Program-made: the position numbers and the translations under genes | Part shown: positions 1 to 64,000 of the stretch, one piece after another | Layout of the letters: each line of letters starts with the position of its first letter | Position numbering within the stretch: the stretch's first letter is position 1 | The notes under the pieces: model-generated | Told to the model about the DNA's origin: nothing | Seen by the model: the letters and a program-made list of their open reading frames with translations, nothing else | Database searches by the model: none | From: Halobacillus salinarum | Lineage (GTDB): Bacteria; Bacillota; Bacilli; Bacillales; Halobacillaceae | Assembly (NCBI RefSeq): GCF_022919095.1 | Contig: NZ_CP095073.1 | Location: 1,860,001-1,924,000, forward strand | DNA: 64,000 nucleotides | Direction of reading: 5' to 3'

Positions 1-194
1 TCCTGTTTTCTGACAGTGAGATTCATCTGGGAGTTGATCTGCTGACTCTCTGCGAGCGCCTGCTGAACTTTTCTGCTGTCATTGGCTAAGTTTATCAGCT
101 CATTAAAATAATATGTAGAAAATCCGACTAATACTAAAATACTAACTAAAGACAAAACTAATATAAGACGAACACGACCTCTAATGGATTTCAC
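1..194 (-). CDS. Methyl-accepting chemotaxis protein, N-terminal fragment
   Basis: The minus strand opens with a GTG at 194, preceded by GGAGGGG at a good distance, and reads to the window edge, so only about 64 residues are present. They give a short basic N-terminus (VKSIRGRVRL), one hydrophobic membrane segment at about residues 10-30, then a polar Gln/Ser/Asn-rich stretch. This is the usual beginning of a chemoreceptor: cytoplasmic tip, TM1 and the start of an extracellular helical sensor domain. No HAMP or signalling domain is visible because the gene continues outside, so another membrane sensor is possible. It diverges from the PfoR/PTS-IIC-like gene at 405. Confidence 0.6.
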   Translation of the reverse strand, partial: MKSIRGRVRLILVLSLVSILVLVGFSTYYFNELINLANDSRKVQQALAESQQINSQMNLTVRKQ

Positions 195-244
195 AATTTC
201 CCCTCCTCAAAATATTCAAAATAATTCGATCTATATAACTATTA

Positions 245-273
245 ATTATAGAACTAACGGTCTATTAACTCAA
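245..273 (-). promoter_or_regulatory. Sigma-A promoter of the chemoreceptor gene
   Basis: On the minus strand, TTGAGT (268-273) and TATAAT (245-250) are separated by exactly 17 bp. The -10 lies about 50 bases upstream of the GTG at 194. No sigma-D-type motif was seen. Confidence 0.6.
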
Positions 274-345
274 TAGTTTTATCGAAAATAGAATGGTTAA
301 AAGGTTGTGTTTATGAATGAGAACACTGTAATAATGCTTAGTGTA

Positions 346-374
346 TTTACACCTGTTGAGTTATTGTGTAAGAT
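346..374 (+). promoter_or_regulatory. Sigma-A promoter of the PfoR/PTS-IIC-like gene
   Basis: TTTACA (346-351) and TAAGAT (369-374) have a 17-bp spacer. The predicted start of transcription near 381 leaves a short leader before the TTG start at 405, with GAGGGAG as ribosome binding site. Confidence 0.55.
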
Positions 375-404
375 AAAATGCGTTATAGAAAGTGAGGGAG
401 ATCA

Positions 405-1433
405 TTGAAAAGGTTCTTTGAGAAAAAAGGTGTGAAAATTTCCGTTCAAACCTATTTAATTACTGCCTTAAGTTATATGGCACTGGGATTGTTTTCATCA
501 TTAATTATAGGATTGATTATCAAAACGTTGGGTGAACAGATCAGCTTTTCTCCCATTGCAGGTTCTCTGGTTGAAATGGGAACATTTGCGATGGATTCGA
601 AAATTTGGGGAGGTGCAATTGGCGTAGCTATTGCCTACGGGTTAAACGCTCCTCCTCTCGTTATCTTTGCTGCATTATTCAGCGGGGCTTTTGGTGCAGA
701 TTTAGGGGGCCCTGCAGGAAGCTACGTTTCCGCACTTATCTCCTCTGAAGCGGGAAAGCTGATTAGTAAAGAGACCCGGGTGGATATTATTTTGACCCCT
801 TTCGTCACAATCGCTGCAGGTTTTTTAGTGGGTGTATTTATTGGACCGCCCATTAATCATTTCATGACTTGGTTTGGAGATGTAATTAATTGGGCAACAC
901 TTCAGCAGCCCTTTTTCATGGGAATGATTGTAGCTGTGCTCATGGGGATCGCTTTGACTGCTCCAATTTCAAGTTTAGCCATAGCTATCATGTTATCTTT
1001 AGATGGAATCGCTGCTGGTGCAGCTACGATCGGATGTGCAGCGCAGATGATAGGCTTTGCTACTATTAGTTATCGGGACAATGGATTTGGAGGCTTCCTT
1101 GCCCAAGGAATTGGGACGTCTATGCTTCAAGTAGGGAATATTGTTCGAAAACCAATCATACTTATCCCGCCTACGGTCGCCGGTGCTGTATTAGCGCCGT
1201 TGGCAACGGTGTGGCTGCAATTAGAGAATAATCCACCAGGGGCTGGAATGGGAACGAGTGGACTTGTCGGGCAAATCATGACGGTTCAATCTATGGGCTT
1301 CAGCTGGAATTTGGTTTGGATAATTCTAATGCTTCATATTATTGCTCCTGCGTTTATCAGCTTTATCATCGCATTCTGGTTTCGAAAAAAAGGGTGGATT
1401 CAACCCGGGGACTTAAAGATTGAATACGAATAA
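405..1433 (+). CDS. PfoR/PTS-EIIC-2 family membrane protein
   Basis: A 342-residue, strongly hydrophobic protein with roughly eight to ten membrane segments, Gly/Pro-rich loops (GAFGADLGGPAGSY near residues 95-108) and a basic C-terminal cap (FRKKGW). It resembles the EIIC-2/PfoR family, which looks like the membrane subunit of phosphotransferase transporters but lacks attached EIIA/EIIB domains; none is encoded nearby. The PfoR name comes from a clostridial toxin regulator and does not establish function. The start is TTG at 405, seven bases after GAGGGAG. The thioredoxin-like gene follows after about 30 bases, so the two may be cotranscribed. The substrate cannot be inferred. Confidence 0.7.
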   Translation: MKRFFEKKGVKISVQTYLITALSYMALGLFSSLIIGLIIKTLGEQISFSPIAGSLVEMGTFAMDSKIWGGAIGVAIAYGLNAPPLVIFAALFSGAFGADLGGPAGSYVSALISSEAGKLISKETRVDIILTPFVTIAAGFLVGVFIGPPINHFMTWFGDVINWATLQQPFFMGMIVAVLMGIALTAPISSLAIAIMLSLDGIAAGAATIGCAAQMIGFATISYRDNGFGGFLAQGIGTSMLQVGNIVRKPIILIPPTVAGAVLAPLATVWLQLENNPPGAGMGTSGLVGQIMTVQSMGFSWNLVWIILMLHIIAPAFISFIIAFWFRKKGWIQPGDLKIEYE

Positions 1434-1466
1434 ACATGTGCTAAAATAGGAGCGGAGGTGAGCCGG

Positions 1467-1787
1467 ATGTTGACGTTAATCTCAGATGATCAATTTACAT
1501 CATTAAAAAATGAACCCAATACTATGTTTTTGTTTTCCGCAGAATGGTGTCCAGACTGTCGATTTATTGAACCATTTGTTCCTTCTATTGAGGAACAGTT
1601 TCAAAATTGGACTTTTGTTTATGTTGACCGCGACCAATTCATCCATATCTGTGCAGAATATGATATCTTTGGCATCCCCAGCTTTCTCGCTTTTAAAAAT
1701 GGGGATGAAGCAGGGAGATTTGTAAGTAAAAATAGGAAATCCAAAGAAGAAATCGAAGCTTTTATTAAAGAGCTTGAAAATAACTAG
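1467..1787 (+). CDS. ytpP: Thioredoxin-like protein YtpP
   Basis: A 106-residue thioredoxin-fold protein with the active-site motif CPDC in [15 protein letters not shown] (about residues 23-37) and the cis-proline segment IPSFLAF (about residues 71-77), which is what the fold needs for thiol-disulfide exchange in the cytoplasm. The ATG at 1467 is preferred over the GTG at 1458 because GGAGGTG (1454-1460) lies at normal distance from it and would overlap the GTG. It is the first gene of the ytpP-ytpQ-ytpR-sftA order typical of Bacillaceae, and ends at a terminator. The natural reductase and client are unknown. Confidence 0.85.
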
Positions 1788-1814
1788 AGCTATGCATGAG
1801 CATAGTTCTTTTTC
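1788..1814 (+). terminator. Rho-independent terminator after ytpP
   Basis: AGCTATGC (1788-1795) pairs with GCATAGTT (1800-1807, one G-U pair) around a 4-base loop, followed by CTTTTTCT. Confidence 0.65.
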
Positions 1815-1852
1815 TATGGAGAAATATAGAAGGAAGCGGCTGCTCTAAATTC

Positions 1853-1880
1853 GTGACAGAGAGCATAGTTGTGCTAAAAT
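1853..1880 (+). promoter_or_regulatory. Promoter of ytpQ-ytpR
   Basis: GTGACA (1853-1858), a 16-bp spacer and TAAAAT (1875-1880), with TG one base before the -10 (extended -10). It is about 45 bases upstream of the ytpQ start. Confidence 0.6.
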
Positions 1881-1925
1881 AGACAACGAAACTGACTTCT
1901 TCCATCTAAAAGGAGGAAACTTACT

Positions 1926-2744
1926 ATGAAAATGACGAGTATAAAGATGAAGAAGAAATTGGAAGATCGTTTACAAAATGACCAGTGGAAAACCACTTAC
2001 AATCGTGATAAAGATACATTTAGAATTGAGTGGAAAGACTCCGGTCAAGGAATTACAATCACACTGCCCAATGTCATTTCAAAATATGAATCCCGTGGGG
2101 AAGAGGCTATTGATGAGCTGGAGGACCACATTCAGGAGGCTTTAACGGTGATGAATAAAGAGCACCGCCTGAATGGGAAAGAACAGCACATTTACCCAGT
2201 TATCAGAGCTGCTTCTTTTCCAGAAGAAACGGATAAAGGAAAGAAACTTGTTTTTACAGAGCATACCGCAGAAACGCGAATTTATTATGCTTTAGATCTG
2301 GGCAAATCCTACCAGCTAATTGATGAACAAAAGTTAGAGGAGGAAGGTTGGACGGTTGATCGTATGAAGGAAGTTGCTTCATTTAATGTTCGTTCACTTC
2401 CAGTAGAGTTGAAGAAGGACACCGTGTATGGCAATGACTTTTATTTTCATTCAATGAAGGATGGCTATGATGCCAGCCGCATCTTGAACGAAGTGCTGCT
2501 TGAAGAATTGAAAGCAGAGTGTAAAGGAGAGCTGGCAATCAGCATACCTCATCAGGATGTCATTATTTTTGCAGATGTTCAGAATTCTGAAGGCTACGAC
2601 ATTCTTGCCCAGATGGCTATGAAGTTTTTTGCTGAAGGAACGGTTCCTGTTACTTCCTTATCATTCTTATATGAAGATAAAGAATTAGAACCAATCTTTA
2701 TCCTGGCTCAAAAGAAACCTACGAATAATAGAAAGGGCGATTAG
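1926..2744 (+). CDS. ytpQ: DUF1444 family protein YtpQ
   Basis: A 272-residue soluble, acidic protein of the YtpQ (DUF1444) family, conserved in Bacillus relatives but without known activity. There is no signal peptide or membrane segment; the sequence alternates charged helices and short hydrophobic strands ([32 protein letters not shown]). Length is close to the family norm of about 270. The ATG at 1926 has AAGGAGG about 10 bases upstream. The stop is four bases before ytpR, so both are probably translated from one transcript. Function is unknown; identification rests on length, sequence character and its place between ytpP and ytpR. Confidence 0.82.
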
Positions 2745-2748
2745 TTCA

Positions 2749-3354
2749 ATGGATGTGTTTTACAACGATAAAGGGATCGGAGACGTTTTAATTGTACCTG
2801 TTAAAGAAGGGGAGCGTCTAAAGGTTTCTCATAAAAAGTATGGTGATGTAGTAAGAATTACGGATAAGGAGAACGGGTCTCTTCTTGGTTATAATATTTT
2901 TCAAGTCTCTCGGTATTTGCATTTAGCAGAGAGAGGAAAGATCACGTTAACAGAGGACTTGCTTGAAAAGCTGAAAGATATTTTCACAAAAAATGATTTG
3001 GATGATCCTTTGGATTTTGACTTAAGTCCAAAATTTGTAATCGGGTTTGTGAAGGAAAAGAAACCTCATGATAATGCGGATAAACTCAGTATCTGCCAGG
3101 TAGATGTTGGAAAAGAAACTCTGCAAATTGTTTGTGGGGCTCCCAATGTTGAGCAGGGTCACTATGTAGTCGTTGCGAAAGTCGGAGCGGTTATGCCTAG
3201 TGGCATGAAGATTAAGGACGCTGAATTGAGAGGTGTTCCTTCCAGTGGAATGATTTGTTCAGCAAAAGAACTTAATCTTCCAGATGCTCCTAAGGAAAAG
3301 GGAATTCTAGTTCTTGACGATCATCACAGTCCAGGAGAAACATTTGAATTTTAA
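2749..3354 (+). CDS. ytpR: YtpR, tRNA-binding-domain protein
   Basis: A 201-residue protein whose C-terminal half (about residues 95-200) is a stand-alone tRNA-binding OB fold of the EMAP/Trbp111 type also found at the N-terminus of bacterial PheT: note [21 protein letters not shown] and [14 protein letters not shown]. The N-terminal about 90 residues are the DUF4479-type cap typical of YtpR. Such proteins bind tRNA or other structured RNA, but the cellular role of YtpR is unsettled. The length equals that of the B. subtilis protein as recalled. It is the last gene of the ytpQ-ytpR unit, closed by the strong terminator at 3367. Confidence 0.88.
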
Positions 3355-3366
3355 ATGAAACATATG

Positions 3367-3404
3367 CCAACGGTCTCTAATTGAGTAGAGACCGTTGGTT
3401 TTTT
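3367..3404 (+). terminator. Terminator after ytpR
   Basis: A perfect 12-bp stem, CCAACGGTCTCT (3367-3378) with AGAGACCGTTGG (3387-3398), an 8-base loop and TTTTTT. Confidence 0.92.
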
Positions 3405-3505
3405 GTTGGAAAAGAGCGAAATTTTTAAAAGGATTGTAAACCAAACTTCAATGAAAACCTGTTAAAATAAGATTAATCCCAAGAAATGATTTACATAGAG
3501 AGAGA

Positions 3506-6334
3506 GTGAGTAATGTGTGGAAGGATCTTTTTAATAAATTCAAAGACATGTTTGAAGATGAATATAGAGAGCAAAGCTATCAAAAGCAAAAGCGTAGAAA
3601 ACAAACGTATGAAAATCATGAATCAAATGCGAATACAAAAATGACCTATAAGTATCCAAAGTCAGGCGAATTCAGATTTCCTGTTATTCCAGATCATAGA
3701 GTACAGAAGCCAAGAGCTGCCCGTACCAATCAAGTTCCTCCTGTAAAACCGGAAAAGAAAGAAGAATCTTACCCAAGGTACAAGCCGGAGCAGCCAGAAA
3801 AGAAACGTTCGGATAAAAAAGTCGAAAAAAAGACGTCAGAGGAGCCTGTAAAATCCTTTACACCGACTGACGTACCTTCGCCTATTTATGGTTATCACAG
3901 CAGGGAACAACAACAGCGTAAGGACTCTCCTAAGGTAACGAGAATGGTGGAAAATGATATTACGTTTTCTCATGATGAAAAGGAGTGGCAGGCGTTCAGG
4001 CAGCGTTTAAGAGGAACCGTAGACACTGTAAGGGATACAAGTGTATCACATGAATTAGGAAGGGAAGAAGCTGCTTCTTTAGAAACAGAGCCGGAAGTTG
4101 AAACAGCGGAGAGGAAACACAATCAAGGCTTTAATAGTCAAGAAGAGAATTCCGATCTTTCGCTGCTTTCTTATGAGGAAGAAGATAAAGCATCCGAGTA
4201 TTCTGGCGGGGAGCGTGAATTACCTGACTCTGACACCAATTCCAGGCAGCTTGATGAAGTCACTGAAGAAGAGCTTGAGCCCCTTCATGAAGAACCTTTT
4301 TCACAAATGGCGAAACAGGAAGCCCCTTTGGATGCAGAAGAACAGTTTGAAGAAGAGGAAGCGGGAATTGACGATCCGGAAGTCTTTAATGAAGAACTCT
4401 ATGTAGAGAGTGAACCCTCTGCAGCTCCACGTGAAGAAGGGGAGGGTGACGTTGAGAAGACGTATGCTTCAGAAGAATTAACCATAGAGGAACGACCTGA
4501 ACCCGCTGCAGGAGACGACGAGTCTCTGAAGATAGAAGAGGTTGAGAGCAGTAAAGCAGCTGAGTCAGAGGAGCTTTTTGAAAAGCATGAACCTTTAATA
4601 AATGGACAAACCGAAGAGCAGGAAGCGGAGAAGGAAAGCGGGCAGACGTCTGTTTTGAAAGCTGACACGATGGAGGACCGTTCTGAGTCAGCTAGAGAAA
4701 ACGTTAAGCCTCTGGAAGTAGAAAAGCCGAGAAAATCTTCCAATAAAAACGCTCGTTCCCACGTGCCGTTCAATGTGATCATGACCCCAAGAGATAAGAG
4801 AACACGAGATCAGCAGAACAAAGAATATAAGTCCAACGTTGCACCGCTTCAAAGAAAGACAGAAATGCAGTCAGAAGAACCTGCCGAGACGGCTGAACCA
4901 CTTTATGAACGAGTAGAGTATAACACTCCCATCCATTTACTGGAGGATCCCGTCTCTCATTCTTATGAGGATGAACATTGGGTGAAAGAGCAAATGGAGC
5001 AGCTTGAGACTACGTTACGTCATTTTCATGTAAGAGCTAAAGTAACCAATGCTATGAAGGGTCCTTCTGTAACGAGGTTTGAAGTACAGCCGGAACCCGG
5101 AGTAAAAGTAAGTAAGATTACAAATCTTGCAGATGATATAAAATTGAGCATGGCAGCTAAGGATATTCGTATTGAGGCCCCTATTCCAGGCAAGCAGGCC
5201 GTGGGGATTGAGGTTCCCAATCAGCAATCTCAGATGGTTGGTCTTCAGGAAATATTTGAAAGTCAGGCATTTATAGAAGAAAAGTCTCCGTTAACCGTTG
5301 GGCTGGGTTTAGACATTGGAGGAGATCCGGTAGTTACAAACTTAAAGAAAATGCCTCATGGACTTATAGCAGGAGCTACTGGCTCGGGAAAGAGTGTTTG
5401 TATCAATACGATCTTAATCAGTATGCTCTACAAAGCCCATCATGAGGATGTTAAATTTCTGCTTATAGATCCAAAAATGGTAGAGCTTGCGCCTTATAAT
5501 GATATTCCTCATCTCGTCTCTCCAGTAATTACAGATGTGAAGGCCGCTACTACTGCTTTAAAATGGGCGGTTAAGGAAATGGAAGAGCGGTATGAGAAGT
5601 TTGTTGAGGAAGGCGTCCGTGATGTAGAACGTTATAATGACAAAATGATCAGGCAAAGCCGTCAGAGTGAAAAGCTCCCATATCTCGTCATTGTCATTGA
5701 TGAATTAGCAGATTTAATGATGGTATCTCCTCAAGATGTGGAGGACGCGATTTGCAGAATCGCTCAAAAAGCAAGGGCTTGTGGAATACACCTGCTGTTA
5801 GCAACACAAAGACCTTCTGTAGATGTAATTACTGGATTAATAAAAGCAAATATCCCTACGAGAGTAGCTTTCAGCGTTTCTTCTCAAGTAGATTCAAGAA
5901 CGATTATCGATTCTGGGGGAGCGGAAAAGCTGTTAGGCAAAGGCGATATGCTTTTCGTTGAGAATGGCTCAGGTCTTGCCCGCCGAATTCAAGGCGCATT
6001 TGTTTCCGATGACGAGATCGAACGTGTAACCAATTATGTGAAGAAGGTTGCCCCTCCTCAATATTTATTTGAACAGGAAGAGTTAATGAAACAAGTGCAC
6101 ACAGAAGAGGAAACGGATGAATTGTTTAACGAAGCGGTTCAATTTGTTGTTGCACAGAATGGCGCCAGTGCTTCCTTGCTGCAACGCCGCTTTAAAGTAG
6201 GGTATAATCGAGCTGCCCGTTTGATTGACCAAATGGAGGAGTTTGGAATCATTTCAGAGCCAAAAGGAAGTAAGCCAAGAGACATTTTGCTGAATCAAAA
6301 ACAGATCGATGAAATGATGGGGTCTGGTGCATAA
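3506..6334 (+). CDS. sftA: DNA translocase SftA (FtsK/SpoIIIE family)
   Basis: A 942-residue septum-associated DNA pump that moves chromosomal DNA away from the closing septum. Three parts are visible: a highly charged, Glu/Lys-rich, probably disordered N-terminal region of about 450 residues with no clear membrane segment (unlike SpoIIIE); the RecA-like motor with Walker A GATGSGKS near residue 623 and Walker B VIVIDELADL near residue 730; and the C-terminal winged-helix gamma domain (about residues 870-935, SLLQRRFKVGYNRAARLIDQ), which reads orientation sequences. GTG at 3506 is chosen; the upstream SD is weak (AGAGAGAG). A TGT-TAAAAT extended -10 at 3470-3478 is a likely promoter element. 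Confidence 0.93.
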   Translation: MSNVWKDLFNKFKDMFEDEYREQSYQKQKRRKQTYENHESNANTKMTYKYPKSGEFRFPVIPDHRVQKPRAARTNQVPPVKPEKKEESYPRYKPEQPEKKRSDKKVEKKTSEEPVKSFTPTDVPSPIYGYHSREQQQRKDSPKVTRMVENDITFSHDEKEWQAFRQRLRGTVDTVRDTSVSHELGREEAASLETEPEVETAERKHNQGFNSQEENSDLSLLSYEEEDKASEYSGGERELPDSDTNSRQLDEVTEEELEPLHEEPFSQMAKQEAPLDAEEQFEEEEAGIDDPEVFNEELYVESEPSAAPREEGEGDVEKTYASEELTIEERPEPAAGDDESLKIEEVESSKAAESEELFEKHEPLINGQTEEQEAEKESGQTSVLKADTMEDRSESARENVKPLEVEKPRKSSNKNARSHVPFNVIMTPRDKRTRDQQNKEYKSNVAPLQRKTEMQSEEPAETAEPLYERVEYNTPIHLLEDPVSHSYEDEHWVKEQMEQLETTLRHFHVRAKVTNAMKGPSVTRFEVQPEPGVKVSKITNLADDIKLSMAAKDIRIEAPIPGKQAVGIEVPNQQSQMVGLQEIFESQAFIEEKSPLTVGLGLDIGGDPVVTNLKKMPHGLIAGATGSGKSVCINTILISMLYKAHHEDVKFLLIDPKMVELAPYNDIPHLVSPVITDVKAATTALKWAVKEMEERYEKFVEEGVRDVERYNDKMIRQSRQSEKLPYLVIVIDELADLMMVSPQDVEDAICRIAQKARACGIHLLLATQRPSVDVITGLIKANIPTRVAFSVSSQVDSRTIIDSGGAEKLLGKGDMLFVENGSGLARRIQGAFVSDDEIERVTNYVKKVAPPQYLFEQEELMKQVHTEEETDELFNEAVQFVVAQNGASASLLQRRFKVGYNRAARLIDQMEEFGIISEPKGSKPRDILLNQKQIDEMMGSGA

Positions 6335-6390
6335 AGGTTATTGAGCACAGAACAATGAACCTATGGTACACTGATGGATAGATAAAAGCT

Positions 6391-6454
6391 GCCCCTTGCT
6401 GCTTGTTTAACTGCTCTTCGTTTATTATGATAGGGGATAAATGCGGCAAGGGGC
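6391..6454. repeat. Inverted repeat before the NAPRTase-like gene
   Basis: GCCCCTTGCTGC (6391-6402) and GCGGCAAGGGGC (6443-6454) can form a 12-bp stem with one G-U pair around a 40-base loop. There is no T-tract, so it is not a simple terminator. It ends about 28 bases before the next start codon and may be a leader structure or operator. Confidence 0.5.
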
Positions 6455-6482
6455 TGATTTAATTGTTTAAGGAGCTTAAGTC

Positions 6483-7598
6483 ATGAAGGAAATCGAACGT
6501 AAGTTAAATGGAGAAATCAGTCGTCTGACCAATAAGACGTTTAAATTTGATGAACGTGTAAAGGAAGGTTGGTTCTCAGCGGTCTATTTTTTAAAAACAA
6601 AACAGATCGTTGAGAAGCACCTACACGATAACATTGTAACGATGCAGTTTTTCCAAAAAAATCACGCTGTCCTATGCGGGACAGATGAAGCCATTGCTTT
6701 AGTCCATACTTTTGCTGAGTCTCCAGAAGCATTGGAGATTTATTCTTTAAAAGATGGAGACAAGATTAGTCCATTTGAAACCGTTATGACCATTACAGGA
6801 CCATATCAGAATTTTGGCTATTTAGAAGGTATCATTGATGGTATTCTTGCCCGGAGGACCTCGGTGGCTACGAATGTTTATAATGTGGTAAAAGCGGCTA
6901 GATTTTCTGGTAAGCAAAAACCGATCATATTCATGGGCGATCGTGATGATCATTATACACAACAGGCAGGGGACGGGTATGCCGCTTCCATTGGCGGATC
7001 CACGGCTCAAGCGACTCATGCCATGAATGAATGGTGGGGAAAAGAAGGTATGGGAACGATGCCGCATGCACTCATCCAAATGTTTAAAGGAGATGTAGTA
7101 TCGGCTTCAAGAGCATACCAGGATCAGTTTCCTGAGGATCAACTAATGGCACTTGTCGATTATAATAATGACGTCATAACGGATTCCCTAAAGGTAGCTC
7201 GGGAATTTGGAAGTGACCTTAAGGGGGTTCGTCTCGATACCTCTCGTTCACTCGTGGATAAATATTTTCTCAGAAATGAACACTTAATGGGAACCTTTGA
7301 CCCCAGGGGTGTGAACCCGGAGCTTGTATTTGCCTTAAGACGAGCTTTGGACAAAGAAGGATTTAATCACGTTCAAATTGTAGTGAGCGGCGGTTTTACA
7401 GAGGAAAGAATCAGAGACTTTGAAGAGAAAAAGGTGCCTGTAGATATGTACGGAGTTGGGGGGAGCCTTTTGAAAATCGGGATTGGTTTTACAGGGGATA
7501 ATGTATTACTTAATGGAATCCCAGAAGCGAAAGAAGGAAGAAGGTATAAACCGAACCCACGTTTAGAGTATGTGGAATATGTAGAACAAGATATCTAG
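6483..7598 (+). CDS. Nicotinate phosphoribosyltransferase-like protein
   Basis: A 371-residue cytoplasmic enzyme of the NAPRTase/QAPRTase fold, expected to join nicotinate to PRPP in NAD salvage. Visible family blocks are RRTSVATNVYNVVKAAR (near residue 125), GGSTAQATHAMNEWW (near 172), GVRLDTSRSLVDKY (near 248), QIVVSGGF (near 300) and the phosphate-loop-like YGVGGSLLKIG (near 323). It is shorter than the classical PncB enzymes of about 490 residues. The ATG at 6483 has AAGGAG about nine bases upstream. It sits between sftA and murC. The exact substrate is uncertain because related subfamilies use nicotinamide or quinolinate. Confidence 0.75.
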   Translation: MKEIERKLNGEISRLTNKTFKFDERVKEGWFSAVYFLKTKQIVEKHLHDNIVTMQFFQKNHAVLCGTDEAIALVHTFAESPEALEIYSLKDGDKISPFETVMTITGPYQNFGYLEGIIDGILARRTSVATNVYNVVKAARFSGKQKPIIFMGDRDDHYTQQAGDGYAASIGGSTAQATHAMNEWWGKEGMGTMPHALIQMFKGDVVSASRAYQDQFPEDQLMALVDYNNDVITDSLKVAREFGSDLKGVRLDTSRSLVDKYFLRNEHLMGTFDPRGVNPELVFALRRALDKEGFNHVQIVVSGGFTEERIRDFEEKKVPVDMYGVGGSLLKIGIGFTGDNVLLNGIPEAKEGRRYKPNPRLEYVEYVEQDI

Positions 7599-7788
7599 AG
7601 AATAGGATATTTATCCTTAAGATGGTTGTTTTTTCGAGCCATTTCTACTCTTTTTATCAGCTGGGTTCCGTGGTAAAATAGTGAAGCGCTCTTAAGGGAA
7701 AAAGCTGAAGTTCTTACAAATCGCAACTTAAAAAGTGCTACATATACTATACCTAAAGTGGTTCACTTTATTTTGGAGGTTCTTGTTT

Positions 7789-9081
7789 ATGACAACTTAC
7801 CATTTCATTGGTATCAAGGGAACTGGAATGAGTGCTCTCGCTCAAATCCTGCATGATTCAGGGGAGCAGGTGCAGGGATCAGATGTGGAAAAACGTTTCT
7901 TCACCCAGGATACCCTGGAAGCAAGGGATATTAAAATATTACCGTTCTCGAAGGAAAATATTACTGAAGGCTTAACGGTTATCGCAGGCAATGCTTTTTC
8001 AGATGACCACGAAGAGATTGCAGCAGCCAAAGAAGCAGGTCTTTCTTTTTACAGATATCATGAATTTTTAGGACAATGGTTAAAACAGTATACGAGTATT
8101 GCCGTTACAGGAGCACATGGCAAGACATCTACAACCGGGCTTCTTGCGCACGTACTTTCTGAAAATTACCCCACTTCCTATCTTATCGGCGATGGGACAG
8201 GAAAAGGACATACGGATAGTCAATATTTTGCTTTTGAAGCTTGTGAATACCGTCGTCATTTCCTGGAATATTATCCAGATTATGCGATTATGACGAATAT
8301 TGATTTCGATCATCCTGATTATTTTACCAGTATCGAAGATGTATTTCAGGCTTTTCAGCAAATGGCAAAACAAGTGAAGAAAGGGATTATCGCCTGCGGG
8401 GACGATGAACAGCTGCAGCATATACAAGCTAACGTTCCTGTACTTTATTATGGTTTTGCTGATTCCAATGATTTTCAGGCCCAAAACGTAGTGGAAAGTG
8501 AAGAAGGCACCACGTTTGACGTTTTTGTCCGCAGTACTTTTTATGATACATTTACCATTCCTCAATTTGGAAATCACAATGTATTAAATGCATTGAGCGT
8601 TGTTGCCATTTGCCATTATGAACAAATGAAGCCGGAAGAAATAAAGAAACTTTCCACGTTTAAAGGTGTAAAGAGACGTTTTACCGAGAAAAAGTGGGGA
8701 GATCAGATTCTTGTAGATGACTATGCTCATCATCCCATCGAAATCACAGCTACCATTGATTCAGCCAGAAAAAAATACGCTGAAAAGCCGGTCATAGCGA
8801 TTTTTCAGCCGCACACCTATACACGTACGAAAACTTTTTTGAATGAGTTTGCGGAAAGCTTAAGGCAGGCAGATCACGTGTATCTATGTGACATTTTTGG
8901 ATCTGCCCGTGAAAATAGTGGAAAGATGACGATTGAGCAGCTGCAGGAATTGATCCCTGAAGCAAAGCTGCTTGACCTAGCAGAAACAAAGCAGTTACAG
9001 CAATACTCTGAAGGTGTTCTGCTGTTTATGGGGGCTGGAGATATCCAAAAATTTCAGAAGGCATACGAGAACGAATCCTAA
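7789..9081 (+). CDS. murC: UDP-N-acetylmuramate--L-alanine ligase
   Basis: MurC adds L-alanine to UDP-MurNAc using ATP, the first step of the peptidoglycan stem peptide, in the cytoplasm. The 430-residue protein has the N-terminal nucleotide-sugar motif [13 protein letters not shown], the ATP loop [10 protein letters not shown] near residue 108, the central acidic motif [19 protein letters not shown] in the C-terminal half, and a C-terminal domain ending in [10 protein letters not shown]. The ATG at 7789 is chosen because TTGGAGG lies 9-14 bases upstream; upstream in-frame TTG-type starts have no ribosome site. A TGG-TAAAAT extended -10 near 7670-7679 may be its promoter. Terminator at 9087. 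Confidence 0.95.
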
Positions 9082-9086
9082 CAATT

Positions 9087-9119
9087 AAAACGTGCGAATG
9101 AATTTTCGCACGTTTTTTT
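9087..9119 (+). terminator. Terminator after murC
   Basis: AAAACGTGCGAA (9087-9098) pairs perfectly with TTCGCACGTTTT (9105-9116) across a 6-base loop, ending in a T run. Confidence 0.92.
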
Positions 9120-9209
9120 ACAAATAAATAAAAAAACTGGGAATTGAAAAAAATTAAAAGGAAAATGAAGGGTATTTAACGAATATAACCATTTATAGAA
9201 GACAGTTAC

Positions 9210-9234
9210 GTTTAGAAACACCCTTTTAGGGAAT
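9210..9234 (+). promoter_or_regulatory. Sigma-B-like promoter of ytxG-ytxH-ytxJ
   Basis: GTTTAG (9210-9215), 13 bp, then GGGAAT (9229-9234) matches the general-stress sigma-B pattern (GTTTAA, 12-14 bp, GGGTAT). It lies about 45 bases before ytxG, whose B. subtilis operon is known to belong to the general stress response. Confidence 0.65.
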
Positions 9235-9279
9235 AAACTAAACTGTGATAAATACATAGGTGAAGGAGTGTCTTGGGGA

Positions 9280-9687
9280 ATGATCATTATTTTGTACATT
9301 GCTGCACTTATTGCAGCAGTTGCTTTTGCTGTTCTCGTCATTTTTCTGGCAAGAACATTAACCGCTGTAAGGCGTACAATGAATAATGTTGCTGATACGC
9401 TTGAAGGCGTGGAAAAGCAAATGGAAGGGATAACCCTTGAAACAACCGCATTATTAAATAAAACTAATAAATTAGCTGAAGATGTAGGTGAAAAATCCCA
9501 GAAGTTGAATACATTAGTGGACGGGGTGAAGGGAATTGGTGACTCTGTCCAGGAATTTAACCAATCACTGAGAAGCATTTCCAGAGGGATATCAACATCA
9601 GTGAATGACAACAGTGACAGTGCCGCTCAGGCCGTAAAATGGGGACAAGTTGCGATCAAGCTTTGGAAAAAAGCTAAAAAAGAATAG
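9280..9687 (+). CDS. ytxG: DUF948 family general stress protein YtxG
   Basis: A 135-residue protein with one N-terminal membrane segment (about residues 2-24) and a long amphipathic, probably coiled-coil cytoplasmic helix region containing ADTLEGVEKQMEGI and NKTNKLAEDVGEKS, the DUF948 signature. The ATG at 9280 is preferred because the protein then begins directly with the membrane helix; a GTG at 9268 is possible but overlaps the AAGGAG motif. It is first in the ytxG-ytxH-ytxJ operon behind a sigma-B-like promoter. The molecular role is unknown; membrane-anchored envelope stress proteins of this type are common in Firmicutes. Confidence 0.82.
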   Translation: MIIILYIAALIAAVAFAVLVIFLARTLTAVRRTMNNVADTLEGVEKQMEGITLETTALLNKTNKLAEDVGEKSQKLNTLVDGVKGIGDSVQEFNQSLRSISRGISTSVNDNSDSAAQAVKWGQVAIKLWKKAKKE

Positions 9688-9708
9688 ATATCTAGGAGGA
9701 ATGTAAAA

Positions 9709-10155
9709 ATGCAGGAGCAGAATAACAAAAAGAATACGAATGGAAGAGATTTTGTCTTAGGCTCATTAATTGGAGGTCTTGTCGGAGCAGTCGTTGCATT
9801 ACTGTTTGCTCCCAAATCAGGCCGTGAGCTAAGAGATGAGTTGAACAGCAATTCCGGTGAATGGAAAGAAAAAGCGAATGAATGGAAAGATGTGGCCTAT
9901 GAAAAAGGCGGAGACTGGAAAAATCGCGCAGTGGAATCTTCCTCTCAGCTTTCTAGAAACGTTTCTGAGAAATCCCAAATTCTTAGTGAAAAAGTGAAGG
10001 ATTCAACGCGGAACATCCAAAATAAAGTGAAGAATTTCAGAAATAGCGATGAAGAGGAAGCAGAACGTGCCGCACAAGAAGTAGCAGAAGCCATCGAGGA
10101 AGCTGCAAAAGAACTTGAGAGACAACAGGATTCTACAACATCCACAAAGCTTTAA
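9709..10155 (+). CDS. ytxH: YtxH-like general stress protein
   Basis: A 148-residue protein with the YtxH signature: a short Asn/Lys-rich start, one Gly/Ala-rich hydrophobic helix (FVLGSLIGGLVGAVVALLFA), the motif PKSGRELRDEL directly after it, then a highly charged helix with repeated Trp-Lys units (GEWKEKANEWKDVAYE, DWKNRA) and a Glu/Ala-rich end. AGGAGG is nine bases upstream of the ATG. It is the second gene of the stress operon and is followed by a hairpin that could reduce readthrough into ytxJ. Function is unknown. Confidence 0.86.
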   Translation: MQEQNNKKNTNGRDFVLGSLIGGLVGAVVALLFAPKSGRELRDELNSNSGEWKEKANEWKDVAYEKGGDWKNRAVESSSQLSRNVSEKSQILSEKVKDSTRNIQNKVKNFRNSDEEEAERAAQEVAEAIEEAAKELERQQDSTTSTKL

Positions 10156-10161
10156 TAACTT

Positions 10162-10201
10162 ATTGGTGGGAGCCTGAGTCAGTGGCTTCCGCCAATTTTA
10201 T
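10162..10201 (+). terminator. Intra-operon terminator/attenuator between ytxH and ytxJ
   Basis: A 13-bp stem with two G-U pairs, 10162-10174 with 10184-10196, a 9-base loop and TTTTATTTAT. It probably lowers ytxJ expression relative to ytxG-ytxH. Confidence 0.7.
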
Positions 10202-10222
10202 TTATGAGGAGGCAGAGGTATA

Positions 10223-10546
10223 ATGACAGTAACATTACTGAAGACAGAGGAGCAATTGGAAAATCATTTGCAGCAGCATAGTGCTTTTTTCGTTTTAAAG
10301 CATAGTTTGACTTGTCCCATCAGTGCGGAGGCAAAAAGGGAATTTGAACGATTTAGCAGCAGCTCAGATTTTCCCTGCTATATTCTTCCTATCCAAGAAT
10401 CACGGGCTTTATCTAATGAAATGGCTGATCGCTTTCAAGTGAAACATGAATCTCCCCAGGCTTTGCTCATAAAAAAAGGACAAGTTATTTGGCACGACAG
10501 CCATTATTCAATTACTGAAAAAAATTTAAAAAATGCGGCTCGTTAA
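10223..10546 (+). CDS. ytxJ: Bacillithiol-system redox protein YtxJ
   Basis: A 107-residue thioredoxin-fold protein of the YtxJ family, proposed as a monothiol, bacilliredoxin-like enzyme that removes bacillithiol from mixed disulfides. The single active Cys is in HSLTCPISAEAKREFERF (about residues 28-45), where TCPIS replaces the CxxC of dithiol thioredoxins; the cis-Pro region is ESPQALLIKKGQVIWH. The ATG at 10223 follows AGGAGG. It is the last gene of the ytxGHJ operon and ends at a strong terminator. Redox activity is inferred from the family. Confidence 0.87.
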   Translation: MTVTLLKTEEQLENHLQQHSAFFVLKHSLTCPISAEAKREFERFSSSSDFPCYILPIQESRALSNEMADRFQVKHESPQALLIKKGQVIWHDSHYSITEKNLKNAAR

Positions 10547-10575
10547 ATAATGCTGAAAGATATACATGATAAAAT

Positions 10576-10627
10576 CCGAATGAAGGTGAAATTTTAATGA
10601 TAAGATTTCGCCTTCATTCGGTTTTTT
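10576..10627 (+). terminator. Terminator after ytxJ
   Basis: A 17-bp stem (10576-10592 with 10605-10621, one G-U pair) followed by TTTTTT at 10622-10627. Confidence 0.92.
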
Positions 10628-10763
10628 ATGGTAGATGATTGGACAGCTGTCTAATAAAACGGAAGAATGGCACTCGAAAAGCGGAATGTATTTCCTGAGC
10701 GCCTTACATTGACTTCGGAATTTCCATGCCGATGATCGTTCCTAAATGAGCTTCTTGTTGATT

Positions 10764-12935
10764 TCATTGGGAGAATACATCCAACACCTCTTCTTGCGTA
10801 GTACCAATAGATAATTCATCACCTGTATAGATCGGTGTATAGAAAGAAGCTTTTTCTCGATTTCGATAAAGCATGTACTTTTTTGGTACGGAAGAAAGGT
10901 CAATTGCAGCGACATTAAATATGTCTTGAAAGATAAATGATTGCTCATCCTTCTTTGTCACTTTTAATTGATCATCCGAATAGATAAGACTTTGTTCACT
11001 AAGTGTTTCTTCATCTCTAATAACCTTCAGCCTCTCTTTTTGGAGTGTAAACGGCTTACCATTAAAGAAAATATCAATGGATTGATAGAGAGACTCTCCT
11101 AATTGTTCTAAAAGGCTCCGCAAAGGAATGGATTGTTTAGAAGGTGTCTGGATGTTGTCGAATGATTTGATAACTGAGTTCAAATGAGCAGTTTCGCCAT
11201 TAATCATAAGCGGGGAGCTCTTTTCAATCAAAGGAACGGGATTCCCATTAACCGTGATTTCATGTGAAGTCTTTACAGGTTCCACCCACTTGTCTAATTG
11301 AACGAGCACTTTTTTTACATCAGAGATGGTTTCTAAAGCGAAATATTCAATTTGATCATAGTCACGCACCTGTTCCTTACCAGAAGAGAGATTATTGTTA
11401 ACAAAAACTGTAGGTTGGTTAAACGAGTATTCCTCTCCATTGTATGTCAGCGGGAGGGGCTTAAAATCACCAATGACGTCACTGACTGTTACTTGAGGCG
11501 GACCTCCTTTTTCCCCTTTTTTTACAGCTATATGAGCACCCTCCTCAACAGGCGTTTCCAACCTCGCTGGTTTATCGTTTAAGAGCAGCTTAGGCGCCCC
11601 TCCGTAAGCTCCTTCTACAGGAACTTTTCTACGATTAATAGTAATGGAATAGGCAGGTCCAGGTTCACCATAGAGCTTAGAAAAGTCAATCCCTGCGGAT
11701 AGGAGACAATCACCGATGGTTAATTTCTTTATATCAAATAAGCGAATGGTTCTATTATTAACCGTTACACTTTTGTATTGAATGGGACTTTGTTTTGAAG
11801 CAATTGCGATGCCGATCGGTGTCACATACTCAGGCCCTCCATGTAGTTCCTCGCTGTCCACTAATCCCTGAACAGCATTTATTCCACGGATAGCTACCCT
11901 GTTGTAAGGAAGGTTAAGCTTTTCAGCAAGCTTATTTGCCAAGTCAGGAGTTTGGCTCCCACCTCCTACTAACATGACAGCTTTCGGAGTTTTTTGGTTT
12001 AAAGCTTGGATCTCATCTGCTATGCTTGCTGATAAATGCTGAATGGATCTCTCAATCTTTTCCACAAGCTCTGTGCTTGTAACCTTCGATTCAAATCCAA
12101 GTATATCTGTAAAAGTGGCTGACTCGTGAAGTGAAATCTCTTTTTTTACGTTTTCAGCTTCATTAAAATCCAGCAAATACTCGTCGCTGATGGCTTCAGT
12201 AATTTCATCACCGGCAATCGGTACCATCCCATAACCGACGATTGTCCCGGCATCGGTAATTGCTATATCACTGGTACCAGCGCCAATATCAACTAATGCT
12301 ACATTCAGACGACGCATAGAAGGCGGTATAAGCACTTGAATTGCTGCGATAGGCTCTAAGGTTAATGCCTCCATTTCCAACTGCGCATGGGTAAGCGCTG
12401 CGATTAACGATTCGACTACTACTTTAGGGAGGAATGTAGCGATAATCTCTACCTCTGCCTCTCTGCCCTGTTGTTCAATGAGGGAGCCAATGATCTGGCC
12501 ATCAATATGGTAGTGAAGAACCGAATAACCAACGCAGTAATAATCCGTACTTTTGGAGGCATCTGAAACGGAAGCTAGTTCATATTGAGCCTTTTGCACA
12601 GCACTGAGCTCCATATGTAGAATATCTTCATGTTCCAAAAGGGGATGATTTTGAATATTATGTGCTGCTTTTACTTTTTTGGTTGCTAGAGCACGTCCAG
12701 CTGCAGCAACACAAACTTTTTGCAGTGGCCCGTGTTTGTCTTCTAATTTCTGTTTAACTGCTGTAATCACATTCGACACTGCAAGAATATCATGAATTTG
12801 CCCATCAAGCATGGAACGTTCTTCATGCTCATGGCTGACTAAATCAACCACTTTAAAGGACAGTTCTTCTTTCTCGAGAATGATTCCAACTACTGATCTT
12901 GTGCCAATGTCAAGGGCAAATATTTGTTCTTTCAT
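10764..12935 (-). CDS. Long FtsA/PilM-like actin-fold protein with repeat-rich C-terminus
   Basis: A 723-residue paralogue of the division protein FtsA. Residues 1-340 carry the actin-family ATPase fold: phosphate-1 loop FALDIGTRSVVG at residues 5-16, phosphate-2 VALVDIGAGTSDIAI near 212, the adenosine motif VMLVGGGSQTPDLA near 308, and an inserted SHS2-like segment. Residues about 390-723 are unlike FtsA and form four units of about 62 residues (starting near 428, 490, 556 and 616) sharing VNGxxVxL and a DxI ending. There is no FtsA-type C-terminal amphipathic helix, so membrane attachment is unclear. Start: ATG at 12935 with GGAGG upstream; the longer frame to 13013 would overlap the aroA promoter. 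Role in division or envelope assembly is inference. Confidence 0.8.
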   Translation of the reverse strand: MKEQIFALDIGTRSVVGIILEKEELSFKVVDLVSHEHEERSMLDGQIHDILAVSNVITAVKQKLEDKHGPLQKVCVAAAGRALATKKVKAAHNIQNHPLLEHEDILHMELSAVQKAQYELASVSDASKSTDYYCVGYSVLHYHIDGQIIGSLIEQQGREAEVEIIATFLPKVVVESLIAALTHAQLEMEALTLEPIAAIQVLIPPSMRRLNVALVDIGAGTSDIAITDAGTIVGYGMVPIAGDEITEAISDEYLLDFNEAENVKKEISLHESATFTDILGFESKVTSTELVEKIERSIQHLSASIADEIQALNQKTPKAVMLVGGGSQTPDLANKLAEKLNLPYNRVAIRGINAVQGLVDSEELHGGPEYVTPIGIAIASKQSPIQYKSVTVNNRTIRLFDIKKLTIGDCLLSAGIDFSKLYGEPGPAYSITINRRKVPVEGAYGGAPKLLLNDKPARLETPVEEGAHIAVKKGEKGGPPQVTVSDVIGDFKPLPLTYNGEEYSFNQPTVFVNNNLSSGKEQVRDYDQIEYFALETISDVKKVLVQLDKWVEPVKTSHEITVNGNPVPLIEKSSPLMINGETAHLNSVIKSFDNIQTPSKQSIPLRSLLEQLGESLYQSIDIFFNGKPFTLQKERLKVIRDEETLSEQSLIYSDDQLKVTKKDEQSFIFQDIFNVAAIDLSSVPKKYMLYRNREKASFYTPIYTGDELSIGTTQEEVLDVFSQ

Positions 12936-12999
12936 GCCAGTACGAACCTCCGCAGAAAAAATTTCTTGAAATTCTTTATAAAAGAATCGCTTAATAAGG

Positions 13000-13028
13000 G
13001 TGACAACTTTCATAATATTAGCTATAAT
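13000..13028 (+). promoter_or_regulatory. Promoter of aroA
   Basis: GTGACA (13000-13005), a 17-bp spacer and TATAAT (13023-13028), 70 bases upstream of the aroA start. Its position argues that the divergent FtsA-like gene starts at 12935. Confidence 0.65.
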
Positions 13029-13097
13029 AATCCCTAATTATCTTAGAATGTATCACATTTTGTCTCCACATTAAACTTAACATAGGAGGTATGGACA

Positions 13098-14171
13098 ATG
13101 AGTAATCAAAAACTTGATCAACTGCGTCGTCAATTAGACGATGTTAATTTAGACCTTTTGAATTTAATCAATAAACGCGGTGATTTAGTAAAGGAAATTG
13201 GACAAATTAAGGAACAGCAAGGGATGAATCGATTTGATCCAGTTCGTGAAAGAGTTATGCTCGATCAAATCTCGGAAAATAATAACGGCCCTTTTGAGGA
13301 TTCTACAGTTGTCCACCTATTCAAAGAAATTTTTAAGGCGGCACTTGAGCTTCAGGAAGATGATCATCGTAAGGCGCTGCTTGTCTCCCGAAAGAAAAAA
13401 CCTGAGGATACAGTCATTGATATTAAAGGAGAGCGTGTGGGAGAAGGAAACCCAAGCTTCATTATGGGACCATGTTCTGTGGAAAGCTATGAACAAGTAG
13501 CTACAGTTGCTGAAGCTGTGAAAAAACAGGGGCTTAAGCTGCTTCGAGGAGGAGCGTTTAAACCTCGTACATCTCCATATGACTTCCAGGGTCTCGGTCT
13601 TGAAGGTTTAAAGATTTTAAAAAAAGCAGCGGATGAACACGATCTTGCTGTTGTTTCAGAAATTGTTAACCCTGCGGATATCGAGCCTGCCCTTGATTAC
13701 GTCGATGTTATTCAAATTGGAGCACGAAATATGCAGAATTTTGAACTGCTTAAGGCTGCCGGTTCTGTAAATAAACCAGTCCTTCTCAAACGAGGAATGT
13801 CTGCTACCATTTCTGAGTTTATTAACGCAGCTGAATATATTATTTCACGTGGAAATAAGCAGATAATATTATGTGAACGCGGAATTCGAACCTATGAAAA
13901 AGCGACTCGAAATACGCTGGATATATCTTCGGTTCCTATTCTAAAACAGGAAACCCACTTACCTGTCATGGTCGATGTAACACACTCTACAGGAAGACGA
14001 GATCTGCTTCTTCCAGCAGCTAAAGCGGCTTTAGCAATTGGTGCAGATGGAGTAATGGCAGAAGTGCATCCAGATCCTGCGGTGGCTCTATCCGATTCCG
14101 CCCAGCAAATGGACATTCCAACGTTTAATAATTTCATGAATGAACTCACTAAACAAAAATTGACTCAATAG
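13098..14171 (+). CDS. aroA: Bifunctional chorismate mutase / DAHP synthase
   Basis: A fusion enzyme of 357 residues. The N-terminal about 90 residues are an AroQ-type chorismate mutase ([21 protein letters not shown]), which here mainly serves as the feedback sensor for chorismate and prephenate; residues about 105-350 are the DAHP synthase barrel (GPCSVES near 124, [50 protein letters not shown]) that condenses PEP and erythrose-4-phosphate to open the shikimate pathway. The length matches the B. subtilis enzyme, called AroA or AroG. AGGAGG precedes the ATG. It has its own promoter and terminator and lies upstream of ccpA, as in Bacillus. Confidence 0.95.
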
Positions 14172-14177
14172 CAGACG

Positions 14178-14213
14178 AATAAGTTAGGCTATGAAATAGC
14201 CTAACTTATTTTT
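14178..14213 (+). terminator. Terminator after aroA
   Basis: A perfect 15-bp stem (14178-14192 with 14196-14210) around GAA, followed by TTT. Confidence 0.88.
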
Positions 14214-14277
14214 GTGTTGAAGAAGATTCCGTTATAATGAAAAGGAGTATTCCATACTAGCAATAGCCATACTAACA

Positions 14278-14306
14278 TTGCGGAACACGTTGATCTATCG
14301 TATGAT
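14278..14306 (+). promoter_or_regulatory. Promoter of ccpA
   Basis: TTGCGG (14278-14283), a 17-bp spacer and TATGAT (14301-14306), about 50 bases before the ccpA start. A second -10-like TATAAT at 14233 lacks a good -35. Confidence 0.6.
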
Positions 14307-14356
14307 TATTTTATTAAATATTTCGTAATTGGTAATTGACAAAGGAGGACGTAAGA

Positions 14357-15358
14357 ATGAATGTCACAATATATGATGTAGCGAGAGAAGCCAATGTTTC
14401 CATGGCCACCGTTTCCCGAGTGGTAAATGGGAACCCGAATGTAAAACCAGCAACCAGGAAAAAGGTTCACGATGCCATCGAACGATTAGGCTACCGCCCG
14501 AATGCGGTTGCAAGGGGACTTGCCAGTAAGAAGACAACGACAGTAGGCGTAATTATCCCGGATATTTCCAGTATCTTTTTTGCAGAACTTGCACGTGGTA
14601 TAGAAGATATCGCCACGATGTACAATTACAATATTATCTTGAGTAATTCAGACCAGAACAAAGATAAAGAGCTCCATTTGATCAATACTATGCTTGGAAA
14701 GCAGGTAGATGGACTCGTGTTTATGGGAGGCAAAATTACAGAGGACCATATTAGAGAGTTCAAAAGTTCCTCTGTCCCTATAGCATTAGCTGCTACAGTC
14801 GACGAGACAGGAGAAACACCTGCTGTTAATATTAATTATGAACAGGCAGCCTATGAAGCAACTGAACTGCTGCTCTCTCATAATCAAAAAGAAGTGGCTT
14901 TTGTTTCAGGACCTGCCAATACTCAAGTCAATTCACAAAAACTTGAAGGTTATAAGCGGGCGATGAAAGAGTATGGATTTGACCAGCCTGAACAATGGAT
15001 CGTTTCAGGAGACTATACTTATGATTCCGGCATTGAAGCTTTAGACCAGCTTCTTCAGTTGGAAAAACGTCCTTCTGCGGTGTTTGTGGCTTCAGATGAA
15101 ATGGCTTTGGGAGTTATCCATGGAGCTCAGGACAAAGGAATGAAAGTGCCGGAAGACTTGGAAGTCGTTGGTTTTGACAATACGCGGCTTTCCACGATGG
15201 TTCGTCCTACCTTATCAACAGTCGTGCAGCCGATGTATGATATTGGGGCGGTAGCTATGCGTCTGCTTACTAAATTTATGAATAAAGAAGAAGTAGAAGA
15301 ACAAAATGTAATTTTACCGCATCGAATTGTTGAAAGAAACTCAACTCAAGCGAAATAG
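14357..15358 (+). CDS. ccpA: Catabolite control protein A
   Basis: A LacI/GalR-family regulator of 333 residues, the master of carbon catabolite control in Firmicutes; with HPr-Ser46-P or Crh-P it binds cre sites. The N-terminal helix-turn-helix and hinge are plain ([20 protein letters not shown] at residues 4-23; [14 protein letters not shown] near 48-61), followed by the periplasmic-binding-protein-like core ([59 protein letters not shown]). ATG at 14357 lies six bases after AAAGGAGGACGT; the upstream in-frame TTG has no site. motP follows after 51 bases without an evident terminator, so ccpA-motP-motS may be cotranscribed. cre-like sites occur here upstream of ackA and pfkA. Confidence 0.95.
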
Positions 15359-15409
15359 TGCCGATATAGTTAATAGACTGTATTTGTACGAAATTGAGGA
15401 GAGAGTATC

Positions 15410-16237
15410 ATGAATAAGCGGGACTTGTTAACTCCAATTGGAATTACACTGGGTTTTATTATGGTCATTTTCGGTATCATGTCCAACGCCGGTTTCACCG
15501 GCATGGCGTCTTTTATACAAGCGTCATCGATCATCATAGTAGTTGGCGGCTTAGCTGCAGCTTTGCTTGTGAACTTTAATATGTCGGAAATGAAACTGAC
15601 TTATAAAGTGTTGAAAGAAGCATTTAAGAAAAGCGATATGAATCTCCGCCAGCTTATCCAAACTTTTGTCCAGCTGTCTGAGCGGGCGAGGAGAGAAGGA
15701 TTACTGGCGCTTGAAGCAGAGCTTGAAGAAGTGGATGATCCGTTTATTAAAAAAGGGATTTTGCTCGCAGTTGACGGCATTGAACCAGAAGTAATCAATG
15801 ACATTATGAACGCTGAAATCGTAGCGGTTGAAGAGCGTCACCAGCGTGGCAGAGCCATTTTGGAAAAAGCAGGGGAATATGCGCCTGCCTGGGGTATGAT
15901 TGGGACTTTAATCGGCCTTGTGCTGATGCTTGAGAGTCTGACAAGTCCAGAAACATTAGGGCCAAAAATGGCTGTCGCTCTTTTGACAACTTTTTACGGT
16001 ACTTTATTAGCTAATTTAGTGTTTATTCCTATGGCAGGAAAGCTTGAAAATAAGACAGAAGAAGAAATATTTTTAAAGCAAGTCATCATTGAAGGGGTGA
16101 TCGGGGTGCAATCCGGTCAAAACCCAAAAATATTAGAAGAAAAATTAAGCGCCTTTCTCTCGGAGGAAGATAAGCGGGTGAATGAGCAGGAAGAAGAGCA
16201 GGAGGAACCATTAGGAGAAGCAGCTAATGAAGCTTAG
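15410..16237 (+). CDS. motP: Flagellar stator protein MotP (MotA family)
   Basis: A 275-residue MotA/TolQ/ExbB-type protein, the A subunit of the sodium-driven MotPS stator of Bacillus. Four membrane segments are visible (about residues 8-28, 34-53, 150-175, 185-205), with a large cytoplasmic loop between the second and third that contacts the rotor (LSERARREGLLALEAELEE) and the conserved GEYAPAWGMIGTLIGLVLML before TM3. The C-terminus is very acidic. ATG 15410 with GAGGAGAG upstream. It overlaps motS by 11 bases, indicating coupled translation in 1:1 use. MotPS rather than MotAB is assigned from the ccpA neighbourhood; ion choice is not proven by sequence. Confidence 0.88.
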   Translation: MNKRDLLTPIGITLGFIMVIFGIMSNAGFTGMASFIQASSIIIVVGGLAAALLVNFNMSEMKLTYKVLKEAFKKSDMNLRQLIQTFVQLSERARREGLLALEAELEEVDDPFIKKGILLAVDGIEPEVINDIMNAEIVAVEERHQRGRAILEKAGEYAPAWGMIGTLIGLVLMLESLTSPETLGPKMAVALLTTFYGTLLANLVFIPMAGKLENKTEEEIFLKQVIIEGVIGVQSGQNPKILEEKLSAFLSEEDKRVNEQEEEQEEPLGEAANEA

Positions 16238-17015
16238 AAGAAAAAAAAAGCAGAAGAAAAGTAACGGCGCTCCTAAATGGATGACTACTTATGCCGATAT
16301 GGTTACGTTGATCCTGGTTTTTTTCATCTTATTGTTTTCCATGTCCCAGATTAACCTTGTTAAATTTAATGCGATAGCTGAATCATTTCGAAATCGAATG
16401 ATCTTTGATTTTTACCCTTCGCCTATTGAGGATCAATACCCGACGGAACAGACCAAGATTCAGGAAAATGGGGAGAAGAATAATGAATTTGAACAGCCGG
16501 TTGAAACTCCTGATGATATAGCGGAGAAGCTCAAGGAGCAGGGGGAGAAGGACGAACTGGACCAGGTAATGGAAGAGGTCAACCAGTTTCTAAATAAAAA
16601 TGAGCTGAATGATATCATTTCTGCCACCAGGACTGAAAGAGGAGTGGTGCTGGTTTTGCAGGAACAGCTCTTATTTGAGACAGGCGAAGCAAACATTCTA
16701 GCCTCGGGAGAGCCTTTTCTTAAAAAGGTAGGGACGCTGCTTAAGCATATTCCAAATCAAGTCAAAGTAGAAGGTCACACCGACAATCGGTCTATTTCCA
16801 CCTTTCGTTACCCTTCCAACTGGGAATTATCCGGCGCAAGAGCAAGCAGTGTGATTCGCTTCCTTATTTCAAATACAAAAGGCTTAAAAGAGAATCGCTT
16901 TACAGCCGTAGCTTACGGAGATACTAAACCTGTCGCCCCTAATAATTCCAAAGAAAACTGGAGAAAAAATCGCCGAGTGGAAATAGTTATCCTAGACCCC
17001 GATTATCCAGGATAA
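16227..17015 (+). CDS. motS: Flagellar stator protein MotS (MotB family)
   Basis: A 262-residue MotB-family B subunit that anchors the stator to peptidoglycan. It has a basic N-terminus, a single membrane helix (MVTLILVFFILLFSM, about residues 25-39) preceded by the ion-binding Asp (TTYADM, D24), a long acidic linker (about residues 60-130), and a C-terminal OmpA/MotB peptidoglycan-binding domain (VKVEGHTDNRSI, YPSNWELSGARASSVIRFL, RKNRRVEIVI). The start ATG lies inside the end of motP. It partners MotP in a probably sodium-driven motor, fitting growth at high salt or pH. Two hairpins follow, the second a true terminator. Confidence 0.88.
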   Translation: MKLRRKKKQKKSNGAPKWMTTYADMVTLILVFFILLFSMSQINLVKFNAIAESFRNRMIFDFYPSPIEDQYPTEQTKIQENGEKNNEFEQPVETPDDIAEKLKEQGEKDELDQVMEEVNQFLNKNELNDIISATRTERGVVLVLQEQLLFETGEANILASGEPFLKKVGTLLKHIPNQVKVEGHTDNRSISTFRYPSNWELSGARASSVIRFLISNTKGLKENRFTAVAYGDTKPVAPNNSKENWRKNRRVEIVILDPDYPG

Positions 17016-17030
17016 AAGTACATAAGAAAA

Positions 17031-17083
17031 GACCACTCGTAAGTGGTCTCCATTGTAGAAAAGCCTTGGGCTTTTCTTTTTTT
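17031..17083 (+). terminator. Tandem hairpins and terminator after motS
   Basis: GACCACT/AGTGGTC (17031-17048) is followed by AGAAAAGCC/GGCTTTTCT (17057-17077) and a T run to 17083; the second is the intrinsic terminator. Confidence 0.82.
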
Positions 17084-17176
17084 GTAATTGACTCATGTGA
17101 ACCTCTGAAGTCAAGATGCTCTGGTGAAAATTATTTGAGTACAGAACTCAATGGTGACAATTCTGAGGTGCAAACG

Positions 17177-18349
17177 TTAAAGAGAGTTGTATTTTTTTTG
17201 ATTGTGAATCAGTTGGAGCGACTTCTCAAGTATTTTGTCATTCTTTTCGGTAATTTCCTGTTTTCTTGGGATTGGCTTGTAACTATCCGCTGGGTCATGC
17301 CAATGCTCTGGTAATACTACTGGAGAACTTTCCTGCCATTTTTTCAGCCATTGATCTGGGAGCTTTCCTTTAAAAGGTTCCAAGCCCTGCATAATGCTCC
17401 AAATTTGCGACCACGCTCTAGGAACGACTCTCCAAATGTCATAACCGCCTCCACCTAAAGCAATCCATTTTCCCTGACAATACTTGTGAGCAAGCTCATG
17501 AGCAAGAGCCGGAATCCTCTCAAAAATATTCATCGTTCCACAAAGATGGGTGAGCGGATCAAGAAAATGAGCATCAGCTCCATTTTGTGTGATGATCACA
17601 TCAGGTTTAAAGTATTCTACCACTTCCTTGAAAGCGGATTCATAAACCTGGAGAAATGATTCATCTTCTGTGAACGCATCGATAGGTACATTAAACGAAT
17701 AGCCATAACCTTCTTTTAACCCTCGTTCGTTTACATTTCCTGTTCCAGGAAATAAGTATCTGCCTGTTTCGTGAATAGACAGGGTGCAGACATTAGGATC
17801 GTTATAAAAAGCCCACTGTACTCCATCCCCGTGGTGAGCATCCGTATCTACATATAAAACCCGGTAATTATAGTTTTTGCGGATGTATTTAATTCCAACA
17901 GCTCCATCATTATAAATACAAAATCCTGAGGCTTTTCTTTCAAAACCATGATGAAGTCCGCCGCCTAAATTTAATGCATGCTCAACTTTTCCTTCAAGTA
18001 CTGCATCTATAGCAGTAAGCGTACTACCGACGAGTAACGCTGCTGCTTCATGCATGTCTTTAAACACAGGAGTGTCTTCTGTGCCTATTCCGTATTCCAA
18101 CCCTTCATCTCCGGGTACAAGTCCTTTCCCGGCCCGTTTAACAGCATCGATGTACTTCCGGCTATGCGCGAGTGAAAGTTCGTCATCTGTGGCAGATCTA
18201 GGATTAATTATAGAAGTAGACTCTAAAGCACCGCTTGCTTCAAGCAGTTCTTTAGTTAATACGACGCGCATCTGGTTAAACGGATGGTCATCTTTAAAAC
18301 GATAACTGGTTACCGAATCTGCATAGACAAAACCCGTATTACACGTCAT
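17177..18349 (-). CDS. acuC: Acetoin utilization deacetylase AcuC
   Basis: A 390-residue class I/II histone-deacetylase-fold enzyme. The metal and catalytic motifs are present: LHHGFERKASGFCIYND (His pair), VDTDAHHGDGVQWAF (Asp-His zinc ligands and charge relay), ITQNGADAHFLDPL (Asp ligand) and a late GGGGYD. In B. subtilis AcuC deacetylates, and so reactivates, acetyl-CoA synthetase; here acsA is not in the window. The ATG at 18349 overlaps the acuB stop (ATGA), so translation is coupled; the longer in-frame start would lie inside acuB. It is last in the acuA-acuB-acuC operon and converges on motS. No clear terminator was found on its side. Confidence 0.93.
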   Translation of the reverse strand: MTCNTGFVYADSVTSYRFKDDHPFNQMRVVLTKELLEASGALESTSIINPRSATDDELSLAHSRKYIDAVKRAGKGLVPGDEGLEYGIGTEDTPVFKDMHEAAALLVGSTLTAIDAVLEGKVEHALNLGGGLHHGFERKASGFCIYNDGAVGIKYIRKNYNYRVLYVDTDAHHGDGVQWAFYNDPNVCTLSIHETGRYLFPGTGNVNERGLKEGYGYSFNVPIDAFTEDESFLQVYESAFKEVVEYFKPDVIITQNGADAHFLDPLTHLCGTMNIFERIPALAHELAHKYCQGKWIALGGGGYDIWRVVPRAWSQIWSIMQGLEPFKGKLPDQWLKKWQESSPVVLPEHWHDPADSYKPIPRKQEITEKNDKILEKSLQLIHNQKKYNSL

Positions 18350-18993
18350 GGCTGCATCCCGGGCATTTGCGGCCATAATACTTCATAGCCTTCCGTTTTT
18401 AAATCTTCTATCGTCGGTAGAGGGTTCATAGTTTGAATGCGGAATACTATTATTTTGTAGCTGGAATCAGGCTTGTATGGATAAATAAGAACTGAGCTGA
18501 TATTGACCTTCCTTTTCCCCAAGACTTGTGTAACTTGAGGGAGGATCCCTGGCTTATTTAGGACCTTTACTTCAATTTGGGAGCTTTGAACATTTGTGCC
18601 TGTAAGCTGAATCAGTGTGTAAAGCATATCTTTCTCCGTAATGATGCCCACCAATTTGTCGTTTCTAGTTACAGGGACACAGGCGATTTCATGTTCATAA
18701 AAAATAGAGGCTGTTTCTTCCGCAAAGTCCAGCGGATGCACAGTGATCACCGGCTGAGTCATGATGGCTCCCAGCTTATTTTTCAGGGTACCCATATTGT
18801 TTTTCTTTTCAAACACAGAAGGACTTGCATCGCGCACATCTCTATCTGAAACAATACCGATAACCACCATAGTTTCATCTACTATAGGAATATGACGAAT
18901 ATGATGCTGGTTGAGAAGCTTAAGTGCAGTCTCAATGGTATCATCAGGCGTAAGGGAAATCACATCTTTTTTCATAATTTCTTCTACTAACAA
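18346..18993 (-). CDS. acuB: Acetoin utilization protein AcuB (CBS-CBS-ACT)
   Basis: A 215-residue regulatory protein with two CBS domains (about residues 1-55 and 70-128: DTIETALKLLNQHHIRHIPIVD; ETASIFYEHEIACVPVTRND) and a C-terminal ACT domain (about residues 138-208: IEVKVLNKPGILPQVTQVL). Such pairs bind adenine nucleotides or small metabolites; a role in tuning the AcuA/AcuC acetylation switch is inferred from the operon. It starts with TTG at 18993, seven bases after AGGAGG, five bases downstream of the acuA stop, and shares bases with the acuC start. Confidence 0.92.
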   Translation of the reverse strand: MLVEEIMKKDVISLTPDDTIETALKLLNQHHIRHIPIVDETMVVIGIVSDRDVRDASPSVFEKKNNMGTLKNKLGAIMTQPVITVHPLDFAEETASIFYEHEIACVPVTRNDKLVGIITEKDMLYTLIQLTGTNVQSSQIEVKVLNKPGILPQVTQVLGKRKVNISSVLIYPYKPDSSYKIIVFRIQTMNPLPTIEDLKTEGYEVLWPQMPGMQP

Positions 18994-18998
18994 ATTGG

Positions 18999-19646
18999 CT
19001 ACCTCCTTGCACTACGGTATTGGTTCCTAGTAAGAAAACGTAAGTAATCAAATTTATCGATTGAACTCTGAGGCACATGCTTACCGATTTTAACCATCAG
19101 GCAGTTCGCAGGATGAGAAATGATTTCAGGATCGTCTGTCGGTGCAGGGGTTAGTCCTCCAGATCCCATCATTTTCTCCATCACTTTCCGGTAGTCCCAA
19201 ATGCTCAACTGGGTGCCTTTTAAATCCCAATGCCAATAATATTCGGTTGATATGATGATGTAGTTTTCCATAAATGCGTCCATCATGGCTGTTTTTATGA
19301 GCCCTGACCCGATTCGATAGCTGCGAAAGTCAGGGATGACTTCAATGGCACCCAGCTCAATTAAATCCTCCATGTTCCCCTCAGACCATCTTTCCAGAGG
19401 ATCGGGATGCAGAAAAGTGACATAACCGACAATCTTCTCTTGATGTCTTGCGATAATGATTCTGCCTTCTTCAAAATCGGCAATTTCCTTAACTGCTTCA
19501 AATTGCTTGTCTGACGGGCGGAAGGCATTAAGGTCTATGGCGAATGAATATCCTGCCATGTCTTCAGAGGAGACAGGTCCTTCAATAATGACAGGACCAA
19601 CGTCAGTATCCACCGTTTTGCTATGGTAAGTTTTTATGTGCTTCAT
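18999..19646 (-). CDS. acuA: Protein acetyltransferase AcuA
   Basis: A 215-residue GNAT acetyltransferase that in B. subtilis inactivates acetyl-CoA synthetase by acetylating its active lysine. The GNAT core is seen at about residues 60-135: IIIARHQEKIVGYVTF, then IELGAIEVIPDFRSYRIGSGLI, which includes the acetyl-CoA pyrophosphate-loop region. First gene of the acuABC operon. The ATG at 19646 has AAGGTGG upstream. Its promoter should lie in 19647-19726; a TATAAT is there but no convincing -35 or cre site was found. The usual neighbour acsA is replaced here by a penicillin-binding-protein gene. Confidence 0.92.
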   Translation of the reverse strand: MKHIKTYHSKTVDTDVGPVIIEGPVSSEDMAGYSFAIDLNAFRPSDKQFEAVKEIADFEEGRIIIARHQEKIVGYVTFLHPDPLERWSEGNMEDLIELGAIEVIPDFRSYRIGSGLIKTAMMDAFMENYIIISTEYYWHWDLKGTQLSIWDYRKVMEKMMGSGGLTPAPTDDPEIISHPANCLMVKIGKHVPQSSIDKFDYLRFLTRNQYRSARR

Positions 19647-19720
19647 TTATCCACCACCTTATTATTGGAGTTAACAGCGTCTAATTTTTATTATACATGA
19701 TTCAATTAATAATTAAATTA

Positions 19721-19761
19721 AAGAAAAAGCTTCAGCCAATCGCTGAGATTGGCTGAAGCTT
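19721..19761 (-). terminator. Terminator of the penicillin-binding-protein gene
   Basis: A perfect 15-bp stem (19747-19761 with 19727-19741), a 5-base loop, and on the minus strand TTTTTCTT at 19728-19721. Confidence 0.9.
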
Positions 19762-19785
19762 AATAAGAATTCAATGAAATTTATC

Positions 19786-22700
19786 TCAATTATTACTTGA
19801 ATTGCTGTTACTGCCTGAATCGTTGTCAGAACCCGAATTGTTTCCAGAATCTGAATCATCACCAGAACTTGAACCGTCTCCATTATTCGAAGATCCATCA
19901 TCATTTCCCGACCCGGAGTTATTGCCGGATCCTGATTGGTTTCCGCTGCCATTGTCAGATCCGGAATTGTTATTGGAGTCGTTCCCTGAATTTGACTGGT
20001 CGCCAGAGTTTCCTGAATCTTCATTATTTCCGTTGTTATTAGAAGAGTTGTCCCCATCATCACTGTTGTCACTTGAGGAATCTTTCTTCTTTGGTTTCTC
20101 TTCCGGTGCACCCGGGTCTCCAACCTCTACAGGGTTGGAGACACTGGACGACTGACCGAAGTAGTCCACTGCCTTTACAGCATACACTCCGTCACTTCCA
20201 GAGAAGCTGTACGAAGTATTGGTTGTGTTTCCCACTAAGCTATAAGAGCCTCCTGGTGTAGATGCCCGGTATATGCGGTATCCCACCACATCGTTGCTCG
20301 AGGAAGCCTGCCAGCTTAAGGAAGAAGAACTAGCAGATAATCCTCCCGGAGCTGCAGGGGCTTTACCGTCATTGTCGATACCTGCGGACAGGTTTCCACT
20401 TCCTGAAGAAGGAAGAGCTACATTATCCCACGAGCCAGTATTAGGCAGCAGATGGTTCAGGATCGACGGCCTGTCATAGTTATGCTCTTTTAAGAAGGAA
20501 GGGCTTAATGTCACGCCACCTTCATCAATAATGAATTCTCCAGGGGTGTTGGGTCCTGCAGCTACAAGATTTCCCTTAACTTTGACGAAACTGCCGCTGA
20601 CCAGGCTGTCATCCACTTTTGTTGGCGCATATTTTGAATTGTAAATATCGCTTTTAGCCAATCCTACTTTTGAACAAAGATCTGAGGCTAACAGACCTGA
20701 AGTGGCACAGTAAGAACGGCGGACTAAGCCTCCAGGACTTTGGAAATTTTGCTTAGGAACCATCAATTCAGGGCGGATAGCAGAAACAGCATTGACAACG
20801 TCTGCCCATAAACCAGTGTTTCGCTGGCTGTACCTGCTTACATTTTGAAAGTCTGCCTGATAATCATAGCCCATCCACATGCTGACGGTTACATTTGGAT
20901 TGGTAGCTACAAACCATGTATCTTTATAGTTTTGGGACGTCCCTGTTTTTCCTGCCCAGTCCACTCCAGGGTAGGAGAGCTGTCCTCGGATACCTCGGGC
21001 AGTTCCATATTTCAGTACGTCACGCATCATGTCGATCGTTAAATAAGCGGTTTGGGGACTGAATACTTTCGTTTTTTTCGATTTATGCTCATAAATCGTC
21101 TGACCATCTTTAGTTTTAATATCTTGAATCATGTAGGCATCGACGAAGTTCCCCATGTTCCCAAACGTTGCGTAGGCGTTCGTATTCTCTTCATTAGTAA
21201 TTTGTGCAGCACCTAGCGCCGTTGAATAATTCACGTGATCGTTAATGGCTTTCGTTTCTCTTAAAGTAGTAATCCCCATTTTTTCAAGATACTTGGAAGC
21301 AGGGTCTTGATTAATAATCTTCGAATATACTTTGACTGCTGGTACGTTATAGGATTTAGCTAACGCATACCTTGCCGACACTAAACCGTGATTTCGATAC
21401 GTATAGTTATCTACGATGTCATTGGTTCCAGGATACGTATAAGGGACGTCTGCGATGACAGAGCCTGGCTGGATAGCGCCCATATCCATAGCAGGTCCAT
21501 AAACTAAAATCGGTTTCATTGTACTCCCATTCGAACGTTTGGAATCAGCAGCGTGATTTAACTGTTCCTCCTGGAAATTGCGACCTCCTATGAAAGCAAT
21601 AATTTTACCCGTACTGTTTTCAATGATATTGCTGCTTACTTGCACTGGGAGATGCGCTGTTTTGGTGCTGCCATCCTTATTTTTGGCTGGCTGGCCATTC
21701 TTGCCATAGATGACTACGGTTTTTTTAGGAGCGTAATCGTTATAATTGTTTTTCACTTTTTGAATGGCATCATAGACTTTTTTATCAATCGTGGTATGAA
21801 TTTGATAGCCGCCGGTTCTAAGTTTGTGTTCTGCCAAGCTGGTGTATTCTTCCCGAAGTTGATCATCTTTCTTTAGATCGTCCATGGTATGCCCGTTTTC
21901 TTCTGCAAGATGTTTTATGATGATGTTCTTTGCGCGCTCTTCCACTTCTGATGTAATGTAAGGATATACAAAATTGGATGATTGCGTGCTGTGGGCTAGA
22001 GTATCTTTATTCAGTTTGAATTTCATCGCTTTGTTATATTCTTTTTTTGTGATATACCCACCTTCAAGCATACGGTTCAGCACTTCATGCATGCGGTTGA
22101 TCCCTGGAGCAAGACCTTCTTTGTCTTTAATAGAACCATCATTGTTAAATGGAGTATACCCGAAAGGAGATTGTGGCAGCCCTGCTATAAATGCAGATTG
22201 AGGCAGTGAAAGATCTTTAGCATTCACTCCGAAAATACCCTGGGCAGCCGTTTGTATCCCTGCAATGTTTTCACCATTTGAGTTTCTGCCAAATGGAACG
22301 ACATTTAAGTATGCTTCTAAGATTTCATCTTTTTGAAAGAACTTTTCCACTCGAAGGGCCAGCAGCATTTCTTTCGCTTTTCGTTCGAAGGAAACTTCAT
22401 TAGTGAGGATTTGATTTTTGACCAGCTGCTGAGTCAATGTACTTCCTCCTGTTTTTACAGAGGAGTTGGTGACTTCTTGTACAATTGCTCTAAGTACAGC
22501 CTTGGGGACGACTCCGTTATGGGTATTGAAGTATTCATCTTCCGTGGCGATGACAGCATTCTTTAAATGAGAATTCACATTTTTAAGTTTAACTTCTTCT
22601 CTATACAAGTCTGCTCGAACTTTGTCCACAAGTGTATTATCCGAAAAATAAATTTTCGAAGTTTCAGAGTAATTGTAGATGTCATCGTGCATTTCCTCTT

Positions 22701-22914
22701 TTGTCAAAAGTGGTTCATCTTTTACGAGAGAGGCAAAATAACCGGCTCCAACGCCGCCAGCAAAGAAAAGGCCGATCACTCCAAAAATAATAAAGAATAA
22801 TAGAATATTCCATACTACATCATAAGTGATTCTTGTACCTTTCTGTATTCTGCCTTGTTCCCATAAAGACTTTAAATCTAGTTTATACTTACCCTTATTC
22901 TGGTTATCTTTCAT
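19786..22914 (-). CDS. Class A penicillin-binding protein with FnIII domain and acidic tail
   Basis: A bifunctional peptidoglycan synthase of 1042 residues. Order: cytoplasmic stub, one membrane helix (about residues 30-58), GT51 glycosyltransferase (catalytic Glu in IATEDEYF, E125; GGSTLTQQLVKNQ), transpeptidase (acyl-Ser in STMK, S464; SYN in AKSYNVPAVK; KTGTS near 655), a fibronectin type III domain (about 850-930), and a tail of about 110 residues made of Asp, Ser, Asn and Gly. The tail is long compared with known PBP1 proteins. ATG at 22914 is preferred to that at 22920, which is one base from AGGAGG. It is monocistronic with its own terminator. The neighbouring tyrS is divergent. Confidence 0.93.
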   Translation of the reverse strand: MKDNQNKGKYKLDLKSLWEQGRIQKGTRITYDVVWNILLFFIIFGVIGLFFAGGVGAGYFASLVKDEPLLTKEEMHDDIYNYSETSKIYFSDNTLVDKVRADLYREEVKLKNVNSHLKNAVIATEDEYFNTHNGVVPKAVLRAIVQEVTNSSVKTGGSTLTQQLVKNQILTNEVSFERKAKEMLLALRVEKFFQKDEILEAYLNVVPFGRNSNGENIAGIQTAAQGIFGVNAKDLSLPQSAFIAGLPQSPFGYTPFNNDGSIKDKEGLAPGINRMHEVLNRMLEGGYITKKEYNKAMKFKLNKDTLAHSTQSSNFVYPYITSEVEERAKNIIIKHLAEENGHTMDDLKKDDQLREEYTSLAEHKLRTGGYQIHTTIDKKVYDAIQKVKNNYNDYAPKKTVVIYGKNGQPAKNKDGSTKTAHLPVQVSSNIIENSTGKIIAFIGGRNFQEEQLNHAADSKRSNGSTMKPILVYGPAMDMGAIQPGSVIADVPYTYPGTNDIVDNYTYRNHGLVSARYALAKSYNVPAVKVYSKIINQDPASKYLEKMGITTLRETKAINDHVNYSTALGAAQITNEENTNAYATFGNMGNFVDAYMIQDIKTKDGQTIYEHKSKKTKVFSPQTAYLTIDMMRDVLKYGTARGIRGQLSYPGVDWAGKTGTSQNYKDTWFVATNPNVTVSMWMGYDYQADFQNVSRYSQRNTGLWADVVNAVSAIRPELMVPKQNFQSPGGLVRRSYCATSGLLASDLCSKVGLAKSDIYNSKYAPTKVDDSLVSGSFVKVKGNLVAAGPNTPGEFIIDEGGVTLSPSFLKEHNYDRPSILNHLLPNTGSWDNVALPSSGSGNLSAGIDNDGKAPAAPGGLSASSSSLSWQASSSNDVVGYRIYRASTPGGSYSLVGNTTNTSYSFSGSDGVYAVKAVDYFGQSSSVSNPVEVGDPGAPEEKPKKKDSSSDNSDDGDNSSNNNGNNEDSGNSGDQSNSGNDSNNNSGSDNGSGNQSGSGNNSGSGNDDGSSNNGDGSSSGDDSDSGNNSGSDNDSGSNSNSSNN
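19789..20095. repeat. Low-complexity Ser/Asn/Asp/Gly-coding tract
   Basis: About 100 codons of the C-terminal tail of the penicillin-binding protein drawn almost only from Ser, Asn, Asp and Gly (for example SGSDNGSGNQSGSGNNSGSG). Imperfect repeats of GGNTCNGA-like units suggest growth by slippage. Confidence 0.85.
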
Positions 22915-23036
22915 ATTCATACCTCCTAAAAATCCACATTATATTATAACACATCCCTACATAGTGGGACATATTTCTAGAAGGAATTCCTTTGCTTTTT
23001 TCAGTTGGATATGATAAATATATTACATAGTTGAAT

Positions 23037-24568
<1,532 letters not shown>

Positions 24569-24641
24569 TGACGGGCTGTTAAAAGTTTTCTCTGCTGAAA
24601 CAGTTTAATGATGAAGCAAGGAACAGCAGTTTTGAATTGTT

Positions 24642-24671
24642 AGCTGTCGATATTAATCGGCAGCTTTTTTT
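24642..24671 (+). terminator. Terminator of tyrS
   Basis: AGCTGTCGAT (24642-24651) pairs with ATCGGCAGCT (24656-24665, one G-U) and is followed by a 7-base T run. Confidence 0.9.
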
Positions 24672-24767
24672 GTGGAGGGGCTTGCCGCAATGCCGGGGAG
24701 ACGCGATTCTTCTGCCGTTTCAGTGTGATAACTATTGGTAACGGCTGAGGTAATTGGAGTAAACAAC

Positions 24768-24795
24768 AAAAAAAGCTGCCGATTACGGCAGCTTT
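24768..24795 (-). terminator. Terminator of rpsD
   Basis: On the minus strand AAAGCTGCCG and CGGCAGCTTT (24786-24795, 24772-24781) form a stem followed by seven T (24774-24768). The stem core is nearly the same as in the tyrS terminator. Confidence 0.9.
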
Positions 24796-24809
24796 CATTG
24801 TTAACGTTA

Positions 24810-25412
24810 TTAACGAGAATAGAATTCAACGATAAGCGCTTCGTTAATTTCTGCAGGAAGCTCAGAACGTTCAGGGAAACGAGTGTAGGAACCTTCAAGC
24901 TTATCTCCATCAAAAGATAAGTACTCTGGTACGAAGTTGTTCACTTCAACCGCTTCTTTTACAACGTCAAGGTTTTGTGATTTTTCGCGAAGTCCAATCA
25001 CTTGACCAGGAACTACACGGTAAGAAGGGATGTCAACGCGTCCACCGTTCACAGTGACGTGGCCATGGTTAACAAGCTGACGAGCCTGGTTGCGAGTACG
25101 AGCAAGTCCTAGACGGTAAACGATGTTGTCCAAACGGGACTCAAGCAGCACCATGAAGTTTTCACCATGGATCCCTTTCATCTTACCAGCCTCTTCGAAA
25201 AGACGGCGGAATTGACGCTCAGTCAAGCCGTACATATAACGAAGTTTTTGCTTTTCCTGCAGTTGCAGGCCGTATTCAGAAAGTTTTTTGCGCTGGTTCG
25301 GACCGTGTTGTCCAGGAGCGTAAGGGCGTTTTTCAAGTTCCTTACCAGTTCCGCTTAAAGAAATGCCATAGCGACGAGATTTTTTCCAAGTTGATCCAGT
25401 ATATCGTGCCAT
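24810..25412 (-). CDS. rpsD: 30S ribosomal protein S4
   Basis: A 200-residue primary 16S rRNA-binding protein that nucleates small-subunit assembly. The N-terminal S4 motif ([20 protein letters not shown]) and the C-terminal S4 RNA-binding fold ([40 protein letters not shown]) are complete, and no zinc-binding Cys set is present. Length is exactly as in B. subtilis. AAGGAGG precedes the ATG. It is monocistronic, transcribed towards tyrS, and preceded by a leader of about 125 bases consistent with autoregulation by S4. Confidence 0.97.
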
Positions 25413-25537
25413 TGGTATTTCCTCCTTTTTATTTTATTTTGCATAAAATAAAAACAGGTGTGTCCCTTTGTGCGCTGCTCATTATGTTTTCATGCACCAT
25501 CGCTCCAGCAGCAGAGAGTTACGCGATGCACCTCTTT
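25413..25537 (-). promoter_or_regulatory. Probable S4 autoregulatory leader of rpsD
   Basis: The untranslated leader is about 120 bases and can pair GCATCGC with GCGATG-type segments around CTCTGCTGCTGGA, as expected for a structured S4 leader. Assignment is by position and known Bacillus S4 autocontrol, not by a covariance match. Confidence 0.45.
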
Positions 25538-25565
25538 ATTGTATAGAGGAACAAAATGATTACAA
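25538..25565 (-). promoter_or_regulatory. Promoter of rpsD
   Basis: On the minus strand TTGTAA (25565-25560), a 16-bp spacer and TACAAT (25543-25538). Confidence 0.65.
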
Positions 25566-25786
25566 CGGTGGTCCACATAGGCTGCCTTTTATTTTACACA
25601 AAAGCCATTATAATTTTTTTTCATCCCCAAGTCAAGAGGAAATGGTAAAATAACGCTTTTGCTAAGGGAAATAAATTCTATATGGTACAATTATATTAAA
25701 TCTCATAAAAATTTAATTATTTTTATTATTTTAAGGGTATAAAGTAATGGTAAAATAGAATCAACCAATGTTAGGTGATGGGTGAG

Positions 25787-27652
25787 ATGCGAATGGCAAA
25801 TTACACGCATAACAACGAAAAGCTGCAGCAGTTAAAAGGTGCTCTTTTTGATTTGTTCATGACTAGATCTGGAATGACGTACAGCAGTTATATGACTGAA
25901 ATGGCAGATGAAATTGCTTCTTTTGTGGATGCAGATGTGAGTGTCATTTATATGCTTGATGAATGGAAGGGTCAATATCGGCTGATTACAGATAAAGAAG
26001 AAATAAACGAATTTTTCACAGACGGGTTTTATTGTGAACAACTGAGTGACAGAAAAACTAACGATAAGGTTTTCCTGAAGCAGACGCTTGCCCAATCGTA
26101 CTTTATGCCCCTTGAAATTGAGAAGAAGACCTTTGGATTTATCGGGATTGCCAACAAGCAGGCAAAGAATTTAAACATCCGTTTACTCGAGCAGTCTGCA
26201 TTTGAAATAACGAAATTTGTGAACCGTATTGATACCTTCTATACGACATTAGAAGAAAAACAAAGGTATGAATTGCTGTATAAAGTTACATCTAAATTCC
26301 ATTCTTCAATAGATATGGATGGGGTGCTGAGAGAAATCATAGCAACGCTGAGAAAAATTTACCCTGAATTTCACTATTATCTCTTGCTTTCGCATGATTA
26401 TACAACAGATCATGAATTGCCTGTGAGGGAGCTTACATATGAAAGACAATCATCAGGAAACGCAAGCACTCAGGCATATTTAACCGGCGAGGTGCAGATT
26501 GAGGATCGTTTACATGATCAGCAATCCTTTCTGTATGCACCATTGAAGGGGAAACAGGGAGTCTATGGTGTACTTCAAGTAGTCGCTCCAAGTTATTTGT
26601 TTTTCCCTCAGAAGGATATTGATTTTTTTATTCTAATTGCAAATACAGCAGGAAAAGCGTTGGAAAATGCTCAGCTTTATCAGCAATCCAGAAAGTTAAT
26701 TAATGATCTTCAGCTTATTAATGAAACGTCCGAGCAGTTAAATTCAAATATGCGTTTAAATGACAAAATTGGATACATGGCTACCCAGATTTATCACTCA
26801 TTTGAAGCAGACGAAGTAGGTTTTTTAATTTTTAATGATAATAAACCAGTGGTACTTGAAGGAAGCTCGCCATTCTTTACCTCGGCCCAATCCGATCCCT
26901 TAATAAGTATAGTTAATGAAATGGTGTTCCAGCAAAAGGATGCCTTGTTTGTAGGGGATTTACAAATGAAAACAGGAAAAGATCGGTTTGCCTATCAGTC
27001 CGTGATGGCGGTTCCTATGAAGGACCATGAACAGTTAAATGGTTTAGTGATTGTCCTTCACCATACACCTTATTTCTTCAGCTTTGAATCCTTTAAACTA
27101 TTACAATCGTTAGTGCGGCATTCTACCTTATCCTTTGCTAATGCAATGTTGAGGGAAGAGCTTGAAAAAACGATTATCACGGATTATTTAACGAAGCTAC
27201 ATTCAAGAAATCATTTGGATAAATGTTTGGAGACTTGTTTAAAGCATGACGAGCGTGGGAGTTTCGTCCTTCTGGACATCGACAATTTCAAAAGTATTAA
27301 CGATACGTATGGTCATCAGACAGGAGACGAAGTGATTAAGCAGGTTTCAAATGCCATTATGAGAAAACTTACGAAAGACGAGTTAGCTGCAAGATGGGGG
27401 GGAGAGGAGCTGGCGGTTTATCTTCCTTCGTTTACTATCGAAGAAGCCTATCGTTTAACTGATACAATCCGTAAAGAAATTTCTTCTTCTACTGAACCGC
27501 CTGTTACAGTATCCTGTGGTATATCTTCATGGGATTCGGCAGAACGTCCCAATAGTAAATCCATTGTACAGCAAGCGGATAAAGCTCTGTATCAGGCAAA
27601 AGGTTCAGGAAAAGACCAGATTGTTGTTGCTGATGTACTGGATTACTCATAG
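25787..27652 (+). CDS. dgcP: Diguanylate cyclase with GAF domains (DgcP-like)
   Basis: A 621-residue cytoplasmic protein that should make c-di-GMP from two GTP. Two or three GAF-like sensor domains occupy about residues 20-440, joined by helices; the GGDEF domain is at about 455-615 (FVLLDIDNFKSINDTYGHQTGD; ARWGGEELAVYLPS, with GGEEL as the active loop near 539). The RxxD inhibitory site is replaced by TKDE, so product inhibition is unlikely. The start is ambiguous: ATG at 25787 or 25793, both behind GGTGATGGGTGAG. Position next to rpsD and ytsP matches B. subtilis ytrP, now dgcP. Confidence 0.88.
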   Translation: MRMANYTHNNEKLQQLKGALFDLFMTRSGMTYSSYMTEMADEIASFVDADVSVIYMLDEWKGQYRLITDKEEINEFFTDGFYCEQLSDRKTNDKVFLKQTLAQSYFMPLEIEKKTFGFIGIANKQAKNLNIRLLEQSAFEITKFVNRIDTFYTTLEEKQRYELLYKVTSKFHSSIDMDGVLREIIATLRKIYPEFHYYLLLSHDYTTDHELPVRELTYERQSSGNASTQAYLTGEVQIEDRLHDQQSFLYAPLKGKQGVYGVLQVVAPSYLFFPQKDIDFFILIANTAGKALENAQLYQQSRKLINDLQLINETSEQLNSNMRLNDKIGYMATQIYHSFEADEVGFLIFNDNKPVVLEGSSPFFTSAQSDPLISIVNEMVFQQKDALFVGDLQMKTGKDRFAYQSVMAVPMKDHEQLNGLVIVLHHTPYFFSFESFKLLQSLVRHSTLSFANAMLREELEKTIITDYLTKLHSRNHLDKCLETCLKHDERGSFVLLDIDNFKSINDTYGHQTGDEVIKQVSNAIMRKLTKDELAARWGGEELAVYLPSFTIEEAYRLTDTIRKEISSSTEPPVTVSCGISSWDSAERPNSKSIVQQADKALYQAKGSGKDQIVVADVLDYS

Positions 27653-27669
27653 AAAGGTGGAGAGCCGGT

Positions 27670-28257
27670 ATTAATGAATATGCGGGTACGCTTTATAAGA
27701 GTTGGACAGAGCGAGGAAAGAGCCGTTTTATCATTGCTGTAGACGGGCTCAGCCGATCTGGTAAAACGACACTGGCTGTTGAACTTTATGATCACTTGAA
27801 AGAAGCTGTAAATGTAATCGTTTTTCATATGGATGATTTTATTGAAGAAAGAAGCAGGCGTTACCAGACTGGCCATGAACAATGGTATGAGTATTATCAA
27901 CTGCAATGGGATACAGAATGGCTGAGAGATCATTTTTTATCAGAACTGAAATCAGCTGATGCATTAACCCTTCCGGTCTATAACCCTCTTTCAGATTCGC
28001 ACATCTTGGAAACATACAACCTCTCTGAGAATGACATCGTCATTGTTGAAGGAGTCTTTTTGCAGCGAAAAGAATGGCGGAGCTGCTTTGATTATATCGT
28101 TTATTTGGATTGTCCGAGGAAAGTTAGGTTTAGCCGGGAAAGTAAAGAAACTAGATTACAAATAGATAAGTTTAAAAACCGCTACTGGAAAGGCGAAGAT
28201 ATTTACTTGGAAAAGGAGGAGCCACTCGTCCGGGCAGATCTCGTGATACATGGATGA
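27670..28257 (+). CDS. Uridine-kinase-like P-loop kinase
   Basis: A P-loop kinase-like frame of about 195 residues with Walker A in FIIAVDGLSRSGKTTLAVEL, an HMDDFIEERSRRY acceptor-region motif and ENDIVIVEGVFLQR as the Walker B strand, similar to uridine kinase/phosphoribulokinase-type enzymes; the phosphate acceptor is unknown. No ATG, GTG or TTG exists upstream of the Walker motif in frame. The best start is ATT at 27670, seven bases after AAAGGTGGAG; alternatively one base is missing after the out-of-frame ATG at 27674. It lies 17 bases after dgcP and is probably cotranscribed. Confidence 0.65.
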   Translation: MNEYAGTLYKSWTERGKSRFIIAVDGLSRSGKTTLAVELYDHLKEAVNVIVFHMDDFIEERSRRYQTGHEQWYEYYQLQWDTEWLRDHFLSELKSADALTLPVYNPLSDSHILETYNLSENDIVIVEGVFLQRKEWRSCFDYIVYLDCPRKVRFSRESKETRLQIDKFKNRYWKGEDIYLEKEEPLVRADLVIHG

Positions 28258-28273
28258 ATAGCTGTACTAAATG

Positions 28274-28303
28274 ACGCATGGAGAACAACTCCATGCGTTT
28301 TAG
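28274..28303 (+). terminator. Terminator after the P-loop kinase gene
   Basis: ACGCATGGAG (28274-28283) pairs perfectly with CTCCATGCGT (28289-28298) around 5 bases, followed by TTTAG. Confidence 0.6.
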
Positions 28304-28354
28304 TTCACCTATGGGATGTTGGGGTGACTGTATTAAAGTTAAAACCCTAAGTCA

Positions 28355-28834
28355 TTAAAGATGGGATTGAAGTGTTTCGCAAAACTGAATAAGAAAACGT
28401 TCGTCAGTCTCATCAAACCGGTTTGTACGGGGACTGTCAATATCCAGAACGCCAAATATATGATCGTGCACAATAATGGGGATCACGATTTCTGAACGGC
28501 TGGCAGCGTCACATGCAATGTGACCTGGAAAAGAGTGAACGTCTGCTACTCTTTGTGGTTTTCTTTCTTCAACTGCTGTCCCGCAGACTCCTTTTCCCGA
28601 AGGAATACGAACACAGGCTGGCAGTCCTTGAAAAGGTCCTAAAACGAGCTCGCTGTTTTTCCATAGATAAAATCCTACCCAGTTGACTTCTACAAGAAAT
28701 TGATTCAATAAAGCCGAGGCATTAGCTAAATTAGCCATTTGGTCTTCTTCACCTGCGAGCAATGAATCCAATTGTTTGATTAACAGCTGATAATTTTCTT
28801 CTTTAGTACCTGAGTATTGAGTAGATTGAAACAT
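28355..28834 (-). CDS. ytsP: GAF-domain protein YtsP (free Met-R-sulfoxide reductase type)
   Basis: A single-GAF-domain protein of 159 residues. The three Cys expected of free methionine-(R)-sulfoxide reductases are present (LPACVRIPSGKGVCGTAV and HIACDAASRSEIVIPI), so it probably reduces free Met-R-SO in the cytoplasm. The GAF end DIDSPRTNRFDETDERFLIQ is typical. ATG at 28834 is preferred because GGAGGTC is seven bases upstream; a longer start at 28864 would include the ribosome site in the coding region. It diverges from refZ. Enzyme activity is inferred from the family. Confidence 0.85.
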   Translation of the reverse strand: MFQSTQYSGTKEENYQLLIKQLDSLLAGEEDQMANLANASALLNQFLVEVNWVGFYLWKNSELVLGPFQGLPACVRIPSGKGVCGTAVEERKPQRVADVHSFPGHIACDAASRSEIVIPIIVHDHIFGVLDIDSPRTNRFDETDERFLIQFCETLQSHL

Positions 28835-28911
28835 CTGTAGACCTCCTGAATAGTCATTCGACATAAAATATGAGTAGATTGTCGGGATTTGATGTACGAT
28901 TAATAAAGGAA

Positions 28912-28948
28912 TTCCTCCTTACGTAGAGAAGTTTTTGCTAAGGAGGGA
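28912..28948 (+). promoter_or_regulatory. Hairpin covering the refZ ribosome binding site
   Basis: TTCCTCCTTA (28912-28921) can pair over 10 bp (one G-U) with TAAGGAGGGA (28939-28948), the SD of refZ, with a 17-base loop. The ATG follows at 28957. Confidence 0.6.
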
Positions 28949-28956
28949 AAAATCAC

Positions 28957-29559
28957 ATGAACCGTCAGACCACAACTCGTCAAAAAGTGCTCGATGTTGC
29001 GTGTCGTTTGTTTTACAGCAAAGGGTTTAACGGGACTTCCGTTCGTGATATTGCCGCTAATGCCAAGGTTAATGTTTCACTAATAAATTATTATTTTAAA
29101 AGTAAACAGGGATTGTTTGAAGCACTTACGGTAAATTATTTTGAGCCTTACTTACAAATAATTGAGGAAGAGGCGTCTTTTTCCAGCAAGGGAGACATCC
29201 ATATGCTGGTGAAAAAGATCTTACATTATAAACAGACTCATTATCAACTTTCCTGTCTTGTGAACAGGGAACTATCATTAAATACTGTATTTGCCAGAGA
29301 GATGCTGGTCACTTATCTAGCCAAAGAGAACCATTTGCTGACCGAACTTATGTTTCAGAAAAGAAATCAGATTGAAGTAACGTTTAAAGAAAAACTCTGT
29401 CTGCTGCAGCTCAAAGGTTTGTTAAATGCTCCATTTATGATGCCGCAGGAATTTAAGGATCCATTTATTACAGAAGCTTCAATTGACCATTTTGTCGAAG
29501 TTTACAGTCAATTGATGATGAAGCAGAAATCATTGCAGTCAGCTAAAGTGAACGCTTAA
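28957..29559 (+). CDS. refZ: Division regulator RefZ (TetR family)
   Basis: A 200-residue TetR-type DNA-binding protein. The N-terminal HTH is clear (GTSVRDIAANAKVNVSLINYYFKSKQGLFEAL, about residues 26-57 in separate helices); the C-terminal helical domain is diverged and lacks an obvious ligand pocket. In B. subtilis the gene at this place (yttP) encodes RefZ, which binds sites near the chromosome origin and adjusts FtsZ-ring position during sporulation. The ATG at 28957 has AAGGAGG ten bases upstream, inside a hairpin that may restrict translation. The 3' end overlaps convergent hisJ by 17 bases. Confidence 0.85.
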   Translation: MNRQTTTRQKVLDVACRLFYSKGFNGTSVRDIAANAKVNVSLINYYFKSKQGLFEALTVNYFEPYLQIIEEEASFSSKGDIHMLVKKILHYKQTHYQLSCLVNRELSLNTVFAREMLVTYLAKENHLLTELMFQKRNQIEVTFKEKLCLLQLKGLLNAPFMMPQEFKDPFITEASIDHFVEVYSQLMMKQKSLQSAKVNA

Positions 29560-30352
29560 GCAAAGAACTGTCCAGCTCTTCATATCCCTGCTTTAAAGCG
29601 GAAACTCCATGGGCATCTGAACCATATATAAGTGGGATGCCCTTTTCGTGTGCCTGCTTTGCTATATTGTAAGGAGGATAACTTTCTCTGCAATAAGGTT
29701 TGCTCAAGCCCGCTCCATTGTAATCAATTTCACAGCCCTCTTTTTTGACTGCTTCTAGTAATTTTAATGCTGTCGCTTCCCATCCTTTAGGAGATGGATA
29801 AAGTGAATGGAATTTTCTGATTAGTGTCATATGACCGATGCGGCGTGGTTTGTTTCTTCCAAGGTCAGCATTTAGTGATGATTGGAGTGCAGTGAAGTAT
29901 TCTTCATACAAATGATGAAGAGATCCAAAGTCTTTTATAGCCTCTGCAAACATCTCCGGACTGTAATCAATACAGTGCCAATCATTTTTTCCTTTTAAAA
30001 AATGGACGGATAATAAGCTGTCGTCCATCTCCGGACCATATTCCTGCAGGAAGCTTTTTGTTTCTCCCTCAAACCCCTGTATAAAATCGACCTCGAAACC
30101 AATTTTGACGCGAATGGTATTATGATATTCTTTTTTTAAATCTTGAAGATTTCTAATATATTCTTCTACGTCTCCAAAAGCCATACTGCTGTCTTTTAAT
30201 GGAACTGGGTCGGTAAAAGACTTTGGAAGTGGTGCATGCTCTGTAAAGGTCATCGCTGAATATCCCAGATCAACAGCCTTGTCAACATAAGATCTCAGTG
30301 AGTCTTTAGTCCCGTGGGGGCAGTAAGGAGAATGAATATGACCATCATACAT
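29543..30352 (-). CDS. hisJ: Histidinol-phosphatase, PHP family
   Basis: A 269-residue PHP-type phosphoesterase that removes phosphate from L-histidinol phosphate in histidine synthesis. Metal ligands are seen in YDGHIHSPYCPHG (residues 2-14), FTEHAPLP, VGFEVDFI-like IGFEVDF near residue 100, LLSVHFLKG and the late YGSDAHG. The length fits B. subtilis HisJ. ATG with AGAGGAG upstream. No other his gene is nearby, as in Bacillus. Its last 17 bases overlap the end of refZ on the other strand and no terminator separates them. Confidence 0.92.
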   Translation of the reverse strand: MYDGHIHSPYCPHGTKDSLRSYVDKAVDLGYSAMTFTEHAPLPKSFTDPVPLKDSSMAFGDVEEYIRNLQDLKKEYHNTIRVKIGFEVDFIQGFEGETKSFLQEYGPEMDDSLLSVHFLKGKNDWHCIDYSPEMFAEAIKDFGSLHHLYEEYFTALQSSLNADLGRNKPRRIGHMTLIRKFHSLYPSPKGWEATALKLLEAVKKEGCEIDYNGAGLSKPYCRESYPPYNIAKQAHEKGIPLIYGSDAHGVSALKQGYEELDSSLLKRSL

Positions 30353-30511
30353 AGTTTAATTCTCCTCTCTGTTTGAATTTTTTGTCATTATGTTAATAAT
30401 TTTGAAATATTTTAGCCAAAACATGTACTTACATGGTATCATAATAGACAACTGTATTTCACTTTGAACGTTACAGAATGACTGAACGGGTAGATTGTAA
30501 GGAGGCAGTTT

Positions 30512-32203
30512 ATGAGGTACATCATTGGGGCTATCTTAGTATTAATTGCTTTAATCATTTTTGGACTCATTTGGCGCAAAAGAGTCTATGATGAAGTAGA
30601 CCGGCTGGAAAGCTGGAAAATGGATATTATGAATCGCAGCGTAACTGAAGAGTTATCAAAAGTTAAGAGTCTCAATTTATCTGGTGAAACCCAGGAAAAA
30701 TTCGAAGCATGGCGGGATCGCTGGGATCAGATTTTAACCAAAGAGCTTCCTAATTTAGAGGAAGATCTTTTCGATGTGGAAGAGGCTGCTGACCGTTACC
30801 AGTTTAGACGTGTGAAGAAAGCCCTGTCCCACACAGAGCAAAAGCTCATTGCAGTGGAAAAAGATATAGAAGCTATGTTCGAAGAGCTGGAAGTGCTTCT
30901 TGATTCGGAAAAAAGCAGCCGGATTGAAATAGAAGCAATCGAGCCGGAACTCACAGAACTCTCTAAAACACTTGTTCAAAACCGCCATCAGTACGGCAAG
31001 GCAGCACGAATATTTGAAAGTAGAATTCAAGAACAGCAGAAAAAATTGAAAGAATATGAAAGATTAACTGCCCAAGGAGATTATTTAGAAGCAAAGACCC
31101 TCGTGCAGTCACTGCGGGAAGAGCTTCAAGAGCTCCTTGAAGAATCCCGGCTGTTCCCTGAACGCTATAAGAAAGTTAGTGCTAAGCTGCCGGAGCAAAT
31201 TAATGAACTGATCAGCGGAATGGAAGAGATGGAAAACGAAGGGTATCGAATTACGCATCTTGATTATAAATCGGAGCTACATACATTTCAGGAACAGCTT
31301 GAAGAGAGTTTGACCCAATTAGATCAGGGAGATCAGGAAAATATAGAATTAGTCATTAAAGAAATAGAATCACGAATTCACGACATGTATCAGCAGCTTG
31401 AGAGAGAAGCAATTGCTCATAATTTCGTGGAGCAGCAGCATTCTTCCTATCAGAGCCAGATTGATGAGTTAACTCAAATGCTTACGGCGACTGATCAGGA
31501 GATGGAAGACCTGCAAAGAACCTACCAATTGGAAGATGAGGATTTGGAAACACATCGAACGCTGGACCATTGGCTGGGCCAATTAAAGAAAAAATATCTT
31601 TCCTTTGAAAATAAGCTTCAAGATGGAACAACAGCTTATAGTGAACTAAGGGCAGAGCTGGAAAGAATGAAACAACAGGTAGAAGAACTTCAGGAAAAGC
31701 ACCAGGCATTCAGTGAACGAATTCAGATGTTAAGAAAAGATGAAGTTGAAGCAAAAAATAGAATTCATGAAGCTGAACAGTTATTAATCGACACACATCG
31801 ACGCTTGAAACGAAGCAATTTACCAGGAATTCCAAGTCATATTTTTGAAGAAATGAAGGAAACTACTGTTTTTGTAGATGAGGTTTTTCAAAGCTTAGAA
31901 GAACAACCGCTTGACATGACAAAAGTTCATGAAAAACTGGAAGCGGCGATGGCGGCTTCGGAAAAGCTGCATGAGGATGCAAAAGTCGTACTGGATCAGG
32001 CATTCTTAGCTGAAAGATTGATCCAGTACGGCAACAGATACAGAAGTCAATACCCTATGCTCGCAGCCAGTCTTGTAGAGGCTGAAAATGATTTTAGAAA
32101 TTATGATTATGAATCTGCTGTAGATCGTGCAGCAGGGGCTATAAAGGAAGTGGATCCGGAAGCCCTTAAACGTATTGAATCCGACGAACAAGTCCTCGTT
32201 TAA
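30512..32203 (+). CDS. ezrA: Septation ring formation regulator EzrA
   Basis: EzrA (563 residues) is a membrane protein that binds FtsZ and links divisome and cell-wall synthesis. It has one N-terminal membrane helix (YIIGAILVLIALIIFGLIW, residues 3-21) with the rest cytoplasmic and almost wholly helical, in spectrin-like coiled coils rich in Glu, Gln, Leu and Lys. A QNRYRSQYPMLAASL-like C-terminal patch is present as YGNRYRSQYPMLAASLVEA. AAGGAGG precedes the ATG. Order hisJ-ezrA-nifS-thiI matches B. subtilis. A small membrane protein gene follows after 15 bases. Confidence 0.94.
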   Translation: MRYIIGAILVLIALIIFGLIWRKRVYDEVDRLESWKMDIMNRSVTEELSKVKSLNLSGETQEKFEAWRDRWDQILTKELPNLEEDLFDVEEAADRYQFRRVKKALSHTEQKLIAVEKDIEAMFEELEVLLDSEKSSRIEIEAIEPELTELSKTLVQNRHQYGKAARIFESRIQEQQKKLKEYERLTAQGDYLEAKTLVQSLREELQELLEESRLFPERYKKVSAKLPEQINELISGMEEMENEGYRITHLDYKSELHTFQEQLEESLTQLDQGDQENIELVIKEIESRIHDMYQQLEREAIAHNFVEQQHSSYQSQIDELTQMLTATDQEMEDLQRTYQLEDEDLETHRTLDHWLGQLKKKYLSFENKLQDGTTAYSELRAELERMKQQVEELQEKHQAFSERIQMLRKDEVEAKNRIHEAEQLLIDTHRRLKRSNLPGIPSHIFEEMKETTVFVDEVFQSLEEQPLDMTKVHEKLEAAMAASEKLHEDAKVVLDQAFLAERLIQYGNRYRSQYPMLAASLVEAENDFRNYDYESAVDRAAGAIKEVDPEALKRIESDEQVLV

Positions 32204-32218
32204 GGAAAGGAATTGATT

Positions 32219-32542
32219 ATGAAAAAACGGCTTCTGATTGGTTTAGCTGCTCTGTGTACTTTGATTTGGACAGCTGCATTGTTCATGTACTTTTCCCAAT
32301 CTCAAACGCCCAAGGTGGTTCGGGATCACAGTGGGATTTCAACAGTCGGCTTAACCATTCATGAGCCAAGTGATGAGAAGCTGGCTGCTTTGTTTACCCA
32401 ATCAGCTTCTTCAGAAAAGGATACAAGAACTATTCTAGGAACCAAGACGGTCAGTCGTAAATGGTTGGAAGATGTGAGTGTGGACGGAAGATTGAGCATT
32501 GATACTGTTTTAGACGAATTAAATTTAACAAACGGATCTTAG
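32219..32542 (+). CDS. Small membrane-anchored protein of unknown function
   Basis: A 107-residue protein with basic N-terminus (MKKRLL), one hydrophobic segment (LIGLAALCTLIWTAALFMYF, about residues 6-25) and a polar region likely outside the cytoplasm; no lipobox or catalytic motif is visible. It is not recognised. ATG at 32219 follows AAGGAAAGG; an in-frame TTG six bases earlier is less likely. It begins 15 bases after ezrA and is followed by a terminator at 32608, so it probably shares the ezrA transcript and may act at the septum or membrane. Confidence 0.6.
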   Translation: MKKRLLIGLAALCTLIWTAALFMYFSQSQTPKVVRDHSGISTVGLTIHEPSDEKLAALFTQSASSEKDTRTILGTKTVSRKWLEDVSVDGRLSIDTVLDELNLTNGS

Positions 32543-32607
32543 GAATGTACTGGTTTTTTCGAAACTAGAACCATGTTAATTTGGGTAAACAGAAAAACAA
32601 GTGGGTA

Positions 32608-32644
32608 AAACTGGCACACGAGAAAATGAGTGTGTCAGTTTTTT
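32608..32644 (+). terminator. Terminator after the ezrA unit
   Basis: AAACTGGCACAC (32608-32619) pairs with GTGTGTCAGTTT (32630-32641, one G-U), followed by a T run. Confidence 0.9.
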
Positions 32645-32722
32645 AATGGTTTCATTGTTTATTTTTCATTCGTGGTATGATAATATAATGGACTGCAAAA
32701 CGTTAGTAAAGGAGCTTTCCTG

Positions 32723-33871
32723 ATGATTTACTTAGATAATAGTGCTACTACTCAGCCTTTTCCAGAAGTGCTTGAGAGCTTTTATAAAGGATCTACAGAT
32801 TTTTTTGCCAATCCATCTTCCATTCATCAGCTGGGCAGCCGTTCTGAAAAATTGCTTTCTGAAGCAAGAAAACAAGCGGCACGTTATCTAAACGTGAACG
32901 AAACTGAAGTGGTTTTCACGTCCGGAGGTACAGAAGGAAATAATTTAGCGATCAAAGGTGCTGCCTTCATGCATCAAACTAGGGGAAAGCATATCATCAC
33001 TTCTCAAGTTGAACATCCTTCCGTCCTGGAGGCGTGCCGTTCGTTGGAAACATTAGGCTATGAGGTGAGTTACGTAAAGGTGAACGAAGAAGGTCGCGTG
33101 AATCTGGAAGATATCAAAGAGGAAATCAGGGAAGACACCATTCTTGTAAGCTTAATGTCAGTAAATAATGAACTGGGGACGATTCAGCCCATAGAAGAAG
33201 TGGCAAATTTGTTATCCAGCTATCCTAAAATTCTTTTTCACGTCGACCATGTTCAAGGATTAGGTAAAGTCCCTATAGACATTGGAAATCGTGGAATTGA
33301 TTTATGCACACTATCCGGCCATAAGATTCACGGGCTAAAGGGTACTGGTGCATTAATAGCTAAACAGCATGTGTCTTTATTTCCATTATTCCATGGCGGA
33401 GGCCAAGAAAAAGCGCAGCGTTCTGGAACGGAGAATTTACCTGGAACGACTGCTTTTGTAAAAGCATTAAGACTGATAGAAGAGCTCCACTCCAAAGAGG
33501 CAGAACAGCTGCAGTCGCTCCACGATCAGCTCTACAGCAGTTTACAACAAATAGAGAAGGTTAAACTTAATTCTCCGATAAACGGGGCTCCGCATATTGT
33601 GAATTTTTCTGTCCCCGGCTATAAGCCGGAAGTCATTATTCATTCACTCGGGGAAAGGGAAATCTATATATCGACAAAATCCGCCTGCTCCTCTAAGCAG
33701 CCGGAGGTGAGCTCAGTACTTCAAGCGTGTCATCTAGATCGAGAACGAACGACATCAGCCCTAAGGGTTAGTCTTTCTTATTTAACGACACGAGAGGAAA
33801 TTACAAGGTTTATTGCAGCCTTTCATGAAGTGCTTGAAGAACTAGAGGAAACGATGGGGAGGTCCTTATGA
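32723..33871 (+). CDS. nifZ: Cysteine desulfurase paired with ThiI
   Basis: A 382-residue PLP-dependent cysteine desulfurase that supplies persulfide sulfur to ThiI. PLP-lysine in CTLSGHKIHGLKG (K201), TSGGTEGNNLAIKG near residue 70, QVEHPSVLEACR, RSGTENLPG, and the active Cys in STKSACSSKQPE (C322) are all present. AAAGGAG precedes the ATG, and a TGG-TATGAT extended -10 lies near 32673-32681. Its stop overlaps the thiI start by four bases, typical of the NifZ-ThiI pair for 4-thiouridine in tRNA. Assignment as NifZ rather than IscS rests on this pairing. Confidence 0.93.
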   Translation: MIYLDNSATTQPFPEVLESFYKGSTDFFANPSSIHQLGSRSEKLLSEARKQAARYLNVNETEVVFTSGGTEGNNLAIKGAAFMHQTRGKHIITSQVEHPSVLEACRSLETLGYEVSYVKVNEEGRVNLEDIKEEIREDTILVSLMSVNNELGTIQPIEEVANLLSSYPKILFHVDHVQGLGKVPIDIGNRGIDLCTLSGHKIHGLKGTGALIAKQHVSLFPLFHGGGQEKAQRSGTENLPGTTAFVKALRLIEELHSKEAEQLQSLHDQLYSSLQQIEKVKLNSPINGAPHIVNFSVPGYKPEVIIHSLGEREIYISTKSACSSKQPEVSSVLQACHLDRERTTSALRVSLSYLTTREEITRFIAAFHEVLEELEETMGRSL

Positions 33872-35079
33872 ACTTTGATAGAATTTTAATAAGGTATGGA
33901 GAAATGGCCTTAAAGGGAAAAAATCGCAACCATTTTGAACAGGTATTACAAAGAAACCTTACTTTAAAACTTAGGCCCTTTCCTAACACGAAAATTCGAA
34001 AAACTAGAGACCGTATGTACGTACTGCTTAATGGTGAAGAACCAAACGACGTTATGAAAAGCTGCCAGGAAGTATTTGGCATTCATAGTTTGAGTTTTGC
34101 TATTAAAGTAGAAAAAAAAGAGGAAGATCTAAAAGAAGCTGCTCTGCTTGCTTTTACTGATGCTTCTTCAGCAAAAACATTTAAGGTCTCCGCAAAAAGA
34201 ACGGATAAGGATTTTCCGATCCATTCAAAAGAGTTAAATCCTCTTTTAGGTGGACATATATTGAGAAATACAGAGCATGTTACTGTCGACGTCCATAACC
34301 CCGATGTAGAAATAAAAGTCGAAGTTCGTAGTGATGCGGCATATGTAACAGCTCAGGATTATCCTGGCGCCGGGGGGCTGCCAGTCGGTACAACCGGTAA
34401 ATCACTCCTGCTTCTTTCAGGGGGAATTGATAGTCCCGTGTCAGGCTATTTAACATTGAAGCGAGGAGTGGAGCTCTCTGCTGTTCATTTCCACTCTCCA
34501 CCGTACACGAGCGAGAGAGCTAAACAGAAAGTCATTGATTTAGCTGGCGTGTTGTCAAAATACGGCAACCAAGTAAACGTGCACGTGGTTCCGTTTACTG
34601 CAATTCAGCAGAAGATTCACAGAGAGATGCCGGAGGGCTACAGTATGACGATTATGCGCCGGATCATGATGCGGATCAGTGAACTGATCGCGCGGAAGGA
34701 AGGAATTCTATCCCTCACTACTGGTGAAAGCCTGGGTCAAGTAGCAAGTCAGACAATGGAAAGCATGAATGCGATCAACGAAGTAACGAACTATCCAATT
34801 ATCCGGCCATTAGTTTCAATGGATAAATTGGAGATCATTGATATTTCACGAAAAATTAATACCTATGATATCTCTATAAGACCCTATGAAGATTGTTGTA
34901 CTGTGTTTGTTCCAAAAGCACCAAAGACGAAGCCAACTAGAGAAAAAGCTGCTTATTACGAAAGCAGTACCGATTTTACAAAGGACGTTCAAACCGCATT
35001 GCAGCAAACCTCTGTTATCCAGGTAAAAGCGGACACCTCAAGTAAAGAGATCGAGGATGAATTCAACGACCTGTTGTAA
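33868..35079 (+). CDS. thiI: tRNA 4-thiouridine synthase ThiI
   Basis: A 403-residue enzyme that adenylates tRNA U8 and installs sulfur. It shows an N-terminal ferredoxin-like/THUMP region (about residues 1-165, RYGEMALKGKNRNHFEQ) and a PP-loop ATPase with LLLSGGIDSPVSGY near residue 184, FHSPPYTSERA, TGESLGQVASQT and the conserved YEDCCTVFVP. It ends without a rhodanese domain, as in Bacillus, where the desulfurase upstream hands over sulfur directly. ATG at 33868 overlaps the previous stop. Terminator at 35097. Confidence 0.95.
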   Translation: MNFDRILIRYGEMALKGKNRNHFEQVLQRNLTLKLRPFPNTKIRKTRDRMYVLLNGEEPNDVMKSCQEVFGIHSLSFAIKVEKKEEDLKEAALLAFTDASSAKTFKVSAKRTDKDFPIHSKELNPLLGGHILRNTEHVTVDVHNPDVEIKVEVRSDAAYVTAQDYPGAGGLPVGTTGKSLLLLSGGIDSPVSGYLTLKRGVELSAVHFHSPPYTSERAKQKVIDLAGVLSKYGNQVNVHVVPFTAIQQKIHREMPEGYSMTIMRRIMMRISELIARKEGILSLTTGESLGQVASQTMESMNAINEVTNYPIIRPLVSMDKLEIIDISRKINTYDISIRPYEDCCTVFVPKAPKTKPTREKAAYYESSTDFTKDVQTALQQTSVIQVKADTSSKEIEDEFNDLL

Positions 35080-35096
35080 ATTATTAAATCTGTTCG

Positions 35097-35127
35097 AGAC
35101 TGTCGAGAGAAGCTTCGGCAGTCTTTT
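35097..35127 (+). terminator. Terminator after thiI
   Basis: AGACTGTCGAG (35097-35107) pairs with CTTCGGCAGTCT (35113-35124, G-U pairs), followed by TTTTT. Confidence 0.85.
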
Positions 35128-35240
35128 TATATCGATACTTACAAATTCGAGGAGGAAAGAAGAGGTTTTTTATTGAATGGCTTCCAATTTAACAAAGTCT
35201 ATGGTATATCTTACAGTAAAGTGCGGAAGGGTGAACGGTT

Positions 35241-36829
35241 ATGAAATTTTGGTTTGGCGGCAAAATTTATACGATGCAGACAGAGGGCGAATGGGTGGAA
35301 GCGGTCGTTACGAATAAAGGAAAAATCGTAGAAATAGGGGAAACCCAAAAGCTCTACTCACGATATAAAAATGAAATAAAAGAAGAATTTAATTTAAAGG
35401 GTTCTGTGATGTATCCCGGCTTTACAGACAGTCATTTACACATTATTGGACACGGAGAAAGGTTAATGCGTCTAGATCTTTCGTTTATGAAATCAGCCGA
35501 AGAAGTGAAACAGGCATTAGCTCAGCATGCAGAACAACTTGAGCCGGGAGAATGGATTATCGGTGATGGATGGAACGAAAATCAATGGCAGGAGAAAAGG
35601 ATCATACATAAAAATGAACTGGATGAAATATCTACCGATCACCCGATGATGCTGACAAGAGTCTGCAGACATGCCTTACTCGCTAATACGAAAGCCATGG
35701 AGCTTGCAGGAATTCCTGAAGTAATCGAAGACCCTCAGGGTGGTGTAATAGTAAGAGATCCCGACGGAACTCCTACAGGGTTATTTCATGACCGCGCTCA
35801 GGATTTAATTAAACAGGCTATGCCTGAAGTTACTCCAGAGTATTTAAGAAAAGCAGTCGATTTAGCTGTGAAGGATATGTATAAGTTTGGACTGGTAGGG
35901 GGCCACAGTGAGGATTTAAATTATTATGGTGGATTTAAGAAAACCTTTGATGCTTTTACTTCGATAATCGATGGAGCTCAAATAAAATTTAGAGCTAATC
36001 TCCTTGTTCACCACGGCGTGGTAGACCAAATGGCTGAAGAAGGACTTGGTTTTAAAAAAGGCACCCATTTTGTGGAATTAGGGGCGATGAAAATATTTGC
36101 AGATGGGGCTCTCGGGGAAGAACAGCCTGGCTTGTAGAGGAATACAATGATGATCCCGGAAATTACGGAGTAGCTATTCATTCATTACAGGAGATGACAG
36201 AGCTGGTTAAAAAAGCCCGAAGCTATGGGATGCCGGTCGCCATCCACTCAATTGGTGACGGGGCAGTTGAAGCAGTGGCTGATGTCATTGCAAAGCACCC
36301 AGCACCTGAAGGAGAGAGAGACCGGATCATTCATGCGCAAATCCTGCGTCCTGAATTAATCGAAAGGTTAAAAACTTTGCGAGTCATTTTGGATATCCAG
36401 CCGACTTTTGTCGCTTCTGATTTTCCCTGGGTCATCCAGAGACTCGGGAACGTCCGTTTAAAAACATCTTACTCCTGGAAAACGTTAATCGATGCTGGGA
36501 TCATTTGCGCTGGAGGTTCGGATGCACCGATTGAAGAAGTGAACCCGCTTCTTGGAATGAGAGCTGCGGTTGATCGAAGAGCCAGCTACGATCACCATGT
36601 GTATCAAGTTGAAGAGAGGCTGTCCGTGTACGAAGCCATCTCGCTTTACACAAAAGGAAGTGCAAAGGCAATATCCAAAGAAGACCAATATGGAATGATC
36701 AAAGAAGGGTATGCCGCTGATTTCACTGCTTTGGACAGAGATCTATTTGCACTTAAATCTCATGAATTAGCGGAAGCCACAGTTACACTAACTGTTGTGG
36801 ATGAAGAAGTAATGTATCAGCGCTCGTAA
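35241..36829 (+). pseudogene. ytcJ: YtcJ-like metal-dependent amidohydrolase, frameshifted
   Basis: An amidohydrolase of the YtcJ/ExoE-like type: metal site GFTDSHLHIIGHG near residue 65, EWIIGDGWNENQW near 105, IHSIGDGAVEAV and a late SDAPIEEVNPLLGM. Reading is broken at 36114-36117, where GGGG should be GGGGG: frame 1 ends in a premature stop at 36137, and restoring one G gives a continuous 529-codon protein (the B. subtilis YtcJ length, as recalled) through GRTAWLVEEYNDDPGNYGV. ATG at 35241 has AAGGGTG upstream. Either a real -1 frameshift or a base-calling error in a G run. It neighbours nadK2, as in Bacillus. Confidence 0.8.
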
Positions 36830-36887
36830 TCATCCCTTGGGTGAAAATGAATAGACGGATCACTTGTCCATATAACTAACAACGCAG

Positions 36888-36926
36888 AAAGAGAGCAGCC
36901 GGTTACGATAGGCTGCTCTCTTTTTT
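36888..36926 (+). terminator. Terminator after ytcJ
   Basis: AAAGAGAGCAGCC (36888-36900) pairs with GGCTGCTCTCTTT (36911-36923) over 13 bp and ends in T run; it may work in both directions because nadK2 converges here. Confidence 0.88.
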
Positions 36927-36983
36927 GCATTATTTAAGTATGGATAAGAGATCTAAGAAGAAATACGAGTACCTATGAATGGA

Positions 36984-37787
36984 CTACAAAAAAGTCCGTT
37001 TCACTCGATCCCAATACGTATTATGTTTTAGTTTTACAGTTTTAATAACATCTTGACTAAGGTGGACAGTAACTTCCTGGATATTACTGATTGAAAAAGC
37101 CTCGTTATCCATTCCTATGATCGGAAAATCATTCCCGTTCTGCTGCACGTGTAATGTTAACTTACGTTCAGAGCTCAGAATAAATGAAGAACCTAACGTT
37201 CGGAATCGGTTGTTGTTCAAAGAAGCAAGTTCACTCACTTGAAAACAAGGAAGCTTAGGATCGACTACGGCTCCTTTCGTAGATTTATTATACCCTGTAC
37301 TGCCGGTGGGAGTAGCTACGATCAGTCCATCTCCTCTAAATGTTTCAAAATGTAAGTCATCGATAAAGACATCAATATCAATTGTCTTTATCAAGGTTGA
37401 ACGAACACTACATTCATTGAGGCATTTAAAGGTCGATTGGTTGTTGACAGTAGCTTCAATTACCGGAAATCGTCGCACCTCAATTTGTGCGTTAACCATG
37501 GAGTGAACCATCTCAGAATGATTTTCGATATCAAAGTCACAATAGAGACCAGCTTCATTACTCGTACGGATTCCCACATACAGGCAATCCTGACGAAAGC
37601 CTGTTTTTCTCACTGCCTGCAGGAATGTCCCATCTCCTCCTACAGCGATAATAATATTGGCATCTTTCGATTCTTCCACAATATGAAAATCATTTTCTTC
37701 AGCTAACTTGAATAAATGGGGAAGTTTTTCATTTAACTCATCATTAGGCTGATAGAAAAAGTATAAATTTCTACGTTCATTATTCAT
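36984..37787 (-). CDS. nadK2: NAD kinase 2
   Basis: A 267-residue ATP-NAD kinase making NADP in the cytoplasm. The diglycine motif is IAVGGDGTFLQAV (about residues 46-58), and the NAD-binding conserved region includes GDGLIVATPTGSTGYN (near 150) with GGAVVDP-like GAVVDPKLP. Length and neighbours (ytcJ and tpx) match B. subtilis YtdI, the second NAD kinase. AAAGGAGG precedes the ATG at 37787. Which of the two NAD kinases it is depends on context only. Confidence 0.93.
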   Translation of the reverse strand: MNNERRNLYFFYQPNDELNEKLPHLFKLAEENDFHIVEESKDANIIIAVGGDGTFLQAVRKTGFRQDCLYVGIRTSNEAGLYCDFDIENHSEMVHSMVNAQIEVRRFPVIEATVNNQSTFKCLNECSVRSTLIKTIDIDVFIDDLHFETFRGDGLIVATPTGSTGYNKSTKGAVVDPKLPCFQVSELASLNNNRFRTLGSSFILSSERKLTLHVQQNGNDFPIIGMDNEAFSISNIQEVTVHLSQDVIKTVKLKHNTYWDRVKRTFL

Positions 37788-37880
37788 AGAAGTCCCTCCT
37801 TTAACCGTCCTGTCATTGTTATTTTATCACTTCAAGTCCGAGATGAATAGAATGAGCCGTTTTCTGCCATCTCCTTTAGT

Positions 37881-37909
37881 TAGACACTTGTAGATTTAGC
37901 CTTCATAAT
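37881..37909 (+). promoter_or_regulatory. Promoter of tpx
   Basis: TAGACA (37881-37886), a 17-bp spacer and CATAAT (37904-37909), 36 bases before the tpx start. Confidence 0.6.
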
Positions 37910-37944
37910 TATGTTGTGAGCAAATATTAAATAGGAGGCAAACT

Positions 37945-38460
37945 ATGCTGAACGTCACTTATAAGGAAGAACCTATCACATTGTCAGGTGAACAATTAAG
38001 TGTGGGGGATCCTGCTCCTGAGTTTACCGTACTGGATAATAAAATGAATCCTGTTACGCTGTCGGACTTTGAAGGCAAGATTAAGCTGATTAGTGTTGTT
38101 CCTTCTATCGACACAGGAGTCTGTGACTCTCAAACACGCCGGTTCAATGAAGATGCCAACCGGCTGGATAATGTGAAGGTTTTAACGATAAGCATGGATC
38201 TTCCTTTTGCCCAGAAACGGTGGGGCGGAAATTCGGGAATTAATAACGTAATTACATTATCAGATCATAAAGATGCTTCTTTTGGTAGGGCATACGGGGT
38301 ATTAATTGAAGAAATGAGGTTATTGACAAGAGCTATTTTTGTTGTAGATACAGAAGACGAATTGTACTATGTGGAATATGTAGAAGAAGCCACTAAGCAT
38401 CCTGATTATGAAAAAGCGATTCAAACGGCGGAATCCTTAAGCGAAGAGCGAGGGAGTTGA
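37945..38460 (+). CDS. tpx: Thiol peroxidase
   Basis: An atypical two-Cys peroxiredoxin of 171 residues that reduces hydrogen and alkyl peroxides with thioredoxin. The peroxidatic Cys is C60 in SVVPSIDTGVCDSQTRRF, a Tpx signature; a resolving Cys expected near residue 94 is not seen, since that helix reads MDLPFAQKRWGGNSGINNV, so the resolving step may use a partner thiol. The usual Tpx motif there has FAQKRFCG, so Phe-Cys is replaced by Trp-Gly. The N-terminal half is otherwise complete (PITLSGEQLSVGDPAPEF-like). AGGAGG precedes the ATG. It heads tpx-ytxK-ackA. Confidence 0.92.
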   Translation: MLNVTYKEEPITLSGEQLSVGDPAPEFTVLDNKMNPVTLSDFEGKIKLISVVPSIDTGVCDSQTRRFNEDANRLDNVKVLTISMDLPFAQKRWGGNSGINNVITLSDHKDASFGRAYGVLIEEMRLLTRAIFVVDTEDELYYVEYVEEATKHPDYEKAIQTAESLSEERGS

Positions 38461-38520
38461 ATCTCATCCATTATTTCGATATGGTATAAAAGGAACGAGT
38501 AGCAAACACGACTTATTGTG

Positions 38521-38550
38521 GCGCATTTTGCAGAAAATGCGCCCTTTTCT
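38521..38550 (+). terminator. Terminator between tpx and ytxK
   Basis: GCGCATTTT (38521-38529) pairs with AAAATGCGC (38534-38542), followed by CCTTTTCT; readthrough to ytxK is possible. Confidence 0.65.
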
Positions 38551-38578
38551 TTGAAATAGGATGATAGGAGGATCAAGA

Positions 38579-39565
38579 TTGAAGCAGGAACATGTGGAAA
38601 CCTTATATAAGTGGATTGATGAATGTTCGATGAAAATTTCTGAAGGTATGAACCTTACTTATCTGGAGGCTCTTACTGAGACACTGGAAGTATTATTCAA
38701 CACCAAACCTTTTTCTGACATGGGGAGCGAATTAAAGACTTATCTTACCAACCAATTAACTAAAGTAAACACAAATTCATATGACAAAGAAGAAATTCGA
38801 AAGGCCATCCAGCTGGCAATTTTAAAGGGAATGAAGGATGCGACGCAGCAGCAGCACCTGGTTACACCGGACTCTGTAGCTATGTTTATGGGTTACATCA
38901 CTTCAAAACTATTTGAAAACCAAGATGAATTGAGAGTATTTGACCCTGCATGTGGAACGGGGAATCTATTAACATCCGTGCTTAATCAGCTGGACAAGAA
39001 TGTGTTTGCTTATGGGAGTGAAGTAGATCGTACCCTTCTTCAATTGGCTGCTGCTAATGCGAATTTACAGCAAAATCAAGTGGAGTTCTTTCATCAAGAC
39101 AGCCTGCGCCCATTCTTACTTGAGCCAGTAGATTTTGTCCTTGCCGATTTACCGGTTGGATATTATCCCGATGATGTACAAGCAGCTGATTATCAGCTGA
39201 AAGCTGAAGAAGGTCATTCCTATTCCCATCATTTATTTATTGAACAAGGGTTGAATTACGCTAAACAAGGCGGATTTTTAATGTTTATGGTTCCCAATTT
39301 TTTATTTGACAGTGAACAGTCTGAACAATTAAAAACTTATCTTCGGGAAACAGCCCATATTGTTGGCATGCTGCAGCTTCCTGAAACACTTTTTAAAAAC
39401 GAAAGGCATGGAAAAAGTATTTTGATTCTTCAAAAGAAAGGAAATCACACCAAAGCGCCTAAACAGGCACTGCTTGTCAAGCTTCCTTCCTTTAAAGACC
39501 CTGATTCCATGGCGAATATTATTGCCCAGATGAACAACTGGTTTGACACTTATAAACCGACATAA
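38579..39565 (+). CDS. ytxK: Class I SAM-dependent methyltransferase YtxK
   Basis: A 328-residue protein of the N6-adenine DNA-methylase-like fold. Motif I is FDPACGTGNLLTSVL (near residue 121) and motif IV is VLADLPVGYYPDD, where the usual NPPY is replaced by DLPVGYY, so classical DNA-adenine activity is doubtful. A helical N-terminal domain occupies residues 1-105. It starts with TTG at 38579, six bases after AGGAGG; an ATG at 38561 would place that ribosome site inside the gene. Located between tpx and ackA as in B. subtilis. The methyl acceptor is unknown. Confidence 0.87.
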   Translation: MKQEHVETLYKWIDECSMKISEGMNLTYLEALTETLEVLFNTKPFSDMGSELKTYLTNQLTKVNTNSYDKEEIRKAIQLAILKGMKDATQQQHLVTPDSVAMFMGYITSKLFENQDELRVFDPACGTGNLLTSVLNQLDKNVFAYGSEVDRTLLQLAAANANLQQNQVEFFHQDSLRPFLLEPVDFVLADLPVGYYPDDVQAADYQLKAEEGHSYSHHLFIEQGLNYAKQGGFLMFMVPNFLFDSEQSEQLKTYLRETAHIVGMLQLPETLFKNERHGKSILILQKKGNHTKAPKQALLVKLPSFKDPDSMANIIAQMNNWFDTYKPT

Positions 39566-39590
39566 TTGTGAGAAAATAAAAACAATAGGA

Positions 39591-39604
39591 AGTAAACGTT
39601 ACCA
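39591..39604 (+). promoter_or_regulatory. cre site (CcpA) upstream of ackA
   Basis: AGTAAACGTTACCA differs from the TGWNANCGNTNWCA pattern at two positions. It is centred about 55 bases before the predicted transcription start, the position from which CcpA activates ackA in B. subtilis. Confidence 0.65.
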
Positions 39605-39617
39605 TGTTTGTTTCGCC

Positions 39618-39646
39618 TTGAAAATGCCTGAAACGGGTGATTTAAT
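39618..39646 (+). promoter_or_regulatory. Promoter of ackA
   Basis: TTGAAA (39618-39623), a 17-bp spacer and TTTAAT (39641-39646), about 50 bases before the ackA start. Confidence 0.6.
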
Positions 39647-39696
39647 GTTAAGTGGTATTAAGATACGAACCTACTTTTTTGAGGGGATGAACAACG

Positions 39697-40884
39697 TTGA
39701 ATAAAATTCTTGCGATAAATGCAGGCAGTTCTTCTTTAAAGTTTCAGTTAATAGAAATGCCTGAAGAAAAAGTCATTACGAAAGGTCTTGTAGAAAGAAT
39801 TGGTATCGAAAACTCTGTGTTTACCATAGAGGTAAATGGAGAAAAAGATACTCAGGTAACGGATATTCCAGATCATGCAGTAGCTGTCAATATATTATTA
39901 ACAAAGCTTACGGACAATGGCATCATCCAATCCCTGGATGAAATTAACGGCGTCGGCCACCGTGTAGTGCATGGTGGAGAATGGTTTAGTGACTCCGTTC
40001 TCATTACTGAGGAAGTCATCAAAGAAATTGGAGATGTGTCCGAATTGGCACCTCTTCATAACCCGGCTAACTTAACCGGCATCCTTGCTTTCCGTGAAGT
40101 GCTTCCTCACGTGCCTCACGTGGCTGTGTTTGATACGGCATTCCACCAATCTATGCCTGAGCAGTCCTACTTGTACAGTCTTCCTTATGAATATTATGAG
40201 AAGTATGGAATTCGAAAATATGGGTTCCATGGCACTTCTCATAAATACGTATCACAACGTGCCGCTGAAATGCTCGGAAGACCGATTGAAGAACTTCGCC
40301 TGCTTTCCTGCCATTTAGGAAATGGGGCAAGTATTGCCGCAATCGAAGGTGGAAAATCGATCGACACATCTATGGGCTTTACTCCGCTTGCCGGTGTTAC
40401 TATGGGAACACGTTCAGGAAACATAGATCCTGCCCTTATCCCTTTCATTATGGAGAAAACAGGGAAGACGGCTAATGAAGTGATGAATGTCTTGAATAAA
40501 GAAAGTGGCATGCTTGCCTTATCTGGATTCTCCAGTGATCTACGTGATATTGAGCAGAAATCTAATGAAGGAGACAAGCGGGCTGAGCTTGCCTTAGAAG
40601 TTTTTGCCGCTCGCATCCACAAATATATCGGTTCCTATGCTGCTCGCATGCATGGGATTGATGGAATTATCTTTACTGCAGGAGTAGGGGAGAACAGTAC
40701 TACAATGCGTGAACGTGTCCTTAAAGGACTGGAATTTATGGGAGTGTACTGGGATCCATCCCTGAATAAGGTAAGAGGAAAAGAAGCCTTTTTAAACTAC
40801 CCTCATTCCCCTGTAAAAGTGATGATCATTCCGACGAATGAAGAGGTTATGATTGCTAGGGATACAGTTGAAAAAGGTTTGTAA
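39697..40884 (+). CDS. ackA: Acetate kinase
   Basis: A 395-residue ASKHA-fold kinase interconverting acetate plus ATP and acetyl phosphate, for overflow metabolism. Signatures: [14 protein letters not shown] at the N-terminus, [56 protein letters not shown]. Length is the same as in B. subtilis. Start TTG at 39697 with GAGGGG upstream. The cre-plus-promoter arrangement predicts CcpA activation in rich carbon. pta is not in the window. Confidence 0.96.
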
Positions 40885-40890
40885 ATGGTT

Positions 40891-40930
40891 CAGCCGGCGG
40901 AGATGCTTCTCTGCCGGCTGTTATTTATTT
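40891..40930 (+). terminator. Terminator after ackA
   Basis: CAGCCGGCGGAG (40891-40902) pairs with CTCTGCCGGCTG (40909-40920, one G-U) and is followed by TTATTTATTT. Confidence 0.65.
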
Positions 40931-41013
40931 ATAGAGAGCGTACGAATCACCTTTTATTCTGTTTGTATTAAGGCTACAATTAACATAGATCAACCTTTAA
41001 GGAGCTGATGGTC

Positions 41014-41853
41014 TTGTCTCGAGAAAGCATGGCGGAAGAATTAAAAAAGTGGATTGACCATATTAAAGGGTATCAGGCGAATGATTTTGAAATGATGTAC
41101 GATGACTGGGTAAACCAGAGCTTCTATCATTTAGATGAAAAAGTGAAATATAGATTTTTTTCAAGACTGGATACTTGGCTCTTTCATTCTCATGCATTTT
41201 TGCAAGGGACTTCTTTTCAAAATGATGCGAGAGAACGAATATTAAAAATTGGACGAATTTTTAATAATGAAATTGAAGAAATCAATGACATGAAGGAACT
41301 TTCGATAGATCAATTAACGTACATAGCAGAACAGCAGGTAGCCAGAGGCCGGTTATACTCGTTTGCCCAGGGAGGCTTAACGGGAACGGGGGGGTGGCTT
41401 CTATTAGGTGTGGACTTTCCTGTAATGATGATTTTAAATCTGCGGGCTGTACAATTAATCGGACTTACCTTTGGCCATGAAATGAATCACCCCTATGAAA
41501 TGCTGCTTTCGTTAAAAGTATTTCACGCGGCGACCCTTCCTAAGCGAATGCAGTCGTACGCATGGGAAGATTTGGCGGCCGAAGTCAAAAATCAAAAAGA
41601 TCCGTATGTTTTTGAAGCGAACGATCAGCTTACGAATGAAAAATGGCTGGAGCAGCCCTTTAAACAGACGTTCAAATCTCTGTTCATATTAATGTTCAGG
41701 AAAAAATTATTTCAAGGGATTCCGCTTATCAGCGTGGGAATAGGGGCGTATTCTAATTTTCAGCTGACAAAGCAGGTGACTGAATTTGCCTTAAAGTTTT
41801 ATCAGTACCGTTATTTCAAGATGGAACAGGAGAATGGACATGACTATACATAA
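41014..41853 (+). CDS. EcsC family protein
   Basis: A 279-residue protein of the EcsC family, named after the third gene of an ABC-exporter operon but of unknown action. Typical central features are the Gly-rich hydrophobic segment GGLTGTGGWLLLGVDFPVMMILNLRAVQLIG (about residues 120-150, in two parts) and a helical rest with many Lys/Glu; it may associate with the membrane. TTG at 41014 is preferred since AAGGAG is nine bases upstream, whereas the ATG at 41008 is only three bases from it. Its end overlaps the moaB start by 14 bases. Confidence 0.78.
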   Translation: MSRESMAEELKKWIDHIKGYQANDFEMMYDDWVNQSFYHLDEKVKYRFFSRLDTWLFHSHAFLQGTSFQNDARERILKIGRIFNNEIEEINDMKELSIDQLTYIAEQQVARGRLYSFAQGGLTGTGGWLLLGVDFPVMMILNLRAVQLIGLTFGHEMNHPYEMLLSLKVFHAATLPKRMQSYAWEDLAAEVKNQKDPYVFEANDQLTNEKWLEQPFKQTFKSLFILMFRKKLFQGIPLISVGIGAYSNFQLTKQVTEFALKFYQYRYFKMEQENGHDYT

Positions 41854-42352
41854 TCACAGGCGGCAAGCGGTGCAAAGCGTAAAGTGCAAAATCATCACCA
41901 TAAGTGACACACGAACGAAAGAAAATGATAAGAGCGGAAGAATGATGAAGGAGTATCTCGAAGGTGCTGTTCATGAAGTCTTAAATTACACGATCATTAA
42001 AGATGAACAATCGGCGATTGAAGAAGCTGTTAAGGAAGGAATCAACAATCCGGAAATTGAAGCCATACTTACAAATGGCGGTACAGGTATCGCTCCAAGA
42101 GACGTTACTATCGAAGTAGTGGAGTCATTATATGATAAACACATTCCAGGATTTGGCGAACTGTTCCGTATGCTGAGTTATACAGAGGACATCGGCTCAG
42201 CTTCTCTGCTTTCAAGAGCTTCTGCCGGTATAGTGGGGAAAACGGCTGTATTCTCGACTCCTGGATCCAGTGGAGCCGTCAAACTTGCTATGACTCAATT
42301 AATTCTACCAGAACTAGGTCACGTCACTGCAGAAATGAAAAAAAAGGAATAA
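41840..42352 (+). CDS. moaB: Molybdenum cofactor biosynthesis protein MoaB
   Basis: A 170-residue MogA/MoaB-fold protein implicated in adenylating molybdopterin. The family core is seen in CKIITISDTRTKENDKSG (near residue 16), LTNGGTGIAPRDVT (near 72), GFGELFRMLSYTEDIGSASLLSRA and FSTPGSSGAVKLAM. ATG at 41840 is chosen, seven bases after CAGGAGA; ATG at 41834 is too close. It overlaps the EcsC-family gene. No other molybdopterin gene lies nearby, as usual for the Bacillus location next to ackA. Confidence 0.92.
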   Translation: MTIHNHRRQAVQSVKCKIITISDTRTKENDKSGRMMKEYLEGAVHEVLNYTIIKDEQSAIEEAVKEGINNPEIEAILTNGGTGIAPRDVTIEVVESLYDKHIPGFGELFRMLSYTEDIGSASLLSRASAGIVGKTAVFSTPGSSGAVKLAMTQLILPELGHVTAEMKKKE

Positions 42353-42384
42353 AACTAGAAACTCCTCATCCGTAGATGAGGAGT
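42353..42384 (-). terminator. Hairpin between moaB and the universal stress gene
   Basis: ACTCCTCATC (42361-42370) pairs perfectly with GATGAGGAGT (42375-42384). On the minus strand it is followed by TTTCTAGTTTT, so it more likely ends the stress gene; the plus strand lacks T. Confidence 0.55.
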
Positions 42385-42389
42385 AAAAA

Positions 42390-42842
42390 TTAAGGTTTTT
42401 CGTCATTGTCCCGTACTACAAGGACATCACAATTAGCATAACGCGTAATGTGCTCAGAAACACTTCCGATGAAAAAGCGTTCCATGGCATTCAGTCCAGT
42501 AGCACCGCAGATAATTAAGTCCGCCTGATGCTTAGGGGCAACGTCTTTTGCGATTTTTACTTTTGGAGAGCCATAGTCGATGTCTACCACTACATTGGTG
42601 ACTCCTGAATCATTCGCTTTTTGCTGATATTCATCTAAGAGCTCAGTAGCATACTTTTCAGCCCGAATGGCGAGTGAGCGGTCATAAGCTTCTACCGTGG
42701 CAAATGCACGGGTATCTACGACATGAGATAAAATGAGCTTTGCATCATTTCGTTTTGCAATATCAATAGCCTTTTTAAAAGCCACCTCTGCGGTTTCAGA
42801 GCCATCAACTGCCACGACAATATCTTTGTACTCGAATTTCAT
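42390..42842 (-). CDS. Universal stress protein (UspA family)
   Basis: A 150-residue UspA-type protein. The ATP-binding pattern G-2x-G-9x-G(S/T) is present in ICGATGLNAMERFFIGSVSEHI near residue 115-135 (in two parts), with DIVVAVDGSETAEVA at the N-terminus and CDVLVVRD at the end. Such proteins bind ATP and are induced by stress; the precise role is not known. ATG at 42842 or the GTG just before it; GGGAG is upstream. A TGA-TATAAT extended -10 lies at 42870-42878 on the minus strand. Confidence 0.9.
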   Translation of the reverse strand: MKFEYKDIVVAVDGSETAEVAFKKAIDIAKRNDAKLILSHVVDTRAFATVEAYDRSLAIRAEKYATELLDEYQQKANDSGVTNVVVDIDYGSPKVKIAKDVAPKHQADLIICGATGLNAMERFFIGSVSEHITRYANCDVLVVRDNDEKP

Positions 42843-43054
42843 CACTAGACACTCCCTTCCTTTACTTTAATTATATCATGTAAATTGCCAGTATTGCTTA
42901 TTGTCTTACGATTATTATGGGGATTGTGTGAACATAATAGGGATGCCGGCCCCTTTGGAGAAAGGATTCGGAGTTAGGCGTAAACTTGTGTGTCCACGCT
43001 AATTACCCCTGCGCACTCAGCTGATTGGCTTGGTCCTTTTCATGTTGCTGGCCC

Positions 43055-43469
43055 ATGCAAAAAGGAAATGCAGCTATTCCTAACGATGGACGGGAGGCAT
43101 CCTTAGGTCAGAAACAATCCACTCCTTATCACAATAAAGTTATGAAAAATCCGTCTCTGGTAAAACAAGCTTTCCGGAGTATTTTCATTCAGGTACATTC
43201 GTTTCATATAGTAAAAGTCGCTTAAAGATGGATGGGAATCACCACTGTTCCGAGGGCAGAAAGAATTTGGATGATTACTTGCAGAAGCATGGGGATCAAT
43301 GTTATGAAATAATTGAACGGAGCCACAGTCCTTTACACTTTAATAAAGAGAAGTTTCTGATCCAGCCAACACCAGTGACTTGGTGTCCAGGCATAACTCG
43401 TTATATTTGCAGAAGCTGTTACACCAGATACATAATGAACAACAGGAACATTTGAAAAGAGAAGCTTAG
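43055..43469 (+). pseudogene. Possible frameshifted unknown ORF
   Basis: Between 42843 and 43651 there is no intact gene, but protein-like frames join if two single bases are restored. Segment 1 starts at 43055 (MQKGNAAIPNDGREASLGQ); segment 2, 43138 to about 43353, is open and hydrophilic (LKMDGNHHCSEGRKNLDDYL); segment 3, about 43354-43469, ends with TAG (SRHNSLYLQKLLHQIHNEQQ). Each join needs one added A within an A run. The stop is directly followed by a long hairpin. No family is recognised and no ribosome site is visible, so this may be a decayed gene or chance. Confidence 0.3.
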
Positions 43470-43527
43470 CTGAATAAGAATCCGGGTGTACACTTACATG
43501 CCAAAACTCCTGGACTTCTGTTCAGCT
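43468..43527. other. Long imperfect hairpin upstream of the SDR gene
   Basis: AGCTGAA (43468-43474), AGAA and TCCGGG pair with CCTGGA, TTCT and TTCAGCT (43521-43527), giving about 17 pairs with small internal bulges. There is no T run after it. The rest of 42843-43651 shows a possible extended -10 for the stress gene and nothing else clear. Confidence 0.45.
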
Positions 43528-43651
43528 GTGCGTGCTTTCACGTAGATACATTCACTTCTCCTTAGACGAAATCTTTGTACAAAACAGAAATTTACGTGTG
43601 AATAGACGAACTGCACTCATCAAGAACCTTGAATCAAGGAGGAAGTCCGAT

Positions 43652-44410
43652 ATGCGCCATGCCATTATTACAGCAGGATCGAAAGGGTTAGGTAAGAAAG
43701 TTACCGAACATTTTTTAAGGAAAGGACATTCAGTAACCGTTACATACCGGAGCGATAAGGAGAAAGCTATGCAGCTTTACGAGGAGTTTCCTCACTTAAC
43801 CGATCGCATTCATATTATACGAACGGATGTGACTTCAAGGCAGGATTTATTTGCTCTCGTCGATGAAACGATCGACCGCTTTGGACGAGTGGATTTCTTA
43901 GTCAACAATGCCGGCCCTTATATTTTTGAACGAAAAAAATTGATGGATTATTCAACAGAAGAGTGGGACGCTATGATTAGAGGCAATTTAGATGCTGCTT
44001 TTTTTCTATTGAAGAAAACAGTCCCGCACATGAGAAAACAGAAGTTTGGCCGCATTATTAATTATGGTTTCCAAGGTGCTGGAGAAGCTTCGGGGTGGAT
44101 TTACAGGTCCGCTTTTGCTGCTGCAAAAGTAGGGCTTGTATCCCTGACGAAGACATTAGCATTAGAAGAGGCTGAGAATGGGATTACTTCCAATATGATA
44201 TGTCCTGGAAACATTAAAGGAAATTTAAAAGAATCCACCATTCAAGAGGCAAGAAACAAGGTCGATCCAGATACACCGATTGGAAGGCCCGGAACAGGGG
44301 AAGATATTGCACGAACCATTTCTTTTCTTTGTGAAGAGGATTCAGATATGATTACCGGCACGATCTATGAAGTAACAGGAGGATTAGATGTGATCCATCG
44401 TCATCTGTAG
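43652..44410 (+). CDS. ytkK: Short-chain dehydrogenase-like protein YtkK
   Basis: A Rossmann-fold SDR of 252 residues. The cofactor loop is TAGSKGLGKKV (residues 7-17, Thr-Ala-Gly start instead of TGGxxGIG), NNAG is kept, but the catalytic YxxxK appears as SAFAAAKVGL, with Phe replacing Tyr, and the usual catalytic Ser site reads NYGFQGAG. Classical reductase chemistry is therefore doubtful. The C-terminal GRPGTGEDIARTISFLCEE and MITGTIYEVTGG are standard. ATG at 43652 follows AAGGAGG by nine bases. The name follows a similar Bacillus protein by memory. Monocistronic; substrate unknown. Confidence 0.85.
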   Translation: MRHAIITAGSKGLGKKVTEHFLRKGHSVTVTYRSDKEKAMQLYEEFPHLTDRIHIIRTDVTSRQDLFALVDETIDRFGRVDFLVNNAGPYIFERKKLMDYSTEEWDAMIRGNLDAAFFLLKKTVPHMRKQKFGRIINYGFQGAGEASGWIYRSAFAAAKVGLVSLTKTLALEEAENGITSNMICPGNIKGNLKESTIQEARNKVDPDTPIGRPGTGEDIARTISFLCEEDSDMITGTIYEVTGGLDVIHRHL

Positions 44411-44558
44411 AAAAACTGAAAATTCGAATACCTTTTAAAAGGGTATGGAATTTTGAATGGATTTGTTACAATGGGAAGGCTTACACCGGACGCGGCATTT
44501 ACTTCAGGGAAAGTGTAAGAGGAGTTCTTTAGAGAATCGAATGGGAGGCTGGATGCTC

Positions 44559-45676
44559 ATGAAAATCGGAGTACCAAGAGAAGTCAAAAACAATGAAAAT
44601 CGCATAGCTATGACCCCAGCAGGCGTTATTTCACTAAAAAATGCTGGTCACGAAGTATATGTCGAGCAGGGTGCTGGTTTAGGTTCAAGTTTTACAGATG
44701 AACAATACCAGGAAGCAGGAGCTGTGATCGTAGCAACGGCGCAGGAAGCGTGGAGTCAGGAAATGGTGATGAAGGTTAAGGAACCACTTCCAGAAGAATA
44801 TACTTATTTTTATGAAGGTCTTATTTTATTTACTTATTTACATTTAGCACCTGAGCCTGAACTAACGAAGGCATTAATTGAGAATAAAGTGGTAGCTATC
44901 GCCTATGAAACGGTACAGCTGCCTAATGGCTCCCTGCCATTGTTGACTCCGATGAGTGAAGTGGCGGGACGTATGGCTTCCCAAATCGGTGCTCAGTTCC
45001 TTGAAAAATCACATGGAGGTAAAGGCATTCTCTTAGGAGGAATCCCTGGTGTAAGAAGGGGACGGGTCACGGTTATTGGTGGTGGAGTCGTTGGAACGAA
45101 TGCTGCCAAAATCGCGATGGGCTTAGGCGCAGATGTCACTATTATTGATTTGAATCCGGAGCGTCTCCGCCAGCTGGATGATATCTTTGGCTCAGACATC
45201 AATACGCTTATGTCGAACCCCTTAAACATTCAGGAATCTCTACAGGAATCTGATTTGGTCATTGGAGCTGTTTTAATTCCTGGAGCAAAAGCCCCTAAAT
45301 TAGTGACCGAGGATATGGTTCAATCCATGCCGGAAGGTTCAGTGATCGTTGATGTAGCCATCGACCAAGGGGGATTTTTGCTACGACTGACCGGATCACC
45401 ACACATGATGATCCTACCTATGTAAAACATGGGGTAGTTCATTATGCTGTAGCAAATATGCCTGGTGCGGTTCCACGTACATCCACCATTGGTTTAACAA
45501 ACGTTACAGTCCCTTACGCCCTTCAGTTGGCAAATAAAGGCTATAAGCAGGCATGTAAGGATAACGAAGCATTATTTAAAGGCATTAATACTGCTGAAGG
45601 ATATGTGACATATCAGGCGGTTGCTGAAGCGCATGGGCTGGAATATGCAAGTGCGCATGAATTATTAAAGATTTAA
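44559..45676 (+). pseudogene. ald: Alanine dehydrogenase, frameshifted
   Basis: NAD-dependent alanine dehydrogenase converts alanine to pyruvate and ammonia, used for alanine use and sporulation. Visible are [15 protein letters not shown], the substrate region THLAP-like [21 protein letters not shown], the NAD loop [17 protein letters not shown] and [11 protein letters not shown]. Reading breaks at the G run at 45370-45374: adding one G restores [20 protein letters not shown], which joins the second frame beginning [18 protein letters not shown] and ends at 45676, for about 372 residues. Either a true frameshift or a base-calling error. Start: ATG 44559 or 44553 behind GGGAGG. Confidence 0.85.
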
Positions 45677-45690
45677 ATACGTCTATGAGA

Positions 45691-45725
45691 AAATCAGCAG
45701 ATGCAAAAAATCTGCTGATTTTTTT
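45691..45725 (+). terminator. Terminator after ald
   Basis: AAATCAGCAGAT (45691-45702) pairs perfectly with ATCTGCTGATTT (45710-45721), ending in a 7-base T run. Confidence 0.92.
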
Positions 45726-45809
45726 AAAATTTAAATAGAGAATGAAACCTTATTCGTGATTCATCCGTACATACAGATATCAAGAGAAATGCGAAGGTGA
45801 GGTGAGCAT

Positions 45810-46319
45810 TTGGGCTTTTTTTCGAGAATGTTTTCAAAAAAGAAAGAAGCACCAGAAGTAAAGGAGAGGACTGCATTATCGATCCAAGTCGGGGATATCG
45901 TAACTTACGATCTCGTTGATTATGAAGTGGTCGGCAAAATCTCTTACCGAGATGGTTCATACGAATGGTTTGCCTATCAATTACTGGAAGGCAGTAATAC
46001 GAAGTGGCTGTCTGCTGAAATGGATGATGAGCTTGAATTAGGGATCTATGTTACAGTTAATTTACAAGTGAATCCCCCATTTCCAAAGCAGCTTACCTAT
46101 GAAGGAACCACTTATTATAAAGATGAAGAAGGGGAAGCACATGTAAAAGGGGAAGGCAGAAGCCGGAATATTGATAACCGGTCTACACGCTATGCTGATT
46201 ATATTTCGGATGATGAAGAATCATACCTCAGTCTTGAGTCATGGGGAAGTGAAATTGAAGTCAGCTACGGTTATGATATAGAGCCATATGAAATAAAGAT
46301 TATCGCAGGATCAAATTAA
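45810..46319 (+). CDS. DUF4178 family protein of the PspA module
   Basis: A 169-residue soluble beta-rich protein with a short basic N-terminus (MGFFSRMFSKKK) and the DUF4178 core: LSIQVGDIVTYDLVDYEVVG (about residues 23-42), WFAYQLLEGSNTKWLSAEMD (55-74), then YEGTTYYKDEEGEAHVKGEG. This domain recurs beside PspA, DUF350 and spermidine-synthase-like genes. Start is TTG at 45810 behind GGTGAGGTGAG. It is the first gene of the module, 15 bases before pspA. Its action is unknown; a scaffold or sensor role at the membrane is only inferred. Confidence 0.78.
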   Translation: MGFFSRMFSKKKEAPEVKERTALSIQVGDIVTYDLVDYEVVGKISYRDGSYEWFAYQLLEGSNTKWLSAEMDDELELGIYVTVNLQVNPPFPKQLTYEGTTYYKDEEGEAHVKGEGRSRNIDNRSTRYADYISDDEESYLSLESWGSEIEVSYGYDIEPYEIKIIAGSN

Positions 46320-46334
46320 AAAGGAGGATCTTTG

Positions 46335-47006
46335 ATGTTTAAATTTTTCAGTCGAGTCAAAACGGTGGTTGGTGCAGAGCTGAATGCCATGCTTGATAAA
46401 GCAGAAGATCCAGTGAAAATGCTGGATCAGTTTATGAGAGACATGGAAAGTGATATTCGCGAAGCAGAAAGTGCGGTTGCTAAGCAAATAGCGAATGAAA
46501 AAATGCTGAAACGCAAATATGATGATTCTCAAGCTTTAGTGGATAAACGAATGCAGCAGGCTGAAAAAGCCATAGACGCAGGAGACGAAGATCTGGCCCG
46601 TCGTGCCCTGGAAGATAAAAATAATCACAAAGAACAGGCAGATCAGTTGAAAGCTTCCTGGGAAAGAGCTAAAGAAGATTCCAATAATCTTCGCAAAAAA
46701 CTAGACGAAATGAAAAAAGAATACCAGGAAATGAAATTGAAAAAAGATTCATTAAAAGCGAGAGCGGAATCTGCTAAAACCAGAACAAAAATGAACCGTA
46801 CGATGTCCAATATCGGTGGAGATGAATCACGTCAAGGGTTTGAAAGAATGGAAGAAAAAGTTATGCAGTTTGAAGCGGAAGCTGAGACGAGCGAAGACTT
46901 ATCGAAATCCAACCGTTCCCTGGACGATGAATTCGAAGCTCTTGATAAAAAAGATAACGTGGACGATGAGCTTGCTGCTCTGAAGAAGAAAATGAATAAA
47001 GAATAA
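46335..47006 (+). CDS. pspA: PspA/IM30 family envelope stress protein
   Basis: A 223-residue ESCRT-III-like protein that coats and mends the membrane under envelope stress. It starts with the amphipathic helix (FKFFSRVKTVVGAELNAML, residues 2-20) that binds lipid, followed by long coiled-coil helices rich in Glu, Lys and Ala (ALVDKRMQQAEKAIDAGDEDLARRALEDK in shorter blocks). The length fits PspA. AAGGAGG precedes the ATG; a preceding in-frame TTG is less likely. It is followed by a perfect 11-bp hairpin without T run. PspF-like control is not visible. Confidence 0.92.
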   Translation: MFKFFSRVKTVVGAELNAMLDKAEDPVKMLDQFMRDMESDIREAESAVAKQIANEKMLKRKYDDSQALVDKRMQQAEKAIDAGDEDLARRALEDKNNHKEQADQLKASWERAKEDSNNLRKKLDEMKKEYQEMKLKKDSLKARAESAKTRTKMNRTMSNIGGDESRQGFERMEEKVMQFEAEAETSEDLSKSNRSLDDEFEALDKKDNVDDELAALKKKMNKE

Positions 47007-47029
47007 TCGCTGGCAGAATTCCGGATATC

Positions 47030-47056
47030 CGTGCCTGACTGTTGAAGTCAGGCACG
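47030..47056 (+). other. Intra-operon hairpin after pspA
   Basis: CGTGCCTGACT (47030-47040) pairs perfectly with AGTCAGGCACG (47046-47056), loop 5, no T run; it may protect the pspA end of a processed mRNA. Confidence 0.6.
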
Positions 47057-47080
47057 AATATATTTGGAAGGGGGACTCGT

Positions 47081-47764
47081 GTGAGGAATTATGCTGGGTT
47101 AATTATTGTAGGAATAATAGCCGTCATATTAATGTTTAATTTATTTAACAGACCTGACAATACAGCTAATCGCGGAATGTCAGGGGGAGGAAATTATCAA
47201 GAGAATACATATGAAGATCTGCCTGATGAGCCTGAAAAATCTGAAATTCTAGATACGATCAAAGCAAGCAGTAATTCATCGATTCAAAACGTTGTAAAGC
47301 AGTCATTTCCTTTGCTGGATACAGTTAAAACGGATCAAGGGTTATCAAAAATTTACGTCACCCGCAAACTCAGCCTTCCCGAAGCTGCTGATGCTTTATC
47401 CCAACAAGTAAAACCTCAGGAAATAAGCAAGCGTCAGGAAGGGAAACAAGTACTGGTTTATAAAAATGATTTCGTCATCCTGCAGGAGAGCCAGGAGCAA
47501 AACAACGTCGTTTTTATTGAACTTGCGAGTGACCAGTTTGTAAGAAATCATTATTCACCTAGTTTCTTTGACGGTCTGCTTGCTTATTACATTTTAGATG
47601 AAGTGCTGGATGCTGATGATTGGTTTAAAAAACGGAAAGCAAAGTGCCAGACCCAAGGGAATTGTTATGGAGGGTATGTTCGTTCAGGTGGTTTTAATTC
47701 CGGTAAGACTGGATCTTTCCGTGGGTCTTCCCAGCGTGGTGGCGGTCCTGGAGCAGGAAAATAA
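47081..47764 (+). CDS. DUF4247 family membrane protein
   Basis: A 227-residue protein: short basic start, one membrane helix (YAGLIIVGIIAVILMFNLF, about residues 4-22), an outside domain (about 50-185; YVTRKLSLPEAADALSQQVK and SPSFFDGLLAYYILDEVLDA) and a Gly/Ser/Arg-rich tail with two Cys (AKCQTQGNCYGG). It fits the DUF4247 family, of unknown function, found with PspA modules. GTG at 47081 follows GAAGGGGGA; earlier in-frame starts lie in the pspA hairpin. Thirteen bases before DUF350. Confidence 0.75.
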   Translation: MRNYAGLIIVGIIAVILMFNLFNRPDNTANRGMSGGGNYQENTYEDLPDEPEKSEILDTIKASSNSSIQNVVKQSFPLLDTVKTDQGLSKIYVTRKLSLPEAADALSQQVKPQEISKRQEGKQVLVYKNDFVILQESQEQNNVVFIELASDQFVRNHYSPSFFDGLLAYYILDEVLDADDWFKKRKAKCQTQGNCYGGYVRSGGFNSGKTGSFRGSSQRGGGPGAGK

Positions 47765-47777
47765 AGGAGGCATATAA

Positions 47778-48173
47778 ATGGAACCTTTCTTAATGACGTT
47801 AGCGTATTTTGTGATAGCAATTTTTGTTGTACTAATTGGCCTGGTTGTATTTGAATTCATTACTACGAAATATAAAGACTGGGAAGAAATTGGATCGGGC
47901 AATCAAGCCGTTGCCTTATCGATTTCGGGAAAAATAATTGGCATCTGCATCATTCTGTCGTTTGCCATTTATAACAGTTTGACCATATGGGATACGATCA
48001 TTTGGGGAGCATACGGAGTAGTATTGCAAATGGTTGCCTACTTATTGTTTGAACTGTTTACGAGAAGTTTCTCTGTGGGTTCTAAGCTTAAGGAAAACAA
48101 CATGGCAGTTGGTATTGTCTCTATGGGCGTCTCGATCGGGTTAGCATTTGTAATTGGGGCATCTATTACATAA
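47778..48173 (+). CDS. DUF350 family membrane protein
   Basis: A 131-residue protein with four membrane segments arranged as two related halves: EIGSGNQAVALSISGKIIGI (near residues 37-56) and LKENNMAVGIVSMGVSIGLA (near 104-123) are both of the DUF350 type. The family recurs with PspA-like proteins in many bacteria. AAGGAGG is nine bases before the ATG. A terminator at 48205 follows, so the first four genes may form the main operon. Function is unknown; a membrane partner for PspA is suggested by context. Confidence 0.82.
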   Translation: MEPFLMTLAYFVIAIFVVLIGLVVFEFITTKYKDWEEIGSGNQAVALSISGKIIGICIILSFAIYNSLTIWDTIIWGAYGVVLQMVAYLLFELFTRSFSVGSKLKENNMAVGIVSMGVSIGLAFVIGASIT

Positions 48174-48204
48174 CCCTAGTCTATTATTTGGATGATTTCT
48201 CCTT

Positions 48205-48240
48205 AAAAGCCACTAAGGATCGTTTCCTGGTGGCTTTTTT
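48205..48240 (+). terminator. Terminator after the DUF350 gene
   Basis: AAAAGCCAC (48205-48213) pairs with GTGGCTTTT (48230-48238) with an inner AAGGA/TTCCT extension; ends in T6. It separates the first four genes of the module from the aminopropyltransferase-like gene. Confidence 0.82.
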
Positions 48241-48261
48241 AGATGAAGGAAATGAAAGTAA

Positions 48262-48365
48262 TGATGTCAGCATGCATGTGTTTTGACGCTGGGGTGGTTC
48301 TTCATTCTCGATTACAGGAATCCTTCCTTGATTGCAGATGTTCCCACTAACGTTTAATGACATCA
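48262..48365 (+). other. Long-range inverted repeat in the leader of the spermidine-synthase-like gene
   Basis: TGATGTCA (48262-48269) is complementary to TGACATCA (48358-48365) across 88 bases that themselves contain CAGC/GCTG and GGAA/TTCC pairs. It could be a structured leader. Confidence 0.4.
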
Positions 48366-48396
48366 CTAAGAGAGCAAAAAGACCGGAGTGAATAGT

Positions 48397-49947
48397 ATGG
48401 CAGCGAATTTTCAAAATAAAACCCGTTTCATTTATTGGGCCTCTGGCATTGTCTCGATTTGCGGAATCATTTTTGAAGTGCTTTTTGGGGCCTTAGGTTC
48501 TTACATTTTAGGAGATGGGGTGAAACAATATACGCTCACGATCAGCTTGTTTTTGACAGGTATGGGGATTGGCGCAAGTATCAGTGAAAAGGTGATGAAG
48601 CGACTGGTGATCACCTTTGTCTGGATTGAGTTTATGGTGGCCCTTGTCGGTGGTTTTTCAAGTTTTATGATGTTTGGCATGACTGCTTTTGCTCCTGAAG
48701 GAACTGACGCGCTGTTTCTCTACCTTTTAACTTTTACTGTGGGAGGATTAACAGGGCTGGAACTGCCTATTTTAATACGAAAAGCGAATGAAATCGGGGA
48801 AGAACTCAATCGAAGTACAGCCCGCGTTCTATTTTCTGATTATGCGGGTGGATTAATAGGCGGATTGCTTTTTGCATTTTACCTGCGTCCTCAAATGGGC
48901 ATGGTGAAGAGTGCTTTTTTTGTAGCTTGTATCAATCTTGCTATCGCGATCGGTGTGCTCTATCTATTTCGTAAAGAAATCAATCGTTTGAGATTCCATA
49001 CTGCTGCTGGTGTCCTGATTGGTCTTCTATTGATAGGCGGGTTGTTTTTTGGGGAGGAGATGGCTTTTTCTTTTGAACAAAAACTTTATAAAGATCCGAT
49101 CATTCTTAAAGAGGACAGTGCTTATCAGCATATTGTCATGACTAAAGAAGAAGGAGACACCCGGTTGTATTTAGATGGATCTTTACAATTTAGTTCTTCT
49201 GATGAGGAGCGTTACCACGAAACCCTCGTCCATCCACCGATGGCGGAAGCCTCAAAGAGGGAACATATTCTTATCTTAGGTGGAGGAGACGGTCTTGCGG
49301 CAAGGGAAGTGCTTCAATACCCGGAAGTAAAAGACATTACGTTAGTCGATTTGGATCCAGCGATGACTAAGCTTGCTAAGACGAATTACCACTTGCTGCA
49401 AATGAATAAAGGGTCGTTATTAAATGATAAAGTGACCGTTCTAAATAAGGATGCTTTTCAATTTTTGAAACAATCCGAATCATTTTATGATGTCATTCTC
49501 GTTGATCTGCCTGATCCAAATAACGAAAGTTTAAACAAGCTTTATACAAAAGAATTTTATTCACTCGTGAGAAATCATTTAGATCCCGGTGGAGCGGCGA
49601 TGATACAAGCGACGAGTCCGGTGTTTGCTACAAAGGTTTACTGGACAATCAGCGATACCATTGAAGCGACAGGTCTGTACACCGAAAATTTTCATGTGGA
49701 TATTCCAAGCTTCGGGAATTGGGGCTTTGTGATGGCCAGCAGGGAACCGATTGATGCAGGAAGCATTCATTTAAAAGCAGACACGAATTATTTAACAGAC
49801 GAGCTGTTAAACTCCATGACGGTGTTTGGAAAGGATGAAGACAGGGAAATCATATCCAAGGAAGGAAAGAAAGTTTCCTTAAAACCCAATACACTGATCG
49901 ATCCTCACCTTATTCAACTTTATGAATCTGCATGGCAGCATTACTAG
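48397..49947 (+). CDS. Membrane-fused polyamine aminopropyltransferase (spermidine-synthase-like)
   Basis: A 516-residue protein. Residues 1-215 hold about seven membrane helices (GIVSICGIIFEVLFGALGSY start), and residues about 225-500 are a spermidine-synthase fold: SSDEERYHETLVHPPM (YHE motif), ILILGGGDGLAAREVLQ near residue 290, ITLVDLDPAMTKLAK and VILVDLPDPNNESLNKLYT. It may transfer an aminopropyl or related group from decarboxylated SAM at the membrane; the acceptor is unknown. ATG at 48397 follows CGGAG. It belongs to the PspA module by gene family but has its own leader. Confidence 0.85.
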   Translation: MAANFQNKTRFIYWASGIVSICGIIFEVLFGALGSYILGDGVKQYTLTISLFLTGMGIGASISEKVMKRLVITFVWIEFMVALVGGFSSFMMFGMTAFAPEGTDALFLYLLTFTVGGLTGLELPILIRKANEIGEELNRSTARVLFSDYAGGLIGGLLFAFYLRPQMGMVKSAFFVACINLAIAIGVLYLFRKEINRLRFHTAAGVLIGLLLIGGLFFGEEMAFSFEQKLYKDPIILKEDSAYQHIVMTKEEGDTRLYLDGSLQFSSSDEERYHETLVHPPMAEASKREHILILGGGDGLAAREVLQYPEVKDITLVDLDPAMTKLAKTNYHLLQMNKGSLLNDKVTVLNKDAFQFLKQSESFYDVILVDLPDPNNESLNKLYTKEFYSLVRNHLDPGGAAMIQATSPVFATKVYWTISDTIEATGLYTENFHVDIPSFGNWGFVMASREPIDAGSIHLKADTNYLTDELLNSMTVFGKDEDREIISKEGKKVSLKPNTLIDPHLIQLYESAWQHY

Positions 49948-49979
49948 GTGGGACGGAAATTTTATGAAGGAGTGGTAGA

Positions 49980-50660
49980 GTGAAAGTAACTTATCATGGA
50001 CATTCTGTCGTAAAAGTAGAAGCAAAAGGAAAAACCATTCTTTTTGATCCTTTCATTTCTGAGAATGGAAACACTGATTTGAACGCAGATGAGGTTACAG
50101 CAGATGTGATCTTGTTGACGCATGGACATAATGACCATGTTGGCGATACTTTCGAAATTGCAAAACGCAGCGATGCTCAAATTATTGCTCCGTTTGAACT
50201 GGCTACTTATTTAGGAAACAAAGGGTTAAATGCCCACCCAATGTACATTGGGGGCGGAGGAGATTTTGACTTCGGTCATGTGAAATTTACCCAGGCTTTC
50301 CACGGTTCCTCTTATACAGAGGAAGATGGTACAATTATTTATACTGGAATGCCTACGGGAATTCTATTAACTATTGATGGAAAAACGATTTACCATGCGG
50401 GTGATACCGGGTTATTTTCAGATATGAAAATGATTGGTGAATTGAATGATATTGATCTCGCTTTTCTGCCGATTGGAGACAATTTTACGATGGGGCCGGA
50501 TGACGCATTGATTGCAGCGAAATGGCTTGATGCAAAACAGGTAGTTCCGATCCACTACAACACCTTTGAATTAATTAATCAAGACGGCAAAGGATTTGCC
50601 AATCAGGTGTCTCCAGGTAAAGGTCTTGCTCTTGAACCGGGAGAATCAGTGGAGCTTTAA
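49980..50660 (+). CDS. ytkL: UPF0173 metal-dependent hydrolase YtkL
   Basis: A 226-residue metallo-beta-lactamase-fold protein. The metal motif is [12 protein letters not shown] (near residue 45), with further ligands in MPTGIL-like [26 protein letters not shown] and VPIHYNTFE. This UPF0173 family has no fixed substrate. Length matches B. subtilis YtkL. The start is GTG at 49980, seven bases after AAGGAG. It lies 32 bases after the aminopropyltransferase-like gene, so it could be cotranscribed, and ends at a strong terminator. Confidence 0.92.
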
Positions 50661-50672
50661 TTAGCGCCTTCT

Positions 50673-50707
50673 AATCCTTCTACTAATTGGAGTAGAAGGA
50701 TTTTTTT
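50673..50707 (+). terminator. Terminator after ytkL
   Basis: AATCCTTCTACT (50673-50684) pairs perfectly with AGTAGAAGGATT (50691-50702), loop 6, T run to 50707. Confidence 0.92.
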
Positions 50708-50737
50708 ATGAGGTCATTTACTTTTAACTGGATGAAA

Positions 50738-50766
50738 TTGCAGTGGAACTGTATCACTTGTATAAT
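50738..50766 (+). promoter_or_regulatory. Promoter of ytoI
   Basis: TTGCAG (50738-50743), a 17-bp spacer and a perfect TATAAT (50761-50766). Confidence 0.75.
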
Positions 50767-50778
50767 AACAATAACAGC

Positions 50779-50796
50779 ACTGTATAGTAGTACAGT
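50779..50796. promoter_or_regulatory. Putative operator of ytoI
   Basis: ACTGTA-TAGTAG-TACAGT is a perfect 6+6 inverted repeat just after the predicted transcription start; a third ACTGTA half-site lies in the spacer of the promoter. It could be bound by the HTH of YtoI itself. Confidence 0.5.
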
Positions 50797-50817
50797 TAGA
50801 AAGAATGGTGAATAGTT

Positions 50818-52131
50818 ATGGCTACGAAACATGAACAGATACTTGAACATATCGAATCCCTGCCAGTGGGAAGTAAAATTTCGGTAAGGAGGATTGCTAA
50901 GGCACTTAATGTGAGTGAAGGTACTGCTTATCGTGCAATTAAAGAAGCGGAAAACCAGGATCTCGTAAGTACGATGGAGCGTGTAGGAACCATCCGTATC
51001 GAAAAGAAGAAGAAAGAGAATATTGAAAGGCTGACATTTGCAGAAATTATTAATATTGTCGAGGGGCAAGTGCTTGGCGGAAGAGAGGGTCTTTATAAAA
51101 CTTTAAATAAATTCGTCATCGGAGCGATGAAGTTAGAAGCCATGATGCGCTATACGGAAGCGGGCTCTCTATTAATTGTAGGAAACCGGACTAATGCCCA
51201 TGAGCTTGCCGTAAAAGAAGGAGCAGCAGTTCTCATAACAGGAGGATTCGATACGTCTGAAACGGTGAAAAAGTTAGCAGATGAAAAAAAGCTGCCTGTT
51301 ATTTCAACAAGTTATGATACCTTTACCGTAGCCACGATGATTAACCGGGCCATTTACGACCAGCTAATAAAAAAAGAGATTGTTCTCGTGGACGATATCT
51401 ATACTCCATTTAGTGAATCGACCTTTTTAAAAACGAAGGATACTGTTCAAGACTGGTATCAATATAATCAAGCAACCTCCCACAGCAGATACCCTGTCGT
51501 AGATCAGCACAACCGGGTAGTAGGAGTCGTCACGTCTAAAGACGTCATAGGAAAAGAACAGGAATTGACTATCGATCGGGTTATGACAAGGAACCCAATG
51601 ACAGTGCATACGAAAACCTCTTTGGCGAATGCGGCTCACGTCATGGTATGGGAAGGTATAGAGCTGATGCCTGTGGTCGACGCCTCCCATAAACTGCAAG
51701 GGATTATTTCCAGACAGGACGTTTTGAAGGCGCTGCAGCACCTGCAAAGGCAGCCGCAGGTAGGGGAAACGATTGAAGACCTTGCGACTAAACAACTGGA
51801 GATGGGAGAAAGCGAGGAGCAGGAATATGTCTTGCGTACCCGTGTAACTCCTCAAATGACAAATCAGCTGGGAACAGTTTCTTATGGAGTATTTATTTCA
51901 TTAATTACGGAATCAACGAGCAGGCTTCTAAGAAAATATAAAAAAGGAGATCTCGTCGTTGAAAATATTTCGGTCTATTTTATAAAGCCCGTGCAGATAG
52001 AGAGCGAGATTCAAATAAAACCGCAGATTCTGGAAGTAGGAAGAAAATTTGCAAAAGTAGACGTAGAGGTTCACCATGATCGATCGATTGTAGGGAAAGC
52101 TCTGTTAATGGCTCAGCTAATCGACCGCTGA
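50818..52131 (+). CDS. ytoI: HTH-DRTGG-CBS-hotdog protein YtoI
   Basis: A 437-residue multidomain protein: a winged HTH (about residues 1-60; GSKISVRRIAKALNVSEGTA), a DRTGG domain (about 70-185), two CBS domains (about 190-305; HSRYPVVDQHNRVVGVVTSK and MVWEGIELMPVVDASHKLQG) and a C-terminal thioesterase-like hotdog domain (about 325-437). DNA binding with nucleotide and perhaps acyl-CoA sensing is suggested by the domains, but targets are unknown. ATG at 50818 with a weak SD (AGAAAGAATGG). It faces its own palindrome, converging on ytpI. Confidence 0.88.
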   Translation: MATKHEQILEHIESLPVGSKISVRRIAKALNVSEGTAYRAIKEAENQDLVSTMERVGTIRIEKKKKENIERLTFAEIINIVEGQVLGGREGLYKTLNKFVIGAMKLEAMMRYTEAGSLLIVGNRTNAHELAVKEGAAVLITGGFDTSETVKKLADEKKLPVISTSYDTFTVATMINRAIYDQLIKKEIVLVDDIYTPFSESTFLKTKDTVQDWYQYNQATSHSRYPVVDQHNRVVGVVTSKDVIGKEQELTIDRVMTRNPMTVHTKTSLANAAHVMVWEGIELMPVVDASHKLQGIISRQDVLKALQHLQRQPQVGETIEDLATKQLEMGESEEQEYVLRTRVTPQMTNQLGTVSYGVFISLITESTSRLLRKYKKGDLVVENISVYFIKPVQIESEIQIKPQILEVGRKFAKVDVEVHHDRSIVGKALLMAQLIDR

Positions 52132-52133
52132 AT

Positions 52134-52161
52134 AAAAAAGCCGCCCTTTAATATAGGCGGC
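52134..52161 (-). terminator. Terminator of ytpI, shared with ytoI
   Basis: GCCGCC (52140-52145) and GGCGGC (52156-52161) form a stem; on the minus strand TTTTTTATT follows, ending ytpI. Confidence 0.75.
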
Positions 52162-52171
52162 CGTGATCTTC

Positions 52172-52465
52172 TTATACAGACTGTTGTTTTGCATATTCAT
52201 TTTGATAATGACGGGATGCTTTCCATCCGTGACGAAACTGGGCAGCGCCAAGTACTACAAATACAATGCCTATGAACAACGATAACCGCGTTTGATAAGC
52301 AAGGTACTGGTTGATGCCGAAGAAAAACACGAGACTGCCAAGGAAAAGGCGTGCTTTACTATTTAAGTATACCTGGGTTAACGGATCCTTTGCTTTGACT
52401 ACCATCACTTTATAGTAAATGTATAGGACAAGTGAAATGAAAATGATTGTAGATAAAATGATCAC
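52172..52465 (-). CDS. ytpI: YtpI family membrane protein
   Basis: A 97-residue protein with three hydrophobic segments (about residues 1-18, 38-55 and 60-77) and a basic, polar C-terminus (HGWKASRHYQNEYAKQ). It is recognised as YtpI by size, membrane pattern and its place between ytoI and nrnA. The start is GTG at 52465, nine bases after AGGAG. Function unknown. It converges on ytoI at a shared terminator. Confidence 0.8.
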   Translation of the reverse strand: MIILSTIIFISLVLYIYYKVMVVKAKDPLTQVYLNSKARLFLGSLVFFFGINQYLAYQTRLSLFIGIVFVVLGAAQFRHGWKASRHYQNEYAKQQSV

Positions 52466-52585
52466 TATGATCGACTCCTGAAGTAGATTTTATATGTTCA
52501 TTTTAGCTTCTTTTGACTGGAAATGCTACCTTATCTAAAAAACGATGCATGAAATTACTTTATCAAAGCGAGAAAGGGGTTTGTT

Positions 52586-53536
52586 ATGTCTATTAAACAA
52601 ATTGGACAAGCCATTAAAAACTACGATTCCATCCTTATTCACCGCCATGTCCGCCCGGATCCGGATGCTTATGGATCTCAGGCAGGATTGGCGGAATTGA
52701 TTAAAGCCAGTTTTCCAAATAAAACCGTAAAGATAACTGGAGAAGAAGATCCCTCTCTCAGCTTTTTAGCAGAAATGGAGAACGTAGAAGATGAGGAATA
52801 CTCAAATTCGTTAGTGATTGTCTGTGATACAGCTAACCAGTCGCGGATAGATGATCAGCGCTATCAAAATGGATCCATGTTAGTGAAAATAGACCACCAT
52901 CCACTCGTAGATGAATACGGGGATATTCAATGGGTCAACACCGAAGCAAGTTCCGCGAGTGAAATGATTTATCAACTTTATAAAGAACTGCTTGATCAAG
53001 GGTTTGTGATGAATGAGAAAGCTGCCCGCCTTCTCTATGCCGGGATAGTCGGGGATACAGGACGCTTTCTGTTTCCGAGCACCACTGAGACAACGCTTCA
53101 CTTTGCTGCTGAATTAGTCGGCTATTCATTTGATCGGCCGCTTCTTTATAATGAATTATATAAAACTTCTGAAAGACTGGCTAAGCTGAAAGGCTATATT
53201 TTGCAGAATTTTACCGTGCATGAAGAAGGATACAGTACCTTTCGCTTGTCAGCAGAAACCTTAAAGAAATTTAATGTCACTTCTACCGAAACGAGTCAGC
53301 TGGTGGGAATACTAGGAGACATTGAAGGCGTACTCGCCTGGGCTTTTTTTGTGGAAGAAGAAGATACCATCCGAGTCAGGCTTCGCTCTAAAGGACCTGT
53401 AGTCAATGACATAGCGGCCAATCATAAAGGTGGAGGACATCCACTAGCCGCTGGTGCACAGGCATCTGGATGGGAGGAAACGGAGCAGATCGTTTCTGAG
53501 TTAAAAATGGCATGTCTCTCTTTCGATAAGGCATAA
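52586..53536 (+). CDS. nrnA: Nano-RNase/pAp phosphatase NrnA (DHH family)
   Basis: A 316-residue DHH-DHHA1 phosphoesterase that degrades 2-5-nucleotide RNAs and converts pAp to AMP. Motifs: ILIHRHVRPDPDAYGSQAGL (near residue 16), VIVCDTAN, KIDHHPLVDEYG (DHH near 97), YAGIVGDTGRF and the C-terminal GGGHPLAAGA. Length and order match B. subtilis ytqI. ATG at 52586 follows GAAAGGGG. Ends near a hairpin that separates it from convergent ytrI. Confidence 0.94.
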   Translation: MSIKQIGQAIKNYDSILIHRHVRPDPDAYGSQAGLAELIKASFPNKTVKITGEEDPSLSFLAEMENVEDEEYSNSLVIVCDTANQSRIDDQRYQNGSMLVKIDHHPLVDEYGDIQWVNTEASSASEMIYQLYKELLDQGFVMNEKAARLLYAGIVGDTGRFLFPSTTETTLHFAAELVGYSFDRPLLYNELYKTSERLAKLKGYILQNFTVHEEGYSTFRLSAETLKKFNVTSTETSQLVGILGDIEGVLAWAFFVEEEDTIRVRLRSKGPVVNDIAANHKGGGHPLAAGAQASGWEETEQIVSELKMACLSFDKA

Positions 53537-53546
53537 AGAATTACAA

Positions 53547-53584
53547 AAGCCTGTAGAAGTCTTATGCTTTTACAGGCTTATTTA
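53547..53584 (+). terminator. Hairpin between nrnA and ytrI
   Basis: AAGCCTGTA (53547-53555) pairs with TACAGGCTT (53571-53579), then ATTTAG; a weak T tract, possibly working for both convergent genes. Confidence 0.55.
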
Positions 53585-53608
53585 GAGGAAAAGGGGATGC
53601 CGACGTTA

Positions 53609-54109
53609 TTACTTTTCTATTGTAATCATTAATTGCAGACTTACTGTATGGCCGACAATGAGTTTTTGAACGGTTAACTGATAAGTGAAATCTTCCACTA
53701 CGAACCTTTTGTTTTCGATAGCGGCAACGATGAGATCTGTTTGACTCGCCACCACATGTATTTCTTTCCCAGGAATAGATTCCAGCTGCTGCTTTATTAG
53801 TGTCGTCAGCTGATGCTGTGTTAATAAATCGACTTGCAGCCTTTTTGCATTGGAATAATGGACCGAAATTTCCTCTACTGTACTGTCCTTCGATTGTTCA
53901 TTTTCTTCTTTTTCATTATTGAGCAGTCCTTCGTATTTTGATTCCAGTTCCACCAAGTCTGCATTCAATTTAATATTTTCCTCTGCATATTTTTCATGCA
54001 GCTGTCCGTGGATGAAAATAAAAAATAAATAACCTAAAATCGTTCCAAGCATGACCCCTGCAAAAAATCTGCGCGCTTCTTTTTTTCTTATAAATGGAGG
54101 AATATACAT
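53609..54109 (-). CDS. ytrI: Sporulation membrane protein YtrI
   Basis: A 166-residue protein with a basic N-terminus (PPFIRKKEARRFFAG), one membrane helix (about residues 15-35), a coiled-coil stretch and a C-terminal globular domain (about 85-165). In B. subtilis YtrI is made under sigma-E in the mother cell and needed for efficient sporulation. ATG at 54109 shares its T with the TGA stop of ytrH, so the two are coupled; the longer start at 54136 would lie in ytrH. The fine mechanism is unknown. Confidence 0.87.
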   Translation of the reverse strand: MYIPPFIRKKEARRFFAGVMLGTILGYLFFIFIHGQLHEKYAEENIKLNADLVELESKYEGLLNNEKEENEQSKDSTVEEISVHYSNAKRLQVDLLTQHQLTTLIKQQLESIPGKEIHVVASQTDLIVAAIENKRFVVEDFTYQLTVQKLIVGHTVSLQLMITIEK

Positions 54110-54441
54110 CAGGTCACTTCCTCCCCAAGCAGCCATTCTACTAGTAGTAGAGCCGCCTGGACACCTCCCATAGCAGACACGATAATCATAACTTGCTTAA
54201 ATAAATCAAAGGTAGACCCTTCAAAGATTCCTTTTTCAAAGTTGCTGATTGCATCAAACGTGCCGCCGATGGCTGCGACTATGGCCCATATTCGCAATCC
54301 TTTAGCGATTCGGAACATAGCGGTCATAGGTGCTTCTCCAGTAAGAAAACTGCCGATACTTCCAATCAAGGTTCCTCCTGCAATCACACCAAAAGCGATA
54401 AAGAAGCATTGCGTCATTGAAATGATTAAACGATCTTCCAT
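54109..54441 (-). CDS. ytrH: Sporulation protein YtrH
   Basis: A 110-residue integral membrane protein with about three hydrophobic segments (FFIAFGVIAGGTLIGSIGSFL; LRIWAIVAAIGGTFDAI; QVMIIVSAMGGVQAALLLVE), the YtrH pattern. In B. subtilis ytrH-ytrI is a sigma-E operon required for full sporulation. ATG at 54441 follows AAGAGGGAC. A matching -35 (GCATATT) for sigma-E is present upstream at 54507-54513. It diverges from dnaE. Confidence 0.9.
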   Translation of the reverse strand: MEDRLIISMTQCFFIAFGVIAGGTLIGSIGSFLTGEAPMTAMFRIAKGLRIWAIVAAIGGTFDAISNFEKGIFEGSTFDLFKQVMIIVSAMGGVQAALLLVEWLLGEEVT

Positions 54442-54484
54442 CTTGTCCCTCTTTTCGCAGGCAGGTTGTGTTTCTCTACTAAAA

Positions 54485-54513
54485 AAATTATTCTAAGAGC
54501 ATACCGAATATGC
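54485..54513 (-). promoter_or_regulatory. Possible sigma-E promoter of ytrH-ytrI
   Basis: On the minus strand GCATATT (54513-54507) fits the sigma-E -35 exactly; 14 bp on, AATAATTT (54492-54485) shares 5 of 8 positions with CATACAHT. Confidence 0.4.
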
Positions 54514-54576
54514 AGGATGCTTTCCACATCCCATTGATTTTCGCTATAATTCTAAAAAGAAAGAAGGTGAACAGTC

Positions 54577-57500
54577 ATGTCCTTTATTCATCTTAATGTC
54601 CGCAGCAGCTACAGCTTGATGAAAAGTACGATCAAGGTTAAGGAGCTAGTGGAGCAAGCAAAAGAACTCGGTTATGATTCTCTGGCTTTAACCGATGAAG
54701 GAGTTATGAGCGGATCGGTTTCCTTCTATAAACATTGCAAAGAAAACGGAATTAAGCCGATCCTTGGGATGCATGCAGAGGTTCAACACCAGGAAGAGAG
54801 CTATTCTGTAATCTTTCTCGCACGAAATAATGAAGGCTATCAAAACCTTTTAGCTCTTAGTTCGATCATTCAGCTCGATAAAAGGCCTCTGCAGTTTAAG
54901 GAATTACATATTCATCATAAAGGACTGCTGATTATCCTTATTTCTTCTTTTTCTTCATTAGGAGCATCTCTCGCAGAAGGAAATATTAAAGAAGCTGCAA
55001 ATATCGTGCAACCGTGGTATGACTTATTCGCTGATGAGGATATTTACTTGAGCGTGGAAGAACAAAATTCTTATCTGGAAAGACAGATTCAAAAGCCTTT
55101 AAAAAAGTGGGCTGAAGCAGAAGATATTCAAGTTACAGCGATTAGTGATGTGCGCTACTTAACCAAGGATGATGATCAAGCCTATCAATGTTTAAGGGCA
55201 ATTGATGAAGGGAGCCGTTTGGAGATCGATCAAATGCCGATGCTCCCAAAAAGTTTCGATCTAAAGCCGGAATCGGACTTAGAATCTTATTTTTTAGATT
55301 GGTGGCCGGAGGTTTTGCTCAAAACCGAGGAAATTGGAGATAAGTGTCAAGTAGAGCTTGAGTTTGGTAAACATTTAATACCTTCCTACCCGGTGCCGGA
55401 TAAGAAAACTGCTGCTCAATACTTAAGAGAATTGTGTGAAGAAGCCCTTCAAAGTAAATATACAGATCGATACCAAACAGCTGAAAAAAGAATGAATCAT
55501 GAACTGGACATTATCATTTCTATGAATTTCAGTGATTATTTCTTAATCGTCTGGGATTTCGTCCATTATGCGAGAAGCCGCGGGATTCATGCTGGGCCAG
55601 GCCGGGGTTCAGCTGCAGGATCGATTGTAGCTTATCTGTTAAACATCACCCAGGTTGATCCTCTTCACTATCATTTGTTATTTGAACGATTCCTAAATCC
55701 TGAGCGGATCTCCATGCCGGATATTGATATAGATTTTCCTGACCACCGTAGAGATGAAGTTATTGCTTATGTAGCTGATAAATATGGGACTGCCCATGTA
55801 GCACAGATTTGTACTTTCGGTACATTCGCTTCCCGAAGTGTACTACGGGAGCTTTTCAAAGTAATGAGCATTGACCAAAACGATGCGTCGTTTATTTTGA
55901 AGCAGCTGCCTTTTGCAACGACTCATTCTCTCGTTAAGCTTGTACAAGCTTCTGAGGATTTAAAAAATTATATTAGACAATCCAATAAGCTCCAGCTGCT
56001 TTTTCGAATTGCTACGAAACTGGAAGGACTTCCAAGGCACATTTCCACGCACGCTGCGGGTGTTGTGATCAGTGAGCAGCCACTAGTGAAGCATACTGCA
56101 GTCATGCCAGGACAAGGGGATGTCCATTTAACCCAATTGGCTATGGGCGATCTGGAAAGCATCGGTTTATTAAAGATGGATTTTCTTGGTTTAAGGAATT
56201 TAACGTTTATTGAAAGAATGGAACAGCGCATTCGAAAAAATCAAAACCAGGCATTTCGGACCGATGAAATTCCACTTGATGATCCATCCACTTTTCAATT
56301 ACTCCAGCAAGGCAAAACGATAGGGGTATTTCAACTGGAATCCCAGGGAATGAGAGGAGTTCTAGAACGATTAAAACCGACAAGATTTGAGGACGTAGTT
56401 GCAGTCAATGCCCTCTATCGGCCAGGCCCTATGGATTATATCCCTGTTTTTATCAAACGAAAACATGGCGGAGAGCAAGTGACTTATCCGCATCCTGATG
56501 TAGAGGCTATCTTAAAGGACACTTTCGGGGTTCTTGTCTATCAAGAGCAGATCATGCAAGTGGCGCAGAAGGTGGCAGGATACAGTTTAGGACAGGCGGA
56601 TTTACTGAGGCGCGCAGTCAGCAAAAAACAGCAGAAAGTATTGAAAGAACAAGAAGATGAATTTATGAAAGGCTGTAAGCGGCAGGGATACAGCCAGGAC
56701 ATGGGGAAAGAATTGTTCAACTGGATCGTTAAATTCTCAAACTACGGTTTCAACAGAAGCCACGCAGTCGCTTATAGTCTGATTTCGTACAGGCTCGCTT
56801 ACCTAAAAGCTCACTATCCTTCATATTTCTTAGCAGAATTAATGAATTCTCATTTAGGCGACCGCCAAAAGCTGTCAGCCTACCTAAGGGAAGCGAGAGA
56901 ACTGAACGTAAAAGTGAAAGGTCCTTCCATTAATCAGAGCTATACGTTATGCGTTGATGAGCGAGGCTCGATCCGGATCGGGTTGATTGCTATTAAAGGC
57001 GTCGGATTGCAAGCTGTTGAAGCTATTTTGGAAGAGAGACAACAAGGAAGGTTTAAAGGTTTGAATGATTTCTGTCTTCGTGTCGTCCATCGGGCGGTCA
57101 GTCGTTCTGTGATCGAAGCGCTTATATTATCTGGCGCGTTTGATGAACTTCAGCAAAACAGAGCCCAGCTGCTTGCAAGCATTGACCAGGCTTTAGAACA
57201 AGGAGAGCTGTTTAAAGAATTTCAAGGCCAGACGGGACTATTCGGAGAAGAACTTCAGACTGGAGAGGACTTTCTGCATGTTGAGCCCTTTCCAATCTTT
57301 AAGCAGCTGGCTATGGAAAAAGAAGTACTTGGAACTTACATTTCTGAGCACCCGTTAGAAGCTCACCGTAATTCTTTACGAAAACATGGAGTTCTTTCCA
57401 TTGATCAAATCTTTTTCATGAAAAAGAATGGGAAGATCGAAACGGCATCCGTTGTCGAATCTGTTAAAGAAATACGTACGAAACGCGGGGAACCGATGGC

Positions 57501-57948
57501 TTTTGTAACATTAAGTGATGAGACGAGCGAGATGGACGCGGTATTATTTCCAAACGTGTACCGTGAATACAGAAGCTGGCTGAACGAGCAAATGCTCGTG
57601 TCTGTTAAAGGGAAAACAGAGAAAAGAAATGATAAAGTTCAACTGATCGTCGAAAAAATTTCTCCTTTTGAAGCAGTGGAAAATCACGAAGAAGAACGAA
57701 GAATTTTTATTCGAATACAAGAAAAAGAGGAGCAGGAATCTCTGGACTTTTTAAAAGCCACAGCTGAGTATTTCCCGGGGAATGCAACAGTGCTCATTTT
57801 CCGTGCTGATAAACGGGAAACCTACCAGTTAGGGCCGACCTATTCTCTTGCTGTTCATAATGCTTGTCTGGACAGGCTGAAAAGCTTTTTTGGAGACTCT
57901 TCTGTTGCGGTTCGTACCCAAAGACATTCGAACGATTCGAAGAACTAA
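54577..57948 (+). CDS. dnaE: DNA polymerase III alpha subunit DnaE
   Basis: A 1123-residue class C replicative polymerase. In Gram-positives DnaE extends RNA primers before PolC takes over. Order: PHP domain (residues 1-about 205; FIHLNVRSSYSLMKS), palm/fingers with GPGRGSAAGSIVAY near 343 and the catalytic PDIDIDFPDHRRDEV (near 380), the beta-clamp-binding and helix-hairpin-helix region, and an OB fold (about 970-1060; ETASVVESVKEIRTKRG). Length fits the family. ATG at 54577 follows GAAGGTG. No proofreading exonuclease domain, as expected for DnaE3-type. Confidence 0.96.
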   Translation: MSFIHLNVRSSYSLMKSTIKVKELVEQAKELGYDSLALTDEGVMSGSVSFYKHCKENGIKPILGMHAEVQHQEESYSVIFLARNNEGYQNLLALSSIIQLDKRPLQFKELHIHHKGLLIILISSFSSLGASLAEGNIKEAANIVQPWYDLFADEDIYLSVEEQNSYLERQIQKPLKKWAEAEDIQVTAISDVRYLTKDDDQAYQCLRAIDEGSRLEIDQMPMLPKSFDLKPESDLESYFLDWWPEVLLKTEEIGDKCQVELEFGKHLIPSYPVPDKKTAAQYLRELCEEALQSKYTDRYQTAEKRMNHELDIIISMNFSDYFLIVWDFVHYARSRGIHAGPGRGSAAGSIVAYLLNITQVDPLHYHLLFERFLNPERISMPDIDIDFPDHRRDEVIAYVADKYGTAHVAQICTFGTFASRSVLRELFKVMSIDQNDASFILKQLPFATTHSLVKLVQASEDLKNYIRQSNKLQLLFRIATKLEGLPRHISTHAAGVVISEQPLVKHTAVMPGQGDVHLTQLAMGDLESIGLLKMDFLGLRNLTFIERMEQRIRKNQNQAFRTDEIPLDDPSTFQLLQQGKTIGVFQLESQGMRGVLERLKPTRFEDVVAVNALYRPGPMDYIPVFIKRKHGGEQVTYPHPDVEAILKDTFGVLVYQEQIMQVAQKVAGYSLGQADLLRRAVSKKQQKVLKEQEDEFMKGCKRQGYSQDMGKELFNWIVKFSNYGFNRSHAVAYSLISYRLAYLKAHYPSYFLAELMNSHLGDRQKLSAYLREARELNVKVKGPSINQSYTLCVDERGSIRIGLIAIKGVGLQAVEAILEERQQGRFKGLNDFCLRVVHRAVSRSVIEALILSGAFDELQQNRAQLLASIDQALEQGELFKEFQGQTGLFGEELQTGEDFLHVEPFPIFKQLAMEKEVLGTYISEHPLEAHRNSLRKHGVLSIDQIFFMKKNGKIETASVVESVKEIRTKRGEPMAFVTLSDETSEMDAVLFPNVYREYRSWLNEQMLVSVKGKTEKRNDKVQLIVEKISPFEAVENHEEERRIFIRIQEKEEQESLDFLKATAEYFPGNATVLIFRADKRETYQLGPTYSLAVHNACLDRLKSFFGDSSVAVRTQRHSNDSKN

Positions 57949-57968
57949 GACCGGGTTTTTCTAAATTC

Positions 57969-57996
57969 TTTACACAACAATTGCATCTGTTATAAT
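57969..57996 (+). promoter_or_regulatory. Promoter of the malic enzyme gene
   Basis: TTTACA (57969-57974), a 16-bp spacer, TG one base before a perfect TATAAT (57991-57996). Transcription should begin near 58003. Confidence 0.75.
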
Positions 57997-58008
57997 GAAG
58001 AAGTTAAA

Positions 58009-58023
58009 GGTGGTCAGACCACC
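58009..58023. promoter_or_regulatory. FadR/GntR-type operator
   Basis: GGTGGTC-A-GACCACC is a perfect 7+7 palindrome containing TGGTCaGACCA, like the TGGTnnnACCA operators of FadR-subfamily regulators. It sits just downstream of the transcription start, where a bound protein blocks RNA polymerase. The GntR gene at 59380 is the likely binder. Confidence 0.7.
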
Positions 58024-58060
58024 AGGAACGGCTTTATTCTTACTAAAGGAGCGTGTACCT

Positions 58061-59299
58061 GTGTCAAATTTACGTGACGAAGCATTACACATACATCGTG
58101 TAAATAAAGGGAAATTGGAAACTACATCAAAAGTTCCTGTCAGAAATGCAAAAGACTTAAGTCTCGCGTATTCTCCAGGGGTAGCAGAGCCATGTAAAGA
58201 AATTTATGATCATAAAGAATCTGTGTATGATTATACAATGAAGGGGAATATGGTCGCAGTGGTGAGCGATGGATCTGCTGTTCTCGGACTCGGGAATATT
58301 GGACCGGAAGCTGCTCTTCCTGTGATGGAAGGGAAAGCAGCTTTGTTTAAAAGCTTTGCCGGTGTAGATGCATTCCCGATCTGTTTAAATACTAGAGAAA
58401 TTGACGAAATTGTACAAACAGTTAAGTTAATGGAGCCAACCTTTGGAGGTGTAAACCTGGAGGACATTGCCGCTCCGAACTGCTTTATTATAGAGGAACG
58501 TTTAAAAAAGGAAACAAACATTCCAATTTTTCACGATGACCAACACGGAACTGCGATTGTAACCGTAGCCGGGCTCATGAATGCGCTTAAATTAACAGGG
58601 AAATCCTTTTCTGAAATTAAAGTGGTAGCTAACGGTGCGGGAGCTGCTGGGATCGCTATTATTAAGCTTCTCTATCATTTTGGGGTCAGGTCAATCATTA
58701 TGTGTGATTCTAAAGGTGCGATTTATGAAGGCCGCGAATACGGCATGAATGATGTTAAGGATGAAGTAGCAAAAATAACTAATAAAGATAAAGTAGAAGG
58801 TAATTTAGAAGAAGTCATGGAAGGGGCAGATGTGTTTATTGGAGTATCTGTCGGGGGCTTACTTTCCAAAGAAATGGTCTCCAATATGAATGATGATGCG
58901 ATCATATTTGCTATGGCGAATCCGGATCCTGAAATAATGCCCGAGGACGCTAAAGCAGCCGGTGCCCGTGTAATAGGAACCGGCCGCTCAGATTTCCCTA
59001 ACCAGGTAAATAACGTCCTTGCTTTTCCAGGTATCTTTCGTGGAGCTTTGGACGTTAGGGCCACCCGGATCAATGAGAAAATGAAGATAGCCGCAGCTGA
59101 AGCCATTGCGTCACTCGTAACCGATGAAGAATTAAATGAAGATTACGTAATCCCCGCCCCATTTGATCCAAGAGTCGCTCCGAAAGTAGCAGCCAGTGTC
59201 GCGCAGGCTGCAATGGAATCAGGTGTGGCAAGGCACCACGTGGATCCGGAAGAAGTTGCAGAAAAAACGAGACAGCTCACGTTGATTGATGAAGATTGA
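58061..59299 (+). CDS. ytsJ: NAD(P)-dependent malic enzyme
   Basis: A 412-residue malic enzyme that decarboxylates malate to pyruvate with NAD(P). Catalytic and metal motifs: SLAYSPGVAEPC near residue 38, GDGSAVLGLGNIGP-like SDGSAVLGLGNIGPEAALPV (near 68), EDIAAPNCF, FHDDQHGTAIVT (near 157), the cofactor loop VVANGAGAAGIAII and IFAMANPDPE. The GTG at 58061 follows AAAGGAGCG; the longer frame would begin within the -10 box. As the neighbour of accDA it can supply pyruvate and NADPH for fatty acid synthesis. Repression by the adjacent GntR is predicted. Confidence 0.94.
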   Translation: MSNLRDEALHIHRVNKGKLETTSKVPVRNAKDLSLAYSPGVAEPCKEIYDHKESVYDYTMKGNMVAVVSDGSAVLGLGNIGPEAALPVMEGKAALFKSFAGVDAFPICLNTREIDEIVQTVKLMEPTFGGVNLEDIAAPNCFIIEERLKKETNIPIFHDDQHGTAIVTVAGLMNALKLTGKSFSEIKVVANGAGAAGIAIIKLLYHFGVRSIIMCDSKGAIYEGREYGMNDVKDEVAKITNKDKVEGNLEEVMEGADVFIGVSVGGLLSKEMVSNMNDDAIIFAMANPDPEIMPEDAKAAGARVIGTGRSDFPNQVNNVLAFPGIFRGALDVRATRINEKMKIAAAEAIASLVTDEELNEDYVIPAPFDPRVAPKVAASVAQAAMESGVARHHVDPEEVAEKTRQLTLIDED

Positions 59300-59307
59300 A
59301 GAAGCTT

Positions 59308-59332
59308 GGAGAAAAGCCGCGTGCTTTTCTCC
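59308..59332 (+). other. Hairpin after the malic enzyme gene
   Basis: GGAGAAAAGC (59308-59317) and GCTTTTCTCC (59323-59332) pair perfectly over 10 bp, but no T run follows, so partial readthrough to the GntR gene is likely. Confidence 0.5.
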
Positions 59333-59379
59333 ATACTTACATAATGAATGGAATTTATGTAAATAAGAAGGAGTGTTCC

Positions 59380-59988
59380 ATGTCAGTGTCAAGCTCGGAG
59401 CAGAAGAAAGCTTATGAAGGAGTCCTTCATCAATTAAAATCATATATCGAGGATCACCAATTAAAACCTGGTGATAAGCTGCCGTCAGAACGGGAACTAA
59501 GTGACCTGCTCCATGTTGGACGATCCTCGATTCGTGAAGCATTTAGAGCTATGGAACTGTTAGGCTTGATCGAAACCCGCCGCGGAGAAGGCACTTTTAT
59601 GAGGGCGTACCGTCCCTACCACATGGTTGAACTTCTTTCTCATTTTTTGTTAAATAATACAAGGACGAGAGATGAACTTGTAACTGCTAAGAAGATGCTT
59701 GAAAAAGAAATTTTAATGATTCATTCAGGAAAGCTGACACCGCAGGAGCAAAAAGAAGTGGAGAGCTACTTACAAGAACCAATGACGAGTGAAAGTCATG
59801 AACAAATGTTTTATTATTTATATAAGCTATCCAACCAGGAACTGCTCTTATCCATGTGGCAGTTTATCACTTGGTTTACCGGTGCGGTTCACGAAGTGAG
59901 TTATTCATCCTCTTGGTATGAAAACATGCTCCAAGTACTGAAAAGCGGTAAACCATCCGATGTCTTAAGCCTATATGAACACATGTAA
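59380..59988 (+). CDS. FadR-subfamily GntR regulator
   Basis: A 202-residue DNA-binding regulator. The N-terminal winged HTH is typical (KLPSERELSDLLHVGRSSIR then EAFRAMELLGLIETRRGEGTF, residues about 31-71). The C-terminal region (about 85-200) is helical and shorter than the usual FCD domain, so the effector pocket may be reduced; metal ligands of FCD are not obvious. ATG at 59380 follows AGAAGGAG. It is placed between malic enzyme and accD, suggesting control of the malate-to-malonyl-CoA route; the palindrome at 58009 is a predicted target. Effector unknown. Confidence 0.87.
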   Translation: MSVSSSEQKKAYEGVLHQLKSYIEDHQLKPGDKLPSERELSDLLHVGRSSIREAFRAMELLGLIETRRGEGTFMRAYRPYHMVELLSHFLLNNTRTRDELVTAKKMLEKEILMIHSGKLTPQEQKEVESYLQEPMTSESHEQMFYYLYKLSNQELLLSMWQFITWFTGAVHEVSYSSSWYENMLQVLKSGKPSDVLSLYEHM

Positions 59989-60086
59989 GACTTGTCGAAT
60001 GATTTTCGACAAAAATAGAGAAATTCTTTACTTTCCTTTCTGTATAGTAGGTTAAAGGAAGCTTTTGTCCCAAAGGAGGAATCACC

Positions 60087-60965
60087 TTGCTAAGAGATTT
60101 TTTCAGCAAGAAAAAACGTTATGCATCCATTCCAAGCCAGGAAGCTAAGCAGGATGTACCTGAAGGGCTGATGCAGAAATGCCCTGAGTGTCACAAAATA
60201 TTTTATCGAAAAGAACTAAACAGGAATATGAACGTCTGCCCTCATTGCGGACATCATCACAGGCTCACTGCCTATGAGCGGATTGAACACCTGTTTGATT
60301 CCCAAACCTTTCAAGAATGGGACAAGCATATGGTTTCAACCAACCCGCTGGATTTTCCGGAATATGAAGAAAAACTGGAAAAAGACAGGCAGAAATCCAA
60401 ACTTAATGAAGCCGTGGTGACAGGAAAAGTAGAGCTGAATGGAAACTCTGCTGCGATCGCCATCATGGATGCAAGGTTTCGGATGGGAAGCATGGGCTCT
60501 GTCGTTGGTGAGAAGATTACTAACGCCATTGAGAAAGCCAGAGAAGAAAATCTTCCCTTTATCATATTTACTGCTTCCGGTGGTGCACGTATGCAGGAAG
60601 GTGTTCTCAGCTTAATGCAGATGGGTAAAACGTCCGTCGCTTTACAAAGGTTCAGCTCCGAGGGCGGTTTATTCATTTCTGTGATGACCCACCCTACTAC
60701 GGGAGGGGTTTCCGCAAGCTTTGCTTCACTAGGAGATTATAATTTTGCAGAACCTGGCGCTTTAATTGGATTTGCTGGAAGAAGAATCATTGAACAGACC
60801 ATTAGGGAAAAACTCCCGGATGATTTCCAAACGGCTGAATTTTTATTAGAGCACGGCCAACTGGACCGCGTTGTCCATCGTCATGATTTGAAAGCAGTTT
60901 TGACTACTGTGCTCGATATTCACCAGCCGGGGGTGAAAAGGAATGAAGCATGTATTGGAATTTGA
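60087..60965 (+). CDS. accD: Acetyl-CoA carboxylase carboxyltransferase subunit beta
   Basis: A 292-residue beta subunit of carboxyltransferase, which with AccA moves CO2 from biotin to acetyl-CoA to make malonyl-CoA. The N-terminal zinc ribbon is C32-x2-C35-x15-C51-x2-C54; the crotonase-like core includes [31 protein letters not shown] and [23 protein letters not shown] at 60087 follows AAAGGAGG. The stop overlaps accA by 23 bases, giving equal synthesis. It may be cotranscribed with the GntR gene. Confidence 0.95.
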
Positions 60966-61905
60966 AAAACCTGTCATGGAACTAAGAGAAAAAATCGCTG
61001 AACTTAAGCGGCTGACTGAAGACAGCGAAATGGATTTAAACGAAGAAATTACTACCCTCGAAAAACGGTTGGAAAAACTTGAAAAAGATGTTTATGATCG
61101 GATGCAGCCTTGGGATAGAGTGCAAATGGCCCGGCATCCTGAACGGCCAACCACCTTGGATTACATTGATTATCTTTTTACTGATTTTCTGGAAATGCAT
61201 GGGGATCGCCTTTATGGAGATGATGAAGCCATCGTTGGAGGCATAGCTAAGTTTAAAGGGAAGCCCGTGACAGTGATCGGTCACCAGCGTGGGAAAGATA
61301 CAAAGGAAAACATAAGAAGAAACTTTGGTATGCCTCACCCCGAAGGATATAGAAAAGCTTTGCGCCTGATGAAACAAGCAGACAAGTTTCAAAGACCCGT
61401 CATCACTTTTATAGACACCAAAGGAGCATATCCAGGAAAAGCAGCAGAAGAACGGGGCCAGAGCGAAGCTATTGCAAGAAATCTATTTGAAATGGCTGGT
61501 CTTTCCGTTCCGGTCGTTTGTGTTGTGATTGGTGAAGGGGGAAGCGGTGGTGCGCTTGGTCTAGGAATTGCAGATAAGATATTTATGCTGGAAAACTCTA
61601 CTTATTCTGTGATCTCTCCAGAAGGTGCTTCATCTATTCTGTGGAAAGATTCAAGTCTTGCCAAGAAAGCTGCAGAAAGTATGCGCATTACCGCTTATGA
61701 TTTAAAAGAGCTTGACGTCATCGATGACGTAATTCCTGAAATCCGGGGTGGTGCTCATAGGGATATTGAAGCTCAATCGGAAAGAATTGGAGAGATTATT
61801 GAGCAAACAATAGAAGAACTTAGTAAGCAGGAAAGAGACCAATTATTAGAAGAACGCTTTCATAAATATAAAAAAATTGGCGATTATACTTTTATTGATA
61901 TATAA
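60943..61905 (+). CDS. accA: Acetyl-CoA carboxylase carboxyltransferase subunit alpha
   Basis: A 320-residue alpha subunit of carboxyltransferase. Helical N-terminus ([20 protein letters not shown]), then the crotonase-type domain with [39 protein letters not shown] (near residue 125), [20 protein letters not shown] and [12 protein letters not shown], which bind the carboxybiotin. ATG at 60943 is within accD. Partner to AccD. A weak terminator follows before the pfkA promoter region. Confidence 0.95.
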
Positions 61906-61943
61906 TGGTATGCGGTTAAAGCGGATAGTAAAGACAGGATGTA

Positions 61944-61968
61944 AGTCGCACAATTTCGTGCGGCTTTT
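61944..61968 (+). terminator. Terminator after accA
   Basis: GTCGCAC (61945-61951) pairs with GTGCGGC (61958-61964, one G-U), followed by TTTTCG. Confidence 0.55.
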
Positions 61969-61983
61969 CGCATCTTTACAGAG

Positions 61984-61997
61984 TGGTAACGCTATCA
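61984..61997 (+). promoter_or_regulatory. cre-like site (CcpA) upstream of pfkA
   Basis: TGGTAACGCTATCA matches TGWNANCGNTNWCA except for one base. It lies 120 bases before the pfkA start; a weak promoter (TTGCCT, 17 bp, TAGGTA) is about 60 bases downstream of its centre. Confidence 0.5.
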
Positions 61998-62041
61998 TTG
62001 CACATATATTGCCTTCTCCATTTTTTCTACATAGGTAGTAG

Positions 62042-63076
<1,035 letters not shown>

Positions 63077-63124
63077 TAGAAAGAATGATTTCTTTACAAT
63101 GCACTTAAAGAGGAGGAAATGAAA

Positions 63125-64000
63125 ATGATAAGGAAGACAAAAATTGTCTGCACCATCGGTCCTGCTTCCGAAACGGTGGAAACTTTAACTAAGCTGATTG
63201 AGGCAGGAATGAACGTAGCTCGCTTGAATTTTTCCCACGGAGATTTTGAAGAGCATGGAGCAAGAATCAAGAACATTCGAGAAGCAGCTGCAGCGACGGG
63301 GAAAACTGTAGCCATTCTTCTTGATACAAAAGGTCCGGAGATTCGCACAGGTTCTCTTAAAGATGGGGAAGTTTACTTAGAAAAAGGGTCCACGGTTTAT
63401 GTGACTATGGACGATATTGAAGGGGATGCCGAGCGTTTTTCGGTTACCTACCCAGGACTAATTAATGATGTACATCCTGGTTCGAAAATCTTGCTGGACG
63501 ATGGTCTTGTAGAACTTTATGTAGAAGAAATACATAAAGATGAGAATGAAATTAAAGCCACAGTACTAAATAACGGCCCGCTTAAAAACAAAAAAGGTGT
63601 AAACGTACCCAACGTAAGTGTAAATCTTCCGGGGATTACAGAGAAAGATGCAAAGGATATTGAATTTGGAATTGAACAAGGGGTAGATTTTATCGCTGCA
63701 TCCTTCGTTCGCCGCGCTTCGGATGTGCTCGAAATAAAAGAACTGTTAGAAAAACACAACGCCATAGATATTCAAATCATTCCTAAGATTGAAAACCAGG
63801 AAGGTGTCGATAATATCGACGAGATTCTTGAAGTCAGCGAAGGATTGATGGTTGCTCGTGGAGACTTAGGAGTGGAAATTCCTGCTGAAGATGTGCCGCT
63901 CGTACAAAAACAGTTGATCCGCAAGTGTAACCGTGCTGGTAAACCAGTTATTACTGCAACACAAATGCTGGATTCCATGCAGCGGAACCCTAGACCGACG
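63125..64000 (+). CDS. pyk: Pyruvate kinase, N-terminal part
   Basis: The first 292 codons of pyruvate kinase, cut by the window edge; Bacillus enzymes have about 585 residues. Present are [45 protein letters not shown], the inserted B domain, [44 protein letters not shown] (K and E for Mg and PEP) and [11 protein letters not shown] through [13 protein letters not shown] at 63125 is eight bases after AGGAGG; the ATG at 63119 is only two bases from it. Second gene of the pfkA-pyk unit, 48 bases after pfkA. Confidence 0.96.

Follow-up and report, generated by a model that had tools for sequence, protein, structure and literature searches.

A sigma-W-type PspA/DUF350 operon of Halobacillus salinarum pairs a membrane-fused aminopropyltransferase with an envelope protein ending in lysine, its candidate acceptor

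A membrane fusion of the MFS-SpdSyn type was reportedly linked by Li et al. 2019 with AdoMetDC, as a functional SpeD partner, and with DUF350, and its acceptor is said to have been proposed as something other than putrescine; we know of no protein acceptor or C-terminal lysine named in that work. A PspA operon carrying a spermidine synthase fused to seven transmembrane (TM) helices, for example Shewanella AAN56744-AAN56747, was described by Ravi et al. 2024 (PMC11237479). The same study assigns DUF4247 to another, PspA-less operon type, names the actinobacterial CCP45395 operon, and makes no mention of lysine. In Escherichia coli, YjfC (YjfIJKLMC) and YgiC (YgiBC) are peptide-spermidine ligases (Pederick et al. 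2023), and the fungal N-terminal histidine methyltransferase NHMT acts on secreted proteins and needs its membrane part for activity (PMC10349129).

The operon described here lies in the window, the whole 64,000-nucleotide stretch of H. salinarum DNA that was analyzed and to which all coordinates refer. Common to it and the operon of PMC11237479 are PspA, DUF350, DUF4178, an envelope lipoprotein, and the 7-TM spermidine-synthase fusion. The two differ in that DUF4247 here replaces the Ctha_1186 lipoprotein, and in that the CesT/Tir (DUF2170) gene found beside pspA there is absent; it is not among the five genes, and no unassigned ORF lies between them. Because Ravi et al. 2024 had already described the operon class, and Li et al. 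2019 reportedly the link of the fusion to AdoMetDC and DUF350, the gene association is not a discovery. What we regard as a new observation is that the envelope partner has lysine as its last residue; no report of this was found in the literature searched, with subscription journals mostly outside its coverage.

Operon layout and promoter

All five genes that the initial annotation had grouped lie on the + strand, and each has a strong Pfam match. The first encodes a 169-aa DUF4178 protein, predicted to be cytosolic (45810..46319; PF13785, 5e-37), which likely starts at TTG 45810 and whose ribosome-binding site (RBS) and start are kept in relatives. It is followed by a 223-aa PspA/IM30 protein (46335..47006; PF04012, PspA_IM30, 2e-50) with the RBS AAGGAGG ahead of ATG 46335, a 227-aa DUF4247 envelope protein (47081..47764; PF14042, 4e-13) with the RBS GGAAGGGGG and the start GTG 47081, a 131-aa DUF350 membrane protein starting at ATG 47778 (47778..48173; PF03994, 5e-36), and the seven-helix membrane aminopropyltransferase, 7TM-APT (48397..49947; PF01564, Spermine_synth, 3e-37). 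All these start codons are the likely ones as judged by ribosome-binding sites, by which ATG 48397 was preferred to GTG 48388 for the synthase, and GTG 47081 to TTG 47042, which falls within a hairpin, for DUF4247. This hairpin (47030..47056, + strand), which has a stem of 11 pairs and separates pspA from the DUF4247 gene, came from a scan for terminator-like structures; it has no clear U-tract and may serve in processing or attenuation. In this genome, the stretch separating DUF350 from the synthase gene holds a hairpin that resembles a terminator and runs into a series of T residues (48205..48239, + strand), as read from the sequence; most relatives have a short gap at this point.

The order DUF4178-PspA-DUF4247-DUF350-7TM-APT is kept in 19 of the 20 relatives examined, so the neighborhood is not due to chance, and the recurrent association of PspA, DUF350, DUF4178 and aminopropyltransferase genes put forward in the initial annotation is supported. 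The reported lack of PspF and classical Psp sensors also holds, as no pspF, pspB, or pspC ORF was found inside the operon or immediately adjoining it, which rules out a classical PspF-PspBC phage-shock system at the locus. Outside Bacillota, the operon often gains SpeD and an amine-oxidase-like FAD protein, many of the latter with Tat signals.

An exact match to a sigma-W-type ECF promoter, TGAAAC-N17-CGTA, is located ∼41 bases upstream of the first start codon (45743..45769, + strand). Of 27 upstream regions, 21 carry the motif with a spacer of 15-17 (those of the window and of nearly every Bacillales operon), compared with a chance expectation of 0.0004 per region; a chance match was rejected because the motif is conserved. 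With a promoter of the form TGAAAC-N16/17-CGTA and SigW encoded in the genome, the operon is a predicted member of the sigma-W regulon, and the promoter supports the membrane-stress context suggested in the initial annotation.

The membrane-fused aminopropyltransferase

The AlphaFold2 model of 7TM-APT (pLDDT 92, pTM 0.87) contains exactly seven TM helices, where about seven had been anticipated. They form the 7-TM domain (48397..49086, + strand) and span residues 2-41, 44-66, 73-101, 106-135, 140-170, 172-193, and 201-233 (numbering from GTG 48388). The charge bias of the loops is strong and places the N-terminus inside. Because the number of helices is odd and the N-terminus is inside, the aminopropyltransferase domain (49087..49944, + strand) is predicted to sit at the outer membrane face, on the same side as the DUF4247 tail. 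Cys is absent from this domain in 38 Bacillota homologues; the depletion is weaker outside Bacillota, where about half carry one Cys, at position 420. The closest solved folds are the T. thermophilus polyamine aminopropyltransferase and plant thermospermine synthase (Foldseek 7e-18 against 1uir), and a viral structure library gave weak matches only, on the methyltransferase-like fold.

Several features identify 7TM-APT as an aminopropyltransferase: the Spermine_synth domain and fold, the acidic residue in GxG(D/E)G, and the catalytic Asp. GGGDG, D323, D355, D373, and Q407 are invariant in 7TM-APTs, and D301, D373, and D376 are invariant among 118 fusions. Residues unlike those of SpeE are R275, Q267, F268, F442, and H436. 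On the acceptor side, a SpeE Tyr is replaced by Phe442 with a two-residue deletion, and a SpeE Val by the invariant Arg275. The Tyr of the TYPSG motif, the putrescine-side residue in spermidine synthase proper, is not present in 7TM-APT. Judged by these residues, the donor and catalytic site is conserved and the acceptor side is altered relative to spermidine synthase. NHMT has a similar architecture, with seven TM helices and a spermidine-synthase-like domain, but it carries Ile at the acidic position of GxG(D/E)G and methylates (PMC10349129), whereas Asp301 is invariant in 7TM-APT, as expected for decarboxylated S-adenosylmethionine (dcAdoMet); a methyltransferase reading was rejected on this basis.

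SpeD is encoded away from the operon in this genome, which also has an ordinary SpeE, so spermidine synthesis here is independent of the fusion. In five genomes, SpeD is present and the 7TM fusion is the sole aminopropyltransferase. Soluble spermidine as the sole product is disfavored by the acceptor-side changes and by the ordinary SpeE that is often also in the host. The expectation of the initial annotation that the product goes beyond soluble spermidine is probably correct, given those changes and the occurrence of SpeD with the fusion as the sole aminopropyltransferase.

An envelope partner that ends in lysine

The DUF4247 protein consists of an N-terminal anchor helix, an outward domain with a Cys pair, and a Gly/Ser/Arg-rich tail; it is TM-anchored here, and its relatives are lipoproteins or TM-anchored. 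The positively charged, Gly/Arg-rich tail ends in RGGGPGAGK-stop (47735..47764, + strand), the final Lys being the proposed aminopropyl acceptor. Using a search model from which the tails had been removed, a GK ending was found in 28/28 Bacillota DUF4247 proteins adjoining 7TM-APT, relative to a background of 9.8% of long ORFs with a C-terminal Lys. DUF4247 occurs in 8/8 Bacillota genomes with 7TM-APT and in 2/241 without it (n = 249; Fisher 1.4e-13), a naive statistic that overstates independence since the sequences are related. The tails in the two genomes without the enzyme end in RRR and GRR, which are basic but have no GK. DUF4247 also matched designed TIM barrels in sequence, but the match was short and was taken as chance. 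Neither the sigma-W promoter nor the conserved Gly-Lys end of DUF4247 had been part of the initial annotation.

At 78 of 85 loci, in about eleven phyla, a Lys-ended partner was located, and in nearly every case its ending is GK or HK; the seven loci without a located partner are mostly at contig ends. Outside Bacillota, the gene preceding DUF350 ends in Lys in 56 of 64 automated picks (all 56 GK or HK), and the remaining eight picks were tiny ORFs at loci where the Lys-ended partner was read separately. Most partners in other phyla are one-helix peptides of 45-65 residues or form the tail of a DUF4178 protein; very different proteins share the same last two residues. As a test of the prediction, 13 genomes were inspected in which DUF350 is not immediately followed by 7TM-APT, and a Lys-tailed protein was still found at the DUF350 operon. 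DUF1190 proteins, sought as an in-genome contrast, were not found in 36 of the newly added genomes, and the model of a Burkholderiales DUF4178-TM-tail protein (AlphaFold2 pLDDT 77) gave no significant PDB match.

Proposed reaction, alternatives, and related systems

We consider the chances somewhat better than even that the operon serves as an envelope-stress module under sigma-W control, in which 7TM-APT aminopropylates the C-terminal lysine of a surface tail from dcAdoMet, the state of the tail being coupled to repair. SpeD would make dcAdoMet, which would pass through the 7-TM part, and the enzyme would place its aminopropyl group on the epsilon-amine of the last residue of RGGGPGAGK. Lysine carries in its side chain an aminobutyl group, as found in putrescine, and the product would be N6-(3-aminopropyl)lysine, a polyamine-like end on an outward, flexible tail. 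DUF350 in the membrane, together with DUF4178 and PspA at its inner face, would couple the tail state to membrane repair, roles that are guesses on our part. Lysine-directed aminopropylation is favored because the operon pairs 7TM-APT with a partner ending in a Gly-rich tail and Lys; the tail could instead be a recognition or docking motif. A synthetic peptide, GSSQRGGGPGAGK, is proposed as a candidate acceptor substrate for 7TM-APT. More tentatively, and at slightly less than even chances, outward-facing 7TM-APTs of about eleven phyla may aminopropylate envelope proteins that are small or carry a lipid anchor, at their C-terminal Lys, a protein modification not described before, for which an exported FAD amine oxidase is a possible eraser in many.

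It is unlikely that 7TM-APT works at the membrane on a small amine or on the head group of a lipid, with the Lys tail doing no more than docking the enzyme or sensing its product. The enzyme does sit in the membrane, and such an acceptor agrees with the initial annotation and with the suggestion in PMC11237479 that polyamine level, or the aminopropylation of further substrates, is monitored; however, it does not predict exact GK/HK ends on unrelated partners or a different DUF4247 ending where the enzyme is absent, and docking alone would not call for an amine at the C-terminus. Lipids and small molecules are not supported as the acceptor, and the evidence favors the lysine. The last two residues common to unrelated partners also argue against a tail unconnected with the enzyme, one that binds an anionic envelope polymer or guards against carboxypeptidases. 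Its positive, Gly/Arg-rich character would suit such a function, but the two enzyme-less DUF4247 proteins keep a basic tail and lose GK, which leaves this very unlikely.

A synthase of spermidine or long-chain polyamines, attached to the membrane and altering the local polyamine level, would be in keeping with the closest fold and the intact donor site, yet the Tyr-to-Phe change with its deletion, the Val-to-Arg change, and the ordinary SpeE also kept in many host genomes make it quite improbable. An MFS-SpdSyn-type fusion is also said, in Li et al. 2019, to fail to complement an E. coli speE mutant, with spermidine absent, which counts against a polyamine synthase as well. The side of the membrane is a separate matter. 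Because the active site would lie outside, dcAdoMet would be needed there; SpeD produces it in the cytosol, and we know of no transporter or exporter. If the apparent topology were wrong and the aminopropyltransferase domain inside, the tail lysine could still be the substrate, and the tail would need modification ahead of export. We regard a cytosolic reaction as improbable in view of the strong loop charge bias with seven helices, the Cys-free Bacillota domain, the translocation of a lipoprotein or TM tail with its C-terminus last, and the Tat signals frequent on the operon amine oxidases.

Lysine-directed aminopropylation would provide a specific acceptor for a widespread orphan class, the membrane-fused spermidine synthases. 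It would also explain why some bacteria without an ordinary aminopropyltransferase keep SpeD, and PspA/DUF350 stress systems would then have two ways of tipping a surface tail with a polyamine, ATP-grasp ligases being the other. The reaction may be a counterpart of peptide-spermidine ligation by E. coli YgiC and YjfC, and the single idea that a surface tail bears a polyamine-type group at its C-terminal end would link two PspA/DUF350 operon types known mainly as gene neighborhoods. YjfIJKLMC and YgiBC resemble the present operon in the PspA-like YjfJ, the DUF350 protein YjfL, and the Gly/Ser/Arg-rich tails of YjfM and YgiB beside a polyamine-attaching enzyme. That enzyme is an ATP-grasp ligase there and an aminopropyltransferase here, where the operon has no ATP-grasp ligase gene, and neither YjfM nor YgiB has a final lysine, both ending in GG, whereas the DUF4247 partner ends in GK.

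Operon organization, conservation and promoter

The five consecutive genes that the initial annotation placed in the window (45810-49947, + strand), which encode DUF4178, PspA, DUF4247, DUF350 and a seven-helix membrane domain fused to an aminopropyltransferase (7TM-APT), were all found and had been named correctly. Based on ribosome-binding sites, the starts of PspA, DUF4247 and the synthase were shifted to ATG 46335, GTG 47081 and ATG 48397, respectively. A strong hairpin (47030-47056) lies between pspA and the DUF4247 gene and overlaps the more upstream TTG at which the longest ORF starts. The alanine dehydrogenase gene (ald, 44457-45676) changes frame at ∼45370-45400, leaving its halves in different frames, and is either a real pseudogene or the result of a sequence error. 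The genome is a single contig of 4.24 Mb, of which the window covers bases 1860001-1924000, and the gene for SpeD, the source of decarboxylated S-adenosylmethionine (dcAdoMet), is located ∼30 kb downstream of the synthase; a sigma-W-like motif (G000:C1:1938260-1938285) occurs ∼1.9 kb before speD. The genome also encodes an ordinary spermidine synthase (SpeE) far from the operon and, besides the operon, a second PspA-family protein, SigW and a second DUF350 protein (G000:C1:1963192-1963563).

The association is recurrent, as had been proposed, and not random: the order DUF4178-PspA-DUF4247-DUF350-7TM-APT is kept in 19 of the 20 relatives examined, where the operon is often flanked by ald and ytkL. 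The relative G003 has lipoprotein-DUF350-7TM-APT without PspA and DUF4178, and G022 (L041 5136-12378) carries the whole operon in tandem duplicate, with a first-copy 7TM-APT that ends at about residue 205 and consists of the membrane part only. The operon families recur in more distant Bacillota, and scanning a single genome from each species yielded 80 further loci from Gemmatimonadota, Acidobacteriota, Pseudomonadota, Bacteroidota, Leptospirota, Myxococcota, Elusimicrobiota, Verrucomicrobiota, Fibrobacterota and others. The usual neighbors in these loci are DUF4178, SPFH, an amine-oxidase-like FAD protein and SpeD, and PspA is rare. In distant Bacillota, a TrkA-type potassium channel gene lies downstream of 7TM-APT at three loci (L088, L090 and L091), and an additional 179-aa gene, possibly of the DUF2617 type named in PMC11237479, separates pspA from DUF4247 at L089 (7524-8063). 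At L087, short ion-channel ORFs come after 7TM-APT.

A perfect sigma-W-type promoter is located at 45743-45769. Upstream regions carry this motif in 21 of 27 cases, with 0.0004 expected per region; the six regions that lack it are one from Bacillales with CGAAAC and five from non-Bacilli. In agreement with the initial annotation, no PspF or PspBC is linked to the operon, which has an envelope-stress promoter despite their absence.

A C-terminal lysine associated with the presence of the enzyme

DUF4247 is a fast-evolving envelope protein, but its end, R-G-G-G-x-x-x-G-K, is nearly invariant. Using a search model built from sequences minus the last 12 residues, the final Lys was found in 28/28 DUF4247 homologues adjoining 7TM-APT, against a background of 9.8% among long ORFs in the same loci. 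Outside Bacillota, many partners are peptides of 45-65 residues that contain one helix. In Burkholderiales, the partner corresponds to the outward tail that follows a single helix in a DUF4178 protein, and in Alteromonas to a large lipoprotein with the end GPSSGK. Automated picks of the gene before DUF350 outside Bacillota were Lys-ended in 56 of 64 cases, all GK or HK; the remaining eight were spurious short ORFs, and a Lys-ended partner was read at those loci. By hand count, 78 of 85 loci have such a partner, located either there or at another site in the same genome, and the other seven are mostly cut by contig ends. All partners end in GK or HK, except for VK in Tritonibacter.

For genomes in which no partner was seen beside 7TM-APT, DUF350 was located and its neighbors were read. 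This revealed a Lys-tailed protein at DUF350 in 13 genomes, two of which (L243 and L244) have a divergent 7TM-APT gene adjoining it. Among 249 Bacillota genomes, DUF4247 is present in 8/8 with full-length 7TM-APT versus 2/241 others (Fisher 1.4e-13, a figure that ignores relatedness of the genomes). The two enzyme-less genomes keep PspA-DUF350-DUF4178-DUF4247 with tails ending in RRR and GRR; thus, in this small sample, absence of the enzyme accompanies absence of Gly-Lys. Two of their relatives have PspA-DUF350-DUF4178 only.

Active site and predicted topology

No variation was seen across 118 fusions at the donor-site or catalytic residues, among which the Asp of GGGDG distinguishes aminopropyltransferases from the fungal 7TM methyltransferase. 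Relative to 20 ordinary SpeE proteins from the same phylum, the acceptor side has Arg275 for Val, Gln267-Phe268 for Met-Thr, His436 for Thr, and Phe442 with a two-residue deletion in place of the Tyr of TYPSG. Arg275, which adjoins the conserved Tyr276, could hold the C-terminal carboxylate. The closest solved structures, the T. thermophilus triamine/agmatine enzyme and thermospermine synthase, both take long acceptors. Five genomes of the same order encode SpeD, but the fusion is their sole Spermine_synth domain and therefore the only candidate dcAdoMet consumer there.

AlphaFold2 gives seven helices followed by the synthase domain, matching the approximate number first proposed. Mean Lys+Arg counts in Bacillota are 2.2, 3.9 and 3.4 for loops 2, 4 and 6 versus 0.9, 0 and 1.0 for loops 1, 3 and 5, and the pattern is the same outside Bacillota; the N-terminus is therefore predicted to be inside and the catalytic domain outside. 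The Bacillota catalytic domain contains 0 Cys in 10,889 residues versus 12 in 5,627 for SpeE. The tail partners are lipoproteins or N-in/C-out by charge: of 72 partners, a number that includes some C-terminal fragments of DUF4178 proteins, 48 have this charge bias and 8 the opposite one. Tat-type signals occur on many of the FAD proteins from these operons; only clear RRxF cases were used as evidence because the count relied on a loose pattern. The weakest point of the outside topology is the exit of dcAdoMet, and our guess is that it passes through the 7-TM part. Outside Bacillota, the amine-oxidase-like FAD protein is encoded 3' of 7TM-APT at L095 (8442-10058), with similar genes across many of the 80 loci; these proteins, which frequently have a Tat signal and lipobox, are possible erasers of the modification proposed below.

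Proposed modification and known systems

The simplest reading is that the synthase would transfer an aminopropyl group to the epsilon-amine of the C-terminal lysine, possibly a new protein modification. Li et al., in 2019, reportedly concluded that the acceptor aminopropylated by fusions of this kind is not putrescine. The gene set belongs to an operon class described by Ravi et al. 2024 (PMC11237479), who suggested polyamine sensing or aminopropylation of other substrates. A literature search found no report of the lysine ending, the enzyme link, the outside topology or the sigma-W promoter, and these features are apparently new.

A precedent is provided by E. coli YgiC and YjfC, which both a RefSeq record and the title of a 2023 paper by Pederick et al. 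call peptide-spermidine ligases. The YjfC operon shares a PspA-like protein and DUF350, and YgiB and YjfM, the respective operon partners of YgiC and YjfC, bear similar tails but are GG-ended. The YgiC/YjfC route would join spermidine to the C-terminal carboxylate, whereas the 7TM-APT route would assemble the polyamine on the C-terminal lysine.
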